64,000 bases of DNA from Thioalkalivibrio thiocyanoxidans ARh2 (GTDB taxonomy: Bacteria > Pseudomonadota > Gammaproteobacteria > Ectothiorhodospirales > Ectothiorhodospiraceae), in NCBI RefSeq assembly GCF_000385215.1, contig NZ_ARQK01000048.1, positions 1 to 64,000 on the forward strand, read 5' to 3'. The position numbers and the translations under genes were made by a program. Of the stretch, positions 1 to 64,000 are shown piece after piece. The notes under the pieces are model-generated. The model saw only the letters and a program-made list of their open reading frames with translations, did not search any database and was not told the origin of the DNA. Numbering within the stretch: the first letter of the stretch is position 1; every line of letters begins with the position of its first letter.

Positions 1-213
1 GAGCCGCTCAATGCCCGACAGATCAAGGTTCTCAATCGCCTGCTGGACGGATTCGAAGGTGGGATGACCTCTTCACGTTGGGCCCGGATGGCCAAGTGTT
101 CGCAGGACACGGCGCAGCGGGATATTGCGGACCTAGTGGGCCGGGGCGCGTTGAAGAAGAACCCGGGCGGTGGACGCAGCACGAGTTACTCTTTGCCAGA
201 AACGCTTGCATGA
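1..213 (+). CDS. Fic family protein, C-terminal fragment (cut by window edge)
   Basis: The window opens inside a plus-strand frame of 70 codons ending in TGA at 211-213. The translation contains a winged-helix segment (LNARQIKVLNRLLDGFEG, then SRWARMAKCSQDTAQRDI and RGALKKNPGGGRSTSYSL). I recognise this as the C-terminal DNA-binding-like domain found after the Fic AMP-transferase core in DUF4172-type Fic proteins. The catalytic HPFxxGNGR motif would lie upstream and is not visible. Family assignment rests on this tail only. Fic proteins usually modify target proteins by adenylylation; the target here is unknown. The neighbours are unknown genes on the other strand. Confidence 0.7.
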   Translation, partial: EPLNARQIKVLNRLLDGFEGGMTSSRWARMAKCSQDTAQRDIADLVGRGALKKNPGGGRSTSYSLPETLA

Positions 214-339
214 CCCCGATCAGGGCGCCGAGCTGTCAAGCAATGCTGATCGCTACCAACCACGTCATCGCGGTAAACCATTTTGATGAAGGTCCACCCG
301 TCTCCCGCAAGAATGACGTAATCGCCGATCCCTACATGG

Positions 340-723
340 TTATCCGTCGTCTTCAAAACCAGCTGTTGCGAGATCACGCCTAAGTTCCTGCAGACGCAGC
401 TCAAGCGCCGCCAGGAGAGCCTCTAGCACCTGCACCTCATCTCTCGGCTGTAGCCAATCCAGTTTCTTTCCTCCACCTTGTGAAACACCGAAAGGCAGTT
501 CCGCCGCGCATCCTTCTACCTCTGTATCGATGCTTCGAGCGTGGGGAAGGGGAAGCGATCGTCTGGGGAAAAGACTAGCACTGATCTTGAATCGTACTTT
601 CGGATCCTCAACCTTTAGAGTGGCGGGTCCTCCCTCAGGCTTCGGTTTAAATGGGGTAGAACCCGTCCGTTCAACGCCACTACTAGTGGTCCGGTGGCTG
701 GGTCTGCTCCTTACGCAGGTCAA
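340..723 (-). CDS. Shortened paralogue of the adjacent unknown protein
   Basis: This 127-codon frame (TTG start) repeats the C-terminal half of the gene at 683-1345. Shared blocks include VEDPK-RF-I, ASAR/HARSI, AELPFG, LEWL/LDWL and EIQVLE/EVQVLE. It lacks the N-terminal half of about 125 residues. No good ribosome-binding site precedes the TTG, and the frame overlaps the end of the upstream copy by about 41 bases. It may be read by reinitiation after the upstream stop, or be a decaying duplicate. Function unknown. Confidence 0.45.
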   Translation of the reverse strand: MTCVRSRPSHRTTSSGVERTGSTPFKPKPEGGPATLKVEDPKVRFKISASLFPRRSLPLPHARSIDTEVEGCAAELPFGVSQGGGKKLDWLQPRDEVQVLEALLAALELRLQELRRDLATAGFEDDG

Positions 724-1345
724 TCAGTACATCGTTTAGCGCATCCCTGACGGACTCAAGTACCTGTATCTCTTCCGCCGGCATGAGCCATTCCAGCGTC
801 CTACGGCCATTTGGCGCGATGCCGAAGGGCAGTTCCGCCTGCAGGCCTGTCACAGTCGTACGAATATTGCGCGCACTGGCAAGTGGCAGCATTCGGCTGC
901 TGGGTATCAGATTTGCCTTGATGCTGAAGCGAATCTTGGGGTCTTCGACATTTACGCTTTTTCGTGCGTTTTGGGGCTTTGGGGAAAAGGGTTGGTCCAT
1001 TATGTAATCCTTGCCGGGCGAAAGACCATCAATGGTCATGTTTTTCAGAGATCTCCTGATCTGTTTCTTTTTTGACGAACTTGCAGACGCCAGTTGGTTT
1101 CGCAGCAATGCGCTTTGCAGGGAGAGCTGCTTTTTAAAATTATCAACATGGGAGCGATCGCGGAAATGAAAGATAATCGCGATATGATCGCCATCGCGCT
1201 TGATCCTTATTTCAGCGGGCTCCTCGCCAACAGGGACCTGTATCGGCTGGAGATCGTGTAGGAACTGTGCGCCTAGCGAATCGGCGGTTCGTTTCTCGAC
1301 TGCCTCGAGTAGGACTTCGATCGTGTGTCTGGAAGATACATCCAT
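683..1345 (-). CDS. Unknown protein, 220 aa
   Basis: The ATG start is preceded by AAGGAG at a good distance, so the gene is likely real. The protein is soluble-looking, with no signal peptide or membrane segment. The N-terminal half contains a basic helical stretch (SSSKKKQIRRSLKN, around residues 88-101). The C-terminal half (about residues 125-215) is a conserved-looking module that is duplicated in the following frame. I do not recognise the family. It is transcribed in the same direction as the large recombinase-like gene at 1646-6418 and may belong to the same mobile unit, but a 300-base gap separates them. Confidence 0.65.
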   Translation of the reverse strand: MDVSSRHTIEVLLEAVEKRTADSLGAQFLHDLQPIQVPVGEEPAEIRIKRDGDHIAIIFHFRDRSHVDNFKKQLSLQSALLRNQLASASSSKKKQIRRSLKNMTIDGLSPGKDYIMDQPFSPKPQNARKSVNVEDPKIRFSIKANLIPSSRMLPLASARNIRTTVTGLQAELPFGIAPNGRRTLEWLMPAEEIQVLESVRDALNDVLIDLRKEQTQPPDH

Positions 1346-1378
1346 GTATGCGCTCCTTTAAGCCTTGGAATGACAGTA

Positions 1379-1432
1379 CCAATATACACCCTCGTGCTTG
1401 GGTCGTTTTTGCGTGCGAATAGGGCGCGAGGT
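1379..1432. repeat. Partial copy of a dispersed inverted-repeat element
   Basis: This intergenic stretch, centred on TTTTTGCGTGCGAATAGGGC, resembles the left part of the inverted-repeat element at 41809-42075 (TTTTGCGTGCGAACAAGGC with similar flanks). The two sites are 40 kb apart, one in accessory and one in core DNA. The rest of 1346-1645 shows no gene. Confidence 0.5.
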
Positions 1433-1645
1433 TTCGGTGGATGCTTTCTGGGAAAGCAGTCGAAGCGCCAGGGAGAAACGACAATGGACGGCTCTCCGAT
1501 GTCGATTGGTTGTGAGACGGATGCTCGACAATCCCCTGTCCTGAATCACCCACTTGCGTGCCAAACCACTACCCGCTGAATATCTTGCCTTGTCTGGTAT
1601 CACCGGGAGTTCGAATACGAGATCTCTCTTTCGCCAGACTCTTAG

Positions 1646-4600
1646 TTAGCCATCGGTCAAATAAGCCTGTATGGCAAGAATTAGGAGATGGTGTCTGGTG
1701 CGTCCAATAGGCGGTATTGTCTGAGCGGTGGGAAGGTATTTTCGGACGATATCGGCGGCCTGCGCATGGGATGAAATGGCGATCAGCTCGAGTCCCAGCG
1801 CATGTAGGTCTTTGCGTGGTAGTTGTGCGATGGGGCGGGCGAGGTCGATGAGTGGTTCGGTTCGACTCCTCCGCTTCTGTGGGGCGCCTCTAAGAAATTG
1901 GAGTGTCAACAGCTGTTCGAGCCATTGAAGGTAGCTCCGGTCATGCGATATCTGGCCGATGGTACGATCTTGCGCGCGCGCGATCTCTTCGATTGACCAG
2001 CCTTCTCGGATGCTTATCGCTGTAGTGAGATACTGGACGAGGCGTTCGTCGGCCTGGTTTGGATCTGGCGATGGGGTAGTAGATAGGCCTATGTGTGAAG
2101 GGTCTCCATCGGTTGGGGCCGGGTAGTTACTCACGCGGTGATCAGCATCTAAGGGTGCCAAGGCAAGGGTATCGATGATCGCGGCATCCTCAGGCTGATG
2201 AGCACGGCGCTTGCGCAAGGCGGCTTGTGAGAGCGCACCCGGGCTTCGTTTGACCAAGGCGGCGAGACAGCGGCGGGTTGGCCCGGTCCACCCATGGGAC
2301 ACGTCGGTCATCAGGGGGATGGAATGGTCGTAGTGCATGAGGGTGGTGGAGGGGTGTCCATGCCCCAGTTGACGGGAAATGTATCGGTAGCGTGCGCGAA
2401 GTGACAGACGGGTCACTGTAGCGGTCGGTGATGTTTTGTAAGGTAGATCCAGCGTTAAGCTAGGAAAATGGTCGCAATGGACGTCGTAGCCTGCCTGCGT
2501 CGCGTAGGCATGCCGATAACTGTGCAGTCGGAATGGGGCTAAACAGTCGGATTGGAATAATTGTTGGACGGCTTCAGCGAAATGCGCGTGATAGTTCCGT
2601 TGCCAGTCCAAGGAGTTCCCATGAGGGGGAACCGGTAAGAGGTCCTGTGCAGCAAGCGATTGTGTTTTCTTGGTGACGTGGATGCACTCGTGCGTCCGGG
2701 TTATTTCTCTGCGCGCTTCGCGCTCTTGGATTGTGGTAACGAGTCGTTTAGAGGCCAAGGACTTTAGCCATGCTTGACGTCGAGGATGTATCCAGAGAGC
2801 GGAGCGATGGTGGCCGATGAGATGGGCGTCGGCGGTCAGGGTCGGCAGTTCCCCGGTTCGCAGTTTGTACAAAAATTGGAGGAGGAGGGCGTAATGGATA
2901 ACCCGATCAGGCGGGCTAGGTCGAGCGGGTAGCTGTGGGGATGGATTGGGGGCGAGGAATCGCAGGAGCCATTCTGACTCGCCGCCTGTGATGGGGTCGC
3001 CCGCACGAGGAAACGCAACCCCTAACTCGTCTGCTTCGGTCAACTGAGCGTGAACTTCCCGCGGTATGTCTTCCGGGTGGTCGCGGTTGTGCCTCAAAAC
3101 CCATGCGACGGGCTTTTGCTTCTTTGGGTCGGCACAGATTTCGCTGAGGATCAGCTCGGCGGCCTCTCGCGGGTCTTCGCCCGCGTGGCCGGAGAGAGCG
3201 AGTTCCACCGCGTGGGTCAGCTGTGTCACGTATTGGTACGTTGTGGATGGGCGAATCTTTTTCCTGTGCTTGGGGGCCGTCATGTGATGACGGATTGCGC
3301 GGGCGAGAAGTAAAGGCACCGACCCTGCAAGGGATTCGGAAGCGAGGCGGTCTGCTGCGTTGATGACGGCTGTTGCGCGGTGGGGCACGCAATCCGAGCG
3401 CCAGCGACCGATGGCTTTGCGCATCGCCTCATAGTGGCTCAACGCAACAGACTGGGTCTGCATCCTTGTCTCGGTAGTGGATGCGGCTTCTGCCGGCCCA
3501 GATGCGGCCTGAGGAGCCACGCGACGCCCCGTCACCAAGGCGAGGAGTCGGTCGCAGCGTGGGCCGGTCGCTTCGAGGTCTCCGCGCTCCCACGCGGCCC
3601 GTGTGGCTGGTGTCGTGAGTCTGCGTGCCATGCTCACGGTGCGGCATACACTTTTCAGTGTGATTCCTCGCCCAAGGACTTTCCGGGCTGGGGGGTGAGT
3701 AAGGAGAGCCTTTAACGCGACTTCGCCGGATGGATGTAGGACGCCCCCTTCGTGAGCAACGCGGAACGCAGTGGCTTGGGCCGCAGACAAGAGTTGGATG
3801 CCATGGATATGGTCCGACCGGGGTAGGAAAAGAGCCGCCACATGGGTGGCATTCGGTACACGGCGCAATTCACCCTCCGAGAGGAGTTTCTTGATCCGTA
3901 CGGGGTCTGTGCTCACACCCCATATCACACTGAGCACGAGCGCGGCCTGGTGCATCTGGCTTGCTGCCGCATCATCCAGACCCGAAAGCGGCCCGAGATC
4001 CTCGACCAGTCGCAGGAGCACCGTTTCGAGCGATCGTGTGAGGCGATATGCCTCCAGGTGCGTGGGCTGGATGACCGATACCGGGACGTTGTTGGCGGGA
4101 TCCTCGTCATTCGTGTCGGAGGTGCGAGGGTCCGGGGCGTGCTCCTTGGAGGCGCACTCGCGAGCGAGCTGCGCGACCGTGGAATATGGGTTATCGCGGT
4201 CCGACGGGCGTTCTTCATCGTAGCCGGCTACTGGGCAGAGGTTCAGGTCCTCTAAATAACTCTCGATAAAAGGCGCGAGCCGCTGGGCCAGCGAGTATGG
4301 AGAATCGGGATCAGTCACGTCATAGGGCTCGCCGAGATGACGGTGCCCCATGTGCTGCTGGATGTCACAGCCCGGTGCGCCGAGTTCCTCGATTCGAGTG
4401 GCGAACCAGTGGCGTAGGCGGTGAATATCGACAGGGATTTGCGTGTGTGCGACCAAGTCCTCCGGGCGTAGCGTCCGGGGACTGAAATCGATTGGATCGA
4501 GCGAGAAAAATAGCGGCGCATCGCCGGAAAGGGCCCGTTCAAGATGCTGGATAGCTGAACGAGCCTGTTCAGATAGATGTACCCGTAGCTCATCCCTGAT

Positions 4601-6418
4601 GCGTCTCATTAACGCTGCCATGGACTGGATCTGAGCGAGGACCGATTGTGGAAGAACGACTATCCGGTCGTCGCCCCGACGGCGTTTATCCGACAGGTAC
4701 GCGATGCCCGGGCCGGAATCCGAAAACTCGACGAGATGAGCGAGGGAGAACTGGGAAAGGCTGAATCCCATGCGATGGGCGGTTGCGGCCGCGAACATTA
4801 GCGCGGTGTGACGCATGAGGTCGCCGTGCCATTTAAGCGCACCCTGCAGGGACCAGCGCTTTGGGCGGCCATTCACGACCCGGCGCTGGGCCTGCGACAT
4901 GAGGTCTCGGAGTGATTCGATGTTCAGCGCGCCCCGTGGGGCGCCCACACGGGTCCCGTCATACTGATGATCGACGTGGACCGTGATATCCGCAAGGTCC
5001 AGCGCGTCCTTGTATTGCGATGCCACTGTGCTGAGTCGAGGTGCGTAATAGCTCAGGGGCGCGGCGGACGCAAAACCATTCGTACCGACAACGATTTGGG
5101 CCGTCCTGGGGTGCCCGGTGACCTGGTAGAGCAGTACCGGAAGTACGCGTTGTAGGCGAACCTGACTTAGTCGCGGAACGACTTGAGCGTGGTGCCTGAG
5201 CCGCTTCTCGAAGTCCGTTTTCTTGATGGCCGAGGGAATGGCGGGCGAGTGTAGGAAGGCCGGTATGCTCGTCTGTAGGGCTGCAGGGTAAGGCAAAAAT
5301 AGTTGATCCTGATGAGCCGCTTGCCAGTCCCCCTCGCAGTCTGCTTGTGAGTACTCGATCTCACGGTCCCTTAAGGATATCCAATAGTAGCCGGTGAGTT
5401 GGAGGTGGATGCTGTCATCATACTGTTGGCCGTCTTGATCCACCCGGAAGTTCTGCAGTGCGCGTATCACCGTCGACGCACTTCGCGCCGTGGTCAACAT
5501 TAGCGCGAGGACGAGGTCGATGAGGCCATCCTGATCTATGACTCTGCGACTGAGGTTGTTGGTGAGCTCCGCAAACAGCAGCCGCGCCTCGTCTGCGGAG
5601 AGACTAGCCTCGGTATCAGGTACCAGATAAGCACCGAACCGTAAGCGGCTGTCGGGTGCGGCCAATTCTCTCGTAACGAGAGCGTCGGGCTGGTGATCCG
5701 CTGGCTGAAAGTCGTCTTGCTGCAGTGTTTTCGTGGGGCGATCCGGCGCTCGGTTGGCTTGCGAGGGCTTTTGATCGGGGCGCGTCGCCCGGTTTCGAGG
5801 CGAGATCGCCTCAAGTGATCGGATGGCGAGCGAGCGGGCAGGGTTTCTCGTAAAACCTGCCGTATCCGCCAGGAGGTTGGCAGTTTCGCGGGTAATCTTG
5901 CTGTCGCCCGCTAGCGCTTCTTCAAATTGGTCAACCGCCGGAATCGGTTCATTGATCGAACTGATGTAGTTTGATAAGCGCTCAATATACCGCTGGACAC
6001 CGCGTACTTCGGGAGATGCGCCATAGGTGTAGAGTGCAGCGAAGAGCCAGAGCCTAAGCGCATCCACGCCCGGCGGTTGATCGACGCGATCGTGTAGGGC
6101 CGCGAATACGTTGCCTGACGGCCCAAAGCCGTGATAGGGGCAGCGTGGGTCATGGGACACATACCGTTCGTGGAGCTCCCGGATGTCGTCGCACAAGCTG
6201 CGCAGAAGGTCGTGGTACGTCAGTGTGAGGCGATCCCCGAAGCGATGAAGTATGCGCTCGATGGCTTGCGCCACGACCGCCCCGTGAGCGACTTGCCCGG
6301 TGGCGGTGGCTGGGATTGGGAAGAGTACATACCCGGCCAACTGGGCCCTGCCGTCGATGTGCTCGGGGGGCGATTCGATGGCTCGGTACTGAGCCCACGG
6401 GTCTGTAGACGAAATCAA
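1646..6418 (-). CDS. Giant protein with two tyrosine-recombinase domains, 1590 aa
   Basis: The TTG start has GGGAGAG six bases upstream and overlaps the stop of a small upstream frame (TTGA). Two regions carry tyrosine recombinase/phage integrase motifs. Domain 1 has Arg549 (TAHRMGF), HRLRH at 666-670, a GH pair at 691-692 and a possible nucleophile Tyr699. Its GH-to-Tyr spacing is short, so it may be degenerate. Domain 2 looks canonical: Arg1187 (KLRTGEL), His1299-Ser-Tyr-Arg1302, GH at 1352-1353 and Tyr1363 (LMHYDHS). A C-terminal tail of about 150 residues contains a helix-turn-helix-like segment (GWSIEEIARAQDRTIGQIS). Ordinary integrases are 300-450 residues with a single catalytic domain. 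The protein should bind and perhaps recombine DNA. Its sites and partners are unknown, and I know of no named family with this architecture. Confidence 0.8.
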   Translation of the reverse strand: MISSTDPWAQYRAIESPPEHIDGRAQLAGYVLFPIPATATGQVAHGAVVAQAIERILHRFGDRLTLTYHDLLRSLCDDIRELHERYVSHDPRCPYHGFGPSGNVFAALHDRVDQPPGVDALRLWLFAALYTYGASPEVRGVQRYIERLSNYISSINEPIPAVDQFEEALAGDSKITRETANLLADTAGFTRNPARSLAIRSLEAISPRNRATRPDQKPSQANRAPDRPTKTLQQDDFQPADHQPDALVTRELAAPDSRLRFGAYLVPDTEASLSADEARLLFAELTNNLSRRVIDQDGLIDLVLALMLTTARSASTVIRALQNFRVDQDGQQYDDSIHLQLTGYYWISLRDREIEYSQADCEGDWQAAHQDQLFLPYPAALQTSIPAFLHSPAIPSAIKKTDFEKRLRHHAQVVPRLSQVRLQRVLPVLLYQVTGHPRTAQIVVGTNGFASAAPLSYYAPRLSTVASQYKDALDLADITVHVDHQYDGTRVGAPRGALNIESLRDLMSQAQRRVVNGRPKRWSLQGALKWHGDLMRHTALMFAAATAHRMGFSLSQFSLAHLVEFSDSGPGIAYLSDKRRRGDDRIVVLPQSVLAQIQSMAALMRRIRDELRVHLSEQARSAIQHLERALSGDAPLFFSLDPIDFSPRTLRPEDLVAHTQIPVDIHRLRHWFATRIEELGAPGCDIQQHMGHRHLGEPYDVTDPDSPYSLAQRLAPFIESYLEDLNLCPVAGYDEERPSDRDNPYSTVAQLARECASKEHAPDPRTSDTNDEDPANNVPVSVIQPTHLEAYRLTRSLETVLLRLVEDLGPLSGLDDAAASQMHQAALVLSVIWGVSTDPVRIKKLLSEGELRRVPNATHVAALFLPRSDHIHGIQLLSAAQATAFRVAHEGGVLHPSGEVALKALLTHPPARKVLGRGITLKSVCRTVSMARRLTTPATRAAWERGDLEATGPRCDRLLALVTGRRVAPQAASGPAEAASTTETRMQTQSVALSHYEAMRKAIGRWRSDCVPHRATAVINAADRLASESLAGSVPLLLARAIRHHMTAPKHRKKIRPSTTYQYVTQLTHAVELALSGHAGEDPREAAELILSEICADPKKQKPVAWVLRHNRDHPEDIPREVHAQLTEADELGVAFPRAGDPITGGESEWLLRFLAPNPSPQLPARPSPPDRVIHYALLLQFLYKLRTGELPTLTADAHLIGHHRSALWIHPRRQAWLKSLASKRLVTTIQEREARREITRTHECIHVTKKTQSLAAQDLLPVPPHGNSLDWQRNYHAHFAEAVQQLFQSDCLAPFRLHSYRHAYATQAGYDVHCDHFPSLTLDLPYKTSPTATVTRLSLRARYRYISRQLGHGHPSTTLMHYDHSIPLMTDVSHGWTGPTRRCLAALVKRSPGALSQAALRKRRAHQPEDAAIIDTLALAPLDADHRVSNYPAPTDGDPSHIGLSTTPSPDPNQADERLVQYLTTAISIREGWSIEEIARAQDRTIGQISHDRSYLQWLEQLLTLQFLRGAPQKRRSRTEPLIDLARPIAQLPRKDLHALGLELIAISSHAQAADIVRKYLPTAQTIPPIGRTRHHLLILAIQAYLTDG

Positions 6419-6528
6419 CGGGACTCTCCCGGGATGGTGTGATCGCCTCCTGTGCCGGGTAGGTACGCCCCAAGATAGGCTTGATGAGTTGGTGGTCTAA
6501 AGTCGCTGCTAGGAAAAGGCGCGTCCAT
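6415..6528 (-). CDS. Small ORF (37 aa) translationally coupled to the giant recombinase
   Basis: The ATG at 6528 is preceded by GAGAGGA at five bases. The frame runs 37 codons, and its TGA (6417-6415) overlaps the TTG start of the 1590-residue gene in a TTGA arrangement typical of translational coupling. An in-frame TAA lies just upstream, so it is not the end of a longer gene. The peptide is rich in Pro, Gly and Ser and unlike anything I know. It could simply be a leader that delivers ribosomes to a weak TTG start. Confidence 0.45.
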   Translation of the reverse strand: MDAPFPSSDFRPPTHQAYLGAYLPGTGGDHTIPGESR

Positions 6529-6799
6529 GCGTCCTCTCTGTTACGGGATGGCTTGGGGCACGATGATATCGAGCCTTCGGGATTCCATGCATTGCTCACT
6601 GGCGGACGTTAGCGGATCGGGACTTGGATGTCACAGGTCGTTTTAGGCGCGGGAGTGGAATGAGATTTCGAAGGCTGGAGCGCTTCGTGCGCAAGCGGAA
6701 CGACCATCGGTTCATGCCTCGGTGCTTCGATCATCCCCTCGGCATTTTCGGAGTGCAATTTGCTGTTGGGGAGGAGTAAGTGTCAGGTCTCGCGTGGTC

Positions 6800-7233
6800 A
6801 TATACACGTTATTGGAAATAAACCGGGACGTTCATGCTGCCAGGCCTTGAGGGTTTCCACCGGTGTCCGATGCCCAAGCGCCTTCTACCCGATGTGATGG
6901 TTGTACAGCCTCTGGTAGTGCCGCAGGGCGTCGTCCAGGTGCAGACCGGAGTCGAAGTGGCGGGTGCGCAGCAGGTCGGCGATGCGCCCGTGGGAGCGTT
7001 CGGCCATACCGTTGGTCTGGGGCCGTTTGGGCCGGATCATCAGAGTGGTATGCAGTCGCTTCGGGCAATGGGACCGGCTTCCACGTCCCGGCGGTAGCGC
7101 CGCTTACGCTCGGTTATGCGGGTAATCCCGTAGCGCCGGGCCAGTTCGGGATCGTTCACGCTCGGCCGCGCTTCTGCAGCGCTCGCTGGATCTGGGGTGT
7201 GGTGCACGCGTTCGAATGGATCGTACTCGCCAT
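6800..7233 (-). pseudogene. Decayed IS481-type transposase
   Basis: Reading leftward, ATG at 7233 opens a start typical of IS481 transposases (TIHSNACTTP, about residues 4-13) but meets TGA after 25 codons. Near 7040-6831 another frame gives the end of the integrase core (KRPQTNGMAERSHGRIADLL, then ALRHYQRLYNHHIG, a stop where Gln is expected, then KALGHRTPVETLKAW). The middle, including most of the DDE core, is missing. This is a remnant, not an active element. I could not define terminal inverted repeats. Confidence 0.75.
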
Positions 7234-7354
7234 GCTATTCGTCCTGCGTGGGCCCACCGTACACGGTATTCAGCTACTCCCGGGCACGGAACAGGGGAAC
7301 CTGCTCGTGCGATATAGAATCATCCGTTATCTAACACCTAGGGTCTGGAGCCAC

Positions 7355-7591
7355 ATGAAAGAGATTGACGTCCGCGACGCGCGAGAACAGCTTTCCAGCA
7401 TCCTGAAAGAAGTGGAACAGGGCCGGGAGGTATGCATTCTGCGTCGAGGTCGGCCCGTCGCGCGCGTGGTTCAACCTGCCGGGGGTCGCCCGAGATTTCG
7501 TTCCCGTGCCGACTTGCGACAGGGCTTGCCGGCCATGCGAGAAACCGCCGTTGTTACGGTTCGTACAGTGCGGGATTCTGAACGCTACTGA
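7355..7591 (+). CDS. Phd/YefM-type antitoxin
   Basis: This 78-residue protein begins KEIDVRDAREQLSSILKEVE and continues with GREVCILRRGRPVARVV, the standard prevent-host-death fold that binds the operator and a partner toxin. The ATG is preceded by TCTGGAG seven bases upstream. The stop overlaps the ATG of a following short toxin-like frame by one base, the usual antitoxin-toxin layout. Because the toxin frame is broken, this antitoxin is probably an orphan. Confidence 0.85.
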   Translation: MKEIDVRDAREQLSSILKEVEQGREVCILRRGRPVARVVQPAGGRPRFRSRADLRQGLPAMRETAVVTVRTVRDSERY

Positions 7592-7761
7592 TGTTCTTTG
7601 CGGACACCAGTGCTGTCCTGCGGTTATACCGTAGTACCCCCAAGCGATGTCATGGAGCAGCTCTTCCCCGGGCAGCGTTAGCCGCACTCTCAGTTGAGGG
7701 GGGCATCAAACATCCTGATGTAGTAGTGACCATGGGACTGCCTCCACGCGGCCATGCGTGA
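7591..7761 (+). pseudogene. vapC: Truncated VapC-like PIN toxin
   Basis: The frame starts directly at the antitoxin stop and reads MFFADTSAVLRLYRS, the beginning of a PIN-domain ribonuclease with the first acidic metal ligand (Asp in ADTS). After about 17 residues the similarity is lost and the frame ends after 56 codons. Full PIN toxins have about 130 residues and several more acidic residues. A frameshift or deletion has evidently inactivated it. No gene is visible from here to 8021. Confidence 0.65.
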
Positions 7762-8021
7762 GGCGAGCGAGGTGAGGACACGGCTCGCCGTCAAGGACGA
7801 GTTTTCTCAAGGAAACGCTCGGGATGCCCAAAGCCGCGAAGTCCCTCGGCCGGTGAGGGTTGCGCTTGCGTACGAGATCAAAGGCCCTTAGTGAGGATCT
7901 CAGCTTCACGGCAAACTGTTCCTAATGCCGGTGAATTTGAACGAGTGGCGGCATTAAGGAACACGATCGGGTGCATAGAGGCGCTGCCAAAGGGCATGCC
8001 CTTTCGATAGGAAGCGACGTG

Positions 8022-8684
8022 ATGTGCGGACGTATGACGCGCTACAGCGCGACGAGTGAACTCGGTAGGCGGTACTTCCAGGTGCCGGTCGACGAGACCT
8101 TTGATGCGCCTCGGTACAACGTTGCACCCGGCACGGACCTCGAAGCATTCCGCGCCAGCGACGAAACACCCGCTTCCTTCCTGCCGATGTTCTGGGGCTT
8201 TCGGCCGAAACGGGTGGAGGACGGCCCTCGCCCGATCAACGCCCGGGCCGAAAAGGTTGCCACGAGCCCTTACTTTCGGTCCGCATTCGCCCATCGGCGA
8301 TGCATTGTGCTGGCCGATGGCTGGTACGAGTGGCGCAAGACCGATGACGGCAAGCAGCCGTACTACATCGCCCTGGCCGAGGACGCCCCGCAGGACATCC
8401 TGATGATGGCCGGCATCTGGGAACCCATGGCAGATGGCGGCGCCTGCTGCGCGATCATCACCGAACCCGCGTCAGAGCGACTGTCGCACATTCATGACCG
8501 CAAGCCGCTGGTACTGGATGCCGCGTGTCGCTGGGACTGGCTCGACCCCAAACGGACGGAGCGGGAGGCGATCCGAGCCGCGACCGTCCGTCTGAACCCG
8601 GATGCCTTGGTCTATCACCCGGTTTCGACTCGCGTGAACCGCCCAACCGAAGACGACCCCGGATTGATCGAAGCGATTGCCTGA
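8022..8684 (+). CDS. yedK: SOS response-associated peptidase, SRAP domain (YedK/HMCES)
   Basis: The start is set at ATG 8022 because Cys2 must become the N-terminal residue; AGGAAGCG lies upstream. YedK-type proteins link Cys2 covalently to abasic sites in single-stranded DNA and shield them. Visible conserved residues are Cys2-Gly3-Arg4, Asn33 (YNVAPG), the NARAE motif at 73-77, Glu103 (GWYEW) and His158 (HIHDRKPLVL). The length of 220 residues is normal. No LexA box was recognised upstream. It stands alone, followed by small antitoxin-like genes. Confidence 0.93.
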   Translation: MCGRMTRYSATSELGRRYFQVPVDETFDAPRYNVAPGTDLEAFRASDETPASFLPMFWGFRPKRVEDGPRPINARAEKVATSPYFRSAFAHRRCIVLADGWYEWRKTDDGKQPYYIALAEDAPQDILMMAGIWEPMADGGACCAIITEPASERLSHIHDRKPLVLDAACRWDWLDPKRTEREAIRAATVRLNPDALVYHPVSTRVNRPTEDDPGLIEAIA

Positions 8685-8757
8685 AGGGGCGTTAGGCCGT
8701 GGGGTAGTGCTACCTTGGTGAATAAGCCCGGAACGGGCACTCAGGCAGGTGGCAGCG

Positions 8758-8967
8758 ATGGCCAAGCAGAGCGAAGTTGAAGCGCGCATCACCCGGATCC
8801 GCGAGAAAGCCGCATCGGTTTTTGATACCCAGAAAGTCGTCGATGACTGGATGCGCACAGAGAACCTTGTGCTCGGCGATGCCCCGATCAATCTCCTGGA
8901 GACGGAGGAGGGCGCCGACAGGGTTGAGGCCATCCTGGGCCGGATCGAGCATGGCGTGTATTCGTAA
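8758..8967 (+). CDS. Minimal DUF2384 (MbcA/ParS/Xre C-domain) protein, copy 1
   Basis: This 69-residue protein consists only of the antitoxin-set/toxin-binding domain: VFDTQKVVDDWM, LVLGDAPINLLETEEG and a terminal IEHGVYS. In MbcA- and ParS-type antitoxins this domain binds a RES-fold toxin. The N-terminal DNA-binding half is absent and no RES toxin gene is nearby. I chose ATG 8758 because it aligns with the start of the next copy. It is followed by a close paralogue with a similar upstream sequence, so gene and leader were duplicated together. Confidence 0.75.
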   Translation: MAKQSEVEARITRIREKAASVFDTQKVVDDWMRTENLVLGDAPINLLETEEGADRVEAILGRIEHGVYS

Positions 8968-9113
8968 AGGGGAAGGTGCACGTGGAGGCATTGGAGCCAC
9001 GCCGCGGCGGAGGCGCCAGGTGGCTCCGGTGGGCGGATCGTTGGGAGCGTATGCCTACTGGTTGGTGCTACCTTCAAGGAAACCCGAGTCATCACGAGCA
9101 TAGGAACGGAGCC

Positions 9114-9323
9114 GTGGCAGAGAAAAGCGAGTTTGAGGCACGCGTCGCCCGCATCCGGGAGAAGGCAGCGGTGATCTTTGAGGATCCGGAAAAAGCGCAA
9201 CGCTGGATGTGGGCGAGGAACCGGGTTCTTGAGTCGGCGCCGATCGATCTGCTGGACTCGGATGAGGGTGCGGAGATGGTCGAAACGGTTCTGCACCGGA
9301 TCGAGCACGGAGTGTTCTCGTAA
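9114..9323 (+). CDS. Minimal DUF2384 protein, copy 2
   Basis: The GTG start follows AGGAACGGAG. The 69-residue product aligns along its whole length with the preceding gene (EARVARIREKA, VFEDPEK replaced by IFEDPEK, SAPIDLLDSDEG, IEHGVFS). The upstream regions of both share a GTGCTACCTT block about 45 bases before the start, consistent with duplication including the promoter. There is no toxin partner. Function unknown; possible roles are toxin neutralisation in trans or transcriptional repression. Confidence 0.72.
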   Translation: MAEKSEFEARVARIREKAAVIFEDPEKAQRWMWARNRVLESAPIDLLDSDEGAEMVETVLHRIEHGVFS

Positions 9324-9359
9324 CAGGCGAAAAGGGCTGCAGAAGGAGTCGGAGGCTGC

Positions 9360-9749
9360 ATGACGGATTCAGCATACTCAGAGGTATCGGCCCATGACCG
9401 AAGCGCCCTGGCGCGAATGGTGATGCAGGCGTTTGATCACTGGGGTCTCGAAACGGACGAAGCCCTCGCGATGCTGGGCCATGCGCCGGACGACTTGGAC
9501 GCGCTTTCGCACTACCGCGGAGGAGAGCCACTGCCGGATGAGCGCGATGCTCTGGATCGTGCGGGCCACATCCTGGGGATCCACAAGGACCTGCGCCTGT
9601 TGTTTCCGCATGAGCGGGATAAGGCCTATCGCTGGATGAAGACGCACAACCGTGCGTTCGGTGGCTGCCCCCCGGTCGAAGTCGTCAGCCGTGAGGGATT
9701 GCAGGGACTGTTGCGCGTCAGGGGTTATCTGGATCGGGCCGTCGCGTAG
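9360..9749 (+). CDS. ParS/MbcA-like DUF2384 protein with N-terminal domain
   Basis: This 129-residue product has an N-terminal helical, Xre-like region (HDRSALARMVMQAFDHWGL, then DEALAMLGHAPDDLDAL) and a C-terminal DUF2384 module (DRAGHILGIHKDLRLLF, WMKTHNRAFGGCPPVEVV, then the usual -RGYLDRAV end). This is the complete antitoxin architecture of ParS. A RES toxin would be expected next, but 9750-10023 contains no open frame resembling one. With the two preceding short copies it forms a three-gene orphan array. Confidence 0.78.
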   Translation: MTDSAYSEVSAHDRSALARMVMQAFDHWGLETDEALAMLGHAPDDLDALSHYRGGEPLPDERDALDRAGHILGIHKDLRLLFPHERDKAYRWMKTHNRAFGGCPPVEVVSREGLQGLLRVRGYLDRAVA

Positions 9750-10023
9750 CAGCTGTTCGGGAATCGCGCCCGTTGCTCATCTGCGGCCGGTGGGGCCCCG
9801 ATCACCCCAAGGAACTCATTGTGCCGGGAAGGTGAGATCGCTGAAAGGCCTTCGTCCCGGCTTCCACATCCCCATGCCGTTCTATGAGCAGAGCCGCTCC
9901 CTAGTTGGCTGCTGGGCGATGGGGCGCGGGCCTATGGATCGCTACTAAGGCGACCCGCACAAAAGTGGTCACGCATAAACCCCATTCGGACGCCTACGGT
10001 GCTCTGGGGAGCGAAATTGCAGA

Positions 10024-11196
10024 CTATGGGGGTGGTAGCCGGGTGATCCGCCAGGTCCGTGTACCATCCTCCCGGTCCTCGGTCCAGAAGACCTGGATGG
10101 CGTCGCCAGCGGCTGTCACCAAAGGAAACCTCGGGCGATGGGCATTCCTGCCGAGGGTAAAAGTGGTGGACCAGGTACCGTTGTGGTATCGGGCCACGCC
10201 GATGCTGTGATCCGCGGTACCGTGGTCCCACGCGGCGAGCAGTCCGCTGTTGGGGGTGGCAGTGAGATCGGCGGCGCGAGCCGAGGGGCGTCCCAGTCGC
10301 TCAGGAGTCGACCACTCGCCGCGATGGTTGCGATGCAGGTGGTAAAGACCCGTATGGTTATCGTCACCGGTCCATACAAGGGCATGCAACAGGCCGTCGT
10401 TATCTGTGGCGAGTCCTCCGCCCACATGGGGACAGCCGTCTACGTACCAGTCGAATTGGCCGACACGGGAGTGCCCACGCCAGCCGGCGTCGCCGGCGCC
10501 GGTCACCGCTACAGCCATGTCTCGGGGTTCGATGCCACGATACAGCACCATCGTCTCGTCACCGGCGTGTGCCAGGCTGTTCCAGCAGCATTGACACGTC
10601 GTATCCCGCGGGGTGGTTACGTCGGACCAGGATTGGCCGCCGTCGATACTGGTCGCATGGTGCACCCCCTGTTGTCCGTCTCGGCTGTCCAACCAGGCAA
10701 TGTGGAACACATTGTTGGGGGCCCGGGATAGCGCGAAAAAGCCGTGGCTCCCGGTGCCGTCCCCCTTGACCGGGGTGGTGGTCGGTTCCCACTGTTTGCC
10801 GCCATCGTTGGACCGGGCCATCACCATTGGGCCGCTGCCGGCGAAGCCGTCGCCTGAGGTCTGCCAGACCACTAGCAGACGGTTGCCTGCGGCGGCGATC
10901 CGCAGGTCGTTGCTGCGGTGGACACGATCCGGGGGGGGGTGGCCGGTTTCGATGGCCACGGGGTCCGACCAGTCTAGTCCACCATTGTCACTGGTCGCGT
11001 GGTAGGCAATGGCGGTGTCGTCTTTCAGCTCTACCCAGGTGGCGTGGAGTCGGTCGTTGTCAGAAGTGACGCCCAGGCTCACGACGTCGCCGCCGGCATC
11101 GAACAGCACATTCTGGAATTCCGGTTCTGCGTTCCCGCATGCCGCCAGCACTATGGCCGCACTCACGCCGGTCAGGCAGCGAATCACCATGTCCAT
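10024..11196 (-). CDS. BNR/sialidase-fold lipoprotein with CxCC motif
   Basis: The N-terminus is a lipoprotein signal (VSAAIVLAAC, lipidated Cys20). The body carries Asp-box repeats of a sialidase-like beta-propeller (SDNGGLDW, SNDGGKQW, SIDGGQSW). Unusual for sialidases are Cys201-x-Cys203-Cys204 and Cys255 (DGCPHVGGG), with many His residues nearby (HLHR, DDNHTG). The ATG overlaps the end of the TonB receptor gene by 13 bases, so the two are cotranscribed. Being last in an operon with a TonB receptor and flavocytochrome c, a role in capturing or handing over copper is plausible. Glycosidase activity seems unlikely. This is inference, since the family has no function known to me. Confidence 0.72.
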   Translation of the reverse strand: MDMVIRCLTGVSAAIVLAACGNAEPEFQNVLFDAGGDVVSLGVTSDNDRLHATWVELKDDTAIAYHATSDNGGLDWSDPVAIETGHPPPDRVHRSNDLRIAAAGNRLLVVWQTSGDGFAGSGPMVMARSNDGGKQWEPTTTPVKGDGTGSHGFFALSRAPNNVFHIAWLDSRDGQQGVHHATSIDGGQSWSDVTTPRDTTCQCCWNSLAHAGDETMVLYRGIEPRDMAVAVTGAGDAGWRGHSRVGQFDWYVDGCPHVGGGLATDNDGLLHALVWTGDDNHTGLYHLHRNHRGEWSTPERLGRPSARAADLTATPNSGLLAAWDHGTADHSIGVARYHNGTWSTTFTLGRNAHRPRFPLVTAAGDAIQVFWTEDREDGTRTWRITRLPPP

Positions 11197-13193
11197 TCCA
11201 CACCTCCGTAGATCGAGCGCGGAGCGCCGGGATTGTAGACGGCGCTATTCGGCTCAGCGGAGTCCACGATGTTGGTATTGGCCGCGTAGATTCGGTTGCC
11301 AAGGTTCCGGCCTTCCACGAACACCCGCCAGCCATTGGGGCTACGGTAGCCGGCGCGAATACCCCAGATAACAAAACTGTCTGCATCCTCGCTGTTGGCG
11401 AAGTCCACCGGGTAGCCGCTGGCGGCCTCGATCACCGGGCCGGCGTATGCGCCGCTCGCGTGCCGCGCGCGTAGATCCAGCCGTGCCATGTGGCGAGGGA
11501 CACCGGGCAGGCGGTTGTTTCCCCAGTCGGGGTCTCCGTCAAATCGGAAGTCGTTGTAAGTGTAGGTGAGTTTCTTTTCAAGAGTGAGTGTGTCTGTAAC
11601 ACCCTGTTGGTGGCCAAGACCCAGTTCCACGCCTTGGTGGACGGTGCGCTTGGCGTTGCGGGTGGCAGGCTGGAACGGGTTGTCCGGGTCTTCGAACAGC
11701 AAGATCTCGTCGCGAATACGGGCGTGGTAGACGGCCAGTTCGCCGGACCACCGGTTCCCACTGCGGCGTACACCTAATTCCACGGTGTCGGCAGTCTGCT
11801 GGTCAAGCAAGTCGCCGCCATGACCAACCAGTTCGCCAATGACCGGCGCCTCGGTGCTGCGGCTGAGATTCCCGAACAACTGCATGCCGCCGGGCAGGTC
11901 ATGAAGCGCGCCGATACGTGGATTCACGGAGTGGTAATGGCGGGACCCGCCATCGCCATCACCGCGGGTCACGTTCACTTCGCGCCGGGCCCAGGCGAGC
12001 TGTACGCTGCCCATGAGGGTGGTGGCGTCAGTGACCGCGTAGTGGTTGTCGGCGAAGAGTTCCACGGTCCTAGCCGTTGAGCGCTCGCGGCTGCCGTCAC
12101 TGTGGTCATCCGCCCGTTCGCGCCCGGTGACGGCGAGGGTGCCCCAAGTGAATCGGTTGGCGCCGGACTCAATTGTGTGTCGAGCGCTCGCGCCTATGTC
12201 TTGGCGGGACGTGTCCAAGTCGAAGAATGGCATGGGGTGTTCCATACGGAGGTCCTGCATGAAGACACCCAGGTCGAGATGGTCGGCCTCCCGCAACTGG
12301 TGCTTATGGTGGGCGGTGACGCGCCACAACCGCAAATCTCGGGCGGCATTAGCATTCTCGAAATCCGGGTTTGCCTGGAGCCGATTGGCGCGGAGCTGGT
12401 TCCGCGTTAGAGAGCCTGGTAGCTCCAGTTGGTGTTCCTGAGCCTCCAAATGCAGGCGGGTCTGGCTGCGGTTGTTGTGCTGAAACCCCACATTGCCGTA
12501 GGCGCGCACCGCCTCCTGGCGACTGTTGTCGCGAAAGCCATCTTGCCACGAACCGGTGACCGTACCTACTGCATCGGTGTGCTCGTTCGCTGTGGAGCCC
12601 TTGGCCTGGAGGCGGCGGTAGCCGAAGCTACCCGATTCCGCGCGCAAGCTGAACGGGTGGCTGTCGTAGCCTGTGGGAGAGATCATGTTGATGGCACCAC
12701 CGAGGGTGGCCGCCCCATATCCAATGGCGTTGGCACCCCGGTAGACGGCCATGTGGTCGTAGGTCAGCGGGTCCATGAGCTGGTTGCGAGTGTTGCCGTC
12801 AGCCTCGGTTACCGGAAGACCATCGCGCAGGAGCCGGATGCCGCGGTTGTTGAAGGTCTGAGTGAGCCCCGAGCCTCGGATGGAAAGTCGCGTTTCGTCC
12901 TGGCCGAAGCGGCTGCGGGCGTAGACGCCGGGTGTGGTAGCCAAGGCGTCCTCCAAGTTGGCGGTGCGTCCCTCGCGCACTGTGCCAAGGTCTACTAGGG
13001 AGGTGCCGCCCGGGACGCGCTCCAATTCGGCTGCCGTGTCATCGGTGGTTGGGAGTGTCGACGTAAACAATTGCCCGGTGACGGTCACCGTCACCGGGTC
13101 GAGACGAACGGCGTTCTCACCGTGCGCTGCACCTGACAGCATCACGGTGAGAGCACCCACGGCCGCGAAGCGACGCCATTGTTCTGCAATCAC
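11184..13193 (-). CDS. TonB-dependent outer-membrane receptor, probably for copper
   Basis: I place the start at GTG 13193, with AGGGAGA six bases upstream and directly before a signal peptide (residues about 1-25, ending SGAAHGENA); a longer frame upstream lacks such signals. The 669-residue product has a TonB box-like segment (DPVTVTVTG), a plug (LEDALATTPGVYARSRFGQD, RGSGLTQTFNNRGIRLLRDG, GANAIGYGAATLGGAINMIS) and a 22-strand-type barrel ending in VEWTW, with a terminal aromatic residue as usual. TonB receptors import scarce metal complexes. The neighbours (CopC, CopD, a copper oxidoreductase) suggest copper as substrate, not proven by sequence. It lies in the fccAB operon. Confidence 0.85.
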   Translation of the reverse strand: MIAEQWRRFAAVGALTVMLSGAAHGENAVRLDPVTVTVTGQLFTSTLPTTDDTAAELERVPGGTSLVDLGTVREGRTANLEDALATTPGVYARSRFGQDETRLSIRGSGLTQTFNNRGIRLLRDGLPVTEADGNTRNQLMDPLTYDHMAVYRGANAIGYGAATLGGAINMISPTGYDSHPFSLRAESGSFGYRRLQAKGSTANEHTDAVGTVTGSWQDGFRDNSRQEAVRAYGNVGFQHNNRSQTRLHLEAQEHQLELPGSLTRNQLRANRLQANPDFENANAARDLRLWRVTAHHKHQLREADHLDLGVFMQDLRMEHPMPFFDLDTSRQDIGASARHTIESGANRFTWGTLAVTGRERADDHSDGSRERSTARTVELFADNHYAVTDATTLMGSVQLAWARREVNVTRGDGDGGSRHYHSVNPRIGALHDLPGGMQLFGNLSRSTEAPVIGELVGHGGDLLDQQTADTVELGVRRSGNRWSGELAVYHARIRDEILLFEDPDNPFQPATRNAKRTVHQGVELGLGHQQGVTDTLTLEKKLTYTYNDFRFDGDPDWGNNRLPGVPRHMARLDLRARHASGAYAGPVIEAASGYPVDFANSEDADSFVIWGIRAGYRSPNGWRVFVEGRNLGNRIYAANTNIVDSAEPNSAVYNPGAPRSIYGGVEWTW

Positions 13194-13328
13194 GTTTGTC
13201 TCCCTGTGTTGAGAGGTCGCTGCAGCACATCGAAGCAATGTGCACTCGAACGACGCGGCCGGGCTTGGTTTATCGTTATGGGGCAGGAATGCCTTCTCGA
13301 GGCCCATAGAGTCAGGCATTACCAGCAG

Positions 13329-14618
13329 CTAGCCCCAGATGTCCTGAGTGATGCCTTGGTACCAAGCCCGGGTGTAGTCGGCCTCGCTGGCGCGGAATTC
13401 GGGGCTGGCTCCGGAGGGACTAACACCCCCACCCTCAGCCGTTTGAGTCCCGTCAATGAATCGATAGACGTTTGCTACGCTGATACCGTGTTCTGGGGTG
13501 ACCAGGCTGTAGCAAGTGTTGGCCGAGGAAGGATTGAGCGGCTCCTGGTCCATCAATTCGCGCACAATCGCCGCGGCGACGATCTTGCCTTGGTTGTTGG
13601 CCGAGTGGCCGGACTTCGGCATCGCGCCCGCCACGCTGGCATCCCCCAGCACATAAATGTTGTCGTCCATCTCCGACTTGAAGGTCTGCTGGTTGACCGG
13701 GACCCAGCCTTGGTCGTTGGTGAGGCCGACATCGTGGGCGATCTGGGCGGCCTGTTGGCGAGGAATGAAGTTCATCACATCGGCCTTGACGCGTTCGAAG
13801 CCACTGTCAGCCCGTGCAGTTTTCTCGGCTACGTCTACCGCTTCGACATGGCCACCGTCCGAAGCAGCTCGCCACTCGATCATGTCGCCGTAGTGCTGTG
13901 CCCAGCCTTCCTCAAAAAGGCCCTGCTTGGAGAAGTTGTCCTTGGCATCAAGCACGATGATCTTGGAGCGTGGCTTTTGCTCCTTGAAATAGTGCGCGAT
14001 GAGCGAGACACGCTCATACGGTCCCGGCGGACAGCGGAACGGATTCGGTGGGGCGACCATCACAAAGACGCCACCGTTCGGCATGGCTTCCAGCTGATCT
14101 CGCAGAAGACGAGTCTGGTCGCCCGCTTTCCAAGCATGAGGGATTTCGCTGGCGTCGGATTCGCTGATGCCGTCGACAGCGTCATAGCGGAAGTCGATCC
14201 CTGGGGACATGACGAGTTTGTCATAGCTGATGGAGTCGCCTCCTTGCAGGTGGACACGCCGCCTATCGGGATCGACCGTGGTGACGCGGTCGGCGACTAT
14301 GTTGATGTCATGATTGTCGCGCAGGCTGTCATACGTGTGGGCGATGTCGTCCATGGACGCCAGGCCGCTGAGAACCCAGTTGCTGCCGTAGCAGGTGTAG
14401 TACGTCGCGTTGGGTTCGATTAGCGTAACGCGGAGTTGAGGTAAAAACTGCTTCATGTACTTGGCCGCTGTGGCACCACCGGAACCGCCGCCAACGACCA
14501 CGATGTGTGCCCCGTTGCTGCCGTGCGAGTTGTCAGCGGCAAAACTTGTGCCTGCGAAGGTCGCAGCCCCCGTAGCTCCGGCGGCTTTGAGGAAACGACG
14601 TCGAGTCAAATGATTCAT
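13329..14618 (-). CDS. fccB: Flavocytochrome c, flavoprotein subunit (FccB type)
   Basis: The Tat signal RRRFLKAAG (from Arg6) directs a folded flavoprotein to the periplasm. The FAD-binding motif VVVGGGSGGATAAKY is at about 40-54. Cys76 (YYTCYGSN) is the expected site of the covalent 8-alpha-cysteinyl FAD. Cys196 (FRCPPGPYER) and Cys369 (NTCYS) correspond to the redox disulfide of flavocytochrome c sulfide dehydrogenase. All catalytic features are present, so it could oxidise sulfide, for example sulfur released from thiocyanate, and pass electrons to FccA. It follows fccA by 12 bases. From memory, a flavocytochrome of this kind has been described together with CopC in T. paradoxus. Confidence 0.92.
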   Translation of the reverse strand: MNHLTRRRFLKAAGATGAATFAGTSFAADNSHGSNGAHIVVVGGGSGGATAAKYMKQFLPQLRVTLIEPNATYYTCYGSNWVLSGLASMDDIAHTYDSLRDNHDINIVADRVTTVDPDRRRVHLQGGDSISYDKLVMSPGIDFRYDAVDGISESDASEIPHAWKAGDQTRLLRDQLEAMPNGGVFVMVAPPNPFRCPPGPYERVSLIAHYFKEQKPRSKIIVLDAKDNFSKQGLFEEGWAQHYGDMIEWRAASDGGHVEAVDVAEKTARADSGFERVKADVMNFIPRQQAAQIAHDVGLTNDQGWVPVNQQTFKSEMDDNIYVLGDASVAGAMPKSGHSANNQGKIVAAAIVRELMDQEPLNPSSANTCYSLVTPEHGISVANVYRFIDGTQTAEGGGVSPSGASPEFRASEADYTRAWYQGITQDIWG

Positions 14619-14630
14619 GGTGTTCTCCTT

Positions 14631-14945
14631 TTACTGGTTTCCGAAGTACGCCGCCATAGCGTCAATTTCTTCGTCGCTGTAGCCCTCTGCGTGACGGTTC
14701 ATGACTGTCGCCTCACGTTGCCCGTCACGGAACGCGCGCATCTGACTTGCAATGATGTCTTCCCCTAACATGGCCAGATTGGGTATGCCTTTGTTAGCTC
14801 CGGCCGCGTTGTGGCATGCCTGGCATGAGGCAGCCATGAGTTGACCGCGCGTAATTTCGTCATTGAGGTCGGCGGACACTGTGGGTGCCGCGCTGAGCGC
14901 GACAAGCGAGGCAACTAGCCCCATGACCTGCGTACGTATCTTCAT
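14631..14945 (-). CDS. fccA: Flavocytochrome c, monoheme cytochrome subunit (FccA type)
   Basis: This 104-residue protein has a Sec signal peptide (cleavage near PTVSA-D, residue 25), a single heme c site Cys41-Gln-Ala-Cys44-His45 and a candidate axial Met82. Its size matches the monoheme FccA of Allochromatium-like flavocytochromes; diheme forms are about twice as long. An AAGGAGG site precedes the ATG. It starts the operon fccA-fccB-TonB receptor-BNR lipoprotein. A hairpin with terminator character lies about 200 bases upstream on the same strand. Confidence 0.9.
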   Translation of the reverse strand: MKIRTQVMGLVASLVALSAAPTVSADLNDEITRGQLMAASCQACHNAAGANKGIPNLAMLGEDIIASQMRAFRDGQREATVMNRHAEGYSDEEIDAMAAYFGNQ

Positions 14946-15056
14946 TACTAGCCTCCTTCGGATTGTAAATCCGGTTCATGTGTCGGCGCTGGATGACGGA
15001 GTCGCCAATCCAAAGAATCCGGGTTTATTGGCTGTGTTTTTTCATTGTTTAATAGT

Positions 15057-15128
15057 TCATTCTCTTGTTGATAAATAGATTTCGTGGTCTATAGAGATCG
15101 ATGGACGATCTGAACAAAAAATCCACAT
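15057..15128 (-). CDS. Possible 23-aa leader peptide of the fcc operon
   Basis: ATG 15128 has AAGGAG seven bases upstream, a very good initiation signal, and the frame runs 23 codons to TGA. It sits in the presumed fccA leader, just downstream of the 15148-15172 terminator-like hairpin on the same strand. The peptide (MWIFCSDRPSISIDHEIYL and four more residues) matches nothing I know. It may be a regulatory leader peptide or fortuitous. Confidence 0.3.
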   Translation of the reverse strand: MWIFCSDRPSISIDHEIYLSTRE

Positions 15129-15147
15129 TAGTTTCTCCTTAAAAAGA

Positions 15148-15172
15148 GCTTGCCCTGGGGCTCAGGGCAAGC
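15148..15172 (-). terminator. Perfect 9-bp stem-loop with T-run on the minus strand
   Basis: GCTTGCCCT and AGGGCAAGC pair perfectly around a 7-base loop. Read on the minus strand the stem is followed by TCTTTTTAAGG, a good intrinsic terminator. No gene ends here on that strand, because tatA ends more than 1 kb away, so it may act as an attenuator in the fccA leader. Read on the plus strand the stem directly precedes AGAGGAG and a 17-codon frame. Confidence 0.6.
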
Positions 15173-15188
15173 AAAGAGGAGAACTACA

Positions 15189-15242
15189 ATGTCAACAACA
15201 CCTTCGGTGCTGGGCGGATTCGGGTCTGCCGTGGGGTTCTAG
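15189..15242 (+). CDS. Possible 17-aa micro-ORF
   Basis: ATG 15189 follows AGAGGAGA with a six-base spacer, which is close to ideal. The frame reads MSTTPSVLGGFGSAVGF then stop. It starts 17 bases after the stem-loop. A similar arrangement occurs 200 bases further on (ATG 15403 after AGGAGGT, 13 codons, just past inverted repeats TGTAGGG/CCCTACA at 15319-15325 and 15383-15389). No family is recognised. Translation is unproven. Confidence 0.3.
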   Translation: MSTTPSVLGGFGSAVGF

Positions 15243-16243
15243 TTAAGCAGGTTGCGTTACCGGCGCACCCTTAAGGTGACAAGACGTTAGAACTATCCGC
15301 ATAGGTTTTCCTTGGTGTTGTAGGGTGACCCGCCAAGAGCCCGTGCGTGGAGGAGGGGGTTTCCCGACGTCTAAGCGAGCCGCCCTACAGGAGGTAGATG
15401 CAATGAGCGTGCCAGCCTCCGCCCTTTGTTGGTCACCTGCTTGATGAGGTTAGGGAGGCGTCGTGAACGGTGGAGGTGTAGACGTGGTACGTCGGGGGTG
15501 CGTGACTGTGGGTGCTGGAGGCAGTGCCTCATAGACCTACCCGGAACACAGCTTTCGGGGGTGTCGAGCGTCCTCGAAGCTAGTCCGCGACTTGAGACGC
15601 AGCCCCCTCGGGCGGACATTTCGAGAATCGCGTTTTGGCTCATTGCGTAGCGCCCCATGTAGGGTGCTCGATTCTGTGCCTACTATTCCATCGAATGGCG
15701 CGCCCATCACGATGCGATCAGTACTTATGACGTGTCGGTACGCGGACGATCTCGAAGGTAGAAGGTGCGCCGAATTTTGTATGTGGGTTTGGGGGGCAAA
15801 CGCGGCATACGCGTTCCATCGTTGGTACTGAGTGTTCCAGGGTGAAACATATGGAACGATCAGAATGGGGGCGCAATGGTGGCGACCATGCCAGGATCCA
15901 GCCGGCCCATCTGTGGAATGCGAGAGCGCGGGATTGGGAGAGTATGGCTGGGCAAGAGGGGCAGAGGCCCGGGCGAGGCATACTGTTGCCCGTGGCGCGA
16001 GAGGATGATTCGGCTGCGTCAACCCTCAACGGGTGCCGGCTACGGCTGGGGCTACTGAGAACTCGTATGCGAACCTCCAGCCAGTCAGCACTGGCACTGT
16101 GGAGGCTGTGACAACGCAATGCATTGTGAAGGCCAGGTTACAATGGCGGTTATCGTCGTCACAGCGCCCGCTGGCCACTTTTGGTATTCCCCCTCATAAG
16201 CACGTTTTGAACGCACGTGGTCGGTGTGATGAAGGGTCGGCGC

Positions 16244-16504
16244 TCAGTCCCGTTCGCGGGGTTGGTTCAGTGGTTCGGCGCTGTCCTCGCCCTCTCGCGT
16301 TTGGGGCTGCTCCTCATGTTGCAAGGCGTTGCTGGTGGTATCCGGGGCTGTTCCGCCATCCTCGTGCTTCACCGCTTTGCGGAAATTGTGCACGGCACTG
16401 CCGAGGTCACCTCCTGCGTTGCGAAGTTTCTTGGTACCGAAAAGGAGGAGCACGATCACGAGAATGATCACCAGCTGCCAGACACTAATACCGCCGATTC
16501 CCAT
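16244..16504 (-). CDS. tatA: TatA-like twin-arginine translocase subunit
   Basis: This 86-residue protein has the TatA pattern: an N-terminal membrane helix ([20 protein letters not shown]), the FGTKKLR hinge, an amphipathic helix ([15 protein letters not shown]) and a long acidic, disordered tail. GGAGAAAG precedes the ATG. TatA oligomers form the pore for folded proteins; TatB and TatC are not encoded here and must come from elsewhere. Its place in the copC-copD-tatA series suggests a dedicated pore subunit for thiocyanate dehydrogenase and FccB, both of which have Tat signals. Confidence 0.9.
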
Positions 16505-16730
16505 AGTTCTTTCTCCAGTCAGTCAGAATGTTGGCTTGAGAGATTGGGGAATGCCCTTCATTGGGTTCCCCCGAGGGGTGAGCAGGTCCACGGCCGTCGT
16601 GTCTCGGACCCGTCTGTCGGTTGGAACAGCGGGTGCATAAGTGGCCGTGGCGGACGAAGCAAGAGGATTTCGCGCAAGAGGAGCCAGACGATGCAGGGGC
16701 CGTCGGTTTGGCCCATCTTGGGATAGTTAT
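16505..16730. other. copD-tatA spacer
   Basis: These 226 bases separate codirectional copD and tatA. I see neither a gene nor a strong terminator, and no clear promoter. tatA may be cotranscribed with copCD. Confidence 0.3.
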
Positions 16731-17900
16731 TTACGGCCTCGCGTCGAGGAAAATAGTCAGGGCATCGTCGCCTATCTCCAGGCGGGCCTGCCAGCGGCCC
16801 GGCATCGTGAAAACATCATGGGCCTGATACTCGCCGATCCCGATAGGCTCGACGGCAGGCTGCAACGGCACCATGCGATGGTCGATCATATCGAGCACCA
16901 GTCGCGGTTCGGGCTCGGCCGCCACTGGTAATGCCGTGTCGTCAGTGATTTCGAGTTGCAGCCGGAACCCCGGTGTCGAGGGAAGAAAGACGGCATGGAT
17001 GTAGTAGGGTCCGAGAGCCTCTTCGACCTCAACAGGTTCGAGGAGAGTCGAAGGTTCCCCGGGTGGCGATCGAGTGACGTAATGGGCGGCAGCGATTAGC
17101 GCCAGTATGAGGAGAGCCGCTTCGATACGGATGGACCATCCGAGTTGCCTGATCTGGCCATGATCGGTGGCCTTTGGCGCCAGTATCCATCGATTAAGTG
17201 CAGCCAGTCCCAGGATGGGCGCTATTACTATCAGTTTGATCACTAATGCTTGCCCATACGGTGTTCCGAACAATTGCATTGGGTTCCAGAAATGGGTCCA
17301 GACGCCATAGGCCCCCGTGAGTACGATTGCGGCCACGGCGACCAGCCCTACGGCTGATGTACGGTGAATGGCTGCCTCTAGCCATGGTGGTGGTGTCTGC
17401 AACTCCCATACAGGCATCAGGGCCAGAGATACCACCGTGCCCACCCATACCGCGACCGCCGCGAGATGGACAGCGTCGGCCGCCACCAGGAAATACCGTC
17501 CTTCCCCAGCCGCATGGCTGGTGAGACTCACGCTTAGTACGAGCGCCAAGCCCACGACTGTGTAACCGATCCGGCGCCATAGCGGTGGTAGAAGAAGCCA
17601 TGCAGCGAGGAATGTGGCGAGGAGCCCTAGTCGGGCCAGGCTCACTCTCCCATGGCGCGTCTCGGTGACGTACGCCAGGGTCATCGTCAGGTCGATGGTC
17701 CCGAGAGCAGTCCACACGACCTGTGCTACCTCGCCCACGGTGCCTGCTGCGAGCATCGCAGCGCCCGCCCATGGAAGGAGCCGGCGGCCGTTGACTACGT
17801 GGTCTGGCGCCGAAGCAGGAAGAATTCCGTGGCGTAAGAACCCCGGCGATAGCAGGAATACAAGCCCCACCAGCACCAGCGTTGTCCAGGTGAATTCCAC
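16731..17900 (-). CDS. copD: CopD copper-resistance membrane protein with C-terminal extracytoplasmic domain
   Basis: About eight membrane segments fill residues 1-270, including the family-typical stretches LAAVAVWVGTVVSLALMPVW and FGTPYGQALVIKLIVIAPIL. A periplasmic C-terminal domain of about 110 residues follows (YYIHAVFLPSTPGFRLQLEI, then GIGEYQAHDVFTMPGRWQARL), resembling the YtkA/CopD-associated beta domain. CopD is thought to move copper across the inner membrane with periplasmic CopC. It begins three bases after the copC stop, so the two are translationally linked. The 389-residue length is longer than plain CopD because of the added domain. Confidence 0.88.
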   Translation of the reverse strand: MEFTWTTLVLVGLVFLLSPGFLRHGILPASAPDHVVNGRRLLPWAGAAMLAAGTVGEVAQVVWTALGTIDLTMTLAYVTETRHGRVSLARLGLLATFLAAWLLLPPLWRRIGYTVVGLALVLSVSLTSHAAGEGRYFLVAADAVHLAAVAVWVGTVVSLALMPVWELQTPPPWLEAAIHRTSAVGLVAVAAIVLTGAYGVWTHFWNPMQLFGTPYGQALVIKLIVIAPILGLAALNRWILAPKATDHGQIRQLGWSIRIEAALLILALIAAAHYVTRSPPGEPSTLLEPVEVEEALGPYYIHAVFLPSTPGFRLQLEITDDTALPVAAEPEPRLVLDMIDHRMVPLQPAVEPIGIGEYQAHDVFTMPGRWQARLEIGDDALTIFLDARP

Positions 17901-17903
17901 GGG

Positions 17904-18386
17904 TTACTTGCTCGCCTTCGCATCACCTACATTCACGAAGGTGTGAAATCCAGTGGTCGTGTGTCCGTCCGAGGAAAGTACTTTCCAAATGACAGCATAG
18001 GCCCCGGCGGGCAGCGGTGCGCGGGTACTCAGGCTAACTTCCGCGGCCTGCGACGATAGATCGCTCTCAACTGATACCTCGTCGTGAACCGTATCGTCGG
18101 GGTTCGCGTTCAGCTCCGAAGCCAGGGTGTTGAGTTGGGCCAAGTTCCGCAGGCCCTCCTCGGGTAGGTTCAGCCTAAATAACCGGAATGTGCTGAAGCG
18201 GCTCACGACTGGCTCGCTAAAGACGAGGCGCACCTCCTGGATCGCACCGTTGCCGACGATGGCTTCGGGGGGGATAGCCGCACGCAGGTTGGCATGTGCG
18301 TCGGCCGCCCCAGGAGCGCCTAGTAATCCAACGGTGGCGAGCATCACCACTGCCAGACGCGACAACTTTAGTCTCACTGCGTACAT
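17904..18386 (-). CDS. copC: CopC periplasmic copper-binding protein
   Basis: A signal peptide ends at GAADA-HANL, which would leave His at the mature N-terminus, a copper ligand in CopC proteins. The beta-barrel shows VRLVFSEPV and the C-terminal SSDGHTTTGFHTFVNVG block, with two more candidate His ligands. The length of 160 residues is slightly above the usual 120-130 owing to an acidic insertion around 85-105. AGTGGAGGTGAG precedes the ATG. It is first in copC-copD(-tatA), divergent from the dehydrogenase gene and preceded by a sigma-54-type promoter. Probable role: periplasmic copper buffer or donor. Confidence 0.92.
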   Translation of the reverse strand: MYAVRLKLSRLAVVMLATVGLLGAPGAADAHANLRAAIPPEAIVGNGAIQEVRLVFSEPVVSRFSTFRLFRLNLPEEGLRNLAQLNTLASELNANPDDTVHDEVSVESDLSSQAAEVSLSTRAPLPAGAYAVIWKVLSSDGHTTTGFHTFVNVGDAKASK

Positions 18387-18484
18387 CTCTCACCTCCACT
18401 GGCTGTAGATCGAATTGGCGTGCTGGGCTGCGGCTGCCGATATCAGGGTGCCGAGCCCCGACGCCGCGGGTAGGTGGTATGCAT

Positions 18485-18500
18485 GCGAAAAGCGTGCCTA
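18485..18500 (-). promoter_or_regulatory. Sigma-54-type promoter for copC-copD
   Basis: On the minus strand this reads AGGCACGCTTTTCGCA, with GG and GC separated by exactly ten bases, against the RpoN consensus TGGCACG-N4-TTGCW. Transcription would start near 18473, about 87 bases before copC. Confidence 0.7.
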
Positions 18501-18540
18501 ACGGACGTACCGGCTTGTTGCAGGAGACCGGCGCTCGCAT

Positions 18541-18590
18541 TTGTTCCGATTTCGTTCCGGCAGGCGGACCGCTGGCCCGAAATGGAACAA
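18541..18590. promoter_or_regulatory. Inverted repeat between divergent promoters, candidate activator site
   Basis: TTGTTCCGATTTCG (18541-18554) is repeated inverted as CGAAATGGAACAA (18578-18590), with one base missing in the second arm. A further TGTTTC at 18593-18598 forms a local dyad with GGAACA. The pair lies about 90-130 bases from both predicted start sites, the distance usual for enhancer sites of NtrC-type activators. The likely binder is the activator encoded at 28673-30073. Confidence 0.6.
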
Positions 18591-18664
18591 GCTGTTTCAG
18601 GCCGGAACGTGGCGATAGAGATGTGCTCGGAAGGAAACCACCGAACGACGCGATGTAGACCGAT

Positions 18665-18680
18665 TGGCATGAATTTCGCT
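18665..18680 (+). promoter_or_regulatory. Sigma-54-type promoter for thiocyanate dehydrogenase
   Basis: TGGCATGAATTTCGCT matches the RpoN consensus TGGCACG-N4-TTGCW with two substitutions and exact GG-N10-GC spacing. The predicted start is near 18690, leaving a leader of about 100 bases before ATG 18789. Confidence 0.75.
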
Positions 18681-18788
18681 GGGCCTAGGGCACCGCAACG
18701 AACGCGGTCTGTTGGTCGCCGGTTGAACGGCATTAGAAACGGCCACCAGTGCTAATCGGTAGTACATCACTCATTTGGAGGAGTCATC

Positions 18789-20435
18789 ATGAGCAATTCC
18801 GACCATACTGACGGCAAGGGTCCGTCTGATCCGAATATCGCCTCGAAGACCACTGAAGGTCACGTCGAAGCAACCGGCCCATCCGAGTCCCGCCGCAAGT
18901 TCCTGAAGTCTGTCGGGATCGGGACCGGTGCCGCGTTCGCGGCCACGGCTGCCGCCCCGTTCCTGCCCGAAAGTGTCCGCGGAATGGTCACGCAGGACGC
19001 TCAGGCTCAAATGTTCGGTCGTAGCGGGAGCAAGTACATCAAGCTTCAGGACTTCTACGACCAGCTCGGCGAATACGTACTGCTGGCACCGGGCAAGTTC
19101 TCCGGCACCGTCGCTGCGACCGACCTCAGCACCGGGTGGACGATGGCGTGGTTGGCTGGATGGAACTACGGCGACACCTGCCCAATCATGCACCACATGG
19201 CCGCCTTCCCGTCCCCGGACCCCTACAAGGAGTTCGAGTTCGTTGTGAACACACAGGGCGGGAAGAACCTGTTCATCTATGGTGTGCCCGTGACAGTGGA
19301 AGAGCCGGGCGAGGGCATGAAGATCTACCGGATGCAGTACGACGGTACGCGCATCAACCTCCAGCGGGATGCCGCTGAGGTCAGTGGTCTGGGGTTGGGT
19401 GTACACGTGACCGTTAACCCCGAGGCGGATGGTTATGCGGTGGGCGACGGCCAGAAGGACATCTGTGCCGAATTCGACCGTGAAACCGACAAGGTGCGGT
19501 ATGCCTGGTACTTCGACTGGGATCCCAACGTCAAGGAACTGGAACGCGCTTGGCTCGATGGTGGCGTAATGACGATCAAGCGCCTGAAGCCGACTTTGGC
19601 TGACGGCCGCTATGACCTGCAGGGATCAAAGGGCAACAAGATTGACTGGGAATTGGTGCCTGGCGGCGAGCTCCAGATCGAAGAGGGCAAGGTCTCTGGT
19701 GATCGCCCGCTCAATGCCTGCGCGAACGATGCCCTGGTATTCGACCCTCGGGGCAAGTGGGCTGTCGCCTCCCTGCGGCTGACGGGTGTCTGTGTCGTGT
19801 TTGACCGCGAGAAGGAGGTGCCGGTGGCGGTTCTTTCCGGACCGAAGGGCACGCCTTCTCAGCTGGAGCTGGTCAAAGTCGACGACGACACCTGGACGGT
19901 GGAAATACCGGAGGTTGTCAGCGCCGGTCACCAGGCGGGCTTCTCGCCCGACGGAAAGAGCTTCCTGTTTATGAACAGCCTGCGCCAGAACAACATCATG
20001 GTGTGGGACAGTTCGGATCATTCCGATCCTAGCCAGTGGGACAAGAAAGCCGTTGTCGAGAGCCCGGACTGGCGTGGCGCTTACCCGAACACGTTCCACA
20101 TGGTGTTCACGCCGGATGCCAAGAAGCTGTACGTCACGATGTGGTGGCCGTCCCCGACCCCGAACGGTATCGCGGTTATCGACGCGGTCAACTGGGAATT
20201 GCTGAAGGAAGTCGACCTCGGCCCCGACATGCATACGTTGGCGATGACGTACGACGGCAAGTTCGTGATCGGTACGCTCTCCGGCTACCAGAACACGGCG
20301 TCTGCGATTGTGGTTATGGAAACTGAGACCGATGAGGTGCTTGGCTTCCTGCCCAGTCCGATGGGCCACCATGACAACGTGATTGTGCCGCGCACGCTAG
20401 AAGACCTGCGCATCAGCCGTTCCACCACGACCTGA
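18789..20435 (+). CDS. tcdh: Thiocyanate dehydrogenase (trinuclear-copper enzyme)
   Basis: This 548-residue protein has a Tat signal (SRRKFLKSVG, Arg35-Arg36) and a seven-bladed propeller related to nitrous-oxide reductase. It lacks the CuA cupredoxin domain and is shorter than NosZ. Residues known for T. paradoxus thiocyanate dehydrogenase occur at the same numbers: copper ligands His135, His206, Asp314, His381, His437, His482 and His528, plus Lys103 and Glu288. It should oxidise thiocyanate to cyanate and sulfur in the periplasm, giving two electrons. GGAGGAG precedes the ATG. Upstream is a sigma-54-type promoter; downstream an ABC-transporter operon follows after a stem-loop. Annotation as NosZ would be wrong. 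Confidence 0.97.
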   Translation: MSNSDHTDGKGPSDPNIASKTTEGHVEATGPSESRRKFLKSVGIGTGAAFAATAAAPFLPESVRGMVTQDAQAQMFGRSGSKYIKLQDFYDQLGEYVLLAPGKFSGTVAATDLSTGWTMAWLAGWNYGDTCPIMHHMAAFPSPDPYKEFEFVVNTQGGKNLFIYGVPVTVEEPGEGMKIYRMQYDGTRINLQRDAAEVSGLGLGVHVTVNPEADGYAVGDGQKDICAEFDRETDKVRYAWYFDWDPNVKELERAWLDGGVMTIKRLKPTLADGRYDLQGSKGNKIDWELVPGGELQIEEGKVSGDRPLNACANDALVFDPRGKWAVASLRLTGVCVVFDREKEVPVAVLSGPKGTPSQLELVKVDDDTWTVEIPEVVSAGHQAGFSPDGKSFLFMNSLRQNNIMVWDSSDHSDPSQWDKKAVVESPDWRGAYPNTFHMVFTPDAKKLYVTMWWPSPTPNGIAVIDAVNWELLKEVDLGPDMHTLAMTYDGKFVIGTLSGYQNTASAIVVMETETDEVLGFLPSPMGHHDNVIVPRTLEDLRISRSTTT

Positions 20436-20449
20436 CATCGTCGTATCAC

Positions 20450-20473
20450 GAGGGCCGCCAGGCGGCGGCCCTC
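20450..20473 (+). terminator. Perfect 10-bp stem-loop after the dehydrogenase gene
   Basis: GAGGGCCGCC pairs with GGCGGCCCTC around the loop AGGC, 14 bases after the stop codon. Only TATTG follows, with no T-run, so it is a weak terminator at best. It may instead protect the 3' end of an abundant mRNA while allowing some read-through into the ABC genes. Confidence 0.6.
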
Positions 20474-20494
20474 TATTGATGCTCGGGAGGCGGC

Positions 20495-21697
20495 ATGAAC
20501 CTTTTTACGCTGGCAGCACACAATCTCTTTCGTAAGCCATTCCGTACGGCCGCGCTAGTACTTGCTGTGGGAATCGCGACGGCGGCGGTGTTTGCGACCG
20601 CCACTCTGATGCATGGCATTGAGCGCAGTGTGGACCATGGGTTTTCGAAGCTCGGTGCCGACCTGATGGTGGTACCGAGGGGAACTATGGTCAGTATGGA
20701 ACGGGCCTTGCTCACCGGTGAACCGTCGACTTTCTATATGGAGGCCGACCTCGCAGACGAGGTCAATGCACTGCAGGGCGTTAGCACCGTAGCATCGCAG
20801 CTTTTTCTGACCACGGCCGATGCGGAGCACTGCATTGTCGGTGATGCGTTCCTGGTCGGTTTCGACCGCGAGAACGACTTCACCGTGATGCCGTGGGTGA
20901 GTGATCGCCTAGATCGAGAGATGCAGCCCGGAGACGTGGTCGTCGGCGGCGGCAGTGATTTCGAGTTGGGCGAGAGTGTCTACTACTACGGGCAATACTT
21001 CACTGTGTACGGGAAACTCGATCGCACGGGCATTGGCCTGTCCGACAACGCGATTTTCCTGGACCTTGACGAAGCCTACGCACTGGCGGAGGCATCGCGC
21101 GACTACGACGACGTGGAGCTTGGTTTCGGACCAGGGGACATCTCGGCGGTGTTGGTCCGGCTCGAGAGTGGAGCGGACCCGGAGCGAGTGCGTTTTGCCC
21201 TAGCCCAGAACTCGGGCATCTCGGTTGTTGCAGCTGGCAACGTGGTGACCGGCGTGCGTCAGAACGTGGTCGCGCTGTTTGCCGGCACGGCGTTGCTCAC
21301 GGGCGTACTGATCGTGGGCAACATTCTGATGATCAGTGCGATCTTCTCCACCATCATCAATGAACGCCGGCGCGAGCTCGGCCTCCTTCGCGCAATTGGG
21401 GCACGTAAGAGCCGAGTCTTCAATCTAGTGCTCACCGAATCGGCCATGCTCGGGGCTGCTGGTGGAGTGGCTGGGGTCGCACTGGGGTTGATCCTGCTAC
21501 GCATCTTCAACCGCACGATCGGCTTCCACCTCGACCTGCTGAATATCCCGTTTCTCTGGCCGCCGGTTGAGAACATTGCCTTGATGGGAATGGCGGCGAT
21601 CCTCATGGCGCTGCTGGTGGCAACGCTAGGTGCGAGCTATCCAGCGGTATCGGGCGCACGACTTGAACCTTACGACGCGATTCGGGCAGGTGAATGA
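20495..21697 (+). CDS. FtsX-like ABC transporter permease 1
   Basis: This 400-residue protein has one N-terminal membrane helix (FRTAALVLAVGIATAAVFATA), a large periplasmic domain of about 200 residues and three C-terminal helices with the FtsX motif (TIINERRRELGLLRAIGARK). This MacB/LolCE topology serves mechanotransmission or lipoprotein and small-molecule handling rather than classical import. GGGAGG lies seven bases before the ATG. The stop overlaps the next ATPase start by four bases. It may remodel or load envelope components needed for the copper enzyme; the substrate is unknown. Confidence 0.88.
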   Translation: MNLFTLAAHNLFRKPFRTAALVLAVGIATAAVFATATLMHGIERSVDHGFSKLGADLMVVPRGTMVSMERALLTGEPSTFYMEADLADEVNALQGVSTVASQLFLTTADAEHCIVGDAFLVGFDRENDFTVMPWVSDRLDREMQPGDVVVGGGSDFELGESVYYYGQYFTVYGKLDRTGIGLSDNAIFLDLDEAYALAEASRDYDDVELGFGPGDISAVLVRLESGADPERVRFALAQNSGISVVAAGNVVTGVRQNVVALFAGTALLTGVLIVGNILMISAIFSTIINERRRELGLLRAIGARKSRVFNLVLTESAMLGAAGGVAGVALGLILLRIFNRTIGFHLDLLNIPFLWPPVENIALMGMAAILMALLVATLGASYPAVSGARLEPYDAIRAGE

Positions 21698-22365
21698 TGC
21701 TGTTACGTGGCGAAGAACTGTCGAAGTCCTATGTGATCGGAGACCAGCGTATCCAGGCGGTAAATGCTGTCTCGATCGATCTGTCACCGGGTGAATTCGT
21801 TGCGGTCATTGGGCATTCGGGGAGTGGGAAATCCACCTTGCTGAGCATGTTGGGCGGCCTTACCCGGCCCACGTCTGGAGCTGTGTACTTCGAGGATGAA
21901 TCGGTGTGGAGTCAACGGGATGTCCCTAGGTCGTTACTACGAAACGAGCGGATTGGGTTTGTGTTCCAGTTCTCGAGCCTGATTCCAACCCTGACCGCTA
22001 TCGACAACGTGGTCTTGCCTCGCATGTTCGGGCGAGAACGGGTCAGCAAGGACGTCTATGCCCAGGCCGAGGGACTACTCGAAACCGTAGGGCTGGGGGA
22101 GAAGATCCATTGCTTCCCCAGCGAGCTGTCGGGTGGGCAGCAGCGCCGCGTGGCGATCGCCCGTTCGCTTATCAATCGGCCGAGCTTGCTGTTCGCAGAC
22201 GAGCCGACCGGCGATCTCGACGAACAGACGGAGGCCGAAGTGATGGACCTGTTGCTGCGGACGCTAAACGAGGACAACACCGCATTGTTGATGGTGACAC
22301 ACAACAACGCTCTTGCCGACCGTGCCGATCGTGTCCTGCAGATGAAAGATGGGAGGCTGCTATGA
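21694..22365 (+). CDS. ABC transporter ATPase 1 (MacB/LolD type)
   Basis: This 223-residue ATPase shows Walker A GHSGSGKST, signature LSGGQQRR, Walker B LLFADEPTGDLD and switch His (VTHNNA), all intact. LolD/MacB-type ATPases work with FtsX-like permeases, and one is encoded directly on each side. The start overlaps the previous stop (ATGA-type) and its stop overlaps the ATG of permease 2, showing tight translational coupling. Confidence 0.9.
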   Translation: MMLLRGEELSKSYVIGDQRIQAVNAVSIDLSPGEFVAVIGHSGSGKSTLLSMLGGLTRPTSGAVYFEDESVWSQRDVPRSLLRNERIGFVFQFSSLIPTLTAIDNVVLPRMFGRERVSKDVYAQAEGLLETVGLGEKIHCFPSELSGGQQRRVAIARSLINRPSLLFADEPTGDLDEQTEAEVMDLLLRTLNEDNTALLMVTHNNALADRADRVLQMKDGRLL

Positions 22366-23576
22366 ACATTATCCAGATTGCACTGCGGGAAGTTGGCCGG
22401 CGAAAAATGCGGACGCTCTACACCGCTTCCGGTATTGCGCTTGCCGTGGCTTTGCTGATCTCGACCATCACCGTTGGCGGTGGTGGATACCAGGATCTCA
22501 CCCAGACCATCAACCGCTACGGGCATCAGCTCACGATTCTTCCGGCGACCACGAACGAGACCAGCCTGCAGGGCTTTGGAATCGGCGGAGAGCATTACAT
22601 TCCGGAGGACGCCATTCCGCATCTCCAGGAAGTCTATGAGCAGGCCATTGTCGAAGGATGGCGTGCGCGCGACGCCCTGATCTTGATCGAAGGCTTTATC
22701 GGCGACCAAGAACAGGTGGATCCGGCGACCTTCGCGCCTCGTGTCTATGCCGAGACGGAGCTGAAAGGGCGTGACATCGTGTTCGCCGGGATCGAGCCCC
22801 GGAAAGAGTATATCGCTAAATTCTGGTGGGAAGTCGATGCGGGGAACCTTGTTCGCAGGGACGACGAGATCATGTTGGGCAAGATCCTTGCGTCGGCGAC
22901 GCGTACTCAGGTCGGTGACGAGGTCGATATTGCCGGCGAGACGTATCGGGTCGCTGGAATCTTGCAGGAGACCAACTCGCCAGATGACTACATGGCCTTC
23001 GCCACGCTGCCGACGGTGCAGCGAGCCTTCAATCGGGAAGGGCAGGTATCGCTGATTAGCGTCCGCGCGATGTGCGCCTACTGTCCCGTCGGTGAAGCGG
23101 AACTTGCGATCAATCAGGGCGTGGTTGGCGTGAGGGCTACCTCGCAGCGAGACATCGCAGCGGCCCAAGCAGCGATATTCAGTAATGTTTTCACGACCGT
23201 TGTGGGGTTCGTGATTATGGCATTCGTGATCGCTTGCATGGCGGTTTTCAACATGATCATGGGATCGCTGCATGCTCGTATCCGCGAAGTCGGATTGCTG
23301 AAGGTGCTTGGGGCCTCACATGCGCAACTGGCCCGTTTATTCATGTACGAGGCTGCATTGATTGGTCTTGTCGGGGGACTCCTCGGGTATCTGATCGGAG
23401 TGGGCATCGCCTACCTGCTCGGGCCGATTGTCATGCCCGATGTTGTGATCCGGTGGGAGTGGGAACACGTGGCGCTAGCCGTTGGGGCGGCCCTTGGGGC
23501 CAGCTTGTTGGCGACGCTCTATCCGGCATTTCGTGCCTGCAACGCACGCCCTGTCGAGGCTTTCCGGGCCCTCTGA
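22362..23576 (+). CDS. FtsX-like ABC transporter permease 2
   Basis: I place the start at ATG 22362 (MNIIQIALREVGRRKMRTLY), overlapping the ATPase stop and preceded by GGGAGG. The 404-residue protein repeats the FtsX plan: helix 1 at about 20-40 (TASGIALAVALLISTITVGG), a periplasmic domain, and three C-terminal helices with RIREVGLLKVLGASH. A Cys pair in the periplasmic domain (MCAYCPVGEAELAIN) is absent from permease 1 and could bind a metal or form a disulfide. It probably pairs with ATPase 1 or 2. Confidence 0.87.
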   Translation: MNIIQIALREVGRRKMRTLYTASGIALAVALLISTITVGGGGYQDLTQTINRYGHQLTILPATTNETSLQGFGIGGEHYIPEDAIPHLQEVYEQAIVEGWRARDALILIEGFIGDQEQVDPATFAPRVYAETELKGRDIVFAGIEPRKEYIAKFWWEVDAGNLVRRDDEIMLGKILASATRTQVGDEVDIAGETYRVAGILQETNSPDDYMAFATLPTVQRAFNREGQVSLISVRAMCAYCPVGEAELAINQGVVGVRATSQRDIAAAQAAIFSNVFTTVVGFVIMAFVIACMAVFNMIMGSLHARIREVGLLKVLGASHAQLARLFMYEAALIGLVGGLLGYLIGVGIAYLLGPIVMPDVVIRWEWEHVALAVGAALGASLLATLYPAFRACNARPVEAFRAL

Positions 23577-23601
23577 TGCCAGCCCAACCAAGGAGGTCGA
23601 T

Positions 23602-24279
23602 GTGGATCCTATCGTGCAATTGAAAGGTGTCTCCAAGGTCTACAAAGCGGGCGAAGAGCAGGTTGCCGCGCTCGATGACGTCGATCTTGATATTGGTCGG
23701 AACGAGTATGTCGCCATCATGGGGCCGAGCGGCTCAGGCAAGTCGACGTTGCTGAACCTGATGGGTGGCATCGACCGCCCAACCAGCGGTGAAGTTTGGC
23801 TCGCTGATCAGCGCATTGACCAATTGTCCGAGCGCCAGCTGCTGGAGGTTCGTCGACGGCGCGTTTCATACGTGTTTCAGGATGCTCGACTTATGCCATC
23901 ACTCAACGCGATCGAGAACGTGATGTTGCCGCGAGCGTTTAGTGCGGGCAGAGCGGATGCTCGTACGGCCGCACTCCAATGTCTCGAACGAGTGGGGTTG
24001 GAGAAACGGGCGAAGCACATGGTGCACGAACTGAGTGGCGGCGAAGCGCAAAGGGTCAGCATCGCGCGGACGCTGATGAAAGAGCCCGACCTGATCCTGG
24101 CGGACGAGCCTACTGGCAACCTGGACCGAAAATCGAGAATGGAGATCGTGTACCTATTCGAGGAGCTGAACACGATGGGGAATACCATCGTACTTGTCAC
24201 GCACGACCAAGAGATTGGTGAGCGCACCCGGCGATGCATCCGCATCGACGATGGGCGTCCACTCCAGGAGGCTGCGTGA
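23602..24279 (+). CDS. ABC transporter ATPase 2 (MacB/LolD type)
   Basis: GTG 23602 is chosen because AAGGAGGT lies just upstream and the ATPase fold begins at once (VDPIVQLKGVSKVYKAGEEQ). Walker A GPSGSGKST, signature LSGGEAQR, Walker B LILADEPTGNLD and VTHDQE are intact in 225 residues. Together with the preceding genes it makes permease-ATPase-permease-ATPase, either two transporters or one heteromeric complex. Its TGA overlaps the next ATG. Confidence 0.9.
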   Translation: MDPIVQLKGVSKVYKAGEEQVAALDDVDLDIGRNEYVAIMGPSGSGKSTLLNLMGGIDRPTSGEVWLADQRIDQLSERQLLEVRRRRVSYVFQDARLMPSLNAIENVMLPRAFSAGRADARTAALQCLERVGLEKRAKHMVHELSGGEAQRVSIARTLMKEPDLILADEPTGNLDRKSRMEIVYLFEELNTMGNTIVLVTHDQEIGERTRRCIRIDDGRPLQEAA

Positions 24280-24980
24280 TGAACGCTGCGTCCGAGTCCC
24301 CAATCGAGAGGAAGGGCCAGCCACGTAACCGGGTGGGCAAACGCCGATATGGCTGGAAACGCGTTCTGGGCAAGGTGCTGTTCTGGTTTGCGATCGTTGC
24401 CGGTTCTTTCACCATGCTGGACTGGGGGCTCGGCGCTTACCAAAGTAGCCTGATTGAGGCCCGCGAGCAGCGCATGGAGGAGCTTCAGCGCATGGCCTGG
24501 CGCCATCTGCGTGCCGACCTGGACGAGATCACGTTGGAGCCTGACGGGCGCTACCGCGTAACGATCTGGATGGAGAACCTCTACCCAGAGAACGACATGT
24601 ATTTCATGGTGCCGTCGGTCCGAGGGTATCTGCAGGTGGGTCCGCGCTGGGTGGAAGTGCCAGTTGAGGCAGCCGAGGATGGCAATTCTCGCGTGCCTGG
24701 CTCGGTCGTGAATCTGTCCGACCGTATCCACCTGGATGTGTTGCTGGAGGCGGATGACTATGACGAATACTACGAGATGCTTGAGGGCTATATGCACATC
24801 CGCTTTGACAACACGATGTACCTGAGCCCCGAGGCTGAGCCCGAAGACGATATCGTGGAACGCACCGACTGGTACTACGTCCATCTGCGTCCGAGGGATG
24901 CGGATGTTGAAGCGCTGGCGCGCAAGCACCGTTTCGGTGGCAGCGGTGCGCCATTGTTTATCTCGATGCCCCCTCACTAA
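24279..24980 (+). CDS. Unknown single-span membrane protein of the thiocyanate operon
   Basis: ATG 24279 overlaps the previous stop (TGATG). The 233-residue protein has a basic N-terminus, one membrane helix (about 31-53, VLFWFAIVAGSFTMLDWGLG), a short coiled-coil-like stretch (EAREQRMEELQRMAWRHLR) and a periplasmic beta-rich acidic domain containing YRVTIWMENLYPENDMYFMV. I do not recognise the family. The position suggests an adaptor or accessory subunit for the FtsX-type transporters, comparable to membrane-fusion partners, though the sequence does not look like a classical HlyD protein. Confidence 0.75.
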   Translation: MNAASESPIERKGQPRNRVGKRRYGWKRVLGKVLFWFAIVAGSFTMLDWGLGAYQSSLIEAREQRMEELQRMAWRHLRADLDEITLEPDGRYRVTIWMENLYPENDMYFMVPSVRGYLQVGPRWVEVPVEAAEDGNSRVPGSVVNLSDRIHLDVLLEADDYDEYYEMLEGYMHIRFDNTMYLSPEAEPEDDIVERTDWYYVHLRPRDADVEALARKHRFGGSGAPLFISMPPH

Positions 24981-24982
24981 CG

Positions 24983-25534
24983 GTGTCGGACGTGATTCGG
25001 AGGTTCGCGGCGACGGTGATGGTGATGGCCGGGGCTAGTCTGGCCGGCTGCGGGCAGGGTGGCGACCCGCTTGACGTGCAGGTGGAGACGGCCCGGGAAG
25101 TATTTCTAGGCGAAGGGGAGGGCGAAGGCGATGGCTTGCTCTTCGTCACTGTGACTTTAGAAAACCACGGTACTCGGGCGGTGCATGTCCTTCTTAATGG
25201 CGTCCGGCTCATCCCAGAGGGACGAGACCCAAGCGGGTATGGTTCGTTTATCCGCCACGTCAGCCCGGTCGTGGAGGATTCAGGAGCCTCACCGGAGCAC
25301 ACGAACTTGCGGGCTACACTTGAGGAGTTGGGGTTCGACCGTGCATGGCTGCGTGCAGTATCGCGGAATGAGCTCGCGATCGAGCCAGGAGAGTCGGTTC
25401 GGGAACGGTTCGGCTTTAGAGTCGACGGTCCCACGGGGTGGGGTACACTGGAACTACGCTATCACGACGACGCCACGGATCAATTTCAGCGGATACGGCG
25501 GCCCGTGCGTGTGTCTGCCGAGGGCACAAGCTGA
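24983..25534 (+). CDS. Unknown lipoprotein of the thiocyanate operon
   Basis: The GTG start lies two bases after the previous stop; a second GTG at 24992 is an alternative. The signal ends in a lipobox (GASLAGC, Cys23). The mature part looks like an immunoglobulin-like beta domain (LLFVTVTLENHGTRAVHVLL, and IEPGESVRERFGFRV). An acidic repeat (GEGEGEGDG) follows the N-terminus. The family is not known to me. Coupling to the transporter genes suggests it is their periplasmic or outer-membrane partner. Confidence 0.72.
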   Translation: MSDVIRRFAATVMVMAGASLAGCGQGGDPLDVQVETAREVFLGEGEGEGDGLLFVTVTLENHGTRAVHVLLNGVRLIPEGRDPSGYGSFIRHVSPVVEDSGASPEHTNLRATLEELGFDRAWLRAVSRNELAIEPGESVRERFGFRVDGPTGWGTLELRYHDDATDQFQRIRRPVRVSAEGTS

Positions 25535-25626
25535 GTACCGTCCGCGCCAAAGCCGTTGCCAGTGCTAACCGGTATTCGCTTCGCCTGGGATAGGCGCGGT
25601 GAGCGGGTGGTTAGCAGGAGGGTCGG

Positions 25627-28600
25627 TTGAATCAGGGCCAAACGACATTCAAGTCCGGGAACGGACTGATTGACAAGGCACGTACGCCCTTGGGCGGTCC
25701 AGAACGCGGTATGCCGGCGGGTCAGCTTGGCATTGCTTCGCTGGTCGTGCTTGTGCCTCCGCTCGCCATGATTATGCAGCATCTGGTGGCGCCCGTTTCA
25801 GCGGACCTGCACCACAACGCCGGGGCACACTTCGTGCTTGAACTCTTCTACGGGTTCTTGTCACTGGTCGTTGCCTTCATCTTGTTTCAGGAAGGCCGTC
25901 GGTACAGTAATGCACGGCTTGCGTTCATGGCCTATGCGTTTGTGACGATGGGCATACTCGCTCTGGCCCACGCTGTTGCCTCCCCGGGGTCGGTTCTCTT
26001 CGTATGGTTTCACTCTTTGTCGGCGCTGTCCGGGGCACTGCTCTTGGGATTGTCCCTGTTGGTCGGGCGAATCGAGTGGTTCCGTCCCGCGTCGGCGACT
26101 CCACTTGCCGCGGTGGTCATAGGCACGGTGCTGGTGGCGTTCCTGTCGATACAGTTCGCTGAGTACCTCCACGTGATGCTGGTCAACGGGGGATTTTCTC
26201 AGGCGGCAGTGGCCATGAATCTCGCGGCCGGGGTGTTGTTTGTGCTCGTGGGGGGCGCCTTTCTTGCTGAGTTCTTGCGGTCACGCGAGACTTTGTTCCT
26301 TGTGTTCTCGGTTGTGTCGCTGCTCCTTGCCCAAAGCGAGTTCATGTTTCCCTACTCCATGCTTTGGGATGTGAACTGGTGGATCTGGCACGGAGTGCGC
26401 GTTGGCGTAGTGGCAGTGCTGATCGTGATGCTTGCGATTGAATTCGTGAAGGGCTTTCGGCAGTTGGAGATCTACCATCAGCGCCTGCTCGGTGCGATGC
26501 AGTCGATTGAGGACAGCAATCGCAGAATCCAGAACGACAACCAGATGCTCGCGGCGCACGCCGCTATTTTGCAAGACATCAGTCAGTCTCTCGATACCGA
26601 GAGCGTGCTGCACTCGATCTTAAGGGCGGCCCGGCGTTTGCCGGGCGTGGCCGACGTCGAGATCCTGCCCGTCGCTGAGCGTGGCATGCCGGGCCAATCC
26701 TTGGGGCATGATGCGCAGCGTGCGGAGCCAAACTTCACTGACCAGAGCCGGAGGCTGGTACAGCCACTGGTGGGCCGAGAGCGCGTTCTTGGCAGCATTC
26801 AGGTTGATTACGATTCGGACTACACCCCCACGGAAGAAGACTCGGTGCGGCTTCAGGTATTTGCTAACCAGGCCGCAGTCGCAATGGAGCGGGCAAGGCT
26901 GCATGAGGAGCTGGCTAAGCGCCATCGTCACCTGAAGGGGATGTACGAGACGCTGCGCGCGGTGACCTCCAGCATCGACCTCGACCGGATCCTCGACAGC
27001 TTGCTTCAGCATGAGTCGGAAGTGCTAGAAGCGCGGTACGCCCTGGCGTATCTGTTATCGGAAGACGAGAGTCGGGCGACTGTCGTTGCTGAATATGCAC
27101 GCGATGAGCGACCGAGGTTTCGTGGCGCCACTTGTTCGGTAACGAGCCATCCGATGTTAATGACTTGCGTGCGTGAGCGACGTTCGTTCCATCTGGCTTT
27201 GCAGGAAGACGGACCCGAACACTTTCCGGAAACCGCCATTCAGGCAGCGGTCGATGAGGGAGAGATCAACGAGGCGCTGTACATACCGCTCATCGCCGAT
27301 GGGCAAGTGATCGGGTGTATTGGCCTCCTCCTTGACGCGGGGTCACCGTTGGGGAGGGACGAGCTGGCGCTTGCACGGGCGCTAGCAGGGCAGGCCGGGT
27401 TTGCCATTCATCATGGGCGCCTCTTTCGTGAAAGCCAGTGCTCCGCAGAGTTTCGAACCGGGCTTGGTGAAACGATGATGTCGATGATCGCTGCGCGGGA
27501 TCTGGATGCGGTGGTTGATGTGGTCTGTTGTGGGGCAGTCAAACTACTGAACTGTTCCCCTGCATTAGTGTGCCTCATCGACGACGATACGGAGTGTCTC
27601 CATGGGTGCGTGGCGCGGCATGAAGGGCCGAACGATCTGCGGCGCTTCGAGCGTGCATTGCGGGTCGGTCGTCGTGCCCACGAAGCAGTCGCAGGTAGTG
27701 GCGCTCCCGTGTGCCTCACACCCGGTAGCCTCGAAGATCTGGGTCTCGATGGCATTGAGGAGGAACTGGATAACAACGCGCCGATATTGATTGCTCCCTT
27801 CAACGTACGCGGACACATGCTGGGATACATGATGCTTCCGGTGTCGATGAATGGGGGGGAGCGTGACTTTGTCGAGCGGACGATGCTGTTCGCGCAGCAG
27901 GCAGGATTGGCAATCGAAACCGCAGTACTAATAAAGGACCTGAAACAGGCGTTCGTCGCGCTCGATAACGCACAGCAAAGTCTGGTGGAATCAGAGCGGC
28001 TTGCGTCGCTGGGTGAAATGGCGGCCTCGCTTTCGCACGAGATTCGGAATCCCCTGGGTACCGTCACTAGCGCGGTGGGGCTGCTGCAATCGGAGCAGCT
28101 GGACGGTTCCGAGCGGCGAGAATTGCTTGAATTGATGGAGTCCGAAGTGAACCGCCTTAATCATCTAGTGTCCGACACGCTCGATTTCGCCCGCCCGGCG
28201 CGGGCCCGCGAGCAGTGTTTCGAACTGGGCCCGTTGATTGACCAGATCGTGAGGATGGCGTCGGTTCGCTTTCCCGATCTGGTCGTAGAAAAAGAGCTCC
28301 CGGAGGACCTGCCAGATTTGACCGGCGAAGCGGCCGAGATCCAGCAAGTCCTGGCCAATCTACTAGACAATGCTGCGGCCGCGACCCAGGGCAAGGGCGC
28401 AGTGTTGTTGCGGGTGAGGCTGGAAGCGGAGCAGGTGTGGTTCGAGATTTTAGACTCGGGTCCGGGGATCCCGCACGAGATGCGCAACCGGGTATTCGAG
28501 CCATTCGAGACCACCAAGCCGGATGGCGTGGGGTTGGGGCTGGTGATCGTGCACCGGATCGTTTCGAACTGGGGCGGTACAGTAGACTTGGAGAGTGAGC

Positions 28601-28683
28601 CCGGCAATGGGACACGGGTAGCGTTCTGTCTGCCGCTGCCCCGTTCCCCTGCAATGCCGAAGGAGGTTAGCTATGACGGGTAG
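25627..28683 (+). CDS. Membrane sensor histidine kinase with GAF domains
   Basis: The TTG start follows AGGAGGG at a good distance. The 1018-residue protein has about eight N-terminal membrane helices (40-275) with a conserved-looking HHNAGAHFVLELFYGF segment, reminiscent of MASE-type sensor modules. A coiled coil and probably three GAF-like domains (about 315-430, 440-600, 610-770) follow. The kinase core has phosphoacceptor His804 (SLSHEIRNPLG), an N box (LANLLDNAAAA), G1 (DSGPGIP) and G2 (GVGLGL). The stop overlaps the response-regulator start by 11 bases, so they are a cognate pair. It probably senses thiocyanate, a product or copper through its membrane part; the ligand is not deducible. 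Confidence 0.92.
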   Translation: MNQGQTTFKSGNGLIDKARTPLGGPERGMPAGQLGIASLVVLVPPLAMIMQHLVAPVSADLHHNAGAHFVLELFYGFLSLVVAFILFQEGRRYSNARLAFMAYAFVTMGILALAHAVASPGSVLFVWFHSLSALSGALLLGLSLLVGRIEWFRPASATPLAAVVIGTVLVAFLSIQFAEYLHVMLVNGGFSQAAVAMNLAAGVLFVLVGGAFLAEFLRSRETLFLVFSVVSLLLAQSEFMFPYSMLWDVNWWIWHGVRVGVVAVLIVMLAIEFVKGFRQLEIYHQRLLGAMQSIEDSNRRIQNDNQMLAAHAAILQDISQSLDTESVLHSILRAARRLPGVADVEILPVAERGMPGQSLGHDAQRAEPNFTDQSRRLVQPLVGRERVLGSIQVDYDSDYTPTEEDSVRLQVFANQAAVAMERARLHEELAKRHRHLKGMYETLRAVTSSIDLDRILDSLLQHESEVLEARYALAYLLSEDESRATVVAEYARDERPRFRGATCSVTSHPMLMTCVRERRSFHLALQEDGPEHFPETAIQAAVDEGEINEALYIPLIADGQVIGCIGLLLDAGSPLGRDELALARALAGQAGFAIHHGRLFRESQCSAEFRTGLGETMMSMIAARDLDAVVDVVCCGAVKLLNCSPALVCLIDDDTECLHGCVARHEGPNDLRRFERALRVGRRAHEAVAGSGAPVCLTPGSLEDLGLDGIEEELDNNAPILIAPFNVRGHMLGYMMLPVSMNGGERDFVERTMLFAQQAGLAIETAVLIKDLKQAFVALDNAQQSLVESERLASLGEMAASLSHEIRNPLGTVTSAVGLLQSEQLDGSERRELLELMESEVNRLNHLVSDTLDFARPARAREQCFELGPLIDQIVRMASVRFPDLVVEKELPEDLPDLTGEAAEIQQVLANLLDNAAAATQGKGAVLLRVRLEAEQVWFEILDSGPGIPHEMRNRVFEPFETTKPDGVGLGLVIVHRIVSNWGGTVDLESEPGNGTRVAFCLPLPRSPAMPKEVSYDG

Positions 28684-30073
28684 CGTGCTGATCGTGGACG
28701 ATGAGCGGGGCGTTCGCCGGACGCTGGAGTTCTTGCTCTCCAAAGAGGGCTTTAGGGTGAGCGTCGCGGAGAGTGGGGAGCAGGCAATGGATCGATTCGA
28801 GGAGCGCCCCGTCGACTTGGTGCTTACTGATCTGCGCATGGATGGCATGTCCGGGTTGGACGTGGTGCGAGAGGTTAAACGGCGATCTCCAGGGGCGGAG
28901 GTTCTCGTGATGACTGCGTTCGGCAGTATCGACACGGCGGTCGAGGCGATGAAACTTGGTGCCACGGACTACATCACCAAGCCGGCGAGGAACGAAGAGA
29001 TCCTTTGGAAGGTGCGCAAAATACTCGAGGGCCGATCGCTTAGCGAGGCGCATGAACCGGGCAACGAGGAGACCTGTAATTCTGGGCTGGGCGCGCTGGT
29101 GGCAGAGAGCCCCGCGATGTGTGAGGTACTGGAACGGATTCGAAAGGTGGCGCCTACAAACCTGACGGTTTTGATTACTGGGGAGACGGGAACCGGTAAG
29201 AGTTGCATTGCGCGGGCCATCCACCATCACAGCCAGCTATCCGCAGGGCCGTTCGTGTCCGTCAACTGTGCGGCCTTGCCTGAGCCGCTGCTGGAAAGCG
29301 AGCTGTTCGGGCATGCGAAAGGCGCGTTCACCGGAGCAACTCAGGCGCGAAGGGGGCTGTTCGAAGAGGCTCATAACGGCACGCTGTTTCTTGATGAAAT
29401 CGGAACGTTGCCGGCAAATATGCAGGCAAAGCTTCTCGGTGCATTGCAGGATCGTGAGATTCGCCGTGTGGGCAGCAACACTCCTCAGGCGGTGGATGTG
29501 CGCGTGATTGCGGCGACGAACGCGGATCTCGAAGAAGAGGTCGCACGTGACGTGTTCCGGGAAGATCTGTTTTACCGGCTGAATGTCGCCCGGCTACAGG
29601 TACCGCCCTTGCGTGAACGAAGGGAGGATATTCCTGTGCTGGCACGAGGCATCCTGGCCCGTCTTGCCGGGGATGGTTCACACGGTGTTGCGGTAACCGA
29701 CGAGGCTATGTCGGTGCTGTGCAATGCGGAGTATCCAGGTAATGTGCGCGAATTGGAAAACGCCTTGGAGTGGGCAGCAGCGGTCTGTCGGGGGCACCTA
29801 ATTGCGGTCGCTGATCTTCCCGAGGCGCTCCAACAGCCACAACGGTCTGTTCGCACACCGTTAGAGCAGGGTGAGGAAACAGCAGTGGTTCGCGAGAAGG
29901 CGGTGCCGACGGATGGCAGTCTCGCAGGGCATGAGCGTCAGATTATTGAGGAAAGCATCGAGCGCTGCCGCTGGAATCTCACCGCTGCGGCCAAGTCCCT
30001 CGGAATCGGCCGCACCACGCTCTGGCGCAAGATGCGCCAGTACAATATTGGGCGTGACCCAGCTTCACGCTGA
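28673..30073 (+). CDS. NtrC-family sigma-54-dependent response regulator
   Basis: AGGAGG precedes ATG 28673. This 466-residue activator has a receiver domain with Asp9/Asp10, phosphoacceptor Asp53 (LTD) and Lys103, an AAA+ domain with Walker A GETGTGKS (170-177), the sigma-54 contact motif GAFTGA (217-222) and Walker B FLDEIG. A Fis-type helix-turn-helix closes it (NLTAAAKSLGIGRTTLWRKM). All motifs for RpoN activation are intact. It should be phosphorylated by the adjacent kinase. The likely targets are the two GG-N10-GC promoters and the inverted repeat between copC and the dehydrogenase gene. Confidence 0.95.
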   Translation: MTGSVLIVDDERGVRRTLEFLLSKEGFRVSVAESGEQAMDRFEERPVDLVLTDLRMDGMSGLDVVREVKRRSPGAEVLVMTAFGSIDTAVEAMKLGATDYITKPARNEEILWKVRKILEGRSLSEAHEPGNEETCNSGLGALVAESPAMCEVLERIRKVAPTNLTVLITGETGTGKSCIARAIHHHSQLSAGPFVSVNCAALPEPLLESELFGHAKGAFTGATQARRGLFEEAHNGTLFLDEIGTLPANMQAKLLGALQDREIRRVGSNTPQAVDVRVIAATNADLEEEVARDVFREDLFYRLNVARLQVPPLRERREDIPVLARGILARLAGDGSHGVAVTDEAMSVLCNAEYPGNVRELENALEWAAAVCRGHLIAVADLPEALQQPQRSVRTPLEQGEETAVVREKAVPTDGSLAGHERQIIEESIERCRWNLTAAAKSLGIGRTTLWRKMRQYNIGRDPASR

Positions 30074-30118
30074 TGGAGTAGGCGTGGCGCGGCCTCGGCG
30101 GGCGTGGCACATGGTGAC

Positions 30119-30616
30119 CTAGTGCGGGCCGCCATGCGGAGCCGAGTCTTCGTTGTGACGGTTTGGATGACCGCCCGAGCCGGCGAGGGAAGCGTTGCGA
30201 GCCTCGTCCTTCAAGAAGTTCACCAAGTGCCAGATGTCCTGCTCGTCTAAGACCTCTGAGAAGGCAGGCATTGGACCACGTCCATTCCGGATGCGGTATG
30301 CGAAGTCACCGTCGGTATGGTGCGGCGCGTGTTCGATCAGATTCGCGGGGGGAGGATCAAGTTCTGTGCCGTCGGGCCCATCGCCGAGGAGTTTTGCGCC
30401 GTGGCAACGCAAGCAGTGTTCCGTGTACAGCGACTGACCGCGAACGATCGAATGTTCGTTGGGTGGAATCGGGTTTTCACGCTGGATTTCCGACTCCGGG
30501 ACCTCCCATCCACTGCCATGACCGTGGGGCGGATGAGCGATTGCGGATCCAGCCATGAGGAGCGCGGCGGAGAGGGTGGTGGCGGTGACACACGACTTCA
30601 ATTGGTTTCGAATCAT
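30119..30616 (-). CDS. Periplasmic monoheme cytochrome c
   Basis: This 165-residue protein has a Sec signal (cleavage about SAIA-HPPHGHG), one heme c site Cys68-Leu-Arg-Cys71-His72 and axial Met116 (GPMPAF). The mature N-terminus (HPPHGHGSG) and C-terminus (GGHPNRHNEDSAPHGGPH) are rich in His, a possible copper-binding feature unusual for simple class I cytochromes. TAGGAGGA precedes the ATG. It converges with the sigma-54 activator gene. Probable role: accepting electrons from thiocyanate dehydrogenase or flavocytochrome c. Confidence 0.88.
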   Translation of the reverse strand: MIRNQLKSCVTATTLSAALLMAGSAIAHPPHGHGSGWEVPESEIQRENPIPPNEHSIVRGQSLYTEHCLRCHGAKLLGDGPDGTELDPPPANLIEHAPHHTDGDFAYRIRNGRGPMPAFSEVLDEQDIWHLVNFLKDEARNASLAGSGGHPNRHNEDSAPHGGPH

Positions 30617-31831
30617 CGTAATCCTCCTAAGGCGTTCTCGCGTGCCCGCAACAAAGCGAGTGCAGGCAACTCAAGGGACGCCAGGTGCAGAATGAGACTG
30701 GAGGTCACGTTCACCATCTGGCTATCCCGATAGAGCCAAAGCAAGAGCGGGGCCAAGTCATTGGAGTGGCGTTACAAATACCGTCAAACGGCTCTAAAGC
30801 AATTGATAGCTGCCTGCCTGCGGATGCAGTGTGCATGGCATCCACGTTTCACGCCGGTTGGATTTGGAACGGGATGGTTCAGTTCGAAACGACGGCTGCC
30901 AGAACGTACCGGGGGCAGGCGAGTGTTCAACCTTATAGGTCTGGCAGCGCAGACCGCTCCTCCCTGTTCGGTCAACGCAGATGCAGACGCCGCGAATCCC
31001 GATCGGGGGCGAGTGGCCGACCAAGGACGGGCACGCGGCAGGTCATGCTGATCTAGGTGTGCAAACGGCATAGCCATGGTGTGGGGTTTTTGATATGGCA
31101 GCCTCCGCCAGATTACGTATCTGGACCGGGTCGTATGCGGCCGATGAGCAGGCACAGGTGGTGACCTTCTTGTTTCGCGGACCTTGGACTGGTTGGATGT
31201 AATGGCCTGTTAATCGACTCGGCGCCTGCGCATCGCCCGCGAACCTTCTTGGGCCGGTACGCGTAACACATGCCTTGCAAGTCCTTTTCTCATTCTGTCC
31301 TCGAAGACGCCATTTGCCCGACGTGAACCGGACGCGTTCATGCGTCCGGCATGATGGCCATTTCGGATCTGCGGAAGCCGACGCCTCCGTCGGAGTGATC
31401 ATGTTGTGTGCGAGCTAGGCTATGTCGACTTGGAAATGCAAGGAACTTCCGGAAGATGACCGTGACAGACACAGGTCTGTGCGCGTCCTCGTTCGCGGGA
31501 AGGGTTGTTCGATCTGTCATGGATCCTGATCCGTTGTAGGAAGGAGGCGCCGGAGCATCCGGGCAGGATGGGTTGGCAAAGGGTCGTGGGGTGAACCTTC
31601 CATTCTTGGATAGTGGCGGCGAGGCACGGGCCGATTCCGTAGAGTCGGATGGCAACGGTCTTCGCGCCGCAACTGCCAGATTGCCGTCGCCGCTGGGAAG
31701 AGGCCTTGCGGGCAAGCGGGCTGCGGAACCGGTGGAGGCCCGGTTAACGGGGCGCCGCTACGACATGCCGTACATCCGAGTCCCCGATTAGGGGGCTGTA
31801 CGGATGGCTCAAGGGTAGGTGCTGCGCTACC
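30617..31831. other. 1.2 kb intergenic region
   Basis: No convincing gene on either strand. A small hairpin (CCAGAT-TACGT-ATCTGG) lies at 31108-31124, and a longer bulged hairpin at 31768-31803 just before the next gene. A GG-N11-GC element upstream of the cytochrome gene has the wrong spacing for a sigma-54 promoter. Confidence 0.5.
31768..31803 (+). promoter_or_regulatory. Bulged stem-loop in the leader of the following gene
   Basis: CCGTACA (31768-31774) pairs with TGTACGG (31797-31803). Inside, GTCCCC (31780-31785) pairs with GGGGGC (31791-31796) around loop GATTA, leaving a TCCGA bulge on one side. It ends 28 bases before the GTG start at 31832 and could control translation. No known riboswitch class is recognised. 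Confidence 0.4.
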
Positions 31832-33217
31832 GTGGGGCACACCGGCGTCGCGAGGGCTTGTTCGTTGTTCACGTTGAGACGTAAGGGAAAGTTTGGCATC
31901 CAGCTTGAGCGAGCCCTGAAGAAGGTGGGCGAGCATGAGGTTACGCTTTACCTGTTGACGCCTCATGACCAAGGGTCTCTCGAACGCGCCCTCGGTGGGA
32001 CGAGAGCGTTGCCGGAGCGCTGGCATCACGGTTTTCGACTGCTAGGCCTGCCTGCCGAGGACAAGGCGAGCCTAGAGGATGCATCAATTTCTCTGCTGTC
32101 GCCGTATTACGAAATGCTATGTGGCACCTGGCTGTCGCGTTACCAGGCGTCCATGGATCAACTTCGTCAGCGATTCGAGAACAGCGACAATCCCGAGGAG
32201 ATTGTGAGGCGCGCACTGAAGCTCAGCGAAAACCTTGCGCGCAGACTGCGACAGTCTCCCCCTGAGAGCAAGGCGCAGCTGTCATACTTCAGAAGAATGG
32301 ACATCTATTTCTCGTGGTACGCGGAACAGTTCTTCCTGGAGTGCGCGAGCAAGGTGCAGGTTGGCGATGTCGGTCAACCCTACCGCGAACGGGTCCGGGC
32401 CTATCTAGATGCGGAGCGCCAATACAGAGCGCGGCAGGGGTATTTGGCGGATTTCCGAGGTTCGCCGACGCAAGTGTGGAACCGGATGGCGATGTACCAC
32501 AAGTTGCTGCAATACTCGGTTGTCGCAAAGACCCGAACCACCGACTTGTGGCGTGCCACGTACAGGGCTGTGAAGGCGCTCTATACGATGGTGATCATGA
32601 CCCTTTTCACCGTACTCATATTCCACACGATAAGGGCCGTACACAGGCTGACCATCACGCTACTGATCATGATCGCTCTGGTCCACGCGCTACGGGATTA
32701 TCTTCATGACGAAATGGTCAACCGGATCACGGGATGGATTCGCAAGGGAAAACCTCTCGCCAAGACGCGAATTCTGAAACCTCTTACCGGCGAGGGGATG
32801 GGTACTCAACTCACCTGGTTCGATTACTTGCCTCCGGCGCGCCTCCCAAGCAATGTCAAGCGCAACGCGGGGAGGGGGCAGCTCGGTGAAGATATGCAGA
32901 CGGTCCTCTACAGGACACGATTGATTCTGGAGCCGGAGGCGCTGGGGCAGGGACATGTCCAGGAGGTGCTGGGGCTGGACCTGGAACCCCTGTGCAAACT
33001 GATCGAAGGTGGGCAGAACCAGTTGTTTTCCGAGACGATCGATGAAGGGATGCAGGACGGGGTTCAGGTGCATAATATCGAGCGGCAGCACATCTATACA
33101 TTGCTCGCGGTGTGCACGGTTCCGGGCGACCCCTTGTTAAGGGTACAACGCTGGCGCGTGACCCTGTCAGTGCGCGGCATCGCCCAGTGCGAATCCATAG
33201 AGGCGAATTGGCCGTGA
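31832..33217 (+). CDS. Unknown membrane protein, 461 aa
   Basis: The frame opens with GTG 31832; the ribosome-binding site is weak (AAGGGTAGG, about 12 bases upstream). The first 240 residues look cytoplasmic and helical (LERALKKVGEHEVTLYLLTP, then RQRFENSDNPEEIVRRALKL). Two adjacent hydrophobic segments lie at about 248-292 (MVIMTLFTVLIFHTIRAV and LTITLLIMIALVHALRDY), followed by a soluble domain of about 170 residues. There is no signal peptide, and I know no family. It stands alone between the thiocyanate cluster and the LysR group, preceded by a structured leader. Coding potential is good across the frame. Confidence 0.7.
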   Translation: MGHTGVARACSLFTLRRKGKFGIQLERALKKVGEHEVTLYLLTPHDQGSLERALGGTRALPERWHHGFRLLGLPAEDKASLEDASISLLSPYYEMLCGTWLSRYQASMDQLRQRFENSDNPEEIVRRALKLSENLARRLRQSPPESKAQLSYFRRMDIYFSWYAEQFFLECASKVQVGDVGQPYRERVRAYLDAERQYRARQGYLADFRGSPTQVWNRMAMYHKLLQYSVVAKTRTTDLWRATYRAVKALYTMVIMTLFTVLIFHTIRAVHRLTITLLIMIALVHALRDYLHDEMVNRITGWIRKGKPLAKTRILKPLTGEGMGTQLTWFDYLPPARLPSNVKRNAGRGQLGEDMQTVLYRTRLILEPEALGQGHVQEVLGLDLEPLCKLIEGGQNQLFSETIDEGMQDGVQVHNIERQHIYTLLAVCTVPGDPLLRVQRWRVTLSVRGIAQCESIEANWP

Positions 33218-33272
33218 CCGCGGCACGAGCTCTCGACGGCGGTGTAATGCGGCGCGTCCATGCGGCTCACCC

Positions 33273-33506
33273 GTGGACCGCGTGAGGCAAACCGTTCTCG
33301 CCGCTCCCATCGTCCGGTTCGGTCAGGTCGTGGATCGAATCGGAAGAAGAGGGCGCCCTCCTTCTTGGTGCGTCGTTGCCGTCTGCCGACAGGACGACGG
33401 GCAGACGTTGATGGCGGAGTTGACGCAGCTATTTACCGACCGGCTGGGCCTCCAGCCCGGCGCTCACGGCCAAGCCCTCGTAAAATCCATTGCCTTCCTC
33501 GCCTGA
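33273..33506 (+). CDS. Small hypothetical protein, 77 aa
   Basis: A GTG-initiated frame of 77 codons follows the membrane protein by 55 bases. The translation (MDRVRQTVLAAPIVRFGQVV, later LQPGAHGQALVKSIAFLA) has a natural composition, but no Shine-Dalgarno sequence or family is evident. It could be a gene remnant. 33507-33731 contains nothing I recognise. Confidence 0.3.
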   Translation: MDRVRQTVLAAPIVRFGQVVDRIGRRGRPPSWCVVAVCRQDDGQTLMAELTQLFTDRLGLQPGAHGQALVKSIAFLA

Positions 33507-33731
33507 TCACGCCCGGGCGACCTTCGTTCCGGACCTCCCGAAATCCGCAACTGACAGAGAGTCATGGGAGTCAGACCCCTCGACAATCGTGATTCTGTCC
33601 TCCGCGGGAGTCGGTGTACTCCGCCAAACGACTAAGCGGCGCGATCGCCGACGCCGAAGCAAAGGAAAATACGAACGGGGACGCTGGTCGCCAGTGTCGA
33701 CCGTCCACCGCGGTCAGCAACTGCTCGACAA

Positions 33732-34247
33732 TTACAGTCCCGGTTCGCTAAGCAGGCCTTCCACATCGAGCCGCCGGGTGACCATGGCCAGGTCGCCCTC
33801 CTGGTTCCGGGGCCACGCTTCGCGGGGACGGTCCCAGTAAAGTTCCACCCCGTTCTGGTCGGGATCGCGCAGGTACAAGGCTTCGCTGACGCCATGGTCG
33901 CTGGCCCCGTCCAGTGGTATCCCGGCGGCCCGCACGCGCCGCAAGGCATTGGCAAGAGCCGCACGCGTCGGATAGAGGATGGCGAGGTGATAAAGCCCGG
34001 TCGTCCCGGCCGGTGGCGGGGAGCCTCCCGCGCTCTCCCATGTATTCAGCGCAATATGGTGGTGATAGTCGCCCGCTGCCATGAAGGCCGCCTGGGAGCC
34101 ATAGCGCTGGGTCAGTTCGAAGCCGAGGACGCCGCAGTAGAAATCCAGCGCGCGTTGCAGGTCGGCCACTTTAAGATGCACGTGGCCGATCCGCGTCCCG
34201 GCCTCAATGGGACCGAAATCCGGTGAATTCACGCTGTGCGTTCCCAT
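33732..34247 (-). CDS. VOC-family (glyoxalase/extradiol dioxygenase-like) protein
   Basis: The start is at ATG 34247, preceded by GAAGGAGC and overlapping the FMN reductase gene by 19 bases. The 171-residue protein contains the VOC fold: GHVHLKVADLQRALDFYCGV (metal His), GDYHHHIALNTW, GLYHLAILYPTRAAL (second His) and LRDPDQNGVELYW (Glu). It probably acts on a reactive small molecule or quinone-type compound; the substrate is unknown. It is the last gene of the leftward group DoxX-SDR-FMN reductase-VOC. Confidence 0.85.
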   Translation of the reverse strand: MGTHSVNSPDFGPIEAGTRIGHVHLKVADLQRALDFYCGVLGFELTQRYGSQAAFMAAGDYHHHIALNTWESAGGSPPPAGTTGLYHLAILYPTRAALANALRRVRAAGIPLDGASDHGVSEALYLRDPDQNGVELYWDRPREAWPRNQEGDLAMVTRRLDVEGLLSEPGL

Positions 34248-34819
34248 CGTTGCTCCTTCGTGCCTTCCCGGAGCGCTTTCATGGCCACGCTCCATGGCAC
34301 TAGCTGGTCCAGCATCCCATTAAGCGATTCCTCGTTCCTGGGATGCGGCTTGCACACAGTCATATCCTCGAAATCGGTGAAGAGCGATAACTCGACCTGA
34401 TTCCGCACGTGCGCCACGTGCAGCGCGCTGGCCACCAATCGCAGTTGCTCCACCGCCCGCACGCCACCCGCGGCGCCGTATCCGACGAAGCCCGCCGCCT
34501 TGTTGTTCCATTCGCCAAACACGAAATCGAGCGCGTTCTTGAGGGCGCCCGGAGGGCCATGGTTGTACTCCGGCGTCACAAAGACATAACCGTCGAAGGA
34601 CGCAACCGTGTCCGCCCATGCCTTGGTATGGGGCTGCGAGTACTGCCCCATCGACGGCGGCACCGGCTCATCGAGCATCGGCAAGTTGAAATCCGCGATG
34701 TCCACGAGCGCGAACTCCGCGTCGGTCCGCCGGGTGGCGATATCGTAGACCCAGTGCGCGACGGACTCGCCGGCGCGGCCCGGGCGGGTGCTTCCAATTA
34801 CAATGGCAATCTTGGGCAT
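34229..34819 (-). CDS. NADPH-dependent FMN reductase-like flavoprotein
   Basis: ATG 34819 follows AAGGAGAG. The 196-residue flavodoxin-like protein has the FMN phosphate loop IVIGSTRPGRAGES at residues 6-19 and the family motif FVTPEYNHGPPGALKNALDF at about 82-101. Such enzymes reduce quinones, azo dyes or chromate using NAD(P)H. It lies between SDR and VOC genes in what is probably a LysR-regulated oxidative or quinone-stress operon. Confidence 0.9.
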   Translation of the reverse strand: MPKIAIVIGSTRPGRAGESVAHWVYDIATRRTDAEFALVDIADFNLPMLDEPVPPSMGQYSQPHTKAWADTVASFDGYVFVTPEYNHGPPGALKNALDFVFGEWNNKAAGFVGYGAAGGVRAVEQLRLVASALHVAHVRNQVELSLFTDFEDMTVCKPHPRNEESLNGMLDQLVPWSVAMKALREGTKEQRWERTA

Positions 34820-34926
34820 TGTTCTCTCCTTCACTGATTTCGTTAAAAATCATGACGAGCGGTCTCGCATCCCAGGGTGCTGCATAGCCTTTTTCCAACT
34901 CCCTGCTCAAGAGCGCACGATCATGC

Positions 34927-35712
34927 TCACCGGTAGACAAGGCCCCCGTCGATGATGGGAGCCTGGCCGGTCATGTAGTCAGAATCGGGCCCAGCGAGGT
35001 AAGCGACGAAGGCGGCCACGTCTTCAGGCGTCTGCGCACGGCCCAATGCAATGCCGCCGACAAACTTGTCGTAGTTCTCACCGATCTTCGCGCCCGTGAT
35101 TTCGGCCATGCGGCGGTCAATCTCGACCCACATGTCGGTGCCCACCACGCCGGGGCAGTATGCGTTCACGGTGATACCATCTCCGGCAAACTCTTTGGCC
35201 GCGGCCTGCGTCAGGGCACGCACGGCAAATTTCGTTGCCGAATAGGCGCCCAGTAGCGGAAAGCCTTCGTGACCGGCGATCGACGAAGCGCTGATGATCT
35301 TGCCCTTCCGGCCACGCTGCTTGAACTTCGCGGCGGCAGCCTGAATGCCCCACAAGACACCCTCGACGTTCACCTTGAAGACTTTCTCGGCTTCCTCGGG
35401 CGTAAGATCAGCGATTGCCTGGATGCTTGCGATCCCGGCATTGTTGACGATCACATCGAAGCCGCCGAGCGCCTTTTCGGCGTGATCGACTGCCGCGTAA
35501 ACCTCGTCGCGCTTTGACACATCCGCCTTGAAGGTCGTGGCGTTACGACCAAGCGCCCGCGCCACTTCCGCAACGGCCTGCATCTTTTCCTCATTCATAT
35601 CCACGATGGCGATATCCGCACCGTCGTTGGCCAGGCGCAGCGCGATTGCCCGGCCGATACCCTGTCCCGCGCCCGTTATCAAAGCGACTTTGTCGTTGAT
35701 GCTCATGTCCAT
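34927..35712 (-). CDS. Short-chain dehydrogenase, (S)-acetoin-forming diacetyl reductase type
   Basis: ATG 35712 (MDMSINDK) follows AGAGGAA. The 261-residue protein has NAD-binding [15 protein letters not shown], catalytic Ser ([10 protein letters not shown]), YSATK and the AYCPGVVGT block. It ends in [14 protein letters not shown], closely resembling BudC-type diacetyl/acetoin reductases. Substrate assignment within SDRs is uncertain. It is codirectional with DoxX and FMN reductase genes. Confidence 0.88.
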
Positions 35713-35815
35713 GTTCCTCTTCAAATTGAATGCTCTATTGCAGTGAAACTTTCGGCTACTGATTACCGTTGGATGTGGGCGCCGGCTGATCGCGGTTGCC
35801 ACACGGGCCCGGGAT

Positions 35816-36283
35816 TTACCGCCGCAGCGCCGCATCCAGCGACCACCGGCCGCCGCCGCGGAAGAAGATCGCCAGCGCCACCAAGGTCCACATCAGGGGA
35901 AACTCGAAGCCGCCCTCGGTCCAGAAGAACCCGCTGGACCAGTGCACGGTTATCGTCACCGCCAGGAATGCCGCGACCACCAGCGCCACCGGCCGAGTGA
36001 GCAGCCCAAGGGCCAGCAATAGCCCGCCGAAGACCTCGATAATCCCGGCCGCCAGCGCAAACAGCAGCCCCGGCTCAAAGCCCAGGGTGCCGCCGAAGTA
36101 TTCAGCCGTTCCCGTGAGGCCGTGGCCTCCGAACCAGCCAAACAGCTTCTGGGCGCCGTGGGGGATGAGCAGCAGCCCGGCGGTGATACGCACCAGCGGC
36201 CAGGCCAGCGGCGCCAGGCTGTCCAGGGCCGCGGGCCCCTGCAGCGCCCGGAAAAGTGATGGATTGGAAGTTGTCGTTGCCAT
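35816..36283 (-). CDS. DoxX-family membrane protein
   Basis: ATG 36283 follows AGGAGA. Four membrane helices lie in 155 residues with the DoxX signature [28 protein letters not shown] (split here at about residues 28-55) and the final SLDAALRR. DoxX proteins are associated with quinone reduction, sulfur redox chemistry and oxidative stress. It is the first gene of the leftward group and divergent from a LysR regulator 100 bases away, its probable controller. Confidence 0.9.
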
Positions 36284-36383
36284 GGGAATGTCTCCTGTTG
36301 TTGAACCGGTCGTTTCCGTTGCGACCACGGGGACCATCCTGCCTTGGTTGTCGAATAGTTGTAAGTCTGTAAACTCGGAACTT

Positions 36384-37346
36384 ATGGTTGACAAAATGGA
36401 AACGCAAAAGCGGGCGGGCGTAGCAGATCCGCAGGAGCTTGGCGGCTCGCTCGACGACATCCGCGCGTTTTGCACCGTCGTGGAACTCGGCAGCATCTCG
36501 GCCGCCGCCGGCAGGCTGGGCGAGACCAAGGGCGCGATCAGCCGGCGCGTTACCCGCCTCGAGGGGCGGCTCTCCACCACATTGTTGGCCCGCCGCCCCA
36601 GGGCGGTGAGCGCCACGGAGGAAGGGCTCGCCTTTCACGCCAAGGCGCGGGACGCCCTATCTCTACTGGGCGATGCCGCGGAGGCGGCCAGCGAGGCACG
36701 CTCACTGCCACAGGGTCATCTGCGGGTGACCGCGCCGGCGGACCTGGGTGTGGATCTCCTGCCGCCAATCATCACCGGCTTCCGCAGGCAATACCCGCAG
36801 ATCACGGTGGAGCTGCTCCTGACCAGCAGCGCCCTGGATCTCACCTCGCACCGGATCGATATCGCCCTGCGAGCGAGCAGCGATCTCCCGGACATGGAGT
36901 ATCGCGCGATTCCACTGGTGAACCTGGACGTGCGCCTGTATGCCACCCCGGCGTATCTCGGCGAGCGTGGCGAACCCCAAGTGCCCGGGGATCTGTCGTC
37001 CCATGATCTGGTCGTCGCCCGGGACCTGATGAGTACGGCTGCCATGACGCTGACCCGGCGCGGCCGGGTCGAGCGCGTCGCGCTCAGGCCCGCCGTCCAG
37101 ACCAGCGAGCTGGCCAGCGCTTCTCGCGTGGTGCTCGCCGGCGGCGGCATCGGGCCAATGCCCGGCCTGGTGGCCACTCCCGCACTGGAAGACAATCGGC
37201 TACAGGCGGTGCTACCGGACTGGACGGTGGCCAGTGCCCAGCTTTACGCCATCACCGTTGCGGGCCGTCATGCACCGGCCCGTGTGCGTGTGTTCAAGGA
37301 GTTCGTACACGAGGAGTTGAACCGCCTTGGCGGCCGCGGCGCTTGA
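36384..37346 (+). CDS. LysR-family transcriptional regulator
   Basis: I take ATG 36384; ATG 36396 is an alternative, and neither has a strong ribosome-binding site. The 320-residue protein has an N-terminal winged helix-turn-helix (LDDIRAFCTVVELGSISAAA, RRVTRLEGRLSTTLLARRPR) and a substrate-binding domain beginning PQGHLRVTAPADLGVDLLPP. It resembles the CrgA-like LysR subgroup. It is divergent from doxX, so it probably regulates the doxX-SDR-FMN reductase-VOC genes through the 100-base intergenic region. Confidence 0.93.
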   Translation: MVDKMETQKRAGVADPQELGGSLDDIRAFCTVVELGSISAAAGRLGETKGAISRRVTRLEGRLSTTLLARRPRAVSATEEGLAFHAKARDALSLLGDAAEAASEARSLPQGHLRVTAPADLGVDLLPPIITGFRRQYPQITVELLLTSSALDLTSHRIDIALRASSDLPDMEYRAIPLVNLDVRLYATPAYLGERGEPQVPGDLSSHDLVVARDLMSTAAMTLTRRGRVERVALRPAVQTSELASASRVVLAGGGIGPMPGLVATPALEDNRLQAVLPDWTVASAQLYAITVAGRHAPARVRVFKEFVHEELNRLGGRGA

Positions 37347-37926
37347 CGGATCGAATTTTTGTCACAGCCTTGTTCTACCCGAAAGATTGTGAGGAAGAAG
37401 TCTGATCTTGTCACAACAGCCAATACTAGGCCGTGCGCGTATGACCCCCTCCGAAAAGAAAAACGATCAGGGCAATTCTTGCGTATTGCGCCCGGGGGCG
37501 AGAAGGCAAAACACGAGTACCGGCTTACTTCGAAAAAGTGAATCGCACGTTTCAGGGCGCTGCGCCGAGGCGCATGTCCGCGGCATGCTCCATGGATTAG
37601 TCACTGGCGCGATCGATCCATGGGTAGCACAACCCTGCGCCGCGGAATCACTGGCTTTTTCTGCGGCTCCCTAGGCTCCCCGGGATCCGCGTCGAGACGC
37701 CGAAATGTTTATTAATGGGTCGTTATGTTGGGGTGACCTTCCCGTATTGCATGCGAGCAGGTTGAACCGGCGCGGTTTCCGATGCCGTTGCCCACATTGG
37801 CTGCGCCGTGCAGTCCGCGAAGACCTGGTAGCGGCTTAGCGGTGGATTGGCCAACCAAGTCGATGGAGGCCAGGAGAGGCCCCAGATCCCCGCATGGATG
37901 GAGTAGGGGTATCTGGGGTCCAGTTG
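37347..37926. other. 580-base intergenic region
   Basis: This lies between the LysR gene and the 3' end of the integration module. No gene, RNA or repeat recognised. Base composition is lower in G+C than the flanks. Confidence 0.4.
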
Positions 37927-38904
37927 TTAACGTGATTCGGCGCGGCGACGGGTGTCGTGGTTGAAGAGGGGCGGAACCCAGACTTTGCGACCGCCGCAGG
38001 GAGATTGCCAATACCGATGGACCCGCGCCTGAGATGAGCCATGCACGGTCGCATCCGTTTGTGCGCTGCAGCCATCCAGGCCTCGCACAACCGTTGCCAT
38101 TGGTGCTGAATAGCTGTCGCCGTTGCGGTAGGCGACGATGAGTGCCCACAGCGTGTGATAGGCGTCTGCGTCCATTTGCTTTGAGGAAAGCAGCGGTTCC
38201 TGAAGAGCATATTCGATGAGCTCTTCATGAGAGCGAGTGGGTACCCGTTCGGCGACTTCCGAAGCAAGGACGATCTTGCCAATGTCATGCATCAGGGCCA
38301 GGAGTATGCCGGCTTCCGTCTGAAGCGTCGGCAATGCCATGGCCCGACCCACCGCATTTACCGCTTCGGCCAGCTCGAGGCTGTGGGCGATCAGCCCGCC
38401 CGTCTTGGCATGGTGGCATCGCTTGGATGCCGGGAGCGTGAGGTACTGGATAGCGAATTCCTGATCCGAGAGTGCCTCACGGACAAATTCTCGGTAGGAC
38501 TCGATAGAAAGGTTCTCGACCACATTGACCAGGCGCTGCAGGCTGCCGGACTCGGGTGCGTGGTGGACAGGGAGAAGATCCAGTGGCCCCTTGTCGGGCA
38601 GTGCCGACCCGACCTCTGGATAAGCCACAACGTGCCGATGTCCGCGCTCTGTTTCGATGGTGTGGAGGGCCAGGGATCGAAATTGACCTCCTCCCAAGGG
38701 ATGGCCCTCCCAGTCTCGAATCCTCGCGAAGGCCGTGAAATAACCGGTCGAATCGTAGATCCGAAGTCGGTAGTAGGGTTCTCCGCTAGGCGCGCGGCCT
38801 TCGCACTGGATCTCGACCCGTGCGGCGAAGATGACAGGCTCATGGCGTGCGATGTCATCCATCCCGACCAGTCGCTGCAGTTCTTGAACGTCGTTAGCCT
38901 TCAT
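37927..38904 (-). CDS. OB-fold/HD-domain phosphohydrolase or nuclease in integrase operon
   Basis: ATG 38904 has GGAGGTGC upstream and overlaps the integrase end by 11 bases. The 325-residue protein has an N-terminal OB-like part (EPVIFAARVEIQCEGRAP, YYRLRIYDSTGYFTAFAR) and an HD domain with HHAKTGGLIAHSLELAEAV and LLALMHDIGKI. This layout recalls YhaM-type 3'-5' exonucleases and the HD part of MobH/TraI_2 relaxases. In an int-xis operon it may process DNA ends or act in element transfer; the substrate is unknown. Confidence 0.75.
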   Translation of the reverse strand: MKANDVQELQRLVGMDDIARHEPVIFAARVEIQCEGRAPSGEPYYRLRIYDSTGYFTAFARIRDWEGHPLGGGQFRSLALHTIETERGHRHVVAYPEVGSALPDKGPLDLLPVHHAPESGSLQRLVNVVENLSIESYREFVREALSDQEFAIQYLTLPASKRCHHAKTGGLIAHSLELAEAVNAVGRAMALPTLQTEAGILLALMHDIGKIVLASEVAERVPTRSHEELIEYALQEPLLSSKQMDADAYHTLWALIVAYRNGDSYSAPMATVVRGLDGCSAQTDATVHGSSQARVHRYWQSPCGGRKVWVPPLFNHDTRRRAESR

Positions 38905-40111
38905 TGCGCACCTCCGTGTGCTCTTCGGCGTTGCCTTGAAGAGAACGCAGGAGACGATCCATGGCGGAACCATCCTGGCGTGTCAGGTTTGGGACGTAGC
39001 GCGAATACACGCGGAACAACATCTCGGTCGTGGTATGGCCCAGTTGCCTGGCGATCCACTCCGGGTTCTCTCCAGACGCCAACCAAAGCGTGGCGGCGGT
39101 ATGCCGGCACTGGTAGGGCTGGCGAGGCTCAAGCCCGAGATGGCGTAGTAAGGGGTACCAGACGCGCTGAGTGACGTTTTTCGTGTCCAGTGGCCGGCCG
39201 GCCTTCGTGACGAAGACGTATTCCTGTTTGCCAGTGGCTCGGAACTGTCGCTGCAGGGCATCAGCGACCACGGAAGACATGGCCACCTCACGCTGTGAGC
39301 CGTCGTTCTTGGTGTATTCCGTGCGTCCCTGGTTGTATGTCTCGCGAATCAGAATCTGGCCCTTCTCGAAGTCCACGTACTTCCACTTCAAGCCGTGCAC
39401 TTCCCCGGTTCTCAGTCCGGTGAAAAGTCGCACGATGAAGTAGTCGCGGTAGTCGTCTCGGACCGTATTGATGATCTGCTGCGTTTCCTCCCACGTGAAT
39501 GGCATGATCTCCTTCCGAGGTTGCTTGAGCCGTTTTAGATTGCTCATCGGGAACGTAAACTGGAAGCGGTCAGCGGCTTCGGCCAGGACCATCGAGAGCA
39601 CCCCGAGGGTGTGATTGATGGTCTTTGGGGACAGGGTCGCGTTGCCTTTCCGGCCTGGAACTTTGGCGAGCTCGGACCGGAAGGCAAGGATGTCCGCTTT
39701 GCTGATGTCGCTGACCCTTTGATCACCGAAGTAGGGCAACAGGTGCCGTCGCAGGGAGCCGCGGTTGGTCTCCAGCGTCTTGAAGCGCCAGGCGACCTCG
39801 TTTTCTTGCAGCCACTGTTCGGCGAAATCACGGAACAGTGGAGTGCTCCCTGGTTGGTCGATTACGTCGGTGGCAGTGGGTGCTGCTGCCTCCGTAGCGA
39901 ACTTGGCTGCTCGGCTACTGTTCGGGAAGTACCGGCTGTACTCGAAGGTGCCAAGAGTGATCTCGGCTTCGATCTTCTTTGCGACTTTCTCCATGTTTCG
40001 CCGGTTGGCTGCGGTGTCATCTAGTGTTGTGCACTCGCGGCACCGGACGTGCTTGTAGAAGAAGTCGAAGTAGAGCTTCCCGGTGTCTTTTCTGGCTCGC
40101 ACTCTAGCCAT
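38894..40111 (-). CDS. int: Tyrosine recombinase / phage-type integrase
   Basis: This 405-residue protein has an N-terminal Arm-binding region of DUF3596 type (MARVRARKDTGKLYFDFFYK), a core-binding domain around 90-190 and a catalytic domain with Arg234 (GLRTGEVHGL), CRHTAATLW near 340, RQLGHTTTEML and a Tyr in VYSRYV near the end. The length is standard for island integrases. It overlaps the excisionase gene upstream (8 bases) and the HD gene downstream (11 bases). Lying 800 bases from tRNA-Arg, it probably catalyses site-specific integration into that tRNA gene. Confidence 0.93.
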   Translation of the reverse strand: MARVRARKDTGKLYFDFFYKHVRCRECTTLDDTAANRRNMEKVAKKIEAEITLGTFEYSRYFPNSSRAAKFATEAAAPTATDVIDQPGSTPLFRDFAEQWLQENEVAWRFKTLETNRGSLRRHLLPYFGDQRVSDISKADILAFRSELAKVPGRKGNATLSPKTINHTLGVLSMVLAEAADRFQFTFPMSNLKRLKQPRKEIMPFTWEETQQIINTVRDDYRDYFIVRLFTGLRTGEVHGLKWKYVDFEKGQILIRETYNQGRTEYTKNDGSQREVAMSSVVADALQRQFRATGKQEYVFVTKAGRPLDTKNVTQRVWYPLLRHLGLEPRQPYQCRHTAATLWLASGENPEWIARQLGHTTTEMLFRVYSRYVPNLTRQDGSAMDRLLRSLQGNAEEHTEVRNEG

Positions 40112-40337
40112 GACACGCTCCCCCGCTGGCCATGGGGATGGCGGGCACCCCGCCGTCCGTATCCATCATGTCGCGTTCGATCGTTTCCCAGATGAAAAGG
40201 ATCTTGCGACCGCCGAATGGCCGGAAGTAGTGAATTCCCTCAATGAGGACGCTGTCCTTGAGGCGTTCACGGATCGTGCGCGTGTCGTAGTGGATCCGTT
40301 CGGCGAGACCTTCTGTGGTCAGGTACGTGTAGCTCAT
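40104..40337 (-). CDS. Excisionase-like small DNA-binding protein
   Basis: This 77-residue protein carries an AlpA/MerR-like winged helix (YLTTEGLAERIHYDTRTIRE, then IEGIHYFRPFGGRKILFIWE), a pattern typical of recombination directionality factors. Its stop overlaps the integrase start. It is divergent from an Xre repressor across a 119-base region with direct repeats. It probably controls excision or the direction of integrase action. Confidence 0.8.
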   Translation of the reverse strand: MSYTYLTTEGLAERIHYDTRTIRERLKDSVLIEGIHYFRPFGGRKILFIWETIERDMMDTDGGVPAIPMASGGACHG

Positions 40338-40376
40338 GTATCGTCCCTCTTATCGATGAAGTCCATTCGTTTCGTG

Positions 40377-40429
40377 TGTAGCGTGTGCGCTTCACACAAT
40401 GTCGATCGTACACAATCGATGTAGCGTGT
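40377..40429. promoter_or_regulatory. Repeats between xis and Xre genes, candidate operators
   Basis: TGTAGCGTGT occurs at 40377-40386 and again at 40420-40429. Between them ACACAAT occurs twice (40394 and 40410) with overlapping CGAT dyads. The repeats lie in the divergent promoter region, as expected for repressor binding sites. Confidence 0.5.
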
Positions 40430-40456
40430 CAACTACAAATGGAGTGCTCGGGCGTC

Positions 40457-40702
40457 ATGGCTATACGCATCAAGCTGAAAGAGCTCGTAGCGGAGAAGGA
40501 GTATCAAGAGGGACGGGTGGTGACCTTCAAGGAAATTGCTGAGGAGGCAGGGGTCCACCGCGTTACGCTTTCGAAGATCGCCAACAACAAAGGCTATAAC
40601 GTCGGTACGGATACACTGGACCGCCTGTGCAAGTACTTCAGATGCCGCATCGAAGAACTGGTTGAGTTTGTTGACGAAGGAGATGCGTCGCACCGCTCCT
40701 GA
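40457..40702 (+). CDS. Xre/Cro-family repressor
   Basis: This 81-residue protein begins MAIRIKLKELVAEKEYQEGR and contains the helix-turn-helix FKEIAEEAGVHRVTLSKIAN followed by LDRLCKYFRCRIEELVEF, the Cro/C1 type common to YozG-like regulators. ATG 40439 is an alternative start. It is divergent from xis-int and probably keeps the integration module silent. Confidence 0.85.
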   Translation: MAIRIKLKELVAEKEYQEGRVVTFKEIAEEAGVHRVTLSKIANNKGYNVGTDTLDRLCKYFRCRIEELVEFVDEGDASHRS

Positions 40703-40866
40703 GGACAGGCCGCTGGGATGCGCTCGGAGGGCTTCTTACGAGCCACAAGGTACGGAATGAGTCACGAAGCTAGGTACTCGTAGGGCACGAGTAGCCAAAC
40801 TGCGTATTACGGGTTTGTCACAGAAGTGGCACGAGAGTGTCACGGGACGCGACCTGCCCCAAAACG

Positions 40867-40901
40867 AAAAAAGGACCAGCGACTGTAAGTCACTGATCCC
40901 T
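40867..40901 (-). terminator. Intrinsic terminator of tRNA-Arg
   Basis: On the minus strand a 12-base stem (GGATCAGTGACT pairing imperfectly with AGTCGCTGGTCC) is followed by six T residues, about 12 bases past the tRNA 3' end. Confidence 0.8.
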
Positions 40902-40913
40902 TTCTCTGGAATA

Positions 40914-40990
40914 TGGCGCGCCCGGAAGGATTCGAACCTCCGACCACCTGGTTCGTAGCCAGGTACTCTATCCAGCTGAGCTACGGGCGC
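40914..40990 (-). tRNA. tRNA-Arg (anticodon ACG)
   Basis: The 77-base minus-strand gene folds as a complete cloverleaf. The acceptor arm is GCGCCCG with CGGGCGC, the D arm AGCTCAGCTGGATAGAGT, the anticodon stem CCTGG/CCAGG with loop CTACGAA, the T loop GTTCGAA, and CCA is encoded. It closely resembles E. coli tRNA-Arg(ACG). The 3' end faces the integrase module, the usual orientation for an attachment site. Confidence 0.97.
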
Positions 40991-41055
40991 ATCGACTGAA
41001 GGCGCGCATTATCGCGATTGGTCCCGAGGGATGCAAGCGCCATGAGGCATTTGGC

Positions 41056-41763
41056 TCAGCCGCGCGGGATGGGATGGTAGGGCGTGGAGCGCACCCGGTC
41101 GTGTTCGTGCATGCGGTAGTGGACGAATTCGTCCTTGTCGTGGAAGTGCAGGAACGGGTTGCCCTCATCCTGTTCCGCCAGGGTGGATTCGGCCTCCTCC
41201 GCGTAGTTGTGCCCCGGGTGGATGCAGGTATGCGGCGGCAGTCCCTCGCGCAGCCCGTTCAGGGTATGGAACATCTGCTCCGGGTCGCCCCCGGACAGGT
41301 CGCAGCGGCCGCAGCCGAACACGAACAGCGTGTCCCCGGTGATCAGGTCGTCGCCGGCCGGCATGTGGAAGCAGGCGGAGCCCGGGGTGTGGCCGGGCGT
41401 GTGCAGGAAGCGGATTTCGGTATCGCCCAGCTTCATCGTGTCGCCGCCGTGGTGGAGTTCCGGGCGTTCCAGCTCCTTGCCCCAGAACTCGGCCTCGGGC
41501 TTGAGAATATGCAATCGGGCATTCGGGTACTGCTCCAGGATCGCCTCGACGCCGTTGATGTGGTCGTGGTGGCTGTGGGTCAGCAGGATGTCGGAGATGG
41601 TCACATCCTGTTCGCGCGCCTGGCCGAGGATCGCGTCCGGCTCCCAGGCCGGGTCCACCACGGCCGCGCGGCGGCTGGCCAGGTCCTCGATCAGGTAGAC
41701 AAAGTTCTCCATTGGCCCGAGTTCCTGGCGGTGGATGCGGTAGGGCAGGTCGTTGCGGTCCAT
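41056..41763 (-). CDS. Metallo-beta-lactamase-fold hydrolase (glyoxalase II-like)
   Basis: ATG 41763 is chosen because GGAG lies eight bases upstream. The 235-residue protein has the metal motif THSHHDHINGVEAIL, later HTPGHTPGSACF, GDTLFVFGCGRCD and HPGHNYAE. These are the binuclear metal ligands of glyoxalase II/persulfide dioxygenase-type enzymes. The C-terminal glutathione-binding region is altered, so the substrate is uncertain; hydroxyacylglutathione or a persulfide is possible in a sulfur oxidiser. It is the first core gene beyond the tRNA. Confidence 0.88.
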   Translation of the reverse strand: MDRNDLPYRIHRQELGPMENFVYLIEDLASRRAAVVDPAWEPDAILGQAREQDVTISDILLTHSHHDHINGVEAILEQYPNARLHILKPEAEFWGKELERPELHHGGDTMKLGDTEIRFLHTPGHTPGSACFHMPAGDDLITGDTLFVFGCGRCDLSGGDPEQMFHTLNGLREGLPPHTCIHPGHNYAEEAESTLAEQDEGNPFLHFHDKDEFVHYRMHEHDRVRSTPYHPIPRG

Positions 41764-41808
41764 CGGCGTCTCCATTGAGTCGTTTTCATGTTGGTAGGGT
41801 CGATCATC

Positions 41809-42075
41809 TGGGAGGCGCTGGTCCAATCGCGCCTTCGCGCTCGAGTCGCTTTTGCGTGCGAACAAGGCGCGGTGACTGCCGTGCAGTCATTCTGCACAAG
41901 GGAGCCGCAACGCCGTGCGCGCGCAAAGGCGGCCGAGCCCCGCGGGGTTGGTGCCCAGGTTCCCTGATCCTGCGTTGGGCCGCGTGCGCGGTAGAATCTC
42001 TAACGCTGTACGACGCCTCTGGTCTGGGAAAACCTGGGTACCAACGCGAAGGTGCGATTGGATCAGCGCCTCCCA
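41809..42075. repeat. 267-bp element bounded by 33-bp inverted repeats
   Basis: The ends TGGGAGGCGCTGGTCCAATC (from 41809) and GATTGGATCAGCGCCTCCCA (to 42075) are inverted copies. The pairing extends to about 33 bases per arm with roughly three differences, all transitions. The inside carries no gene. A related sequence occurs at 1379-1432. It could be a MITE-like element or encode a structured RNA. Confidence 0.65.
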
Positions 42076-42108
42076 TAGAGGTTCCATCGTCCGCAGGGAA
42101 GGAGAGAG

Positions 42109-42729
42109 ATGCAAAATTCCGAAGAGTCGTCCGCCGTTAACGCTGTCCTGGATGCGGAGGCCGACTGGGAGTCCCGCTATCAGGAGGGATCCACGCGCTG
42201 GGATCGCGGTGGCCCCAGCCCGTCGCTGGAGGCCTGGCTGGCGATCACCGACCTGGCGCCAGGCGCGCGGATCGTGGTGCCGGGTTGCGGCTTCGGGCAC
42301 GAGGTCCCGGCCCTCGCGCGCCTCGGGTATTACCCGATCGGTCTGGATGTGGCGCCCACCCCGGTGCGCCAGCTGCGCGAACAGCTGGGGCGCGAGGGAC
42401 TCGCGGCCGAGGTCGTCCAGGCCGACATGCTGGCATGGCAGCCGGAGACGCCGGTGGATGGCGTCTACGAGCAGACCTCCCTGTGCGCGATCCCGCCCGA
42501 GCAGTGGCCCGCCTACGAGCAGCAGCTGCATGACTGGCTGCGCCCGGGCGGCGAGCTGTTCGCGTGCTTCATGCAGACCGGGCGCGAGGGCGGGCCGCCG
42601 TTTCACTGCGAGATGGCCGATATGCGGGCGCTGTTCCCGGGCAGTCGCTGGGAGTGGCGCAACGACGCCGGGCGGACCGAACACACCAACGGCAAGTTCG
42701 AGTTGCTTCATCGCCTGATTCGGCGTTGA
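42109..42729 (+). CDS. Thiopurine methyltransferase-like SAM-dependent methyltransferase
   Basis: AAGGAGAG precedes ATG. The 206-residue protein shows the TPMT-family start (DWESRYQEGSTRWDRGGPSP), the SAM loop VVPGCGFGHEVPALARLGY, GLDVAPTP and QTSLCAIPPEQW. Bacterial members methylate thiols or oxyanions such as tellurite, or small halide or thiol compounds. Methylation of thiocyanate or sulfide is imaginable here but unsupported. Length is normal. Confidence 0.9.
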   Translation: MQNSEESSAVNAVLDAEADWESRYQEGSTRWDRGGPSPSLEAWLAITDLAPGARIVVPGCGFGHEVPALARLGYYPIGLDVAPTPVRQLREQLGREGLAAEVVQADMLAWQPETPVDGVYEQTSLCAIPPEQWPAYEQQLHDWLRPGGELFACFMQTGREGGPPFHCEMADMRALFPGSRWEWRNDAGRTEHTNGKFELLHRLIRR

Positions 42730-42819
42730 ATCGGGTGAAGGGGCGCACCCGTGCCCCGGGCCGGGGCACACGGATTCCGGCCGGATACCGCGTGACGTAC
42801 CGCGGCAAGGGGGATACTC

Positions 42820-43605
42820 ATGCTTAACTCTATGCCGGAGGGAATGGAGCAGGTCCGCGCGCTGTTGCTGGACCTCTCCGGCGTGCTGTACGTGGGCGAC
42901 GAGGCCCTTCCCGGCGCCATCGAGGCGGTGCAGCGGGCGCAGGCCGCCGGGCTCCCGATCCGGCTGATCACCAACACCACGCGCCAGCCACGCGCGGCCA
43001 TTATCGACAAGCTGGCCGGCCTCGGTTTCGCGTTCGAGTCCGCGCAGCTGACGACGGCCCCCTCCGCCATCCGCGAGCGGCTCGAGGCCGAGTCACGCAC
43101 CCCGCTGCTGCTGGTGCACCCGGCGCTGGAACCCGAGTTCGAGGGTGTGCCCACGGGCGACGCTGATGTGGTCGTGCTGGGGGATATGGGCGCCGCGTTC
43201 GACTACGCGGTGCTCAACCGTGCGTTTCGCGTGCTGATGGAGGGCGCGCCGCTATGGGTGATGGGGACCAACCGGTATTTTCGCGAGGCGGATGGCCTGT
43301 CGCTGGATATCGGCCCGTTCGTACGCGCACTGGAGTATGCGGCCGATCTGGAGGCCGAGAACTTCGGCAAGCCGGATGCCCGGCTGTTCCACGCGGCGAT
43401 CGCGGACCTGGATCTGCCACCGGAGCAGGTGCTGATGGTGGGCGACGATGTATCGGGGGACGTGGACGGCGCGCGCGCCGCGGGTCTGGCGGCCTGTCTG
43501 GTGCGCACCGGCAAGTATCAGGACGGCGACGAACAGCGGGCACAACACCCCGGTGCCGGTCTGGCGGATAGCCTGGCCGACATCGTGGATGCGCTACTGA
43601 GTTAA
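42820..43605 (+). CDS. HAD-IIA phosphatase (LHPP/NagD-like)
   Basis: The 261-residue protein begins with motif I DLSGVLYVGD, where Ser replaces the second Asp as in LHPP-type phosphatases. It continues with motif II TNTTRQPR, the C2 cap, GKPDARLFHAA (motif III Lys) and motif IV MVGDDVSGDVDGARAAGL. It probably hydrolyses a small phosphorylated compound or pyrophosphate. It follows the methyltransferase by 90 bases in the same direction. Confidence 0.9.
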   Translation: MLNSMPEGMEQVRALLLDLSGVLYVGDEALPGAIEAVQRAQAAGLPIRLITNTTRQPRAAIIDKLAGLGFAFESAQLTTAPSAIRERLEAESRTPLLLVHPALEPEFEGVPTGDADVVVLGDMGAAFDYAVLNRAFRVLMEGAPLWVMGTNRYFREADGLSLDIGPFVRALEYAADLEAENFGKPDARLFHAAIADLDLPPEQVLMVGDDVSGDVDGARAAGLAACLVRTGKYQDGDEQRAQHPGAGLADSLADIVDALLS

Positions 43606-43654
43606 GCAATCGCGCGCCGGCCGTTGTTGACCGGCGCACGGGTCCTGGCGGGGA

Positions 43655-45538
43655 TCAGGCCGAGCGGCGCTTGACCGACAGGGTGCCGTCACCGCGGCTG
43701 GCGGCGGCCTTGCGGCCCGGCGCCTTGCGCGGCTTTCCGGCGGCCGCATAGGCCGGGCGCTTGCCGTTGGCCGGGGCCGGGCCACGCCGCTTGGCGGCCG
43801 GCTTGCCGGGGCCGTGGGGCTTGCGCGCAGCCGGGGCGTGGCGCTCGGTCGCACGCGAGTCGCGAGTCGGGACGGAGCGACCCATCTCCAGGCGCCGGTT
43901 GGCGACATGGATATTGCCCAGGCGGCGCACCGCGGCCTCGTCCAGCGCGGCCGGAAGGTCCACGTGGCTGTGGTCGTCCTGCAGGCCGATCCGGCCGATG
44001 TCGCGGCCGTTCAGGCCACCCTCGTTGGCCAGGGCCCCGACAATCGCGCCGGGGGCGATGCCGTGGTTACGCCCGACCGGCATGTAGTAGCGCACCATGT
44101 CCGCTTCCGGCCCGCGGTCCTTGCCGCGGCTGGGGCGGGGGGCGCGGTCACGGTTGCGATCCGCACGATGACTGTCACGCTCGGGACGGCTGGCGGCCGC
44201 CGTCACGGGATCGTGCGCATTGGGCGTGCCATCCAGCGGCGTGCCCTGGGTCGCCAGGGCGAGCAGCGCGCGGGCGAGATCGCGTTCGCCCATCTGGCCG
44301 TTGGCCAGCAGCCGGTCCAGCAGGGCGTCGAGCTGCGGCGATGCTTCGCCGGTCAGCTCGGCCTGCAGACGCTCGGCCAGGCGCTCCTCGCGGCGGGCGA
44401 TCACGGCGGCGCGATCCGGGACCTTCTGCTCGCGCACGGGCTTGCCGGTCAGGCGCTCGATATCGCGCAGCATGCGCCGCTTGCGCGGCTCCAGGAACAG
44501 GATCGCGCGGCCCTTGCGCCCTGCGCGGCCGGTACGGCCGATGCGGTGCACGTACACCTCGGCATCGCCCGGGGCGTCGTAGTTGAAGACATGGGTGATG
44601 CGCGGGACATCGATGCCGCGGGCGGCCACGTCGGTGGCCACGATCACGTCCAGACGCCCATCACGCAGATCGGCGACCACGCGCTCGCGCTCGCCCTGTT
44701 CCATGTCGCCATTGAGCGGGGAGGACTGCACGCCCTGGGCGTTCAGGGCCTCGGCGATCTCGGCGGTCGCGGCCTTGGTACGGGCAAAAACGATCGCCGC
44801 GTCCAGTTCCGGCTCCACCTCGATCATCCGGCCCAGGGCCTCGGTCTTGTGGCGCTGGTCGACCAGGCAGTAGCTCTGGTCGATGTCGGTGCCGGCCTCG
44901 TTGCCCGCGCCAATGCGGATCTCCTGCGGCTCGCGCATGTGGCGGTGCGCGATACGGCGAATCGGCGCCGGCATGGTCGCGGAGAACAGCGTGGTCTGGC
45001 GCTCGGCCGGGGTCTGTTCGAGGATCCACTCGATCTCCTCGACAAAGCCCATGCGCAGCATCTCGTCGGCCTCGTCCAGCACCACCATGCGCAGCGCATC
45101 CAGTGTCAGCGTGCCGCGCTTGATGTGGTCGACCACACGGCCGGGCGTGCCGACCACGACCTGTGCACCATCGCGCAGGCCGCGGATCTGCACGCCCATC
45201 GGCTGGCCGCCGTAGACCGGCAGGATCTCGAGCCCGTCGATACTGGCCGCGAAGCCCTCCAGGGCGGTGGCGACCTGGCCGGCCAACTCGCGGGTCGGCG
45301 CCAGGATCAGCGCCTGCACGCGACGTTGCGCCGGATCGACCGAGTCGATCAGCGGCAGGCCGAAGGCGCCGGTCTTGCCGGTGCCGGTCTGGGCCTCGCC
45401 CAGCACGTCGTCGCCGGCCAGCAGGGCGGGGATACACGCGGCCTGGACCGGGGTCGGGGTGGTAAAGCCCAGTTGCAACAGGGCACGGGCCAACGACTCG
45501 GACAGACCGAGTTCGGCGAAGGAGGGGGATTCGGACAT
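43655..45538 (-). CDS. deaD: DEAD-box ATP-dependent RNA helicase (DeaD/CsdA type)
   Basis: This 627-residue protein contains the Q motif (GFTTPTPVQ), Walker A AQTGTGKTG, PTRELAGQ, DEAD box VLDEADEML, SAT (LFSATM), ARGIDVPRI and HRIGRTGRAG. A basic linker and a DbpA-type RNA-binding domain (YYMPVGRNHGIAPGAIVGAL, DDHSHVDLP) follow, then a Lys/Arg/Pro-rich tail. DeaD unwinds structured RNA in ribosome assembly and mRNA decay, especially in the cold. Domain order and length fit the family. Confidence 0.96.
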   Translation of the reverse strand: MSESPSFAELGLSESLARALLQLGFTTPTPVQAACIPALLAGDDVLGEAQTGTGKTGAFGLPLIDSVDPAQRRVQALILAPTRELAGQVATALEGFAASIDGLEILPVYGGQPMGVQIRGLRDGAQVVVGTPGRVVDHIKRGTLTLDALRMVVLDEADEMLRMGFVEEIEWILEQTPAERQTTLFSATMPAPIRRIAHRHMREPQEIRIGAGNEAGTDIDQSYCLVDQRHKTEALGRMIEVEPELDAAIVFARTKAATAEIAEALNAQGVQSSPLNGDMEQGERERVVADLRDGRLDVIVATDVAARGIDVPRITHVFNYDAPGDAEVYVHRIGRTGRAGRKGRAILFLEPRKRRMLRDIERLTGKPVREQKVPDRAAVIARREERLAERLQAELTGEASPQLDALLDRLLANGQMGERDLARALLALATQGTPLDGTPNAHDPVTAAASRPERDSHRADRNRDRAPRPSRGKDRGPEADMVRYYMPVGRNHGIAPGAIVGALANEGGLNGRDIGRIGLQDDHSHVDLPAALDEAAVRRLGNIHVANRRLEMGRSVPTRDSRATERHAPAARKPHGPGKPAAKRRGPAPANGKRPAYAAAGKPRKAPGRKAAASRGDGTLSVKRRSA

Positions 45539-45700
45539 GCTGGAGGTACTCGGGCGGGCCGGAACAAAGGCCCGGCGAAAATCGGATGAATCTACTCAGC
45601 GCGCATCATACACGAATTGCGGCACGAAATATGTCTGCGCCTACGCAACAAAAAATAGCGCCCGCGCGCAAACGAGTGTGTCGCGGCAGGTTTGGGCCTG

Positions 45701-46201
45701 CTATCGCCCCAGCCCGGTCAGCCGCGCCGGCTCCAGGATCTCGATCCAGTAGCCGTCCACGTCCTTCACGAAGGCGATGTCCTTCAGCCCGCCCTCGTCC
45801 GGGCGCTTCACGAACTCGACATTGTTCTCGTCCAACCAGCGCACGGCCGAATCCAGATCGGGTACCGAGAAACAGATATGGCCGAAGCCCTGCGGCTCCT
45901 CGTTGCCGTCGTGGTAGTGGAAGTCGGCGTCCTTCTCCGTGCCGTAGTTGTAGGTCAGCTCCAGGATGCCGCGCTGGCTGAACATCCAGCGGGTGGCCTC
46001 GCCGCCATCCTTGGGCGGGTGCGGTTCGTCCTCGCCGAGCTGCGCCAGGAAGTAGAGCGTGAACTCGAACTCCGGGAAGTCCAGTGTCTTGACCAGCTGC
46101 ATGCCGAACACTCGCTGGTAGAAGTCCAGCGCCTTCTGCGGATCCTTCACGCGCAGCATGGTGTGGTTTAAGCGAAAGCCTGCGGTGGGATTGTCGCTCA
46201 T
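45701..46201 (-). CDS. gloA: Lactoylglutathione lyase (glyoxalase I)
   Basis: The start is set at ATG 46201 (MSDNPTAGFRLNHTMLRVKD), preceded by AAGGACG. The 166-residue protein has metal ligands in NHTMLRV (His), LELTYNYG (Glu), GFGHICFSV (His) and YWIEILEP (Glu), in the order expected of GloA. It is slightly longer than E. coli GloA and includes the insertion typical of the eukaryote-like, often zinc-dependent, class. It detoxifies methylglyoxal with glutathione. Confidence 0.95.
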   Translation of the reverse strand: MSDNPTAGFRLNHTMLRVKDPQKALDFYQRVFGMQLVKTLDFPEFEFTLYFLAQLGEDEPHPPKDGGEATRWMFSQRGILELTYNYGTEKDADFHYHDGNEEPQGFGHICFSVPDLDSAVRWLDENNVEFVKRPDEGGLKDIAFVKDVDGYWIEILEPARLTGLGR

Positions 46202-46297
46202 GGTGCGTCCTTGTCTCGGCAAAAGGGGGGCTGTCCCGGAAGACTGGAACACAGGGGCCAAGGTTCCCTCAAGTATCACCATCGCGTCGTCCGCGAT

Positions 46298-46404
46298 CCC
46301 CCGTCACTGCGAGGAGGCGCAGCCGACGCGGCAGTCTGCCGAGTCAGCCCCAGCATCGGTTCCTGCGTTGGGAGATCGCTTCGCTTGGCTCGCGATGACG
46401 GGGG
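46298..46404. repeat. Interspersed palindromic repeat
   Basis: The ends CCCCCGTCACTGCGAG (46298-46313) and CTCGCGATGACGGGGG (46389-46404) are near-perfect inverted copies around an arginine-codon-like GAGGCGCAGCCGACGCGG core. This resembles a palindromic family scattered in many proteobacterial genomes. It lies between gloA and the transglycosylase gene. Confidence 0.6.
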
Positions 46405-46435
46405 TTGAGCGCGTTCCGTTCGGCTACGGCTACGG

Positions 46436-47077
46436 CTACTGTCGGCAGAACGGCCCGAACTGGTAGAAGCGGCGGCAGCGGAACTCGGACTCGCAGCCCT
46501 GCAGCTGGGATTCGTAGCGGCTGGCCCGTTGCGCGACCTGACGCGCGGCTGCCTGGACCTGCGGCTTGCTGCGGTAACTGCCGCGGTTATAGCCGCCCTG
46601 GCCCTCGTGGTAGGCCAGATACAGGTGCTCGGGGTTGTGCAACGAGACGCCGGTAATGCGCTGCGTGCGGACGTTGTACCAGCCGATAAAGTCGGTCGCG
46701 TGCTTCATGTGCGTGCGTCGCGCCATCATGCTGCCGGCATCCTCGCGGTATTCGCCCCAGACCGGGTCCTGCGCCTGCGCATAGCCATAGGCAGAGGAGG
46801 GCCGGCGCCACGGGATGACCCCGAGCAACCGCTCGCGGTCCGGGCGCACATGGCTGCGGAACGAGGACTCCTGCTGGATGAACGACATCTGGGTGGCGAT
46901 GGGGGTGCCCCATTCGCGTTCGGAGTCGCGGGCGTAGTCGTACCAGCGCGGCTGCTCGCGGAAGATCTCGCAGATATTGCTCTGGTCCGACGGCGGCGAT
47001 GGCGCCAGCGTCGCACACCCCGCCGTGATCGCGGCCAGCGCCAGCAGCAGGCCCACTCGTAGCCCGTTGAGCGCCAT
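46436..47077 (-). CDS. Lytic transglycosylase-like lipoprotein
   Basis: ATG 47077 opens a lipoprotein signal (LLLALAAITAGC, Cys21). The mature part contains a goose-lysozyme-like SLT fold: IATQMSFIQQESSFRSHVRP with the probable catalytic Glu, then SSAYGYAQAQDPVWGEYRE and YLAYHEGQGGYNRGSY. The C-terminus is Cys-rich (QGCESEFRCRRFYQFGPFC). It should cleave peptidoglycan from the outer-membrane side. The 213-residue length is short but plausible. Confidence 0.85.
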   Translation of the reverse strand: MALNGLRVGLLLALAAITAGCATLAPSPPSDQSNICEIFREQPRWYDYARDSEREWGTPIATQMSFIQQESSFRSHVRPDRERLLGVIPWRRPSSAYGYAQAQDPVWGEYREDAGSMMARRTHMKHATDFIGWYNVRTQRITGVSLHNPEHLYLAYHEGQGGYNRGSYRSKPQVQAAARQVAQRASRYESQLQGCESEFRCRRFYQFGPFCRQ

Positions 47078-47194
47078 GGCCCGCCATTCCCCCTGATCTG
47101 CCTTGCCCACCCGAATCTCCCGTTCGGTCCCCCAGTGGCCGGGAGTATAAAGCACCCCCGGTCGCTGCAAAGGGCGGGTGGTGAGGGGGTTGTG

Positions 47195-47375
47195 TGGCAG
47201 GGCTCTGGGAGTGGGTTTGCTTGTGGGAGAGGTCTGTGGGAGAGGTCTGTGGGAGCGGGCTTGCCCGCGAAGCCCCTGCCCGCGTCGGACCTTGGCAAAA
47301 GGCATTCGCGGGCAAGCCCGCTCCCACAGGGCCCTGCCACAAGCAAGCCCGCTCCCACAGGCCGCTCCCATAAGG
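47195..47375. repeat. REP elements in an inverted pair
   Basis: GTGGGAGCGGGCTTGCCCGC (47249 on, 23 bases to 47271) is repeated as an exact inverted copy at 47305-47327. A partial third unit lies at 47344-47360, and short tandem CTGTGGGAGAGG units lie in front. This is the BIME layout known from pseudomonads. Confidence 0.85.
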
Positions 47376-47394
47376 TGCACTTGCGACGCCCGTG

Positions 47395-48150
47395 CTACGG
47401 GGCGGTGTTCCAGTCAGGGTCGAGCGGGCTCAGGCCGGGATCGACGCGCCAGGGCCCCGGTGCCTCGGGCGCGTGCGCGATCTCGCGGATGCGTGCGATG
47501 AACTCGCGCCGGGGGAGGTTGATGGCGCCGAGGTTGCGCAGGTGCTCGGTCTCCATCTGCACGTCCACCAGGGGCCAGCCCCAGGCGACGAGGTGGCGGC
47601 ACAGCCAGGCCAGCGCGATCTTGGAGGCGTCGCGCTCGCGCGAGAACATCGACTCGCCGCAGAACAGGCGGCCCACGGTCACGCCATAGAGCCCGCCGAT
47701 CAGGCGCGGGCCGTCCCAGACCTCCACCGAATGCGCGTGGCCCGTGCGGTGCATGGCGATGTAGGCCTGCTGCATGCTCGCGGTGATCCAGGTCCCCTCG
47801 GCATACTCGCGGGGCCCGGCGCAGCCCTGGATCACGGCCTCGAAGGCGCGATCGAAGCTGACCGTATAGCCGCGATTGCGGATCGCCTTTTTCAGACTGC
47901 GGTGCATCCGGAACTGGCCCGGCTCCAGCACCGCGCGCGGGTCCGGGCTCCACCACAGGATCGGCTGCCCGGCCTCGAACCAGGGGAATACGCCGGAGCG
48001 ATAGGCATTCAGCAGCCGCGGCACGGAAAGATCGCCGCCGGCCGCGAGCAGGCCATTCGGATCGCGCAGGGCATGCGCCGGGTCCGGGAACGGCGCCTCC
48101 GGGTGCTCCGGGTCCAGCCAGGGCAGGGTGATCTGCGGGCCGCCGGTCAT
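47395..48150 (-). CDS. aat: Leucyl/phenylalanyl-tRNA-protein transferase
   Basis: This 251-residue protein has the Aat hallmarks PDPAHALRDPNGLLAAGGDL, AYRSGVFPWFEAGQPILWWS, DPRAVL, HRTGHAHSVEVWDG and GLYGVTVGRLFCGESMFSRE. It transfers Leu or Phe from tRNA to N-terminal Lys or Arg of proteins, marking them for ClpS/ClpAP. It is followed downstream by REP elements and preceded by another REP pair. Confidence 0.97.
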   Translation of the reverse strand: MTGGPQITLPWLDPEHPEAPFPDPAHALRDPNGLLAAGGDLSVPRLLNAYRSGVFPWFEAGQPILWWSPDPRAVLEPGQFRMHRSLKKAIRNRGYTVSFDRAFEAVIQGCAGPREYAEGTWITASMQQAYIAMHRTGHAHSVEVWDGPRLIGGLYGVTVGRLFCGESMFSRERDASKIALAWLCRHLVAWGWPLVDVQMETEHLRNLGAINLPRREFIARIREIAHAPEAPGPWRVDPGLSPLDPDWNTAP

Positions 48151-48193
48151 GGGGTGCCCCCTGTTGGCGCACCCGATGGGAGGCCCGTGTTCC

Positions 48194-48272
48194 GTGGGAG
48201 CCTGCTTGCAGGCGAATGTTCGGTGGCGGGCTCCAGCGCGGGCAGGGGCTTCGCGGGCGAGCCCGCTCCCAC
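48194..48272. repeat. Second REP pair
   Basis: GTGGGAGCCTGCTTGCAGGC (48194 on) and TTCGCGGGCGAGCCCGCTCC (48250 on) are diverged inverted REP copies like those at 47249-47327. They fill the gap between aat and the acetyltransferase gene. Confidence 0.75.
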
Positions 48273-48285
48273 AGGCGTGCGTCGG

Positions 48286-49509
48286 TCAGCTCTGGGGTGC
48301 ATCGTCGGGTTGGACCTGCCGGTAGGGCGAGTGTTCGTGCAGGCGTTCGCACTGGGTGCGCATCAGCTGGGCCTCGCGTTCGCAGAAGTCGCGCACGGGT
48401 TGGTCGAAGCCCTCGGTCAGGATCATGTGGGCGGAGTAGGTGGGCGTGGGCAGGAAGCCGCGCGGGATCTTGTGCTCGCCCTGGGCGCCGGGCTCGAAGC
48501 GGGCCAGGCCCTCGCGGATGCAGAACTCGATGCCCTGGTAGTAGCAGGTCTCGAAGTGCAGGTCGGCCATCTCCTCGGTGCAGCCCCAGAAGCGCCCGTA
48601 CAGGGTGTCGTGGCTGCGATAGCAAAGGGCCGCGGCGATGGTCTCGTCGTCCCCGGCCTCGCCTGGGCGTCTTGCCTCGAACAGCACGACCTGATCGCCC
48701 AGTGCCGCCGCCGTCTCCACGAAAAAGGCCTCCGACAGCGTCGGGATGCCCATGTGCTTCTCGAAGGTGTCGACGTAGAAGCGGTGGAAGCGCGCCCAGT
48801 CCTCGGGCGATCCGGTGGCCCCGGTCAGCGTGCGGAACTCGATGCCGGCCTCGGTGACGCGGCGGCGTTCGCGCTTGATGTTCTTGCGCTTTTTCGAGCT
48901 GAGCGCGGCCAGGAAGTCGTCGAAGCTGGCGTAGTCGGCGTTGCTCCAGTGGTACTGGCAGCCCATGCGCTCGGCCAGCCCCATCTCGCGGGTCACGTCG
49001 AGGTCGTCCGCGTTCGGGAACAGGATGTTCACGCCCGAGGCATTCAGCTCGCGCCCGCGGGTGACCAGTGCGCGCACCAGCAGGGTGCGCAGGTGATCGA
49101 AGTCCGGTGCCTCCGGGTGCACCAGCAGGCGTGGCCCGGTGGCCGGCGTGTAGGGTACGGAGACGACCAGCTTGGGATAGTAGTTGAGCCCGTGGCGGTT
49201 CCACGCGCTCTCCCAGGCGAAGTCGAACACGAACTCGCCGTAGTTGTTGGTCTTGGCGTAGGCGGGCGCGGCCGCGACCAGCTGCTCGTCGCGGAAGATC
49301 AGCACATGCTGCGGGAACCAGCCAAACTGCCGCCCCAGGCAACCGTGGCGCTCCAGGCCCTCCAGGAAGGCATGGCGCAGAAACGGCTCGGTGCCGCCGG
49401 TCAGGGCGTCCCAGGCGGCCGGGTCCACATCGGCCAGGCCGTCGCGCAGCTCGATGCGTTCGGCCGGCTCTTCCGGCGGGGTCGTCCGGGTATCGCCCTC
49501 GGCGCTCAC
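48286..49509 (-). CDS. GNAT/FemAB-like acyltransferase (DUF482 family)
   Basis: This 407-residue protein has the DUF482 blocks: PFLRHAFLEGLERHGC, YAKTNNYGEFVFDFAWESAW, LLVHPEAPDFDHLRTLLVRA and SSKKRKNIKRERRRV, with the C-terminal GNAT-like LHFETCYYQGIEFCIREGL and FEPGAQGEHKIPRGFLPTPT. The family is often called peptidoglycan biosynthesis/N-acetyltransferase, but the substrate is unknown. It follows trxB by three bases. Confidence 0.88.
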   Translation of the reverse strand: MSAEGDTRTTPPEEPAERIELRDGLADVDPAAWDALTGGTEPFLRHAFLEGLERHGCLGRQFGWFPQHVLIFRDEQLVAAAPAYAKTNNYGEFVFDFAWESAWNRHGLNYYPKLVVSVPYTPATGPRLLVHPEAPDFDHLRTLLVRALVTRGRELNASGVNILFPNADDLDVTREMGLAERMGCQYHWSNADYASFDDFLAALSSKKRKNIKRERRRVTEAGIEFRTLTGATGSPEDWARFHRFYVDTFEKHMGIPTLSEAFFVETAAALGDQVVLFEARRPGEAGDDETIAAALCYRSHDTLYGRFWGCTEEMADLHFETCYYQGIEFCIREGLARFEPGAQGEHKIPRGFLPTPTYSAHMILTEGFDQPVRDFCEREAQLMRTQCERLHEHSPYRQVQPDDAPQS

Positions 49510-49512
49510 GAC

Positions 49513-50823
<1,311 letters not shown>

Positions 50824-50874
50824 TCATGTTCGCCTTCGCTAATGCTGGCGCCGGTGGATCACAAGGGTGCCGAG

Positions 50875-50940
50875 TTATCCACCATTGAGTGAACTCGCGG
50901 GGAATGGCGGCGGGATGCGGACTTGGGGTTCTTATCCACA
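50875..50940. promoter_or_regulatory. DnaA-box-like sites upstream of nrdA
   Basis: TTATCCACA (50932-50940) is a perfect DnaA box, and TTATCCACC (50875-50883) differs by one base. Both lie within 200 bases of nrdA, whose E. coli counterpart is DnaA-regulated. Confidence 0.6.
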
Positions 50941-50981
50941 GCTTGCCCACGGGTTGTCCGCCGGGTTATTCGGGCCCCAGG

Positions 50982-50996
50982 CACAAGATATTGTGT
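50982..50996. promoter_or_regulatory. nrdR box: NrdR-box-like palindrome
   Basis: CACAAGATATTGTG with flanking T resembles the NrdR consensus (acaCwAtATaTwGtgt), about 72 bases before nrdA. A weaker partner, CTATAGTACT, lies about 35 bases further. Expected role: repression of the reductase operon at high dATP. Confidence 0.55.
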
Positions 50997-51067
50997 CTAG
51001 GCACTTCTCGATCCCCGATCTATAGTACTCCACGTCAATAGCCACAGTTACGCGTGAGGCCGCCACC

Positions 51068-53962
51068 ATGCACAGCGACACCCAGACCGCCGAAGCCCAA
51101 GAGGGCATCCAGTACCCGCCGCAAACCGAGCCGTCGGCCGAGGTCCTGGCGACCAGCCCGGGCCAGCACCAGGTGATCCGCCGCAACGGCAAGGTCACCG
51201 GATTCGACGCCTCGAAGATCGAGGTCGCGGTGACCAAGGCCTTCCTCGCGGTGGAGGGCGGCAATGCCGCGGCCAGCCGCCGCATCCACGACATCTCCAA
51301 GGAGGTCGCCGGCCAGGTGGTCGACAGCCTGTTCCGCCGTGCCGGCACCCAGGGCATGACGGTGCATATCGAGGATATCCAGGACCAGGTGGAACTGGCC
51401 CTGATGCGTGGTGGCCACCACAAGGTCGCGCGGGCCTACGTGATCTACCGCGAACAGCAGGCGCAAAAGCGCGCCGCCGAGGCCGCCGAGCAGGGCGTGG
51501 ACGAGCAGGAGGAAGCCCCGACCCTGAACGTGACCCGCGCCGACGGCACCCAGGCCCCGCTGGACGAGGCCCGCCTGCAGGCGGTGGTGGCCGAGGCCTG
51601 TGCCGGCATCGAGCACGTCGATGGCCAGAAGATCCTGACCGAGGCGCGGCGCAACCTGTTCGACGGCGTGGCCGAGAAGGACGTGGCCACCGCGCTGGTG
51701 ATGGCCGCCCGCGTGATGATCGAGCAGGAGCCCAACTACTCCGAGGTCACCGCGCGCCTGCTGCTGGACGCGCTGCGCCGCGAGGCCCTGAGCTTCGTGC
51801 ACGGCCGCCCGGAAGAGGCCACCCAGGCGCAGCTGGCCGAACGCTACGCCGAGTACTTCGGCGCCTACATCCGCCGCGCCGCCGATCTGGAGCTGGTCGA
51901 CAGCGAGCTGACCCGCTACGACCTCGACAAGCTGGGCGCGGCGATCAAGCCCGAGCGCGACCTGCAGTTCACCTACCTGGGCCTGCAGACCCTGTACGAC
52001 CGCTACTTCATCCACAGCGACGGCACCCGCTTCGAGCTGCCGCAGGCGTTCTTCATGCGCGTGGCGATGGGCCTGGCGATCAACGAGATCGACCGCGAGG
52101 CGCGCGCGATCGAGTTCTACAACCTGCTGAGCTCGTTCGACTTCATGAGCTCCACGCCGACGCTGTTCAACTCCGGCACCCTGCGCCCGCAGCTCTCCAG
52201 CTGCTACCTGACCAGCGTCCCGGACGACCTGGACGGCATCTACAGCGCGATCCGTGACAACGCGCTGCTGTCCAAGTTTGCCGGCGGGCTGGGCAACGAC
52301 TGGACCCGCGTGCGCGGCATGGGCGCCCACATCAAGGGCACCAACGGCAAATCCCAGGGCGTGGTCCCGTTCCTGAAGGTCGCCAACGATACCGCCGTGG
52401 CGGTGAACCAGGGCGGCAAGCGCAAGGGTGCCGTGTGCGCCTACCTCGAGACCTGGCACATCGATGTCGAGGAGTTCATCGAGCTGCGCAAGAACACCGG
52501 CGACGACCGCCGCCGCACCCACGACATGAACAGCGCCAACTGGATCCCGGACCTGTTCATGAAGCGCGTGGCCGAGGACGGCGACTGGACCCTGTTCTCC
52601 CCGAACGAGACCCCGGACCTGCACGACCTGGTCGGCGCCGAGTTCGAGAAGCGCTACTGCGAATACGAAGAGAAGGCCGCGCGCGGCGAGCTGCGCGTGC
52701 ACAAGACCATGAAGGCCGTGGACCTGTGGCGGAAGATGCTCGGCATGCTGTTCGAGACCGGCCATCCGTGGATGACCTTCAAGGACCCGTGCAACCTGCG
52801 CAGCCCGCAAAGCCACACCGGCGTGGTCCACAGCTCCAACCTGTGCACCGAGATCACCCTGAACACCTCGGATGACGAGATCGCGGTGTGCAACCTGGGC
52901 TCGATCAACCTGGCCGCGCATGTGAACGAGGCCGGCGAGCTGGACCTGCCCAAGCTCGAGCAGACCGTGAACACCGCCATGCGCATGCTCGACAACGTGA
53001 TCGACTACAACTACTACTCCGTGCCGCAGGCGCGGCGCTCCAACCTGCGCCACCGTCCGGTGGGGCTGGGGGTCATGGGCTTCCAGGACGCGCTGTACAA
53101 GCTGCGCGTGCCGTATGCCTCCGAGGCCGCGGTGGAGTTTGCCGACACCTCCATGGAGGCGGTCTCCTACTACGCCATCAAGGCCTCCACCGACCTGGCC
53201 GAGGAACGTGGGCGCTACGAGAGCTTCCCCGGCAGCCTGTGGAGCCAGGGCATCCTGCCGATCGACTCGATCGACAAGCTGGCCGAGACCCGCGGCGACT
53301 ACCTGCAGATGGACACCACCCAGCGCCTGGAGTGGGACAAGCTGCGCAAGCGGGTGAAGAAGGTCGGCATGCGCAACTCCAACACCATGGCGATCGCGCC
53401 GACCGCGACCATCTCCAACATCTGCGGGGTCAGCCAGTCGATCGAGCCGACCTACCAGAACCTGTTCGTCAAATCGAACCTGTCCGGCGAGTTCACCGTG
53501 ATCAACCCGTACCTGGTGCGCGACCTGAAAGACCGCGAGCTGTGGGACGAGGTGATGGTCAACGACCTCAAGTACTACGACGGCTCCGTGCAGCCGCTGG
53601 ACCGCGTGCCGGAGGACATCAAGGCCCTGTACGCCACCGCGTTCGAGCTGGACACCCGCTGGCTGGTCGAGGCCGCCTCGCGCCGGCAGAAGTGGATCGA
53701 CCAGGCGCAGAGCCTGAACCTCTACATGGCCGAGCCCTCCGGGCCCAAGCTGGACGCCCTGTACAAGCTGGCCTGGGTGCGCGGCCTGAAGACGACCTAC
53801 TACCTGCGCTCCATGGGCGCGACCCACGTGGAAAAGAGCACCGTGGCCGACTCCTCGCGCGCCAACAAGCTGAACGCCGTCTCCGGCGGCCAGCAGGCGG
53901 CCGAGCCCGAGGCCCCGAAAGCGTGCTCCATCCTCGACCCGGACTGCGAGGCCTGCCAGTAA
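51068..53962 (+). CDS. nrdA: Class Ia ribonucleoside-diphosphate reductase, large subunit
   Basis: This 964-residue protein starts with two ATP-cone-like modules: one from [20 protein letters not shown] to about residue 138, and one from [20 protein letters not shown] to about 240. The barrel follows with the first redox Cys ([13 protein letters not shown]), the radical Cys region ([11 protein letters not shown]), [21 protein letters not shown] and a C-terminal Cys pair (DPDCEACQ). It reduces ribonucleotides with NrdB and thioredoxin. E. coli NrdA (761) has one cone; the doubled regulatory cone explains the extra length. nrdB follows 110 bases later. Confidence 0.97.
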
Positions 53963-54024
53963 GGCGGCACCGCCCTCGGGCACCGAATACGCACCACACA
54001 CTGAACGCGACGCACTGAACAAAA

Positions 54025-54046
54025 GGCCCGGCCACCGTGCCGGGCC
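54025..54046 (+). terminator. Stem-loop between nrdA and nrdB
   Basis: GGCCCGGC and GCCGGGCC pair perfectly around CACCGT. No T-run follows, so it is more likely an mRNA-processing or stability element inside the operon than a terminator. Confidence 0.5.
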
Positions 54047-54071
54047 GCCACCGAAAAGAAGAGGGGACACT

Positions 54072-55310
54072 ATGCTTTCCTGGGACGATCCGATCGCAGC
54101 CATCAAAGGCGAAGGCCAGAAAGAACCCGCCGTCCGCCCCGGCATGGGCTTTCAGGAGAACGAAGCCCTGATGAGCACCGCCGGCGCCGCACCCAGCGTG
54201 CCGCCGGAGCCGGAAAACGCCGGCCAGCCGCTGGACGAGCCGAACGAAGACGCCCTGACCGGCACCGGTCTGGAAGACATCGAGATGGGTGCCGAGCGCA
54301 TCCGCGTGGATGACAAGAAGATCATCAACTGCCACGCGGACCTCAACCAGCTCGTGCCCTTCAAGTACAAGTGGGCCTGGCAGAAGTACCTGGACGGCTG
54401 CGCCAACCACTGGATGCCGCAGGAAATCAACATGAACGCGGACATCGCCCTGTGGAAGGACCCTAACGGGCTGACCGAGGACGAGCGCACCATCGTCAAG
54501 CGCAACCTCGGCTTCTTCTCCACCGCCGACTCGCTGGTGGCGAACAACCTGGTGCTGGCCGTGTACCGCCACATCACCAACCCCGAGTGCCGCCAGTACC
54601 TGCTGCGCCAGGCCTTCGAGGAGGCGCTGCACACCCACGCCTACCAGTACTGCGTGGAGTCCCTGGGCCTGGACGAAGGCGAGATCTTCAACATGTACCG
54701 CGAGGTGCCCTCCGTGGCCACCAAGGCGGAGTGGGCCCTGCCGTTCACCAAGCACCTGGCGGACCCGAACTTCCGCACCGGCACGCCGGAGGCGGACCAG
54801 AAGCTGCTGCGCGAGCTGATCGCCTTCTACGTCGTGTTCGAGGGCATCTTCTTCTACGTCGGCTTCGTGCAGATCCTCTCCATGGGCCGGCGCAACAAGA
54901 TGACCGGCGTGGCCGAGCAGTTCCAGTACATCCTGCGCGACGAGTCCATGCACATGAACTTCGGCATCGACGTGATCAACCAGATCAAGCTCGAAAACCC
55001 GCACCTGTGGACCGAAGACTTCAAGAACGAAATGCGCACCCTGATCTCGGATGCCGTCGAGCTGGAGGCGCAGTACGCCCGCGACACCATGCCCCGCGGC
55101 GTGCTCGGCATGAACGCGCAGATGTTCGAGGAATACCTGCACTTCATCGCCAACCGCCGTTGTGCGCAGATCGGCCTGGCCGAGCTGTACCCGGGGGCCG
55201 ATAACCCGTTCCCGTGGATGAGCGAAGTGCTCGATCTGAAGAAGGAGAAGAACTTCTTTGAGACGCGGGTTACCGAGTATCAGACGGGTGGGGCGTTGAG
55301 CTGGGACTGA
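54072..55310 (+). CDS. nrdB: Class Ia ribonucleoside-diphosphate reductase, small subunit
   Basis: This 412-residue protein has an acidic N-terminal tail of about 75 residues, then the R2 ferritin-like core: [20 protein letters not shown], a diiron ligand region [20 protein letters not shown], and [20 protein letters not shown]-type helix with Glu/His ligands ([13 protein letters not shown]). The Tyr radical site should lie near the first helix pair. It ends SWD-like (GGALSWD). It generates the radical used by NrdA. Confidence 0.96.
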
Positions 55311-55371
55311 CCCGGCGAGGCCGAGCCCCAAAGAAGCGGAGCCAGGGAAATGGTCACGCAGCAACAGAAGG

Positions 55372-55399
55372 GGGCGCCGCAAGATGGCGCCCTTTTTTT
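55372..55399 (+). terminator. Intrinsic terminator after nrdB
   Basis: GGGCGCC and GGCGCCC form a perfect stem around GCAAGAT, followed by seven T residues. It ends the nrdAB transcript. Confidence 0.9.
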
Positions 55400-55477
55400 G
55401 TACCCTCGGTTCAGATATGAGGGGGAAAAGACAACGTCTGACCCCGGTGCCGCGCGTTGGGCGGAAGGAGAATATCC

Positions 55478-56140
55478 ATGAGCGCGCCAGAATCACCGAG
55501 ATACGAAGAACTAACCACAGGGCAGAAGGTGGCTGGCTGCATTGTGGCAGCAGTAGTGTTCCTGATCGCAATCGTCGTATGGGTCAATCCGCCAGTCCAG
55601 GTGGTTACAGAGTACTCCCGGGAAGGGGACATCCTGGGGGTTACCGAGCGTGATTTTGACGCGACCACGCCATTTACGATCCTCACCATTGGGGCACTTA
55701 TCATTGTGGGTTATGTGCTTAACGGGCTTCGCTTTTCCAGGATTTCCGCTGCAGGAGTAAGTGCTGAGGCGAAGGATGCAGGTCAGGCCGCTGAGAAGTA
55801 CTACTTGGAGTCTGAAGGTGCTCGTGAGGAAGAGGAAGTTAGCGTTGAAGAGAAGGCTTCTCCGGAGGCGAGCGAAGATCCAGTTCAGTATGTGCAGCAG
55901 GAAGACGGTGACTATGCTGTCTATCCCCTAGAAGCTGTTCCTGTAACAGTCATCGGGGATGCGCTCTCCAATTGGCCAGAGGATGTATCCAAGCCCGACG
56001 ATCTGAGCAACTTTGAGTTCGCAACGAGGAAGACGGGGAAAGGTAATCATCCATGGACGGTAAAGTTTAAAGGGCGCAAAGCAATCACCGTATCATATGG
56101 TGGTTACGGCAAATCTGGTGCTACTGTTGCAGGGCAGTGA
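55478..56140 (+). CDS. Unknown two-helix membrane protein in cassette-like unit
   Basis: AAGGAG lies seven bases before ATG 55478. The 220-residue protein has two membrane helices (about 18-38 and 65-85), an acidic linker (EGAREEEEVSVEEKASPEAS) and a soluble C-terminal domain. No family recognised. Just upstream is GTTGGGC (55456-55462) and just downstream GCCCAAC...GTTATAT, the core signatures of integron recombination sites, so this looks like a captured gene cassette. Confidence 0.65.
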   Translation: MSAPESPRYEELTTGQKVAGCIVAAVVFLIAIVVWVNPPVQVVTEYSREGDILGVTERDFDATTPFTILTIGALIIVGYVLNGLRFSRISAAGVSAEAKDAGQAAEKYYLESEGAREEEEVSVEEKASPEASEDPVQYVQQEDGDYAVYPLEAVPVTVIGDALSNWPEDVSKPDDLSNFEFATRKTGKGNHPWTVKFKGRKAITVSYGGYGKSGATVAGQ

Positions 56141-56145
56141 ATCGT

Positions 56146-56204
56146 GCCCAACAAATTGCTGCACCGGACGCTCCTACGTCGCGCCGGTGGGCATAGCGTT
56201 ATAT
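56146..56204 (+). repeat. attC: attC-like integron recombination site 1
   Basis: The site runs from inverse core GCCCAAC (56146-56152) to core GTTATAT (56198-56204), 59 bases. An internal dyad (CACCGG...CCGGTG) and a GCTGCACCGGAC L-box-like segment fit a short attC. GTTGGGC upstream of the preceding gene is the exact complement of the inverse core. Confidence 0.5.
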
Positions 56205-56207
56205 GTT

Positions 56208-56492
56208 ATGACTCAACGATACTGGGAAATCGCCGGATATCAGGGCACCGAGAAGATATTCGAGAAAAAGATCAAACTCGGGTGCTACACCGAAAATCAA
56301 ATGAAGCACCTTTTGAAGGCCTTGGCTGCTAAGACTGGTTTGGATACCGATGAAATCGTTGGCGCTTACGCAAAACGGGGAACCAAGGGGGCAAACGAAT
56401 TATTGGAGGTCCGGCGAGACCCCAAATTCGCAACCTTAACGTGTGGTGTTGACCCCCACTTCGTGGCTCGGGTGGTGAAAGAAAGCGCATAA
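56208..56492 (+). CDS. Unknown small protein, 94 aa, cassette-like
   Basis: ATG 56208 starts four bases after the attC-like core, typical of cassette genes, which often lack their own leader. The translation (MTQRYWEIAGYQGTEKIFEK, later CGVDPHFVARVVKESA) is soluble and basic, with no family known to me. A GCATAAC inverse core overlaps its stop (56487-56493). Confidence 0.6.
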   Translation: MTQRYWEIAGYQGTEKIFEKKIKLGCYTENQMKHLLKALAAKTGLDTDEIVGAYAKRGTKGANELLEVRRDPKFATLTCGVDPHFVARVVKESA

Positions 56493-56519
56493 CAGCTGTA
56501 CCGATTTGGGAGTTCAGGT

Positions 56520-56768
56520 ATGGGTAACCCTAACGTAAAAGAAGGGGATTGGATCACGGTTGGGTCATCAAATACTGACGTCTACGTATTCCACGTCTTT
56601 TCAGCAACCGAAGTCTCGGCGGGCTACTATCAAAACAGAAGTAAGGCGATAAAAGAGGATTTCGTTTGGGATGGCGAGTCGTGGCAGTTCAAGCATGATG
56701 GGCCTTGTGGCAGTTACCTGCGCGGCTCGGATGAGGCCATTGTCAAGAGAGGGCCACCTAGAGCCTAG
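56520..56768 (+). CDS. Unknown small protein, 82 aa, cassette-like
   Basis: The ATG follows GGGAGTTCAGGT. The product (MGNPNVKEGDWITVGSSNTD start) is a small, probably beta-rich soluble protein. Lower G+C than the core genes. It is bounded by a GCATAAC element and the second attC-like site, which suggests capture as a cassette. Function unknown. Confidence 0.55.
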   Translation: MGNPNVKEGDWITVGSSNTDVYVFHVFSATEVSAGYYQNRSKAIKEDFVWDGESWQFKHDGPCGSYLRGSDEAIVKRGPPRA

Positions 56769-56773
56769 CTCGC

Positions 56774-56861
56774 CATATAACCAGTCATTGCAGTTCGTTC
56801 CGGCCCTGGCGGGCCTCCACCGGACGGAAGAAGAGGACACCCATGGTTTCTCCGGTTAGCT
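56774..56861 (+). repeat. attC: attC-like site 2, interrupted by a dispersed motif
   Basis: The site runs from ATATAAC (56774-56780) to GTTAGCT (56855-56861), with TCATTGCAG and CACCGGACG inside as in attC sites. The GAAGAGGACACCCATGGTTT motif (within 56827-56851), found several times downstream, lies inside it. Confidence 0.4.
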
Positions 56862-56867
56862 GAAAAG

Positions 56868-57497
56868 ATGGACAAGCTCACGACTCATGATGTTGACGCC
56901 GGAATACAGGCAATTTTGGAAAATGTCGAGTCACTAATCGAGGAAGCTGCGCTGCTATTTCAGAATGAAAGGTTCGCTCGCGCATATACGCTTGCTCACC
57001 TGTCACGTGAGGAATTGGCGAAGACGACAATGCTGCATTCGTTAGGGGTGAAGCTTTTGCTGGGGATAGGTATTGATTGGAAATCGTTTTGGAAGCGTTT
57101 TAGAGATCATAAGGCTAAGTTATTTCAAGAGAGTGTTTTTAACGTGGCGCTAACAGAAGCGCCAGAAGTGGGGGGGAAACCGCATTACACGAAAATAGCG
57201 GGTGCGATTCATTCTAGGAACGACTGGAAAAACGAAAGCCTATATGTATCTTGGAAAAACGGTTTTCTGAACCCCGTCGACATTATGGATAAAGAAAAGG
57301 CAAGAAATGCAATAATTCTGGCCAAGCGGTCTTATGAATTAAACAAGCGGGTCGCGGAACAAATTGGGAAGTTTTCTGATCGAGGCTCTGGTGACATTAT
57401 TCACATGAAACCACTCATTGAAGAGGCGCTAAAATGTTCTGAAGAGGAAATGGCTGGGATTGTCAACAAGCTTGGCGGAAGACTTGGGGGCAGTTAG
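56868..57497 (+). CDS. abiV: AbiV-type abortive-infection protein
   Basis: This 209-residue protein has the AbiV/HEPN pattern: AALLFQNERFARAYTLAHLS, REELAKTTML, FRDHKAKLF and a C-terminal helical region. AbiV in Lactococcus blocks phage multiplication, apparently by shutting down translation after sensing a phage protein. The gene is conspicuously A+T-rich compared with its surroundings and has cassette-like flanks, so it was probably acquired recently as a phage-defence cassette. The closing TAG overlaps a GTTAGAA core-like sequence. Confidence 0.8.
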   Translation: MDKLTTHDVDAGIQAILENVESLIEEAALLFQNERFARAYTLAHLSREELAKTTMLHSLGVKLLLGIGIDWKSFWKRFRDHKAKLFQESVFNVALTEAPEVGGKPHYTKIAGAIHSRNDWKNESLYVSWKNGFLNPVDIMDKEKARNAIILAKRSYELNKRVAEQIGKFSDRGSGDIIHMKPLIEEALKCSEEEMAGIVNKLGGRLGGS

Positions 57498-57513
57498 AAG
57501 AAGAGGAGAGCCC

Positions 57514-58445
57514 AAGAAGAAGAGGACACCCATGATTTCTTGACGGTCTGAGGCGGGCTGTCTAGGGCTGTGGGGGAGTGCATGGACCAGGGAGGGTCCG
57601 GAGATGACGCGAGCCAGGAAGGAGCTCGTCTCGGTCGAGACGACGCCGTATTACCACTGTATTTGTCGCTGTGTTCGCCGCGCGTTCCTGTGCGGCGAGG
57701 ATTCCTATTCGGGCAAGAACTACGAGCACCGGCGCGGCTGGGTGCTGGAACGCCTGCGTGAGCTGCAGGGCGTGTTCGCGGTGGACGTGTGCGCGTACGC
57801 GGTGATGTCGAACCACTATCACCTGGTGGTGCGACTGGACTCGGATCGGGCGGCCGCATGGAGCGAAGACGAGGTGATGGAGCGCTGGGAGCGGCTGTTT
57901 TCGCTGCCGGTGCTGGTAGCCCGCTATCGGGCGGGGCAGACGAAGACGGTCGCGGAGCGCGAGCGGGCGCAGGTGCAGATGAAGCAAGAAGAGGACACCC
58001 ATGATTTCTTGACGGTCTGATGCGGGCTGTCTAGGTTTGTGGGGGAGTGCATGGACCAGGGAGGGTCCGGAGATGACGCGAGCCAGGAAGGAGCTCGTCT
58101 CGGTCGAGACGACGCCGTACTACCACTGCATTTGTCGTTGTGTTCGCCGCGCGTTCCTGTGTGGCGAGGATTCCTATTCGGGCATGAACTACGAGCACCG
58201 GCGCGGCTGGGTGCTGGAGCGTCTGGGTGAGCTGCAGGGCGTGTTCGCGGTGGACGTGTGTGCGTATGCAGTGATGTCGAACCACTATCACTTGGTGGTG
58301 CGGCTGGATGCGGATCGCGCGGCGGCATGGAGCGAAGGCGAGGTGATGGAGCGCTGGGAGCGGCTGTTCTCGCTGCCGGTGCTGGTCGCCCGCTATCGGG
58401 CGGGGCAGACGAAGACCGTGGCGGAGCGCGAGCGGGCGCAGTTGC
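57514..58445. repeat. Tandem duplication of about 470 bp with terminal GAAGAGGACACCCATG motif
   Basis: 57514-57975 and 57985-58445 are nearly identical. Each begins with AAGAAGAGGACACCCATGAT followed by TTCTTGACGGTCTGA and carries the first 120 codons of a transposase. The same leading motif recurs alone at 56827-56851, 60653-60676 and, diverged, 62101-62124. Confidence 0.8.
57604..58020 (+). pseudogene. Truncated REP-associated transposase (first copy)
   Basis: ATG 57604 opens the same frame as the full gene at 58073. It matches for about 123 codons (MTRARKELVSVETTPYYHCI through AERERAQ) and then runs into the repeated GAAGAGGACACCCATG motif, stopping after 138 codons. It keeps the HYH metal motif (SNHYHLVVRL) but lacks the catalytic Tyr region. 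It arose by duplication or insertion of the adjacent element. Confidence 0.85.
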
Positions 58446-59098
58446 AGATCGCGGAGTGGCGGTATCGGCTGCAGGACCTGTCCTGGTTCATGCGCAGCCT
58501 GAACGAACACCTGGCGCGGCGGGCGAATGCGGAGGATGGCTGCAAGGGCCGCTTCTGGGAAGGCCGCTACAAGAGCCAGGCGCTGCTGGACGACGCGGCG
58601 GTGCTGACCTGCATGAGCTACGTGGATCTGAACCCGGTGCGCGCCGGGATGGCGGATACGCCCGAGGCCTCCGATTTCACCTCGATCCAGCAGCGTATTC
58701 GGGCGTTGGCCCGGAAGGGCCATAAGCAAGAAGGTCCAGCGTGTGAGGGCGACGAGCCTCGCCTGACCGTATTGGGCCGGGAGGGCGACGATCCGCATGC
58801 CAATGCGGTGGCCTTTACCACGGAGGACTACCTGGAGCTGGTGGACTGGACCGGGCGCGCGATCCGGGAGGACAAGCGCGGGGCCATCCCGGAATCCATT
58901 CCGCCGATCCTGGAACGTCTGGGGATCGATCCAGAGCATTTCCTGCGCCATGTCGGAAGGGGGCAGAGGTCGCACCATGTAGCGGCCCTGGGCCACGTGG
59001 AGCGTTTTCGCGAGGCCGTGAAGCAGCTCGGCCGTCGCAGCATCAAAGGTGTGGGGATATCGGGCCGGATGTTTCTGGCTTCAGCCGACTGTCGTTGA
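58073..59098 (+). CDS. REP-associated tyrosine transposase (RAYT, IS200-like fold)
   Basis: ATG 58073 is chosen by alignment with the truncated copy and the family start. The 341-residue protein has YYHCICRCVRRAFLC, the HUH-type motif NHYHLVV, FMRSLNEHLARRAN, GRFWEGRYKSQAL and the catalytic-Tyr block MSYVDLNPVRAGM. A C-terminal extension of about 130 residues follows. RAYTs nick at REP-like palindromes. It may have mobilised the GAAGAGGACACCCATG repeats flanking it, or the REP elements at 47-48 kb. Confidence 0.9.
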   Translation: MTRARKELVSVETTPYYHCICRCVRRAFLCGEDSYSGMNYEHRRGWVLERLGELQGVFAVDVCAYAVMSNHYHLVVRLDADRAAAWSEGEVMERWERLFSLPVLVARYRAGQTKTVAERERAQLQIAEWRYRLQDLSWFMRSLNEHLARRANAEDGCKGRFWEGRYKSQALLDDAAVLTCMSYVDLNPVRAGMADTPEASDFTSIQQRIRALARKGHKQEGPACEGDEPRLTVLGREGDDPHANAVAFTTEDYLELVDWTGRAIREDKRGAIPESIPPILERLGIDPEHFLRHVGRGQRSHHVAALGHVERFREAVKQLGRRSIKGVGISGRMFLASADCR

Positions 59099-59125
59099 AC
59101 CAGCCCGGTTTCAGGGGAGGCGCGG

Positions 59126-59371
59126 ATGCCGACGGTGTTCAGGGACGGGCCCTACCGCTTCTACTGGTTCAGCCATGAGCCGGACGAGCCGCCGCATGTG
59201 CATGTAGACCGTGGAAAATGCTCGGCGAAGTTCTGGTTGCACCGGGTGGCACTGGCGCGGAATATGGGGTTTCCGGCGCACGAATTGCGGCGGATTCGGG
59301 AGGTTGTCGAGGGTCGACAGCCGGGGCGGTTGGAGGCTTGGCATGAGTTCTTTGGCCACGAACGCGGATGA
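59126..59371 (+). CDS. DUF4160 protein
   Basis: This 81-residue protein (PTVFRDGPYRFYWFSHEPDE, PPHVHVDRG, then RRIREVVEGRQ) is a clear DUF4160 member. Genes of this family are regularly paired with DUF2442 genes, as here, in a layout resembling toxin-antitoxin pairs, but the activity is unknown. Its end overlaps the next start by 29 bases. Confidence 0.88.
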   Translation: MPTVFRDGPYRFYWFSHEPDEPPHVHVDRGKCSAKFWLHRVALARNMGFPAHELRRIREVVEGRQPGRLEAWHEFFGHERG

Positions 59372-59600
59372 GCGTGTTGCGTCGGTGGATTTCACCGAGC
59401 ATGACCTGGTGGTCGGCCTGATGGATGGCCGCCGAATCTCGGTTCCGCTGGAGTGGTACCCACGCCTCGCGCACGCAACGCCCGCGCAGTTGCGTATCTG
59501 GGAGAACTCCGCCGGAGGCTATGGGATTCACTGGCCAGAGATCGACGAAGACCTGAGCACCGAAGGGCTGTTGCGAGGCGCACCTGCGCCTGCTCGGTAG
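59343..59600 (+). CDS. DUF2442 protein
   Basis: ATG 59343 has TTGGAGG seven bases upstream. The 85-residue product shows VDFTEHDLVVGLMDGRRISV, PLEWYPRLAHATPAQLRIWE and GYGIHWPEIDEDLSTEGLL, which define DUF2442. It overlaps the DUF4160 gene in another frame, confirming cotranslation. It is possibly the antitoxin-like partner. Confidence 0.88.
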   Translation: MSSLATNADERVASVDFTEHDLVVGLMDGRRISVPLEWYPRLAHATPAQLRIWENSAGGYGIHWPEIDEDLSTEGLLRGAPAPAR

Positions 59601-59607
59601 AGTACTT

Positions 59608-59883
59608 ATGAGCAACACCTCGAAGATCCCCAGATTCCTGGACGAGGCGGAAGAACGGACGTTCTGGGAAAGCCATGATTCCAGCGACTATGTCGATTGG
59701 GGCCGAGCCAAGGCCGTCGAGCTCCCGAACCTCAAGCCGTCCATCAAGACGATCTCGCTGCGCTTGCCGGAGTCGCTTCTTGACCACATCAAGATCGAGG
59801 CCAACAAGCGCGATATGCCGTATCAGTCCCTGATCAAGGCGTGGCTTGCGGACGATGTAAAGCGAGCTCGCAAGAAAGGCTAG
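59608..59883 (+). CDS. CopG/BrnA-type antitoxin-like protein
   Basis: This 91-residue protein has an N-terminal arm (IPRFLDEAEERTFWESHDSS) and a C-terminal ribbon-helix-helix (KTISLRLPESLLDHIKIEAN, QSLIKAWLADDV), as in CopG-family antitoxins of BrnT/BrnA-like systems. The toxin normally precedes it; here the neighbour is DUF2442, so it may be an orphan. It starts seven bases after the previous stop. Confidence 0.85.
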   Translation: MSNTSKIPRFLDEAEERTFWESHDSSDYVDWGRAKAVELPNLKPSIKTISLRLPESLLDHIKIEANKRDMPYQSLIKAWLADDVKRARKKG

Positions 59884-59976
59884 CGGTTGGGTTGATGGGC
59901 TGGGTTCTGGACGTGGATCGGTAGGCCTGATCGGACTCGGGCCAATAGTAGTGATAAGCGACGCATGGAGGCGCGC

Positions 59977-60627
59977 ATGGTTTTACTGATTCTGTATATC
60001 CCCGCAGTGCTGGTCGCACTGGGAATCCTGTTTCTCGCCAGGCGTACCGCACTGGGACCTCGGGTGCGGTACGCCCTCGCAACGCTGATTCTGCCCGTTG
60101 TGGTGCTCTTTGTAGGCTGGGCTATCGCCGGTGGCGACCCGTCGATGGGGGTGGCGCTGACGGTCTTGTTCTTGGGGTTTGTGGTCGTCCCCGCCGGTCT
60201 TGGTCGGATGTTCGTGCGGCGATACCCGTCCGTATCGCCGGCGCAGGAGACAAATGTGAACCCGAGGCGGGACCCTCTGGTTACCGACGTCGCGGGGCAG
60301 GAGTCTGATGGCGCTGGGCACGAGTCCGATTCGGGGCATGGAAACGATGTGGCGCCGAGGCAGGATGACCGGGCGCGGGCGATGCGGCTTGCCTTCATGG
60401 TGCATACGCCCGGAGCGATGTTGCTGGGACTCGGCCTGGCGGAACGACTCGGAAACTCGGATCCGCTCCTGCCGTGGTTCGAGAACGGCTGGGTGGTCGA
60501 TGGCATGCTGCTACTGGGGGTGGTGTTGATCGCGATCTCCACGCGGATGATTCTCGCCACGATGTTCGGCCCGTCCTCCAAGGCACGAGAGTCGGGGAGC
60601 CTGGGCCGCCGGAATCCACGCCTCTGA
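59977..60627 (+). CDS. Unknown membrane protein, about 216 aa
   Basis: ATG 59977 has GGAGG at five bases; ATG 59965 is an alternative. Three membrane segments cover the first 80 residues, a hydrophilic loop rich in Gly, Asp, Ser and His (GQESDGAGHESDSGHGNDVA) follows, then two more segments near the end. No family recognised. The loop could bind metal, but this is speculative. Confidence 0.65.
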   Translation: MVLLILYIPAVLVALGILFLARRTALGPRVRYALATLILPVVVLFVGWAIAGGDPSMGVALTVLFLGFVVVPAGLGRMFVRRYPSVSPAQETNVNPRRDPLVTDVAGQESDGAGHESDSGHGNDVAPRQDDRARAMRLAFMVHTPGAMLLGLGLAERLGNSDPLLPWFENGWVVDGMLLLGVVLIAISTRMILATMFGPSSKARESGSLGRRNPRL

Positions 60628-60652
60628 TTCGTTGCGAAAGCAGAAAGAGATA

Positions 60653-60676
60653 AGAAGGGGACACCCATGGTTTCCA
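60653..60676 (+). repeat. Copy of the dispersed GGGGACACCCATGGTTTCC motif
   Basis: AAGAAGGGGACACCCATGGT followed by TTCC matches the repeat flanking the transposase copies at 57.5-58 kb. It lies at the broken end of a CBS-domain gene remnant. Confidence 0.6.
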
Positions 60677-60727
60677 AGGCCTGTCGGGACCCGACGGCCT
60701 TTCTGTTCCTACACCAGGACCACGCCC

Positions 60728-60826
60728 CCCCACGTGGTGGTTTCGCATCAGGTCTGCGGCCGTCTTTACGGATTCGTCACCCGTAATGATGATCACCTCG
60801 CGGTTGCAGACTTCGGCCACTTGCAT
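60728..60826 (-). pseudogene. Truncated CBS-domain protein
   Basis: ATG 60826 follows AAGGAGGACGGGC, a strong initiation site. The frame reads MQVAEVCNREVIIITGDESV then KTAADLMRNHHVG, a clear CBS-domain beginning. After about 33 codons the similarity ends, close to the dispersed repeat at 60653. The remainder of the gene is absent. 60830-61147 shows no further gene. Confidence 0.7.
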
Positions 60827-61147
60827 GCCCGTCCTCCTTGTCCCGTGGCCCCGGAGTGTCCTTCGGGGCGTCCCTCCCGCCCGGTTGTGCGGGTCAACCC
60901 TCTTCCCACGAATATAGGCGACAGGCCCGGCGGCCACAGGCTGTCGCGGGTCATTGGTCAAAGAACCGACGCTGGGGTCGCAGCGGTCGCTGCGGCTCAG
61001 CGGGTCGGCCTCCATGCCGCCGGGCCGATGCCGAACCCTAGAGGTGGCGCGGCCCGGTCTCCGGCCTTGCCTGGGTCGAGACTCTGATCTATGGATGAAG
61101 CGGGAGCGGTACGCCGGTCATGTCCGGCAAACGAAGAGGGTCAGACG

Positions 61148-61888
61148 ATGAGCGAAACGGGTTCGGAACTGCGAAATGAATGGGTTACGAAGGTGTCGGC
61201 CGTGTTTGAACGCGATCGGTGGATTGATCTGCACAAGTATCCGATCAAGGTGCGCGTGCGCGATGACCGCCTTGTGCTGGAAGGGACGGTCGCGGATGTC
61301 GCCGCGAAGCGCCGGGCCGGGGTTCTGGCACGTGAAGTCGTCGGCGATTCCGCCCGGATCGAGGATCGGCTGCGCCGTGACGTCGGGGAACGGATGGGGG
61401 ATCGGCAGTTGCGCGACGAACTGGTGAGGCGCCTGGCGGCGGATTCGGTATTTGCTCGGTACTCGCTTCGGACCCACACGGGTACAAAATTCGACACGGT
61501 GCAGGACGCAGGACCCGACAGCTATCAGATCGAGGTCTATACGGAGGAGGGCGTCGTGACCCTGAACGGGGTGGTCGAGAGTCTGTCGCATCGACGGCTG
61601 GCGGAATGCCTGGCCTGGAGAGTGCACGGTTGCGAGGCAGTGGATAACCAGCTGGAAGTGCTGCCCCCACAGGGGGATTCCGACGACGAGATCACGGATG
61701 CCCTGCGCATTGCACTGGAAGAGGATCCGGCCGTGCACACGGAACAGCTGCGATTGTCCACGGCCGGCGGGGTCGTGACGCTGGACGGGCTCGTGACGAC
61801 GGCCTCCGAGAAGAAGGCGGCCGTTCTGGATGCCTGGTGCATCGACGGCGTACGCGACGTCACGAGCCGGATCGAGGTGCGCCCGTAA
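61148..61888 (+). CDS. BON-domain protein with three repeats
   Basis: ATG 61148 follows GAGGG. The 246-residue protein consists of three BON-like modules (about 15-80, 85-170, 175-246), each with a VxLxGxV strand pattern (RLVLEGTVADVAAKRRAGVL, VVTLNGVVESLSHRRLAECL, VVTLDGLVTTASEKKAAVLD). No signal peptide is apparent, unlike periplasmic OsmY, so it may be cytoplasmic. BON domains bind lipid surfaces or ligands, often in osmotic stress. Confidence 0.85.
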   Translation: MSETGSELRNEWVTKVSAVFERDRWIDLHKYPIKVRVRDDRLVLEGTVADVAAKRRAGVLAREVVGDSARIEDRLRRDVGERMGDRQLRDELVRRLAADSVFARYSLRTHTGTKFDTVQDAGPDSYQIEVYTEEGVVTLNGVVESLSHRRLAECLAWRVHGCEAVDNQLEVLPPQGDSDDEITDALRIALEEDPAVHTEQLRLSTAGGVVTLDGLVTTASEKKAAVLDAWCIDGVRDVTSRIEVRP

Positions 61889-62100
61889 TTCACGGCCTGC
61901 TGGGCCCTCGACCGGGTGGGTGCACGACGGTCTGGGCGAGGACAGCGGGGCGAGCAGCGTCCTGCCGGCCGGATGGGTGCGGCATGACGGCGTCGCGTCA
62001 GTCCGTCAGCGTGGTCCGACTCCGGGTTTTCTCGATCACGGTGGGTGAATCTTCACGCGTGAGCGTGCCCATGAATCCGCGAGGCGACGAAGACAGGCGC

Positions 62101-62124
62101 GAAGGGGGCACCCACGTTTCTTGG
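62101..62124 (+). repeat. Diverged copy of the GGACACCCATG motif
   Basis: GAAGGGGGCACCCACGTTTC followed by TTGG resembles the repeats at 57.5 and 60.65 kb. It lies in the leader of the PAP2 gene. Confidence 0.4.
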
Positions 62125-62158
62125 TTAATTCGAGGTCGTGCACCGCAGGGGAAAGTGG

Positions 62159-63037
62159 ATGCTCTGGGACGGGTTACTTCTGCTGGGGCTGCTGGCTGGG
62201 GTGCTGGGCGTGCGGTGGCTGGCCTTGTGGGTGGCCCGGTTTGGCTGGGGCTTGAGTATCCGGCTGTACGAGCGGGCGGGACAGACTGCGCAGGATGAAC
62301 GCGTGCGGTCTGTGGTGGCCGCTGCGCGATCGCGGCTTCCGGGTTTGACGTACTGGGTGGAGGCCCGGCTCACCCCGCGCCGTTTTCCCGGTCTGCCGTT
62401 GACGCTGGTCGTGATTTCGGCGGTGTATCTGCTGGGACTGTTCGCCGGACTGATCGAGGAACTGGTCGAGGCCGATGAGCTGGTGCGTCTGGATACGGCC
62501 GTGAATGCGATGCTGGCGCCGCTTCGTACGGACGCCACCGTGGCTGCGTTCGCCTGGCTTACGGGGCTGGGTGGATCGGTCGCGCTGACGGCGGTTGTAG
62601 TGGTGACGACGGCACTCGTCTGGGGCCTTCGGCACGCCTACATGATCCCGGGGTTGTGGACGACGCTGATCGGATCCCAGATCACCATTTATTTGATGAA
62701 GTTGGTGCTGGACCGCGAACGCCCCGAATTTCTGTTCGATATCGCCGCGACGTCACCGTCGTTCCCCAGCGGGCATGCGGCCGGGGCGATGGCGGTTTAC
62801 GGATTTGTGGCCTATATCGTCGCGCGCCACCTGGTGACGGCGCGTCAGCGTTTCGAGCTGGTCTACTGGACGGTGGTGCTTGTGGCCATGATCGGGTTCA
62901 GCCGCATGCTGCTGACTCTCCATTACCTCAGTGATGTCGTCGCGGGTTTTGTGGTGGGTGCGTTCTGGTTGCTGGTCGGTTTTGCGATGGCCGAGCAGCT
63001 GCGCCTGCGCCAGCACACGGGGAACGGGCATGCATGA
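62159..63037 (+). CDS. PAP2-superfamily membrane phosphatase
   Basis: I prefer ATG 62159, preceded by AGGGGAAAG, over GTG 62138. The 292-residue protein has six or more membrane helices and all three PAP2 signatures: KLVLDRERP, PSFPSGHAAG and SRMLLTLHYLSDV. It probably dephosphorylates undecaprenyl or phosphatidyl-glycerol phosphates at the periplasmic face. The N-terminal 110 residues add extra helices not found in the smallest PAP2 proteins. Confidence 0.9.
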   Translation: MLWDGLLLLGLLAGVLGVRWLALWVARFGWGLSIRLYERAGQTAQDERVRSVVAAARSRLPGLTYWVEARLTPRRFPGLPLTLVVISAVYLLGLFAGLIEELVEADELVRLDTAVNAMLAPLRTDATVAAFAWLTGLGGSVALTAVVVVTTALVWGLRHAYMIPGLWTTLIGSQITIYLMKLVLDRERPEFLFDIAATSPSFPSGHAAGAMAVYGFVAYIVARHLVTARQRFELVYWTVVLVAMIGFSRMLLTLHYLSDVVAGFVVGAFWLLVGFAMAEQLRLRQHTGNGHA

Positions 63038-63141
63038 GCGAGGAGGCAAGTGGTGAGATGCCGCAAGCAGGTGCGTGACGAAGGCTCAAGGGGCTCCGGG
63101 GATTTTCGGGTACGCTGAGCTTTCCGACGCGGGACGGACCC

Positions 63142-63912
63142 ATGGAAACGAGTGCACCAAGGCGATATCCCCGGCTGTGGCTTGGATTGCTGCTGTTCCT
63201 AGCAGGGATGGTCGGCGTGGTGGCCCTCGGGGTCACGGTGGTGCCGCAGCTGATGGACGGGAATGGGGCCGTTCCCCCTTTGTGGGTCGTGTTGCTGGCT
63301 GGTGTTGTGCAGGGCGCGGCCGTTGTTGCGTTCGCGGTGTGGTTGGGCCTTTTGCTCGGTCCGCAGGTGGGCCTGCATGCCCCGGGGTTCGAGGCGGTGG
63401 CATTGAATCGGTCGGTTCTGGCGGCTCTGCGGCCCCAGCTCCTGCCCGGACTCATGGCCGGCGGGGTGGCGGGTATCGGCTTGTTTGCGATCGGCGGTTA
63501 CGCCTCGCCGGTGGCTCTTGCCGGGGTCGAGCCTCAGTTCACTGTGCCACTGCTCGCACGCGTGCTCTACGGGGGGATTACGGAAGAGTTGCTCTTGCGA
63601 TGGGGTGCCATGACCCTGCTCGTCTGGCTGGCGTGGCGATTTCTGCAACGGCGGCAGGATGCACCTCGCGCGGGATATGTGTGGCTCGCCATCGTTGCGA
63701 GCGCACTGCTGTTCGGGGCAGGGCACCTTCCCGCCGTTGCGGTGCATCTCGATACCTGGACACCTGAGGTCGTGCTGTTCGTGATGGGGGCGAATGGTGT
63801 CTTCGGCGTTCTGTTCGGTTATCTGTTCTGGCGATACGGTCTGGAAGCGGCAATGATTGCGCACGCCCTTACCCACGCGGTGGCCTGGTCCGCTGATGGG
63901 ATCGTGACCTAG
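63142..63912 (+). CDS. CPBP-family intramembrane metalloprotease
   Basis: This 256-residue protein has about seven membrane helices and the CPBP/Rce1 motifs: GGITEELLLRWG (EExxxR), FGAGHLP and FWRYGLEAAMIAHALTH. Members cleave prenylated-like or unknown membrane substrates; bacterial roles are mostly undefined. It follows the PAP2 gene by 105 bases in the same direction. The remaining 88 bases of the window show nothing. Confidence 0.9.
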   Translation: METSAPRRYPRLWLGLLLFLAGMVGVVALGVTVVPQLMDGNGAVPPLWVVLLAGVVQGAAVVAFAVWLGLLLGPQVGLHAPGFEAVALNRSVLAALRPQLLPGLMAGGVAGIGLFAIGGYASPVALAGVEPQFTVPLLARVLYGGITEELLLRWGAMTLLVWLAWRFLQRRQDAPRAGYVWLAIVASALLFGAGHLPAVAVHLDTWTPEVVLFVMGANGVFGVLFGYLFWRYGLEAAMIAHALTHAVAWSADGIVT

Positions 63913-64000
63913 CAGCAAGGTTTGGGCGGCTGGAGTCGGCGTGCCTGTCGCCTTCGAGGTCGCGCGGAGCCAATGGCAGGGTCTGGCCACGGGCGTACGC

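Follow-up and report, generated by a model that had tools for sequence, protein, structure and literature searches.

The 402-bp gap between copC and the thiocyanate dehydrogenase (TcDH) gene of Thioalkalivibrio thiocyanoxidans ARh2 is very probably a two-way RpoN switch, worked by the cluster's own sigma-54 activator (EBP) through a dyad at 18593-18609, with fccAB and a cytochrome gene probably included. This reading is drawn from sequence, and its computed support consists of the promoter elements, their conservation, the association with the EBP gene, the presence of rpoN, and an identical EBP recognition helix. The first-pass annotation of this DNA had proposed that thiocyanate oxidation and its copper supply are switched together by RpoN, a proposal supported here by the presence of rpoN and the conservation of the elements.

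Part of this picture is already in print. The Thioalkalivibrio TcDH cluster described in PMC5744179 and PMC5328954 has the same gene order and EBP/kinase pair; copCD, TcDH, fccAB, and the two-component genes are co-induced on thiocyanate (Berben et al. 2017, PMC5744179), and the EBP is presumed there to regulate the TcDH operon. The published co-induction of copCD and TcDH is consistent with one activator acting on both promoters. These papers differ from the present analysis in giving, as far as their main texts go, no operator and no comparison of regulatory DNA; the word "promoter" has 0 occurrences in either main text. Our search of open-access PubMed Central, with most subscription papers outside its scope, found no description of control DNA (promoters, operator) for thiocyanate oxidation. 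The first-pass view that the regulatory logic was undescribed thus stands for the promoters and operator, and falls for co-induction and presumed EBP control (PMC5744179).

Cluster layout and the divergent elements

The window is a stretch of 64,000 nucleotides (contig NZ_ARQK01000048.1, positions 1 to 64,000). The minus strand encodes, in order, a BNR protein, a TonB receptor, fccB, fccA, tatA, copD, and copC; the plus strand continues with TcDH, four ABC subunits, two unknown genes, a sensor kinase, and the EBP, followed by a cytochrome c gene on the minus strand. The genes needed here are:

13329-14618, minus strand: fccB, flavocytochrome c flavoprotein (domain search)
14631-14945, minus strand: fccA, cytochrome subunit (named via gene order in PMC5744179)
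16244-16504, minus strand: tatA-like ORF (named via gene order in PMC5744179)
16731-17900, minus strand: copD (domain search)
17904-18386, minus strand: copC (domain search)
18789-20435, plus strand: TcDH gene (named via gene order and context in PMC5744179)
25627-28683, plus strand: sensor histidine kinase with GAF domain (start codon from the mechanical ORF list)
28673-30073, plus strand: EBP with receiver, AAA+ (GAFTGA), and HTH_8; recognition helix LGIGRTTLWRKM
30119-30616, minus strand: cytochrome c with CLRCH motif, CytC552-like (domain search and motif)

The TcDH protein itself had no Pfam match, and a MASE3 match in the kinase was weak and below the cut-off. Both the GAFTGA activator and the sensor kinase that the first-pass annotation assigned to the cluster were found, the former with the receiver, sigma-54-interacting AAA+ domain, and Fis-type HTH of an NtrC-type response regulator. 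Absence of rpoN, an outcome that the annotation had set against its own reading, did not occur: the genome has a single rpoN match, close to the end of the contig that precedes the window's in numbering, and rpoN was found in all 12 related genomes tested. This position of rpoN and the gene order of the cluster agree with the ARh 2 locus tags in PMC5744179. The cytochrome c shares the C(V/L)RCH motif described for CytC552, which accepts electrons from TcDH in vitro (PMC9456337).

The copC-TcDH gap contains the following features:

18484-18499, minus strand: sigma-54 (-24/-12) element of copC-copD-tatA, AGGCACGCTTTTCGCA
18541-18554, plus strand: left arm of an inverted repeat, TTGTTCCGATTTCG, 7/14 positions invariant
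18578-18590, plus strand: right arm of the repeat, CGAAATGGAACAA, 10/13 invariant, overlapping the operator block
18584-18598, plus strand: overlapping dyad GGAACA-N3-TGTTTC, left part of block 18584-18609
18593-18609, plus strand: candidate operator (UAS) dyad TGTTTCAGGCCGGAACG, TGTTTC-N5-GGAACG, 17 bp
18665-18680, plus strand: sigma-54 element of the TcDH operon, TGGCATGAATTTCGCT

The full sigma-54 consensus is TGGCACG-N4-TTGCW. As first annotated, the two elements have exact GG-N10-GC cores and share TTTCGC; each has two mismatches to the full consensus, and the -12 part of the TcDH element is off-consensus (TCGC). Sigma-54 promoters carry GG at -24 and TGC at -12 (PMC3844500). Transcripts would be expected to start at ~18473 on the copC side and ~18691 on the TcDH side (our own arithmetic). 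Matches with up to three mismatches numbered 119 in the window against a shuffle mean of 112, so one site alone proves little and the claim must rest on context and conservation. For the region upstream of TcDH, 16 of 1000 resampled sequences gave an equally good element.

Two other candidates in the gap were tried and rejected. A simple consensus scan for a sigma-70 promoter gave no sigma-70-type site. The TcDH leader (18691-18788) is well conserved (75/98 positions), and a structured leader was rejected because it folds no better than shuffles (z -0.53; 54/200 at least as good).

Among 47 genomes of the order that were searched, TcDH was found in the own genome and two other Thioalkalivibrio (G379 and G380), with 90% TcDH identity and the copC-to-EBP arrangement of the window. 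In the alignment of the gap across the three species, 245 of 402 positions are invariant. The copC element is invariant at 15/16 positions and lies inside a 17-base block, CATGCGAAAAGCGTGCC, that is unbroken in all three. The GG and GC of the TcDH element are invariant, as are 13/16 positions in all, and the congeners have TGGCACGGATCTCGCT; this level is unexceptional for the gap (74 of 386 windows are as good). The best-conserved 26-mer of the gap is 18584-18609, at 23/26 invariant positions, a level that it alone reaches among 376 windows. Loss of the GG-N10-GC elements in homologous clusters, which the first-pass annotation had also named as counting against it, was not seen. Its inverted repeat fared less well: the comparison across clusters that it had called for found the -24/-12 elements conserved and the left arm of the repeat not conserved.

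The candidate operator and further modules in the window

The inverted repeat does exist. The pair TTGTTCCGATTTCG / CGAAATGGAACAA is visible by eye with a one-base gap, and is missing from the output of an ungapped repeat finder. As a whole it was rejected as the operator, since its left arm (7/14) is set against 245/402 for the gap. The likely operator, as judged from the alignment, is instead the block 18584-18609, which overlaps the right arm of the repeat and has the core dyad YGTTTC-N5-GRAACR. Its 17-bp dyad TGTTTC-N5-GGAACG has what we take to be NtrC-like geometry. The dyad lies 72 bp from the TcDH element and 110 bp from the copC element, within the ~70-150 bp often found for upstream sigma-54 activator sites (PMC3844500). 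Two opposed sigma-54 elements with one candidate operator between them are present in the window and in both congeners (loci L080 and L081), and another such pair occurs in the more distant locus L113.

The strict dyad TGTTYC-N5-GGAACR has exactly two matches in the 2.77-Mb genome, 18593-18609 and 15833-15849, both in the cluster; the reversed pattern, searched over the whole genome as a control, has 0. About one chance match is expected at equal base frequencies (our own arithmetic), so the weight rests on the place of the second dyad, upstream of fccA. The further modules of the window are:

15399-15414, minus strand: perfect sigma-54 consensus TGGCACGCTCATTGCA upstream of fccA, 0 mismatches
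15833-15849, minus strand: operator dyad TGTTTCACCCTGGAACA, 435 bp upstream of the fccA element
30740-30755, minus strand: sigma-54 element of the cytochrome gene, TGGCCCCGCTCTTGCT, 2 mismatches
30875-30891, minus strand: operator dyad of the cytochrome gene, CGTTTCGAACTGAACCA, 1 mismatch

The fccA element is one of two exact consensus matches in the whole genome; the distance to its dyad, 435 bp, lies outside the usual 70-150 bp and counts against it, while the 136 bp at the cytochrome gene lies within. Published logFC values on thiocyanate are 7.5 for TcDH, 4.7 for copC, 4.0 for copD, 4.0 for tatA, and 6.9/5.8 for fcc (PMC5744179), and the rise after tatA fits a separate promoter between tatA and fccA. 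From these sites, the switch looks wider than the first-pass annotation stated, taking in fccAB and the cytochrome c552-like gene.

The block around the cytochrome gene's dyad has a conserved counterpart upstream of fccA in both congeners, whose fccA, fccB, and cytochrome genes are consecutive on one strand. This points to an old promoter that stayed with the cytochrome gene when fccAB moved, and the sequences suggest that fccAB then gained another. The 1.3 kb between tatA and fccA (14946-16243), which hold the perfect sigma-54 site and its distant dyad, contain small overlapping ORFs (one of them with no Pfam match) but no evident gene; this stretch may be a scar of the fccAB relocation. In both congeners, a tatA element, CGGCACG[C/G]GAGTTGCA, was considered as a module and rejected, as there is no dyad within 450 bp; it has no counterpart in the tatA gap of the window.

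The main text of the RNA-seq paper (PMC5744179) has no mention of the cytochrome gene that we could find. For the kinase, the EBP, and the unknown genes, its Table 1 and text are out of step by one in locus tags and annotations, so that the cytochrome gene could correspond to a "hypothetical" listed with logFC 1.64.

Linked and unlinked TcDH loci

TcDH relatives are encoded at 59 loci on the genome contigs searched. Four betaproteobacterial loci (L002, L003, L004, and L006) keep the TcDH-ABC-kinase-EBP arrangement, with EBPs 51-54% identical; upstream of TcDH, each shows a single element on the sense strand (TGGCCTGCGGCTTGCA, TGGCCCGCTCCTTGCT, TGGCCTGCGATTTGCT, and TGGCGTGCGGCTTGCA, respectively). 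Together with the three Thioalkalivibrio, these make up the seven loci in which TcDH leads an EBP-linked operon. All seven have a sigma-54 element upstream of TcDH vs 0 of 55 loci without a linked EBP, a count in which short upstream sequence excluded no locus and TcDH starts are approximate; linked and unlinked loci differ in lineage, so these are not 62 independent trials. At the four loci whose upstream elements have two mismatches, 16-29 of 1000 resampled sequences contained such an element.

The beta loci have two dyads 19-20 bp apart, with best mismatches of 1, 1, 2, and 1; 51 of 300 resampled sequences were as good as the two-mismatch dyads of L004. Upstream of TcDH in the 55 unlinked loci, a dyad with up to one mismatch was found in one (L038) and with up to two in eight.

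The copper side of the beta loci is less clear. At up to three mismatches, the stretches scanned gave no convincing divergent sigma-54 element: matches in L002, L004, and L006 lie only inside or beyond adjacent genes and were rejected, and L003 has none. In L002, L004, and L006, the genes beside TcDH read by eye as copper chaperones (PCuAC- and SCO-like).

After being widened to YGTTTC-N5-GRAACR on those seven loci, the operator was applied to five distant TcDH loci from the same class (TcDH 33-36% identical). Four of them (L111, L112, L113, and L115) have a kinase and an EBP (44-50% identical), and all four carry promoter and dyad modules; because the motif was widened after the beta loci were seen, only these four are a true hold-out. 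L114, which has no EBP, has no dyad or element near TcDH. The four loci hold 13 dyad places at up to one mismatch, 11 of them upstream of a sigma-54 element with one or two mismatches. The remaining two, L113 13613 and 13648, precede the TcDH unit, upstream of which the only near-element, TGGCACGGGACTTGAT, has lost the core C (by eye); a two-mismatch element at L113 13599 points away from TcDH. Second modules precede a porin (L112, L113, L115), a CusB/HlyD-like gene (L113), and an ORF without a Pfam match (L111). The CusB/HlyD-like ORF starts inside its element, so the true start must be further on. Between this gene and the porin, L113 shows a further divergent pair, arranged about one dyad.

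These loci bear on how far the copC side of the window belongs to the switch. It is conceivable that the sigma-54 sites are real while the copC side is minor, copCD depending mainly on another promoter and the divergent pair being incidental. The weaker induction of copC than of TcDH (PMC5744179) and the lack of a clear copper-side element in the beta loci would fit. We nevertheless consider this unlikely, since the copC element is better conserved than the TcDH element and L113 repeats the divergent arrangement around one dyad.

We defined a module as a sigma-54 element with up to two mismatches and a dyad with up to one mismatch, within 250 bp. On this definition, 24 modules were counted in 11 EBP-linked loci (220 kb) vs 0 in 56 unlinked loci (903 kb), a comparison in which related loci are not independent, control loci are largely of other lineages and include L052 (27% match to the EBP receiver region only), and the window is represented by 9001-34000 only. 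Modules are present in 10 of the 11 linked loci (L004 has none), and the full module is upstream of the TcDH unit in only nine, L004 and L113 lacking it there. Among the 24, at least one or two modules are likely to be spurious: the one at L002 9587 probably is, being a two-mismatch match inside a copper-chaperone-like gene, and the L113 13599 module, pointing away from TcDH, may be.

Within the linked loci, a dyad lies beside 24 of 40 sigma-54-like elements. None of 1000 scrambled dyads reaches this number (mean 0.47, maximum 17), and other spacers (0-4 and 6-11) give 0-4 elements with a dyad. The own genome matches the dyad with up to one mismatch at 46 places. Three of these belong to the cluster, and none of the other 43 lies within 250 bp of a sigma-54 element. 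In other genomes, exact dyads also occur away from the cluster, as do most congener matches and all matches in the four beta genomes; among those examined outside the cluster, a nearby sigma-54 element accompanies 0/13 in the congeners and 0/6 in the beta genomes. The recognition helix GIGRTTLWRK is present in all 10 readable TcDH-linked EBPs and in none of six other EBPs aligned; the L113 EBP was left out because its frame breaks before the helix. The four distant EBP homologues have GSFTGA, not GAFTGA.

Could the operator instead be the site of another regulator, such as a different EBP or a copper or nitrogen regulator, with the linked EBP acting elsewhere? Tv. thiocyanoxidans has 11 EBPs (PMC5744179), binding of the linked EBP to the operator is a prediction, and G379 and G380 encode, beside the cluster, a second EBP that has a module of its own. 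Presence of the module follows the linked EBP, however, and the recognition helix is identical across readable linked EBPs and different in the six others aligned, the second EBP included. The Thioploca MAG (L005) also argues against another regulator. It has a TcDH 65% identical and rpoN, and no EBP gene was found next to TcDH (the best-scoring EBP is 37% identical, and one partial match reaches 53% over residues 135-377 only) nor any sigma-54 element upstream, so TcDH control must differ there. Altogether, we regard control by another regulator as quite improbable. Chance GG-N10-GC matches combined with general conservation of a promoter gap would account for a window total close to shuffles and for the resampled two-mismatch elements, but the element, dyad, and linked EBP co-occur across three cluster types while control loci have no module, which makes chance scarcely credible.

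The second EBP gene of the congeners is 43% identical over the AAA+ and HTH part, with no receiver seen. It has its own dyad (L080 18510-18615; L081, 18654 region) with a sigma-54 element 90 bp on, which suggests a regulatory cascade in G379 and G380.

In searches for further TcDH loci, 297 genomes of the G412 family gave only three known loci, 27 genomes of the G158 family only one known locus, and plasmids only two Methylocella tundrae records (50%).

Proposed mechanism and related systems

In the mechanism that we favor, the adjacent sensor kinase would phosphorylate the EBP, which would bind TGTTTC-N5-GGAACG at 18593-18609 and probably also the overlapping GGAACA-N3-TGTTTC. Via DNA looping, the bound EBP would activate sigma-54 polymerase on both sides, with predicted sigma-54 starts for the TcDH-ABC-kinase-EBP operon and for copC-copD-tatA. 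The same activator probably drives fccAB and the genes after it, as well as the cytochrome c552-like gene. This would turn on the enzyme, copper handling, an export component, and electron acceptors at the same time.

As a mechanism, divergent sigma-54 promoters governed by a two-component EBP are already known. What appears to be new, on the basis of the DNA compared, is the operator, the promoter set, and their conservation beside differing copper genes. In enterobacteria, ZraSR/ZraP is a metal-linked two-component EBP system whose divergent sigma-54 promoters serve the gene of a periplasmic metal protein and the regulatory genes of the system itself; the EBP, cue, and genes differ, and here an energy-yielding enzyme is paired with copper handling (PMC4987338). 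AioXSR/ArxXSR places a respiratory oxidase, arsenite oxidase, under its own kinase and AAA+ response regulator with a putative RpoN promoter, but has the periplasmic oxyanion-binding sensor AioX, another binding site, and, in the account given there, no copper supply in the switch (PMC5908839). The FhlA hyc/hyp units of Salmonella/E. coli are divergent sigma-54 units of enzyme and maturation genes under one EBP; the FhlA site, CATTTCGTACGAAATG, is a different dyad and its listed signal is formate.

Related systems also include the Thiohalobacter and Guyparkeria TcDH clusters (PMC6504805), which have an EBP and a GAF histidine kinase next to TcDH along with Cus-type copper genes, an architecture that L111, L113, and L115 resemble. 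That paper differs in reading the kinase as a copper-transport protein; in its available text, "promoter" has 0 occurrences and no such operator is described.

We consider it somewhat probable that one EBP and the operator YGTTTC-N5-GRAACR form a fixed thiocyanate-oxidation regulon whose controlled genes are swapped: Thioalkalivibrio has CopCD/TatA, Thiohalobacter/Guyparkeria-like clusters have Cus-type transport together with an outer-membrane porin, and promoter capture would have re-wired cytochrome c552/fccAB when fccAB moved. If so, control DNA, and not particular copper genes, would keep a copper enzyme coupled to its metal supply. If the proposed switch is real, the base of the cyanate pathway of thiocyanate oxidation would gain its control DNA, with four promoters and their operators named in one window and responding genes predictable in other bacteria. 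The operator could also serve as a marker for TcDH accessory genes (cytochrome, fccAB, porin). Thiocyanate is a pollutant, and its microbial removal is of practical interest.

Three further observations were made. In L002, a perfect 38-bp palindrome (9732-9769, by eye) places two dyads head to head upstream of TcDH. Across L007-L060, many Reyranella and Melainabacteria-like records combine a TcDH-like gene with the ABC pair and hyp1 but lack the EBP. In three distant TcDH clusters, an outer-membrane porin with a PF13372 match has a dyad and sigma-54 module (L112 7498-8844, L113 2678-4165, and L115 15858-17252), and is a candidate thiocyanate or copper porin.
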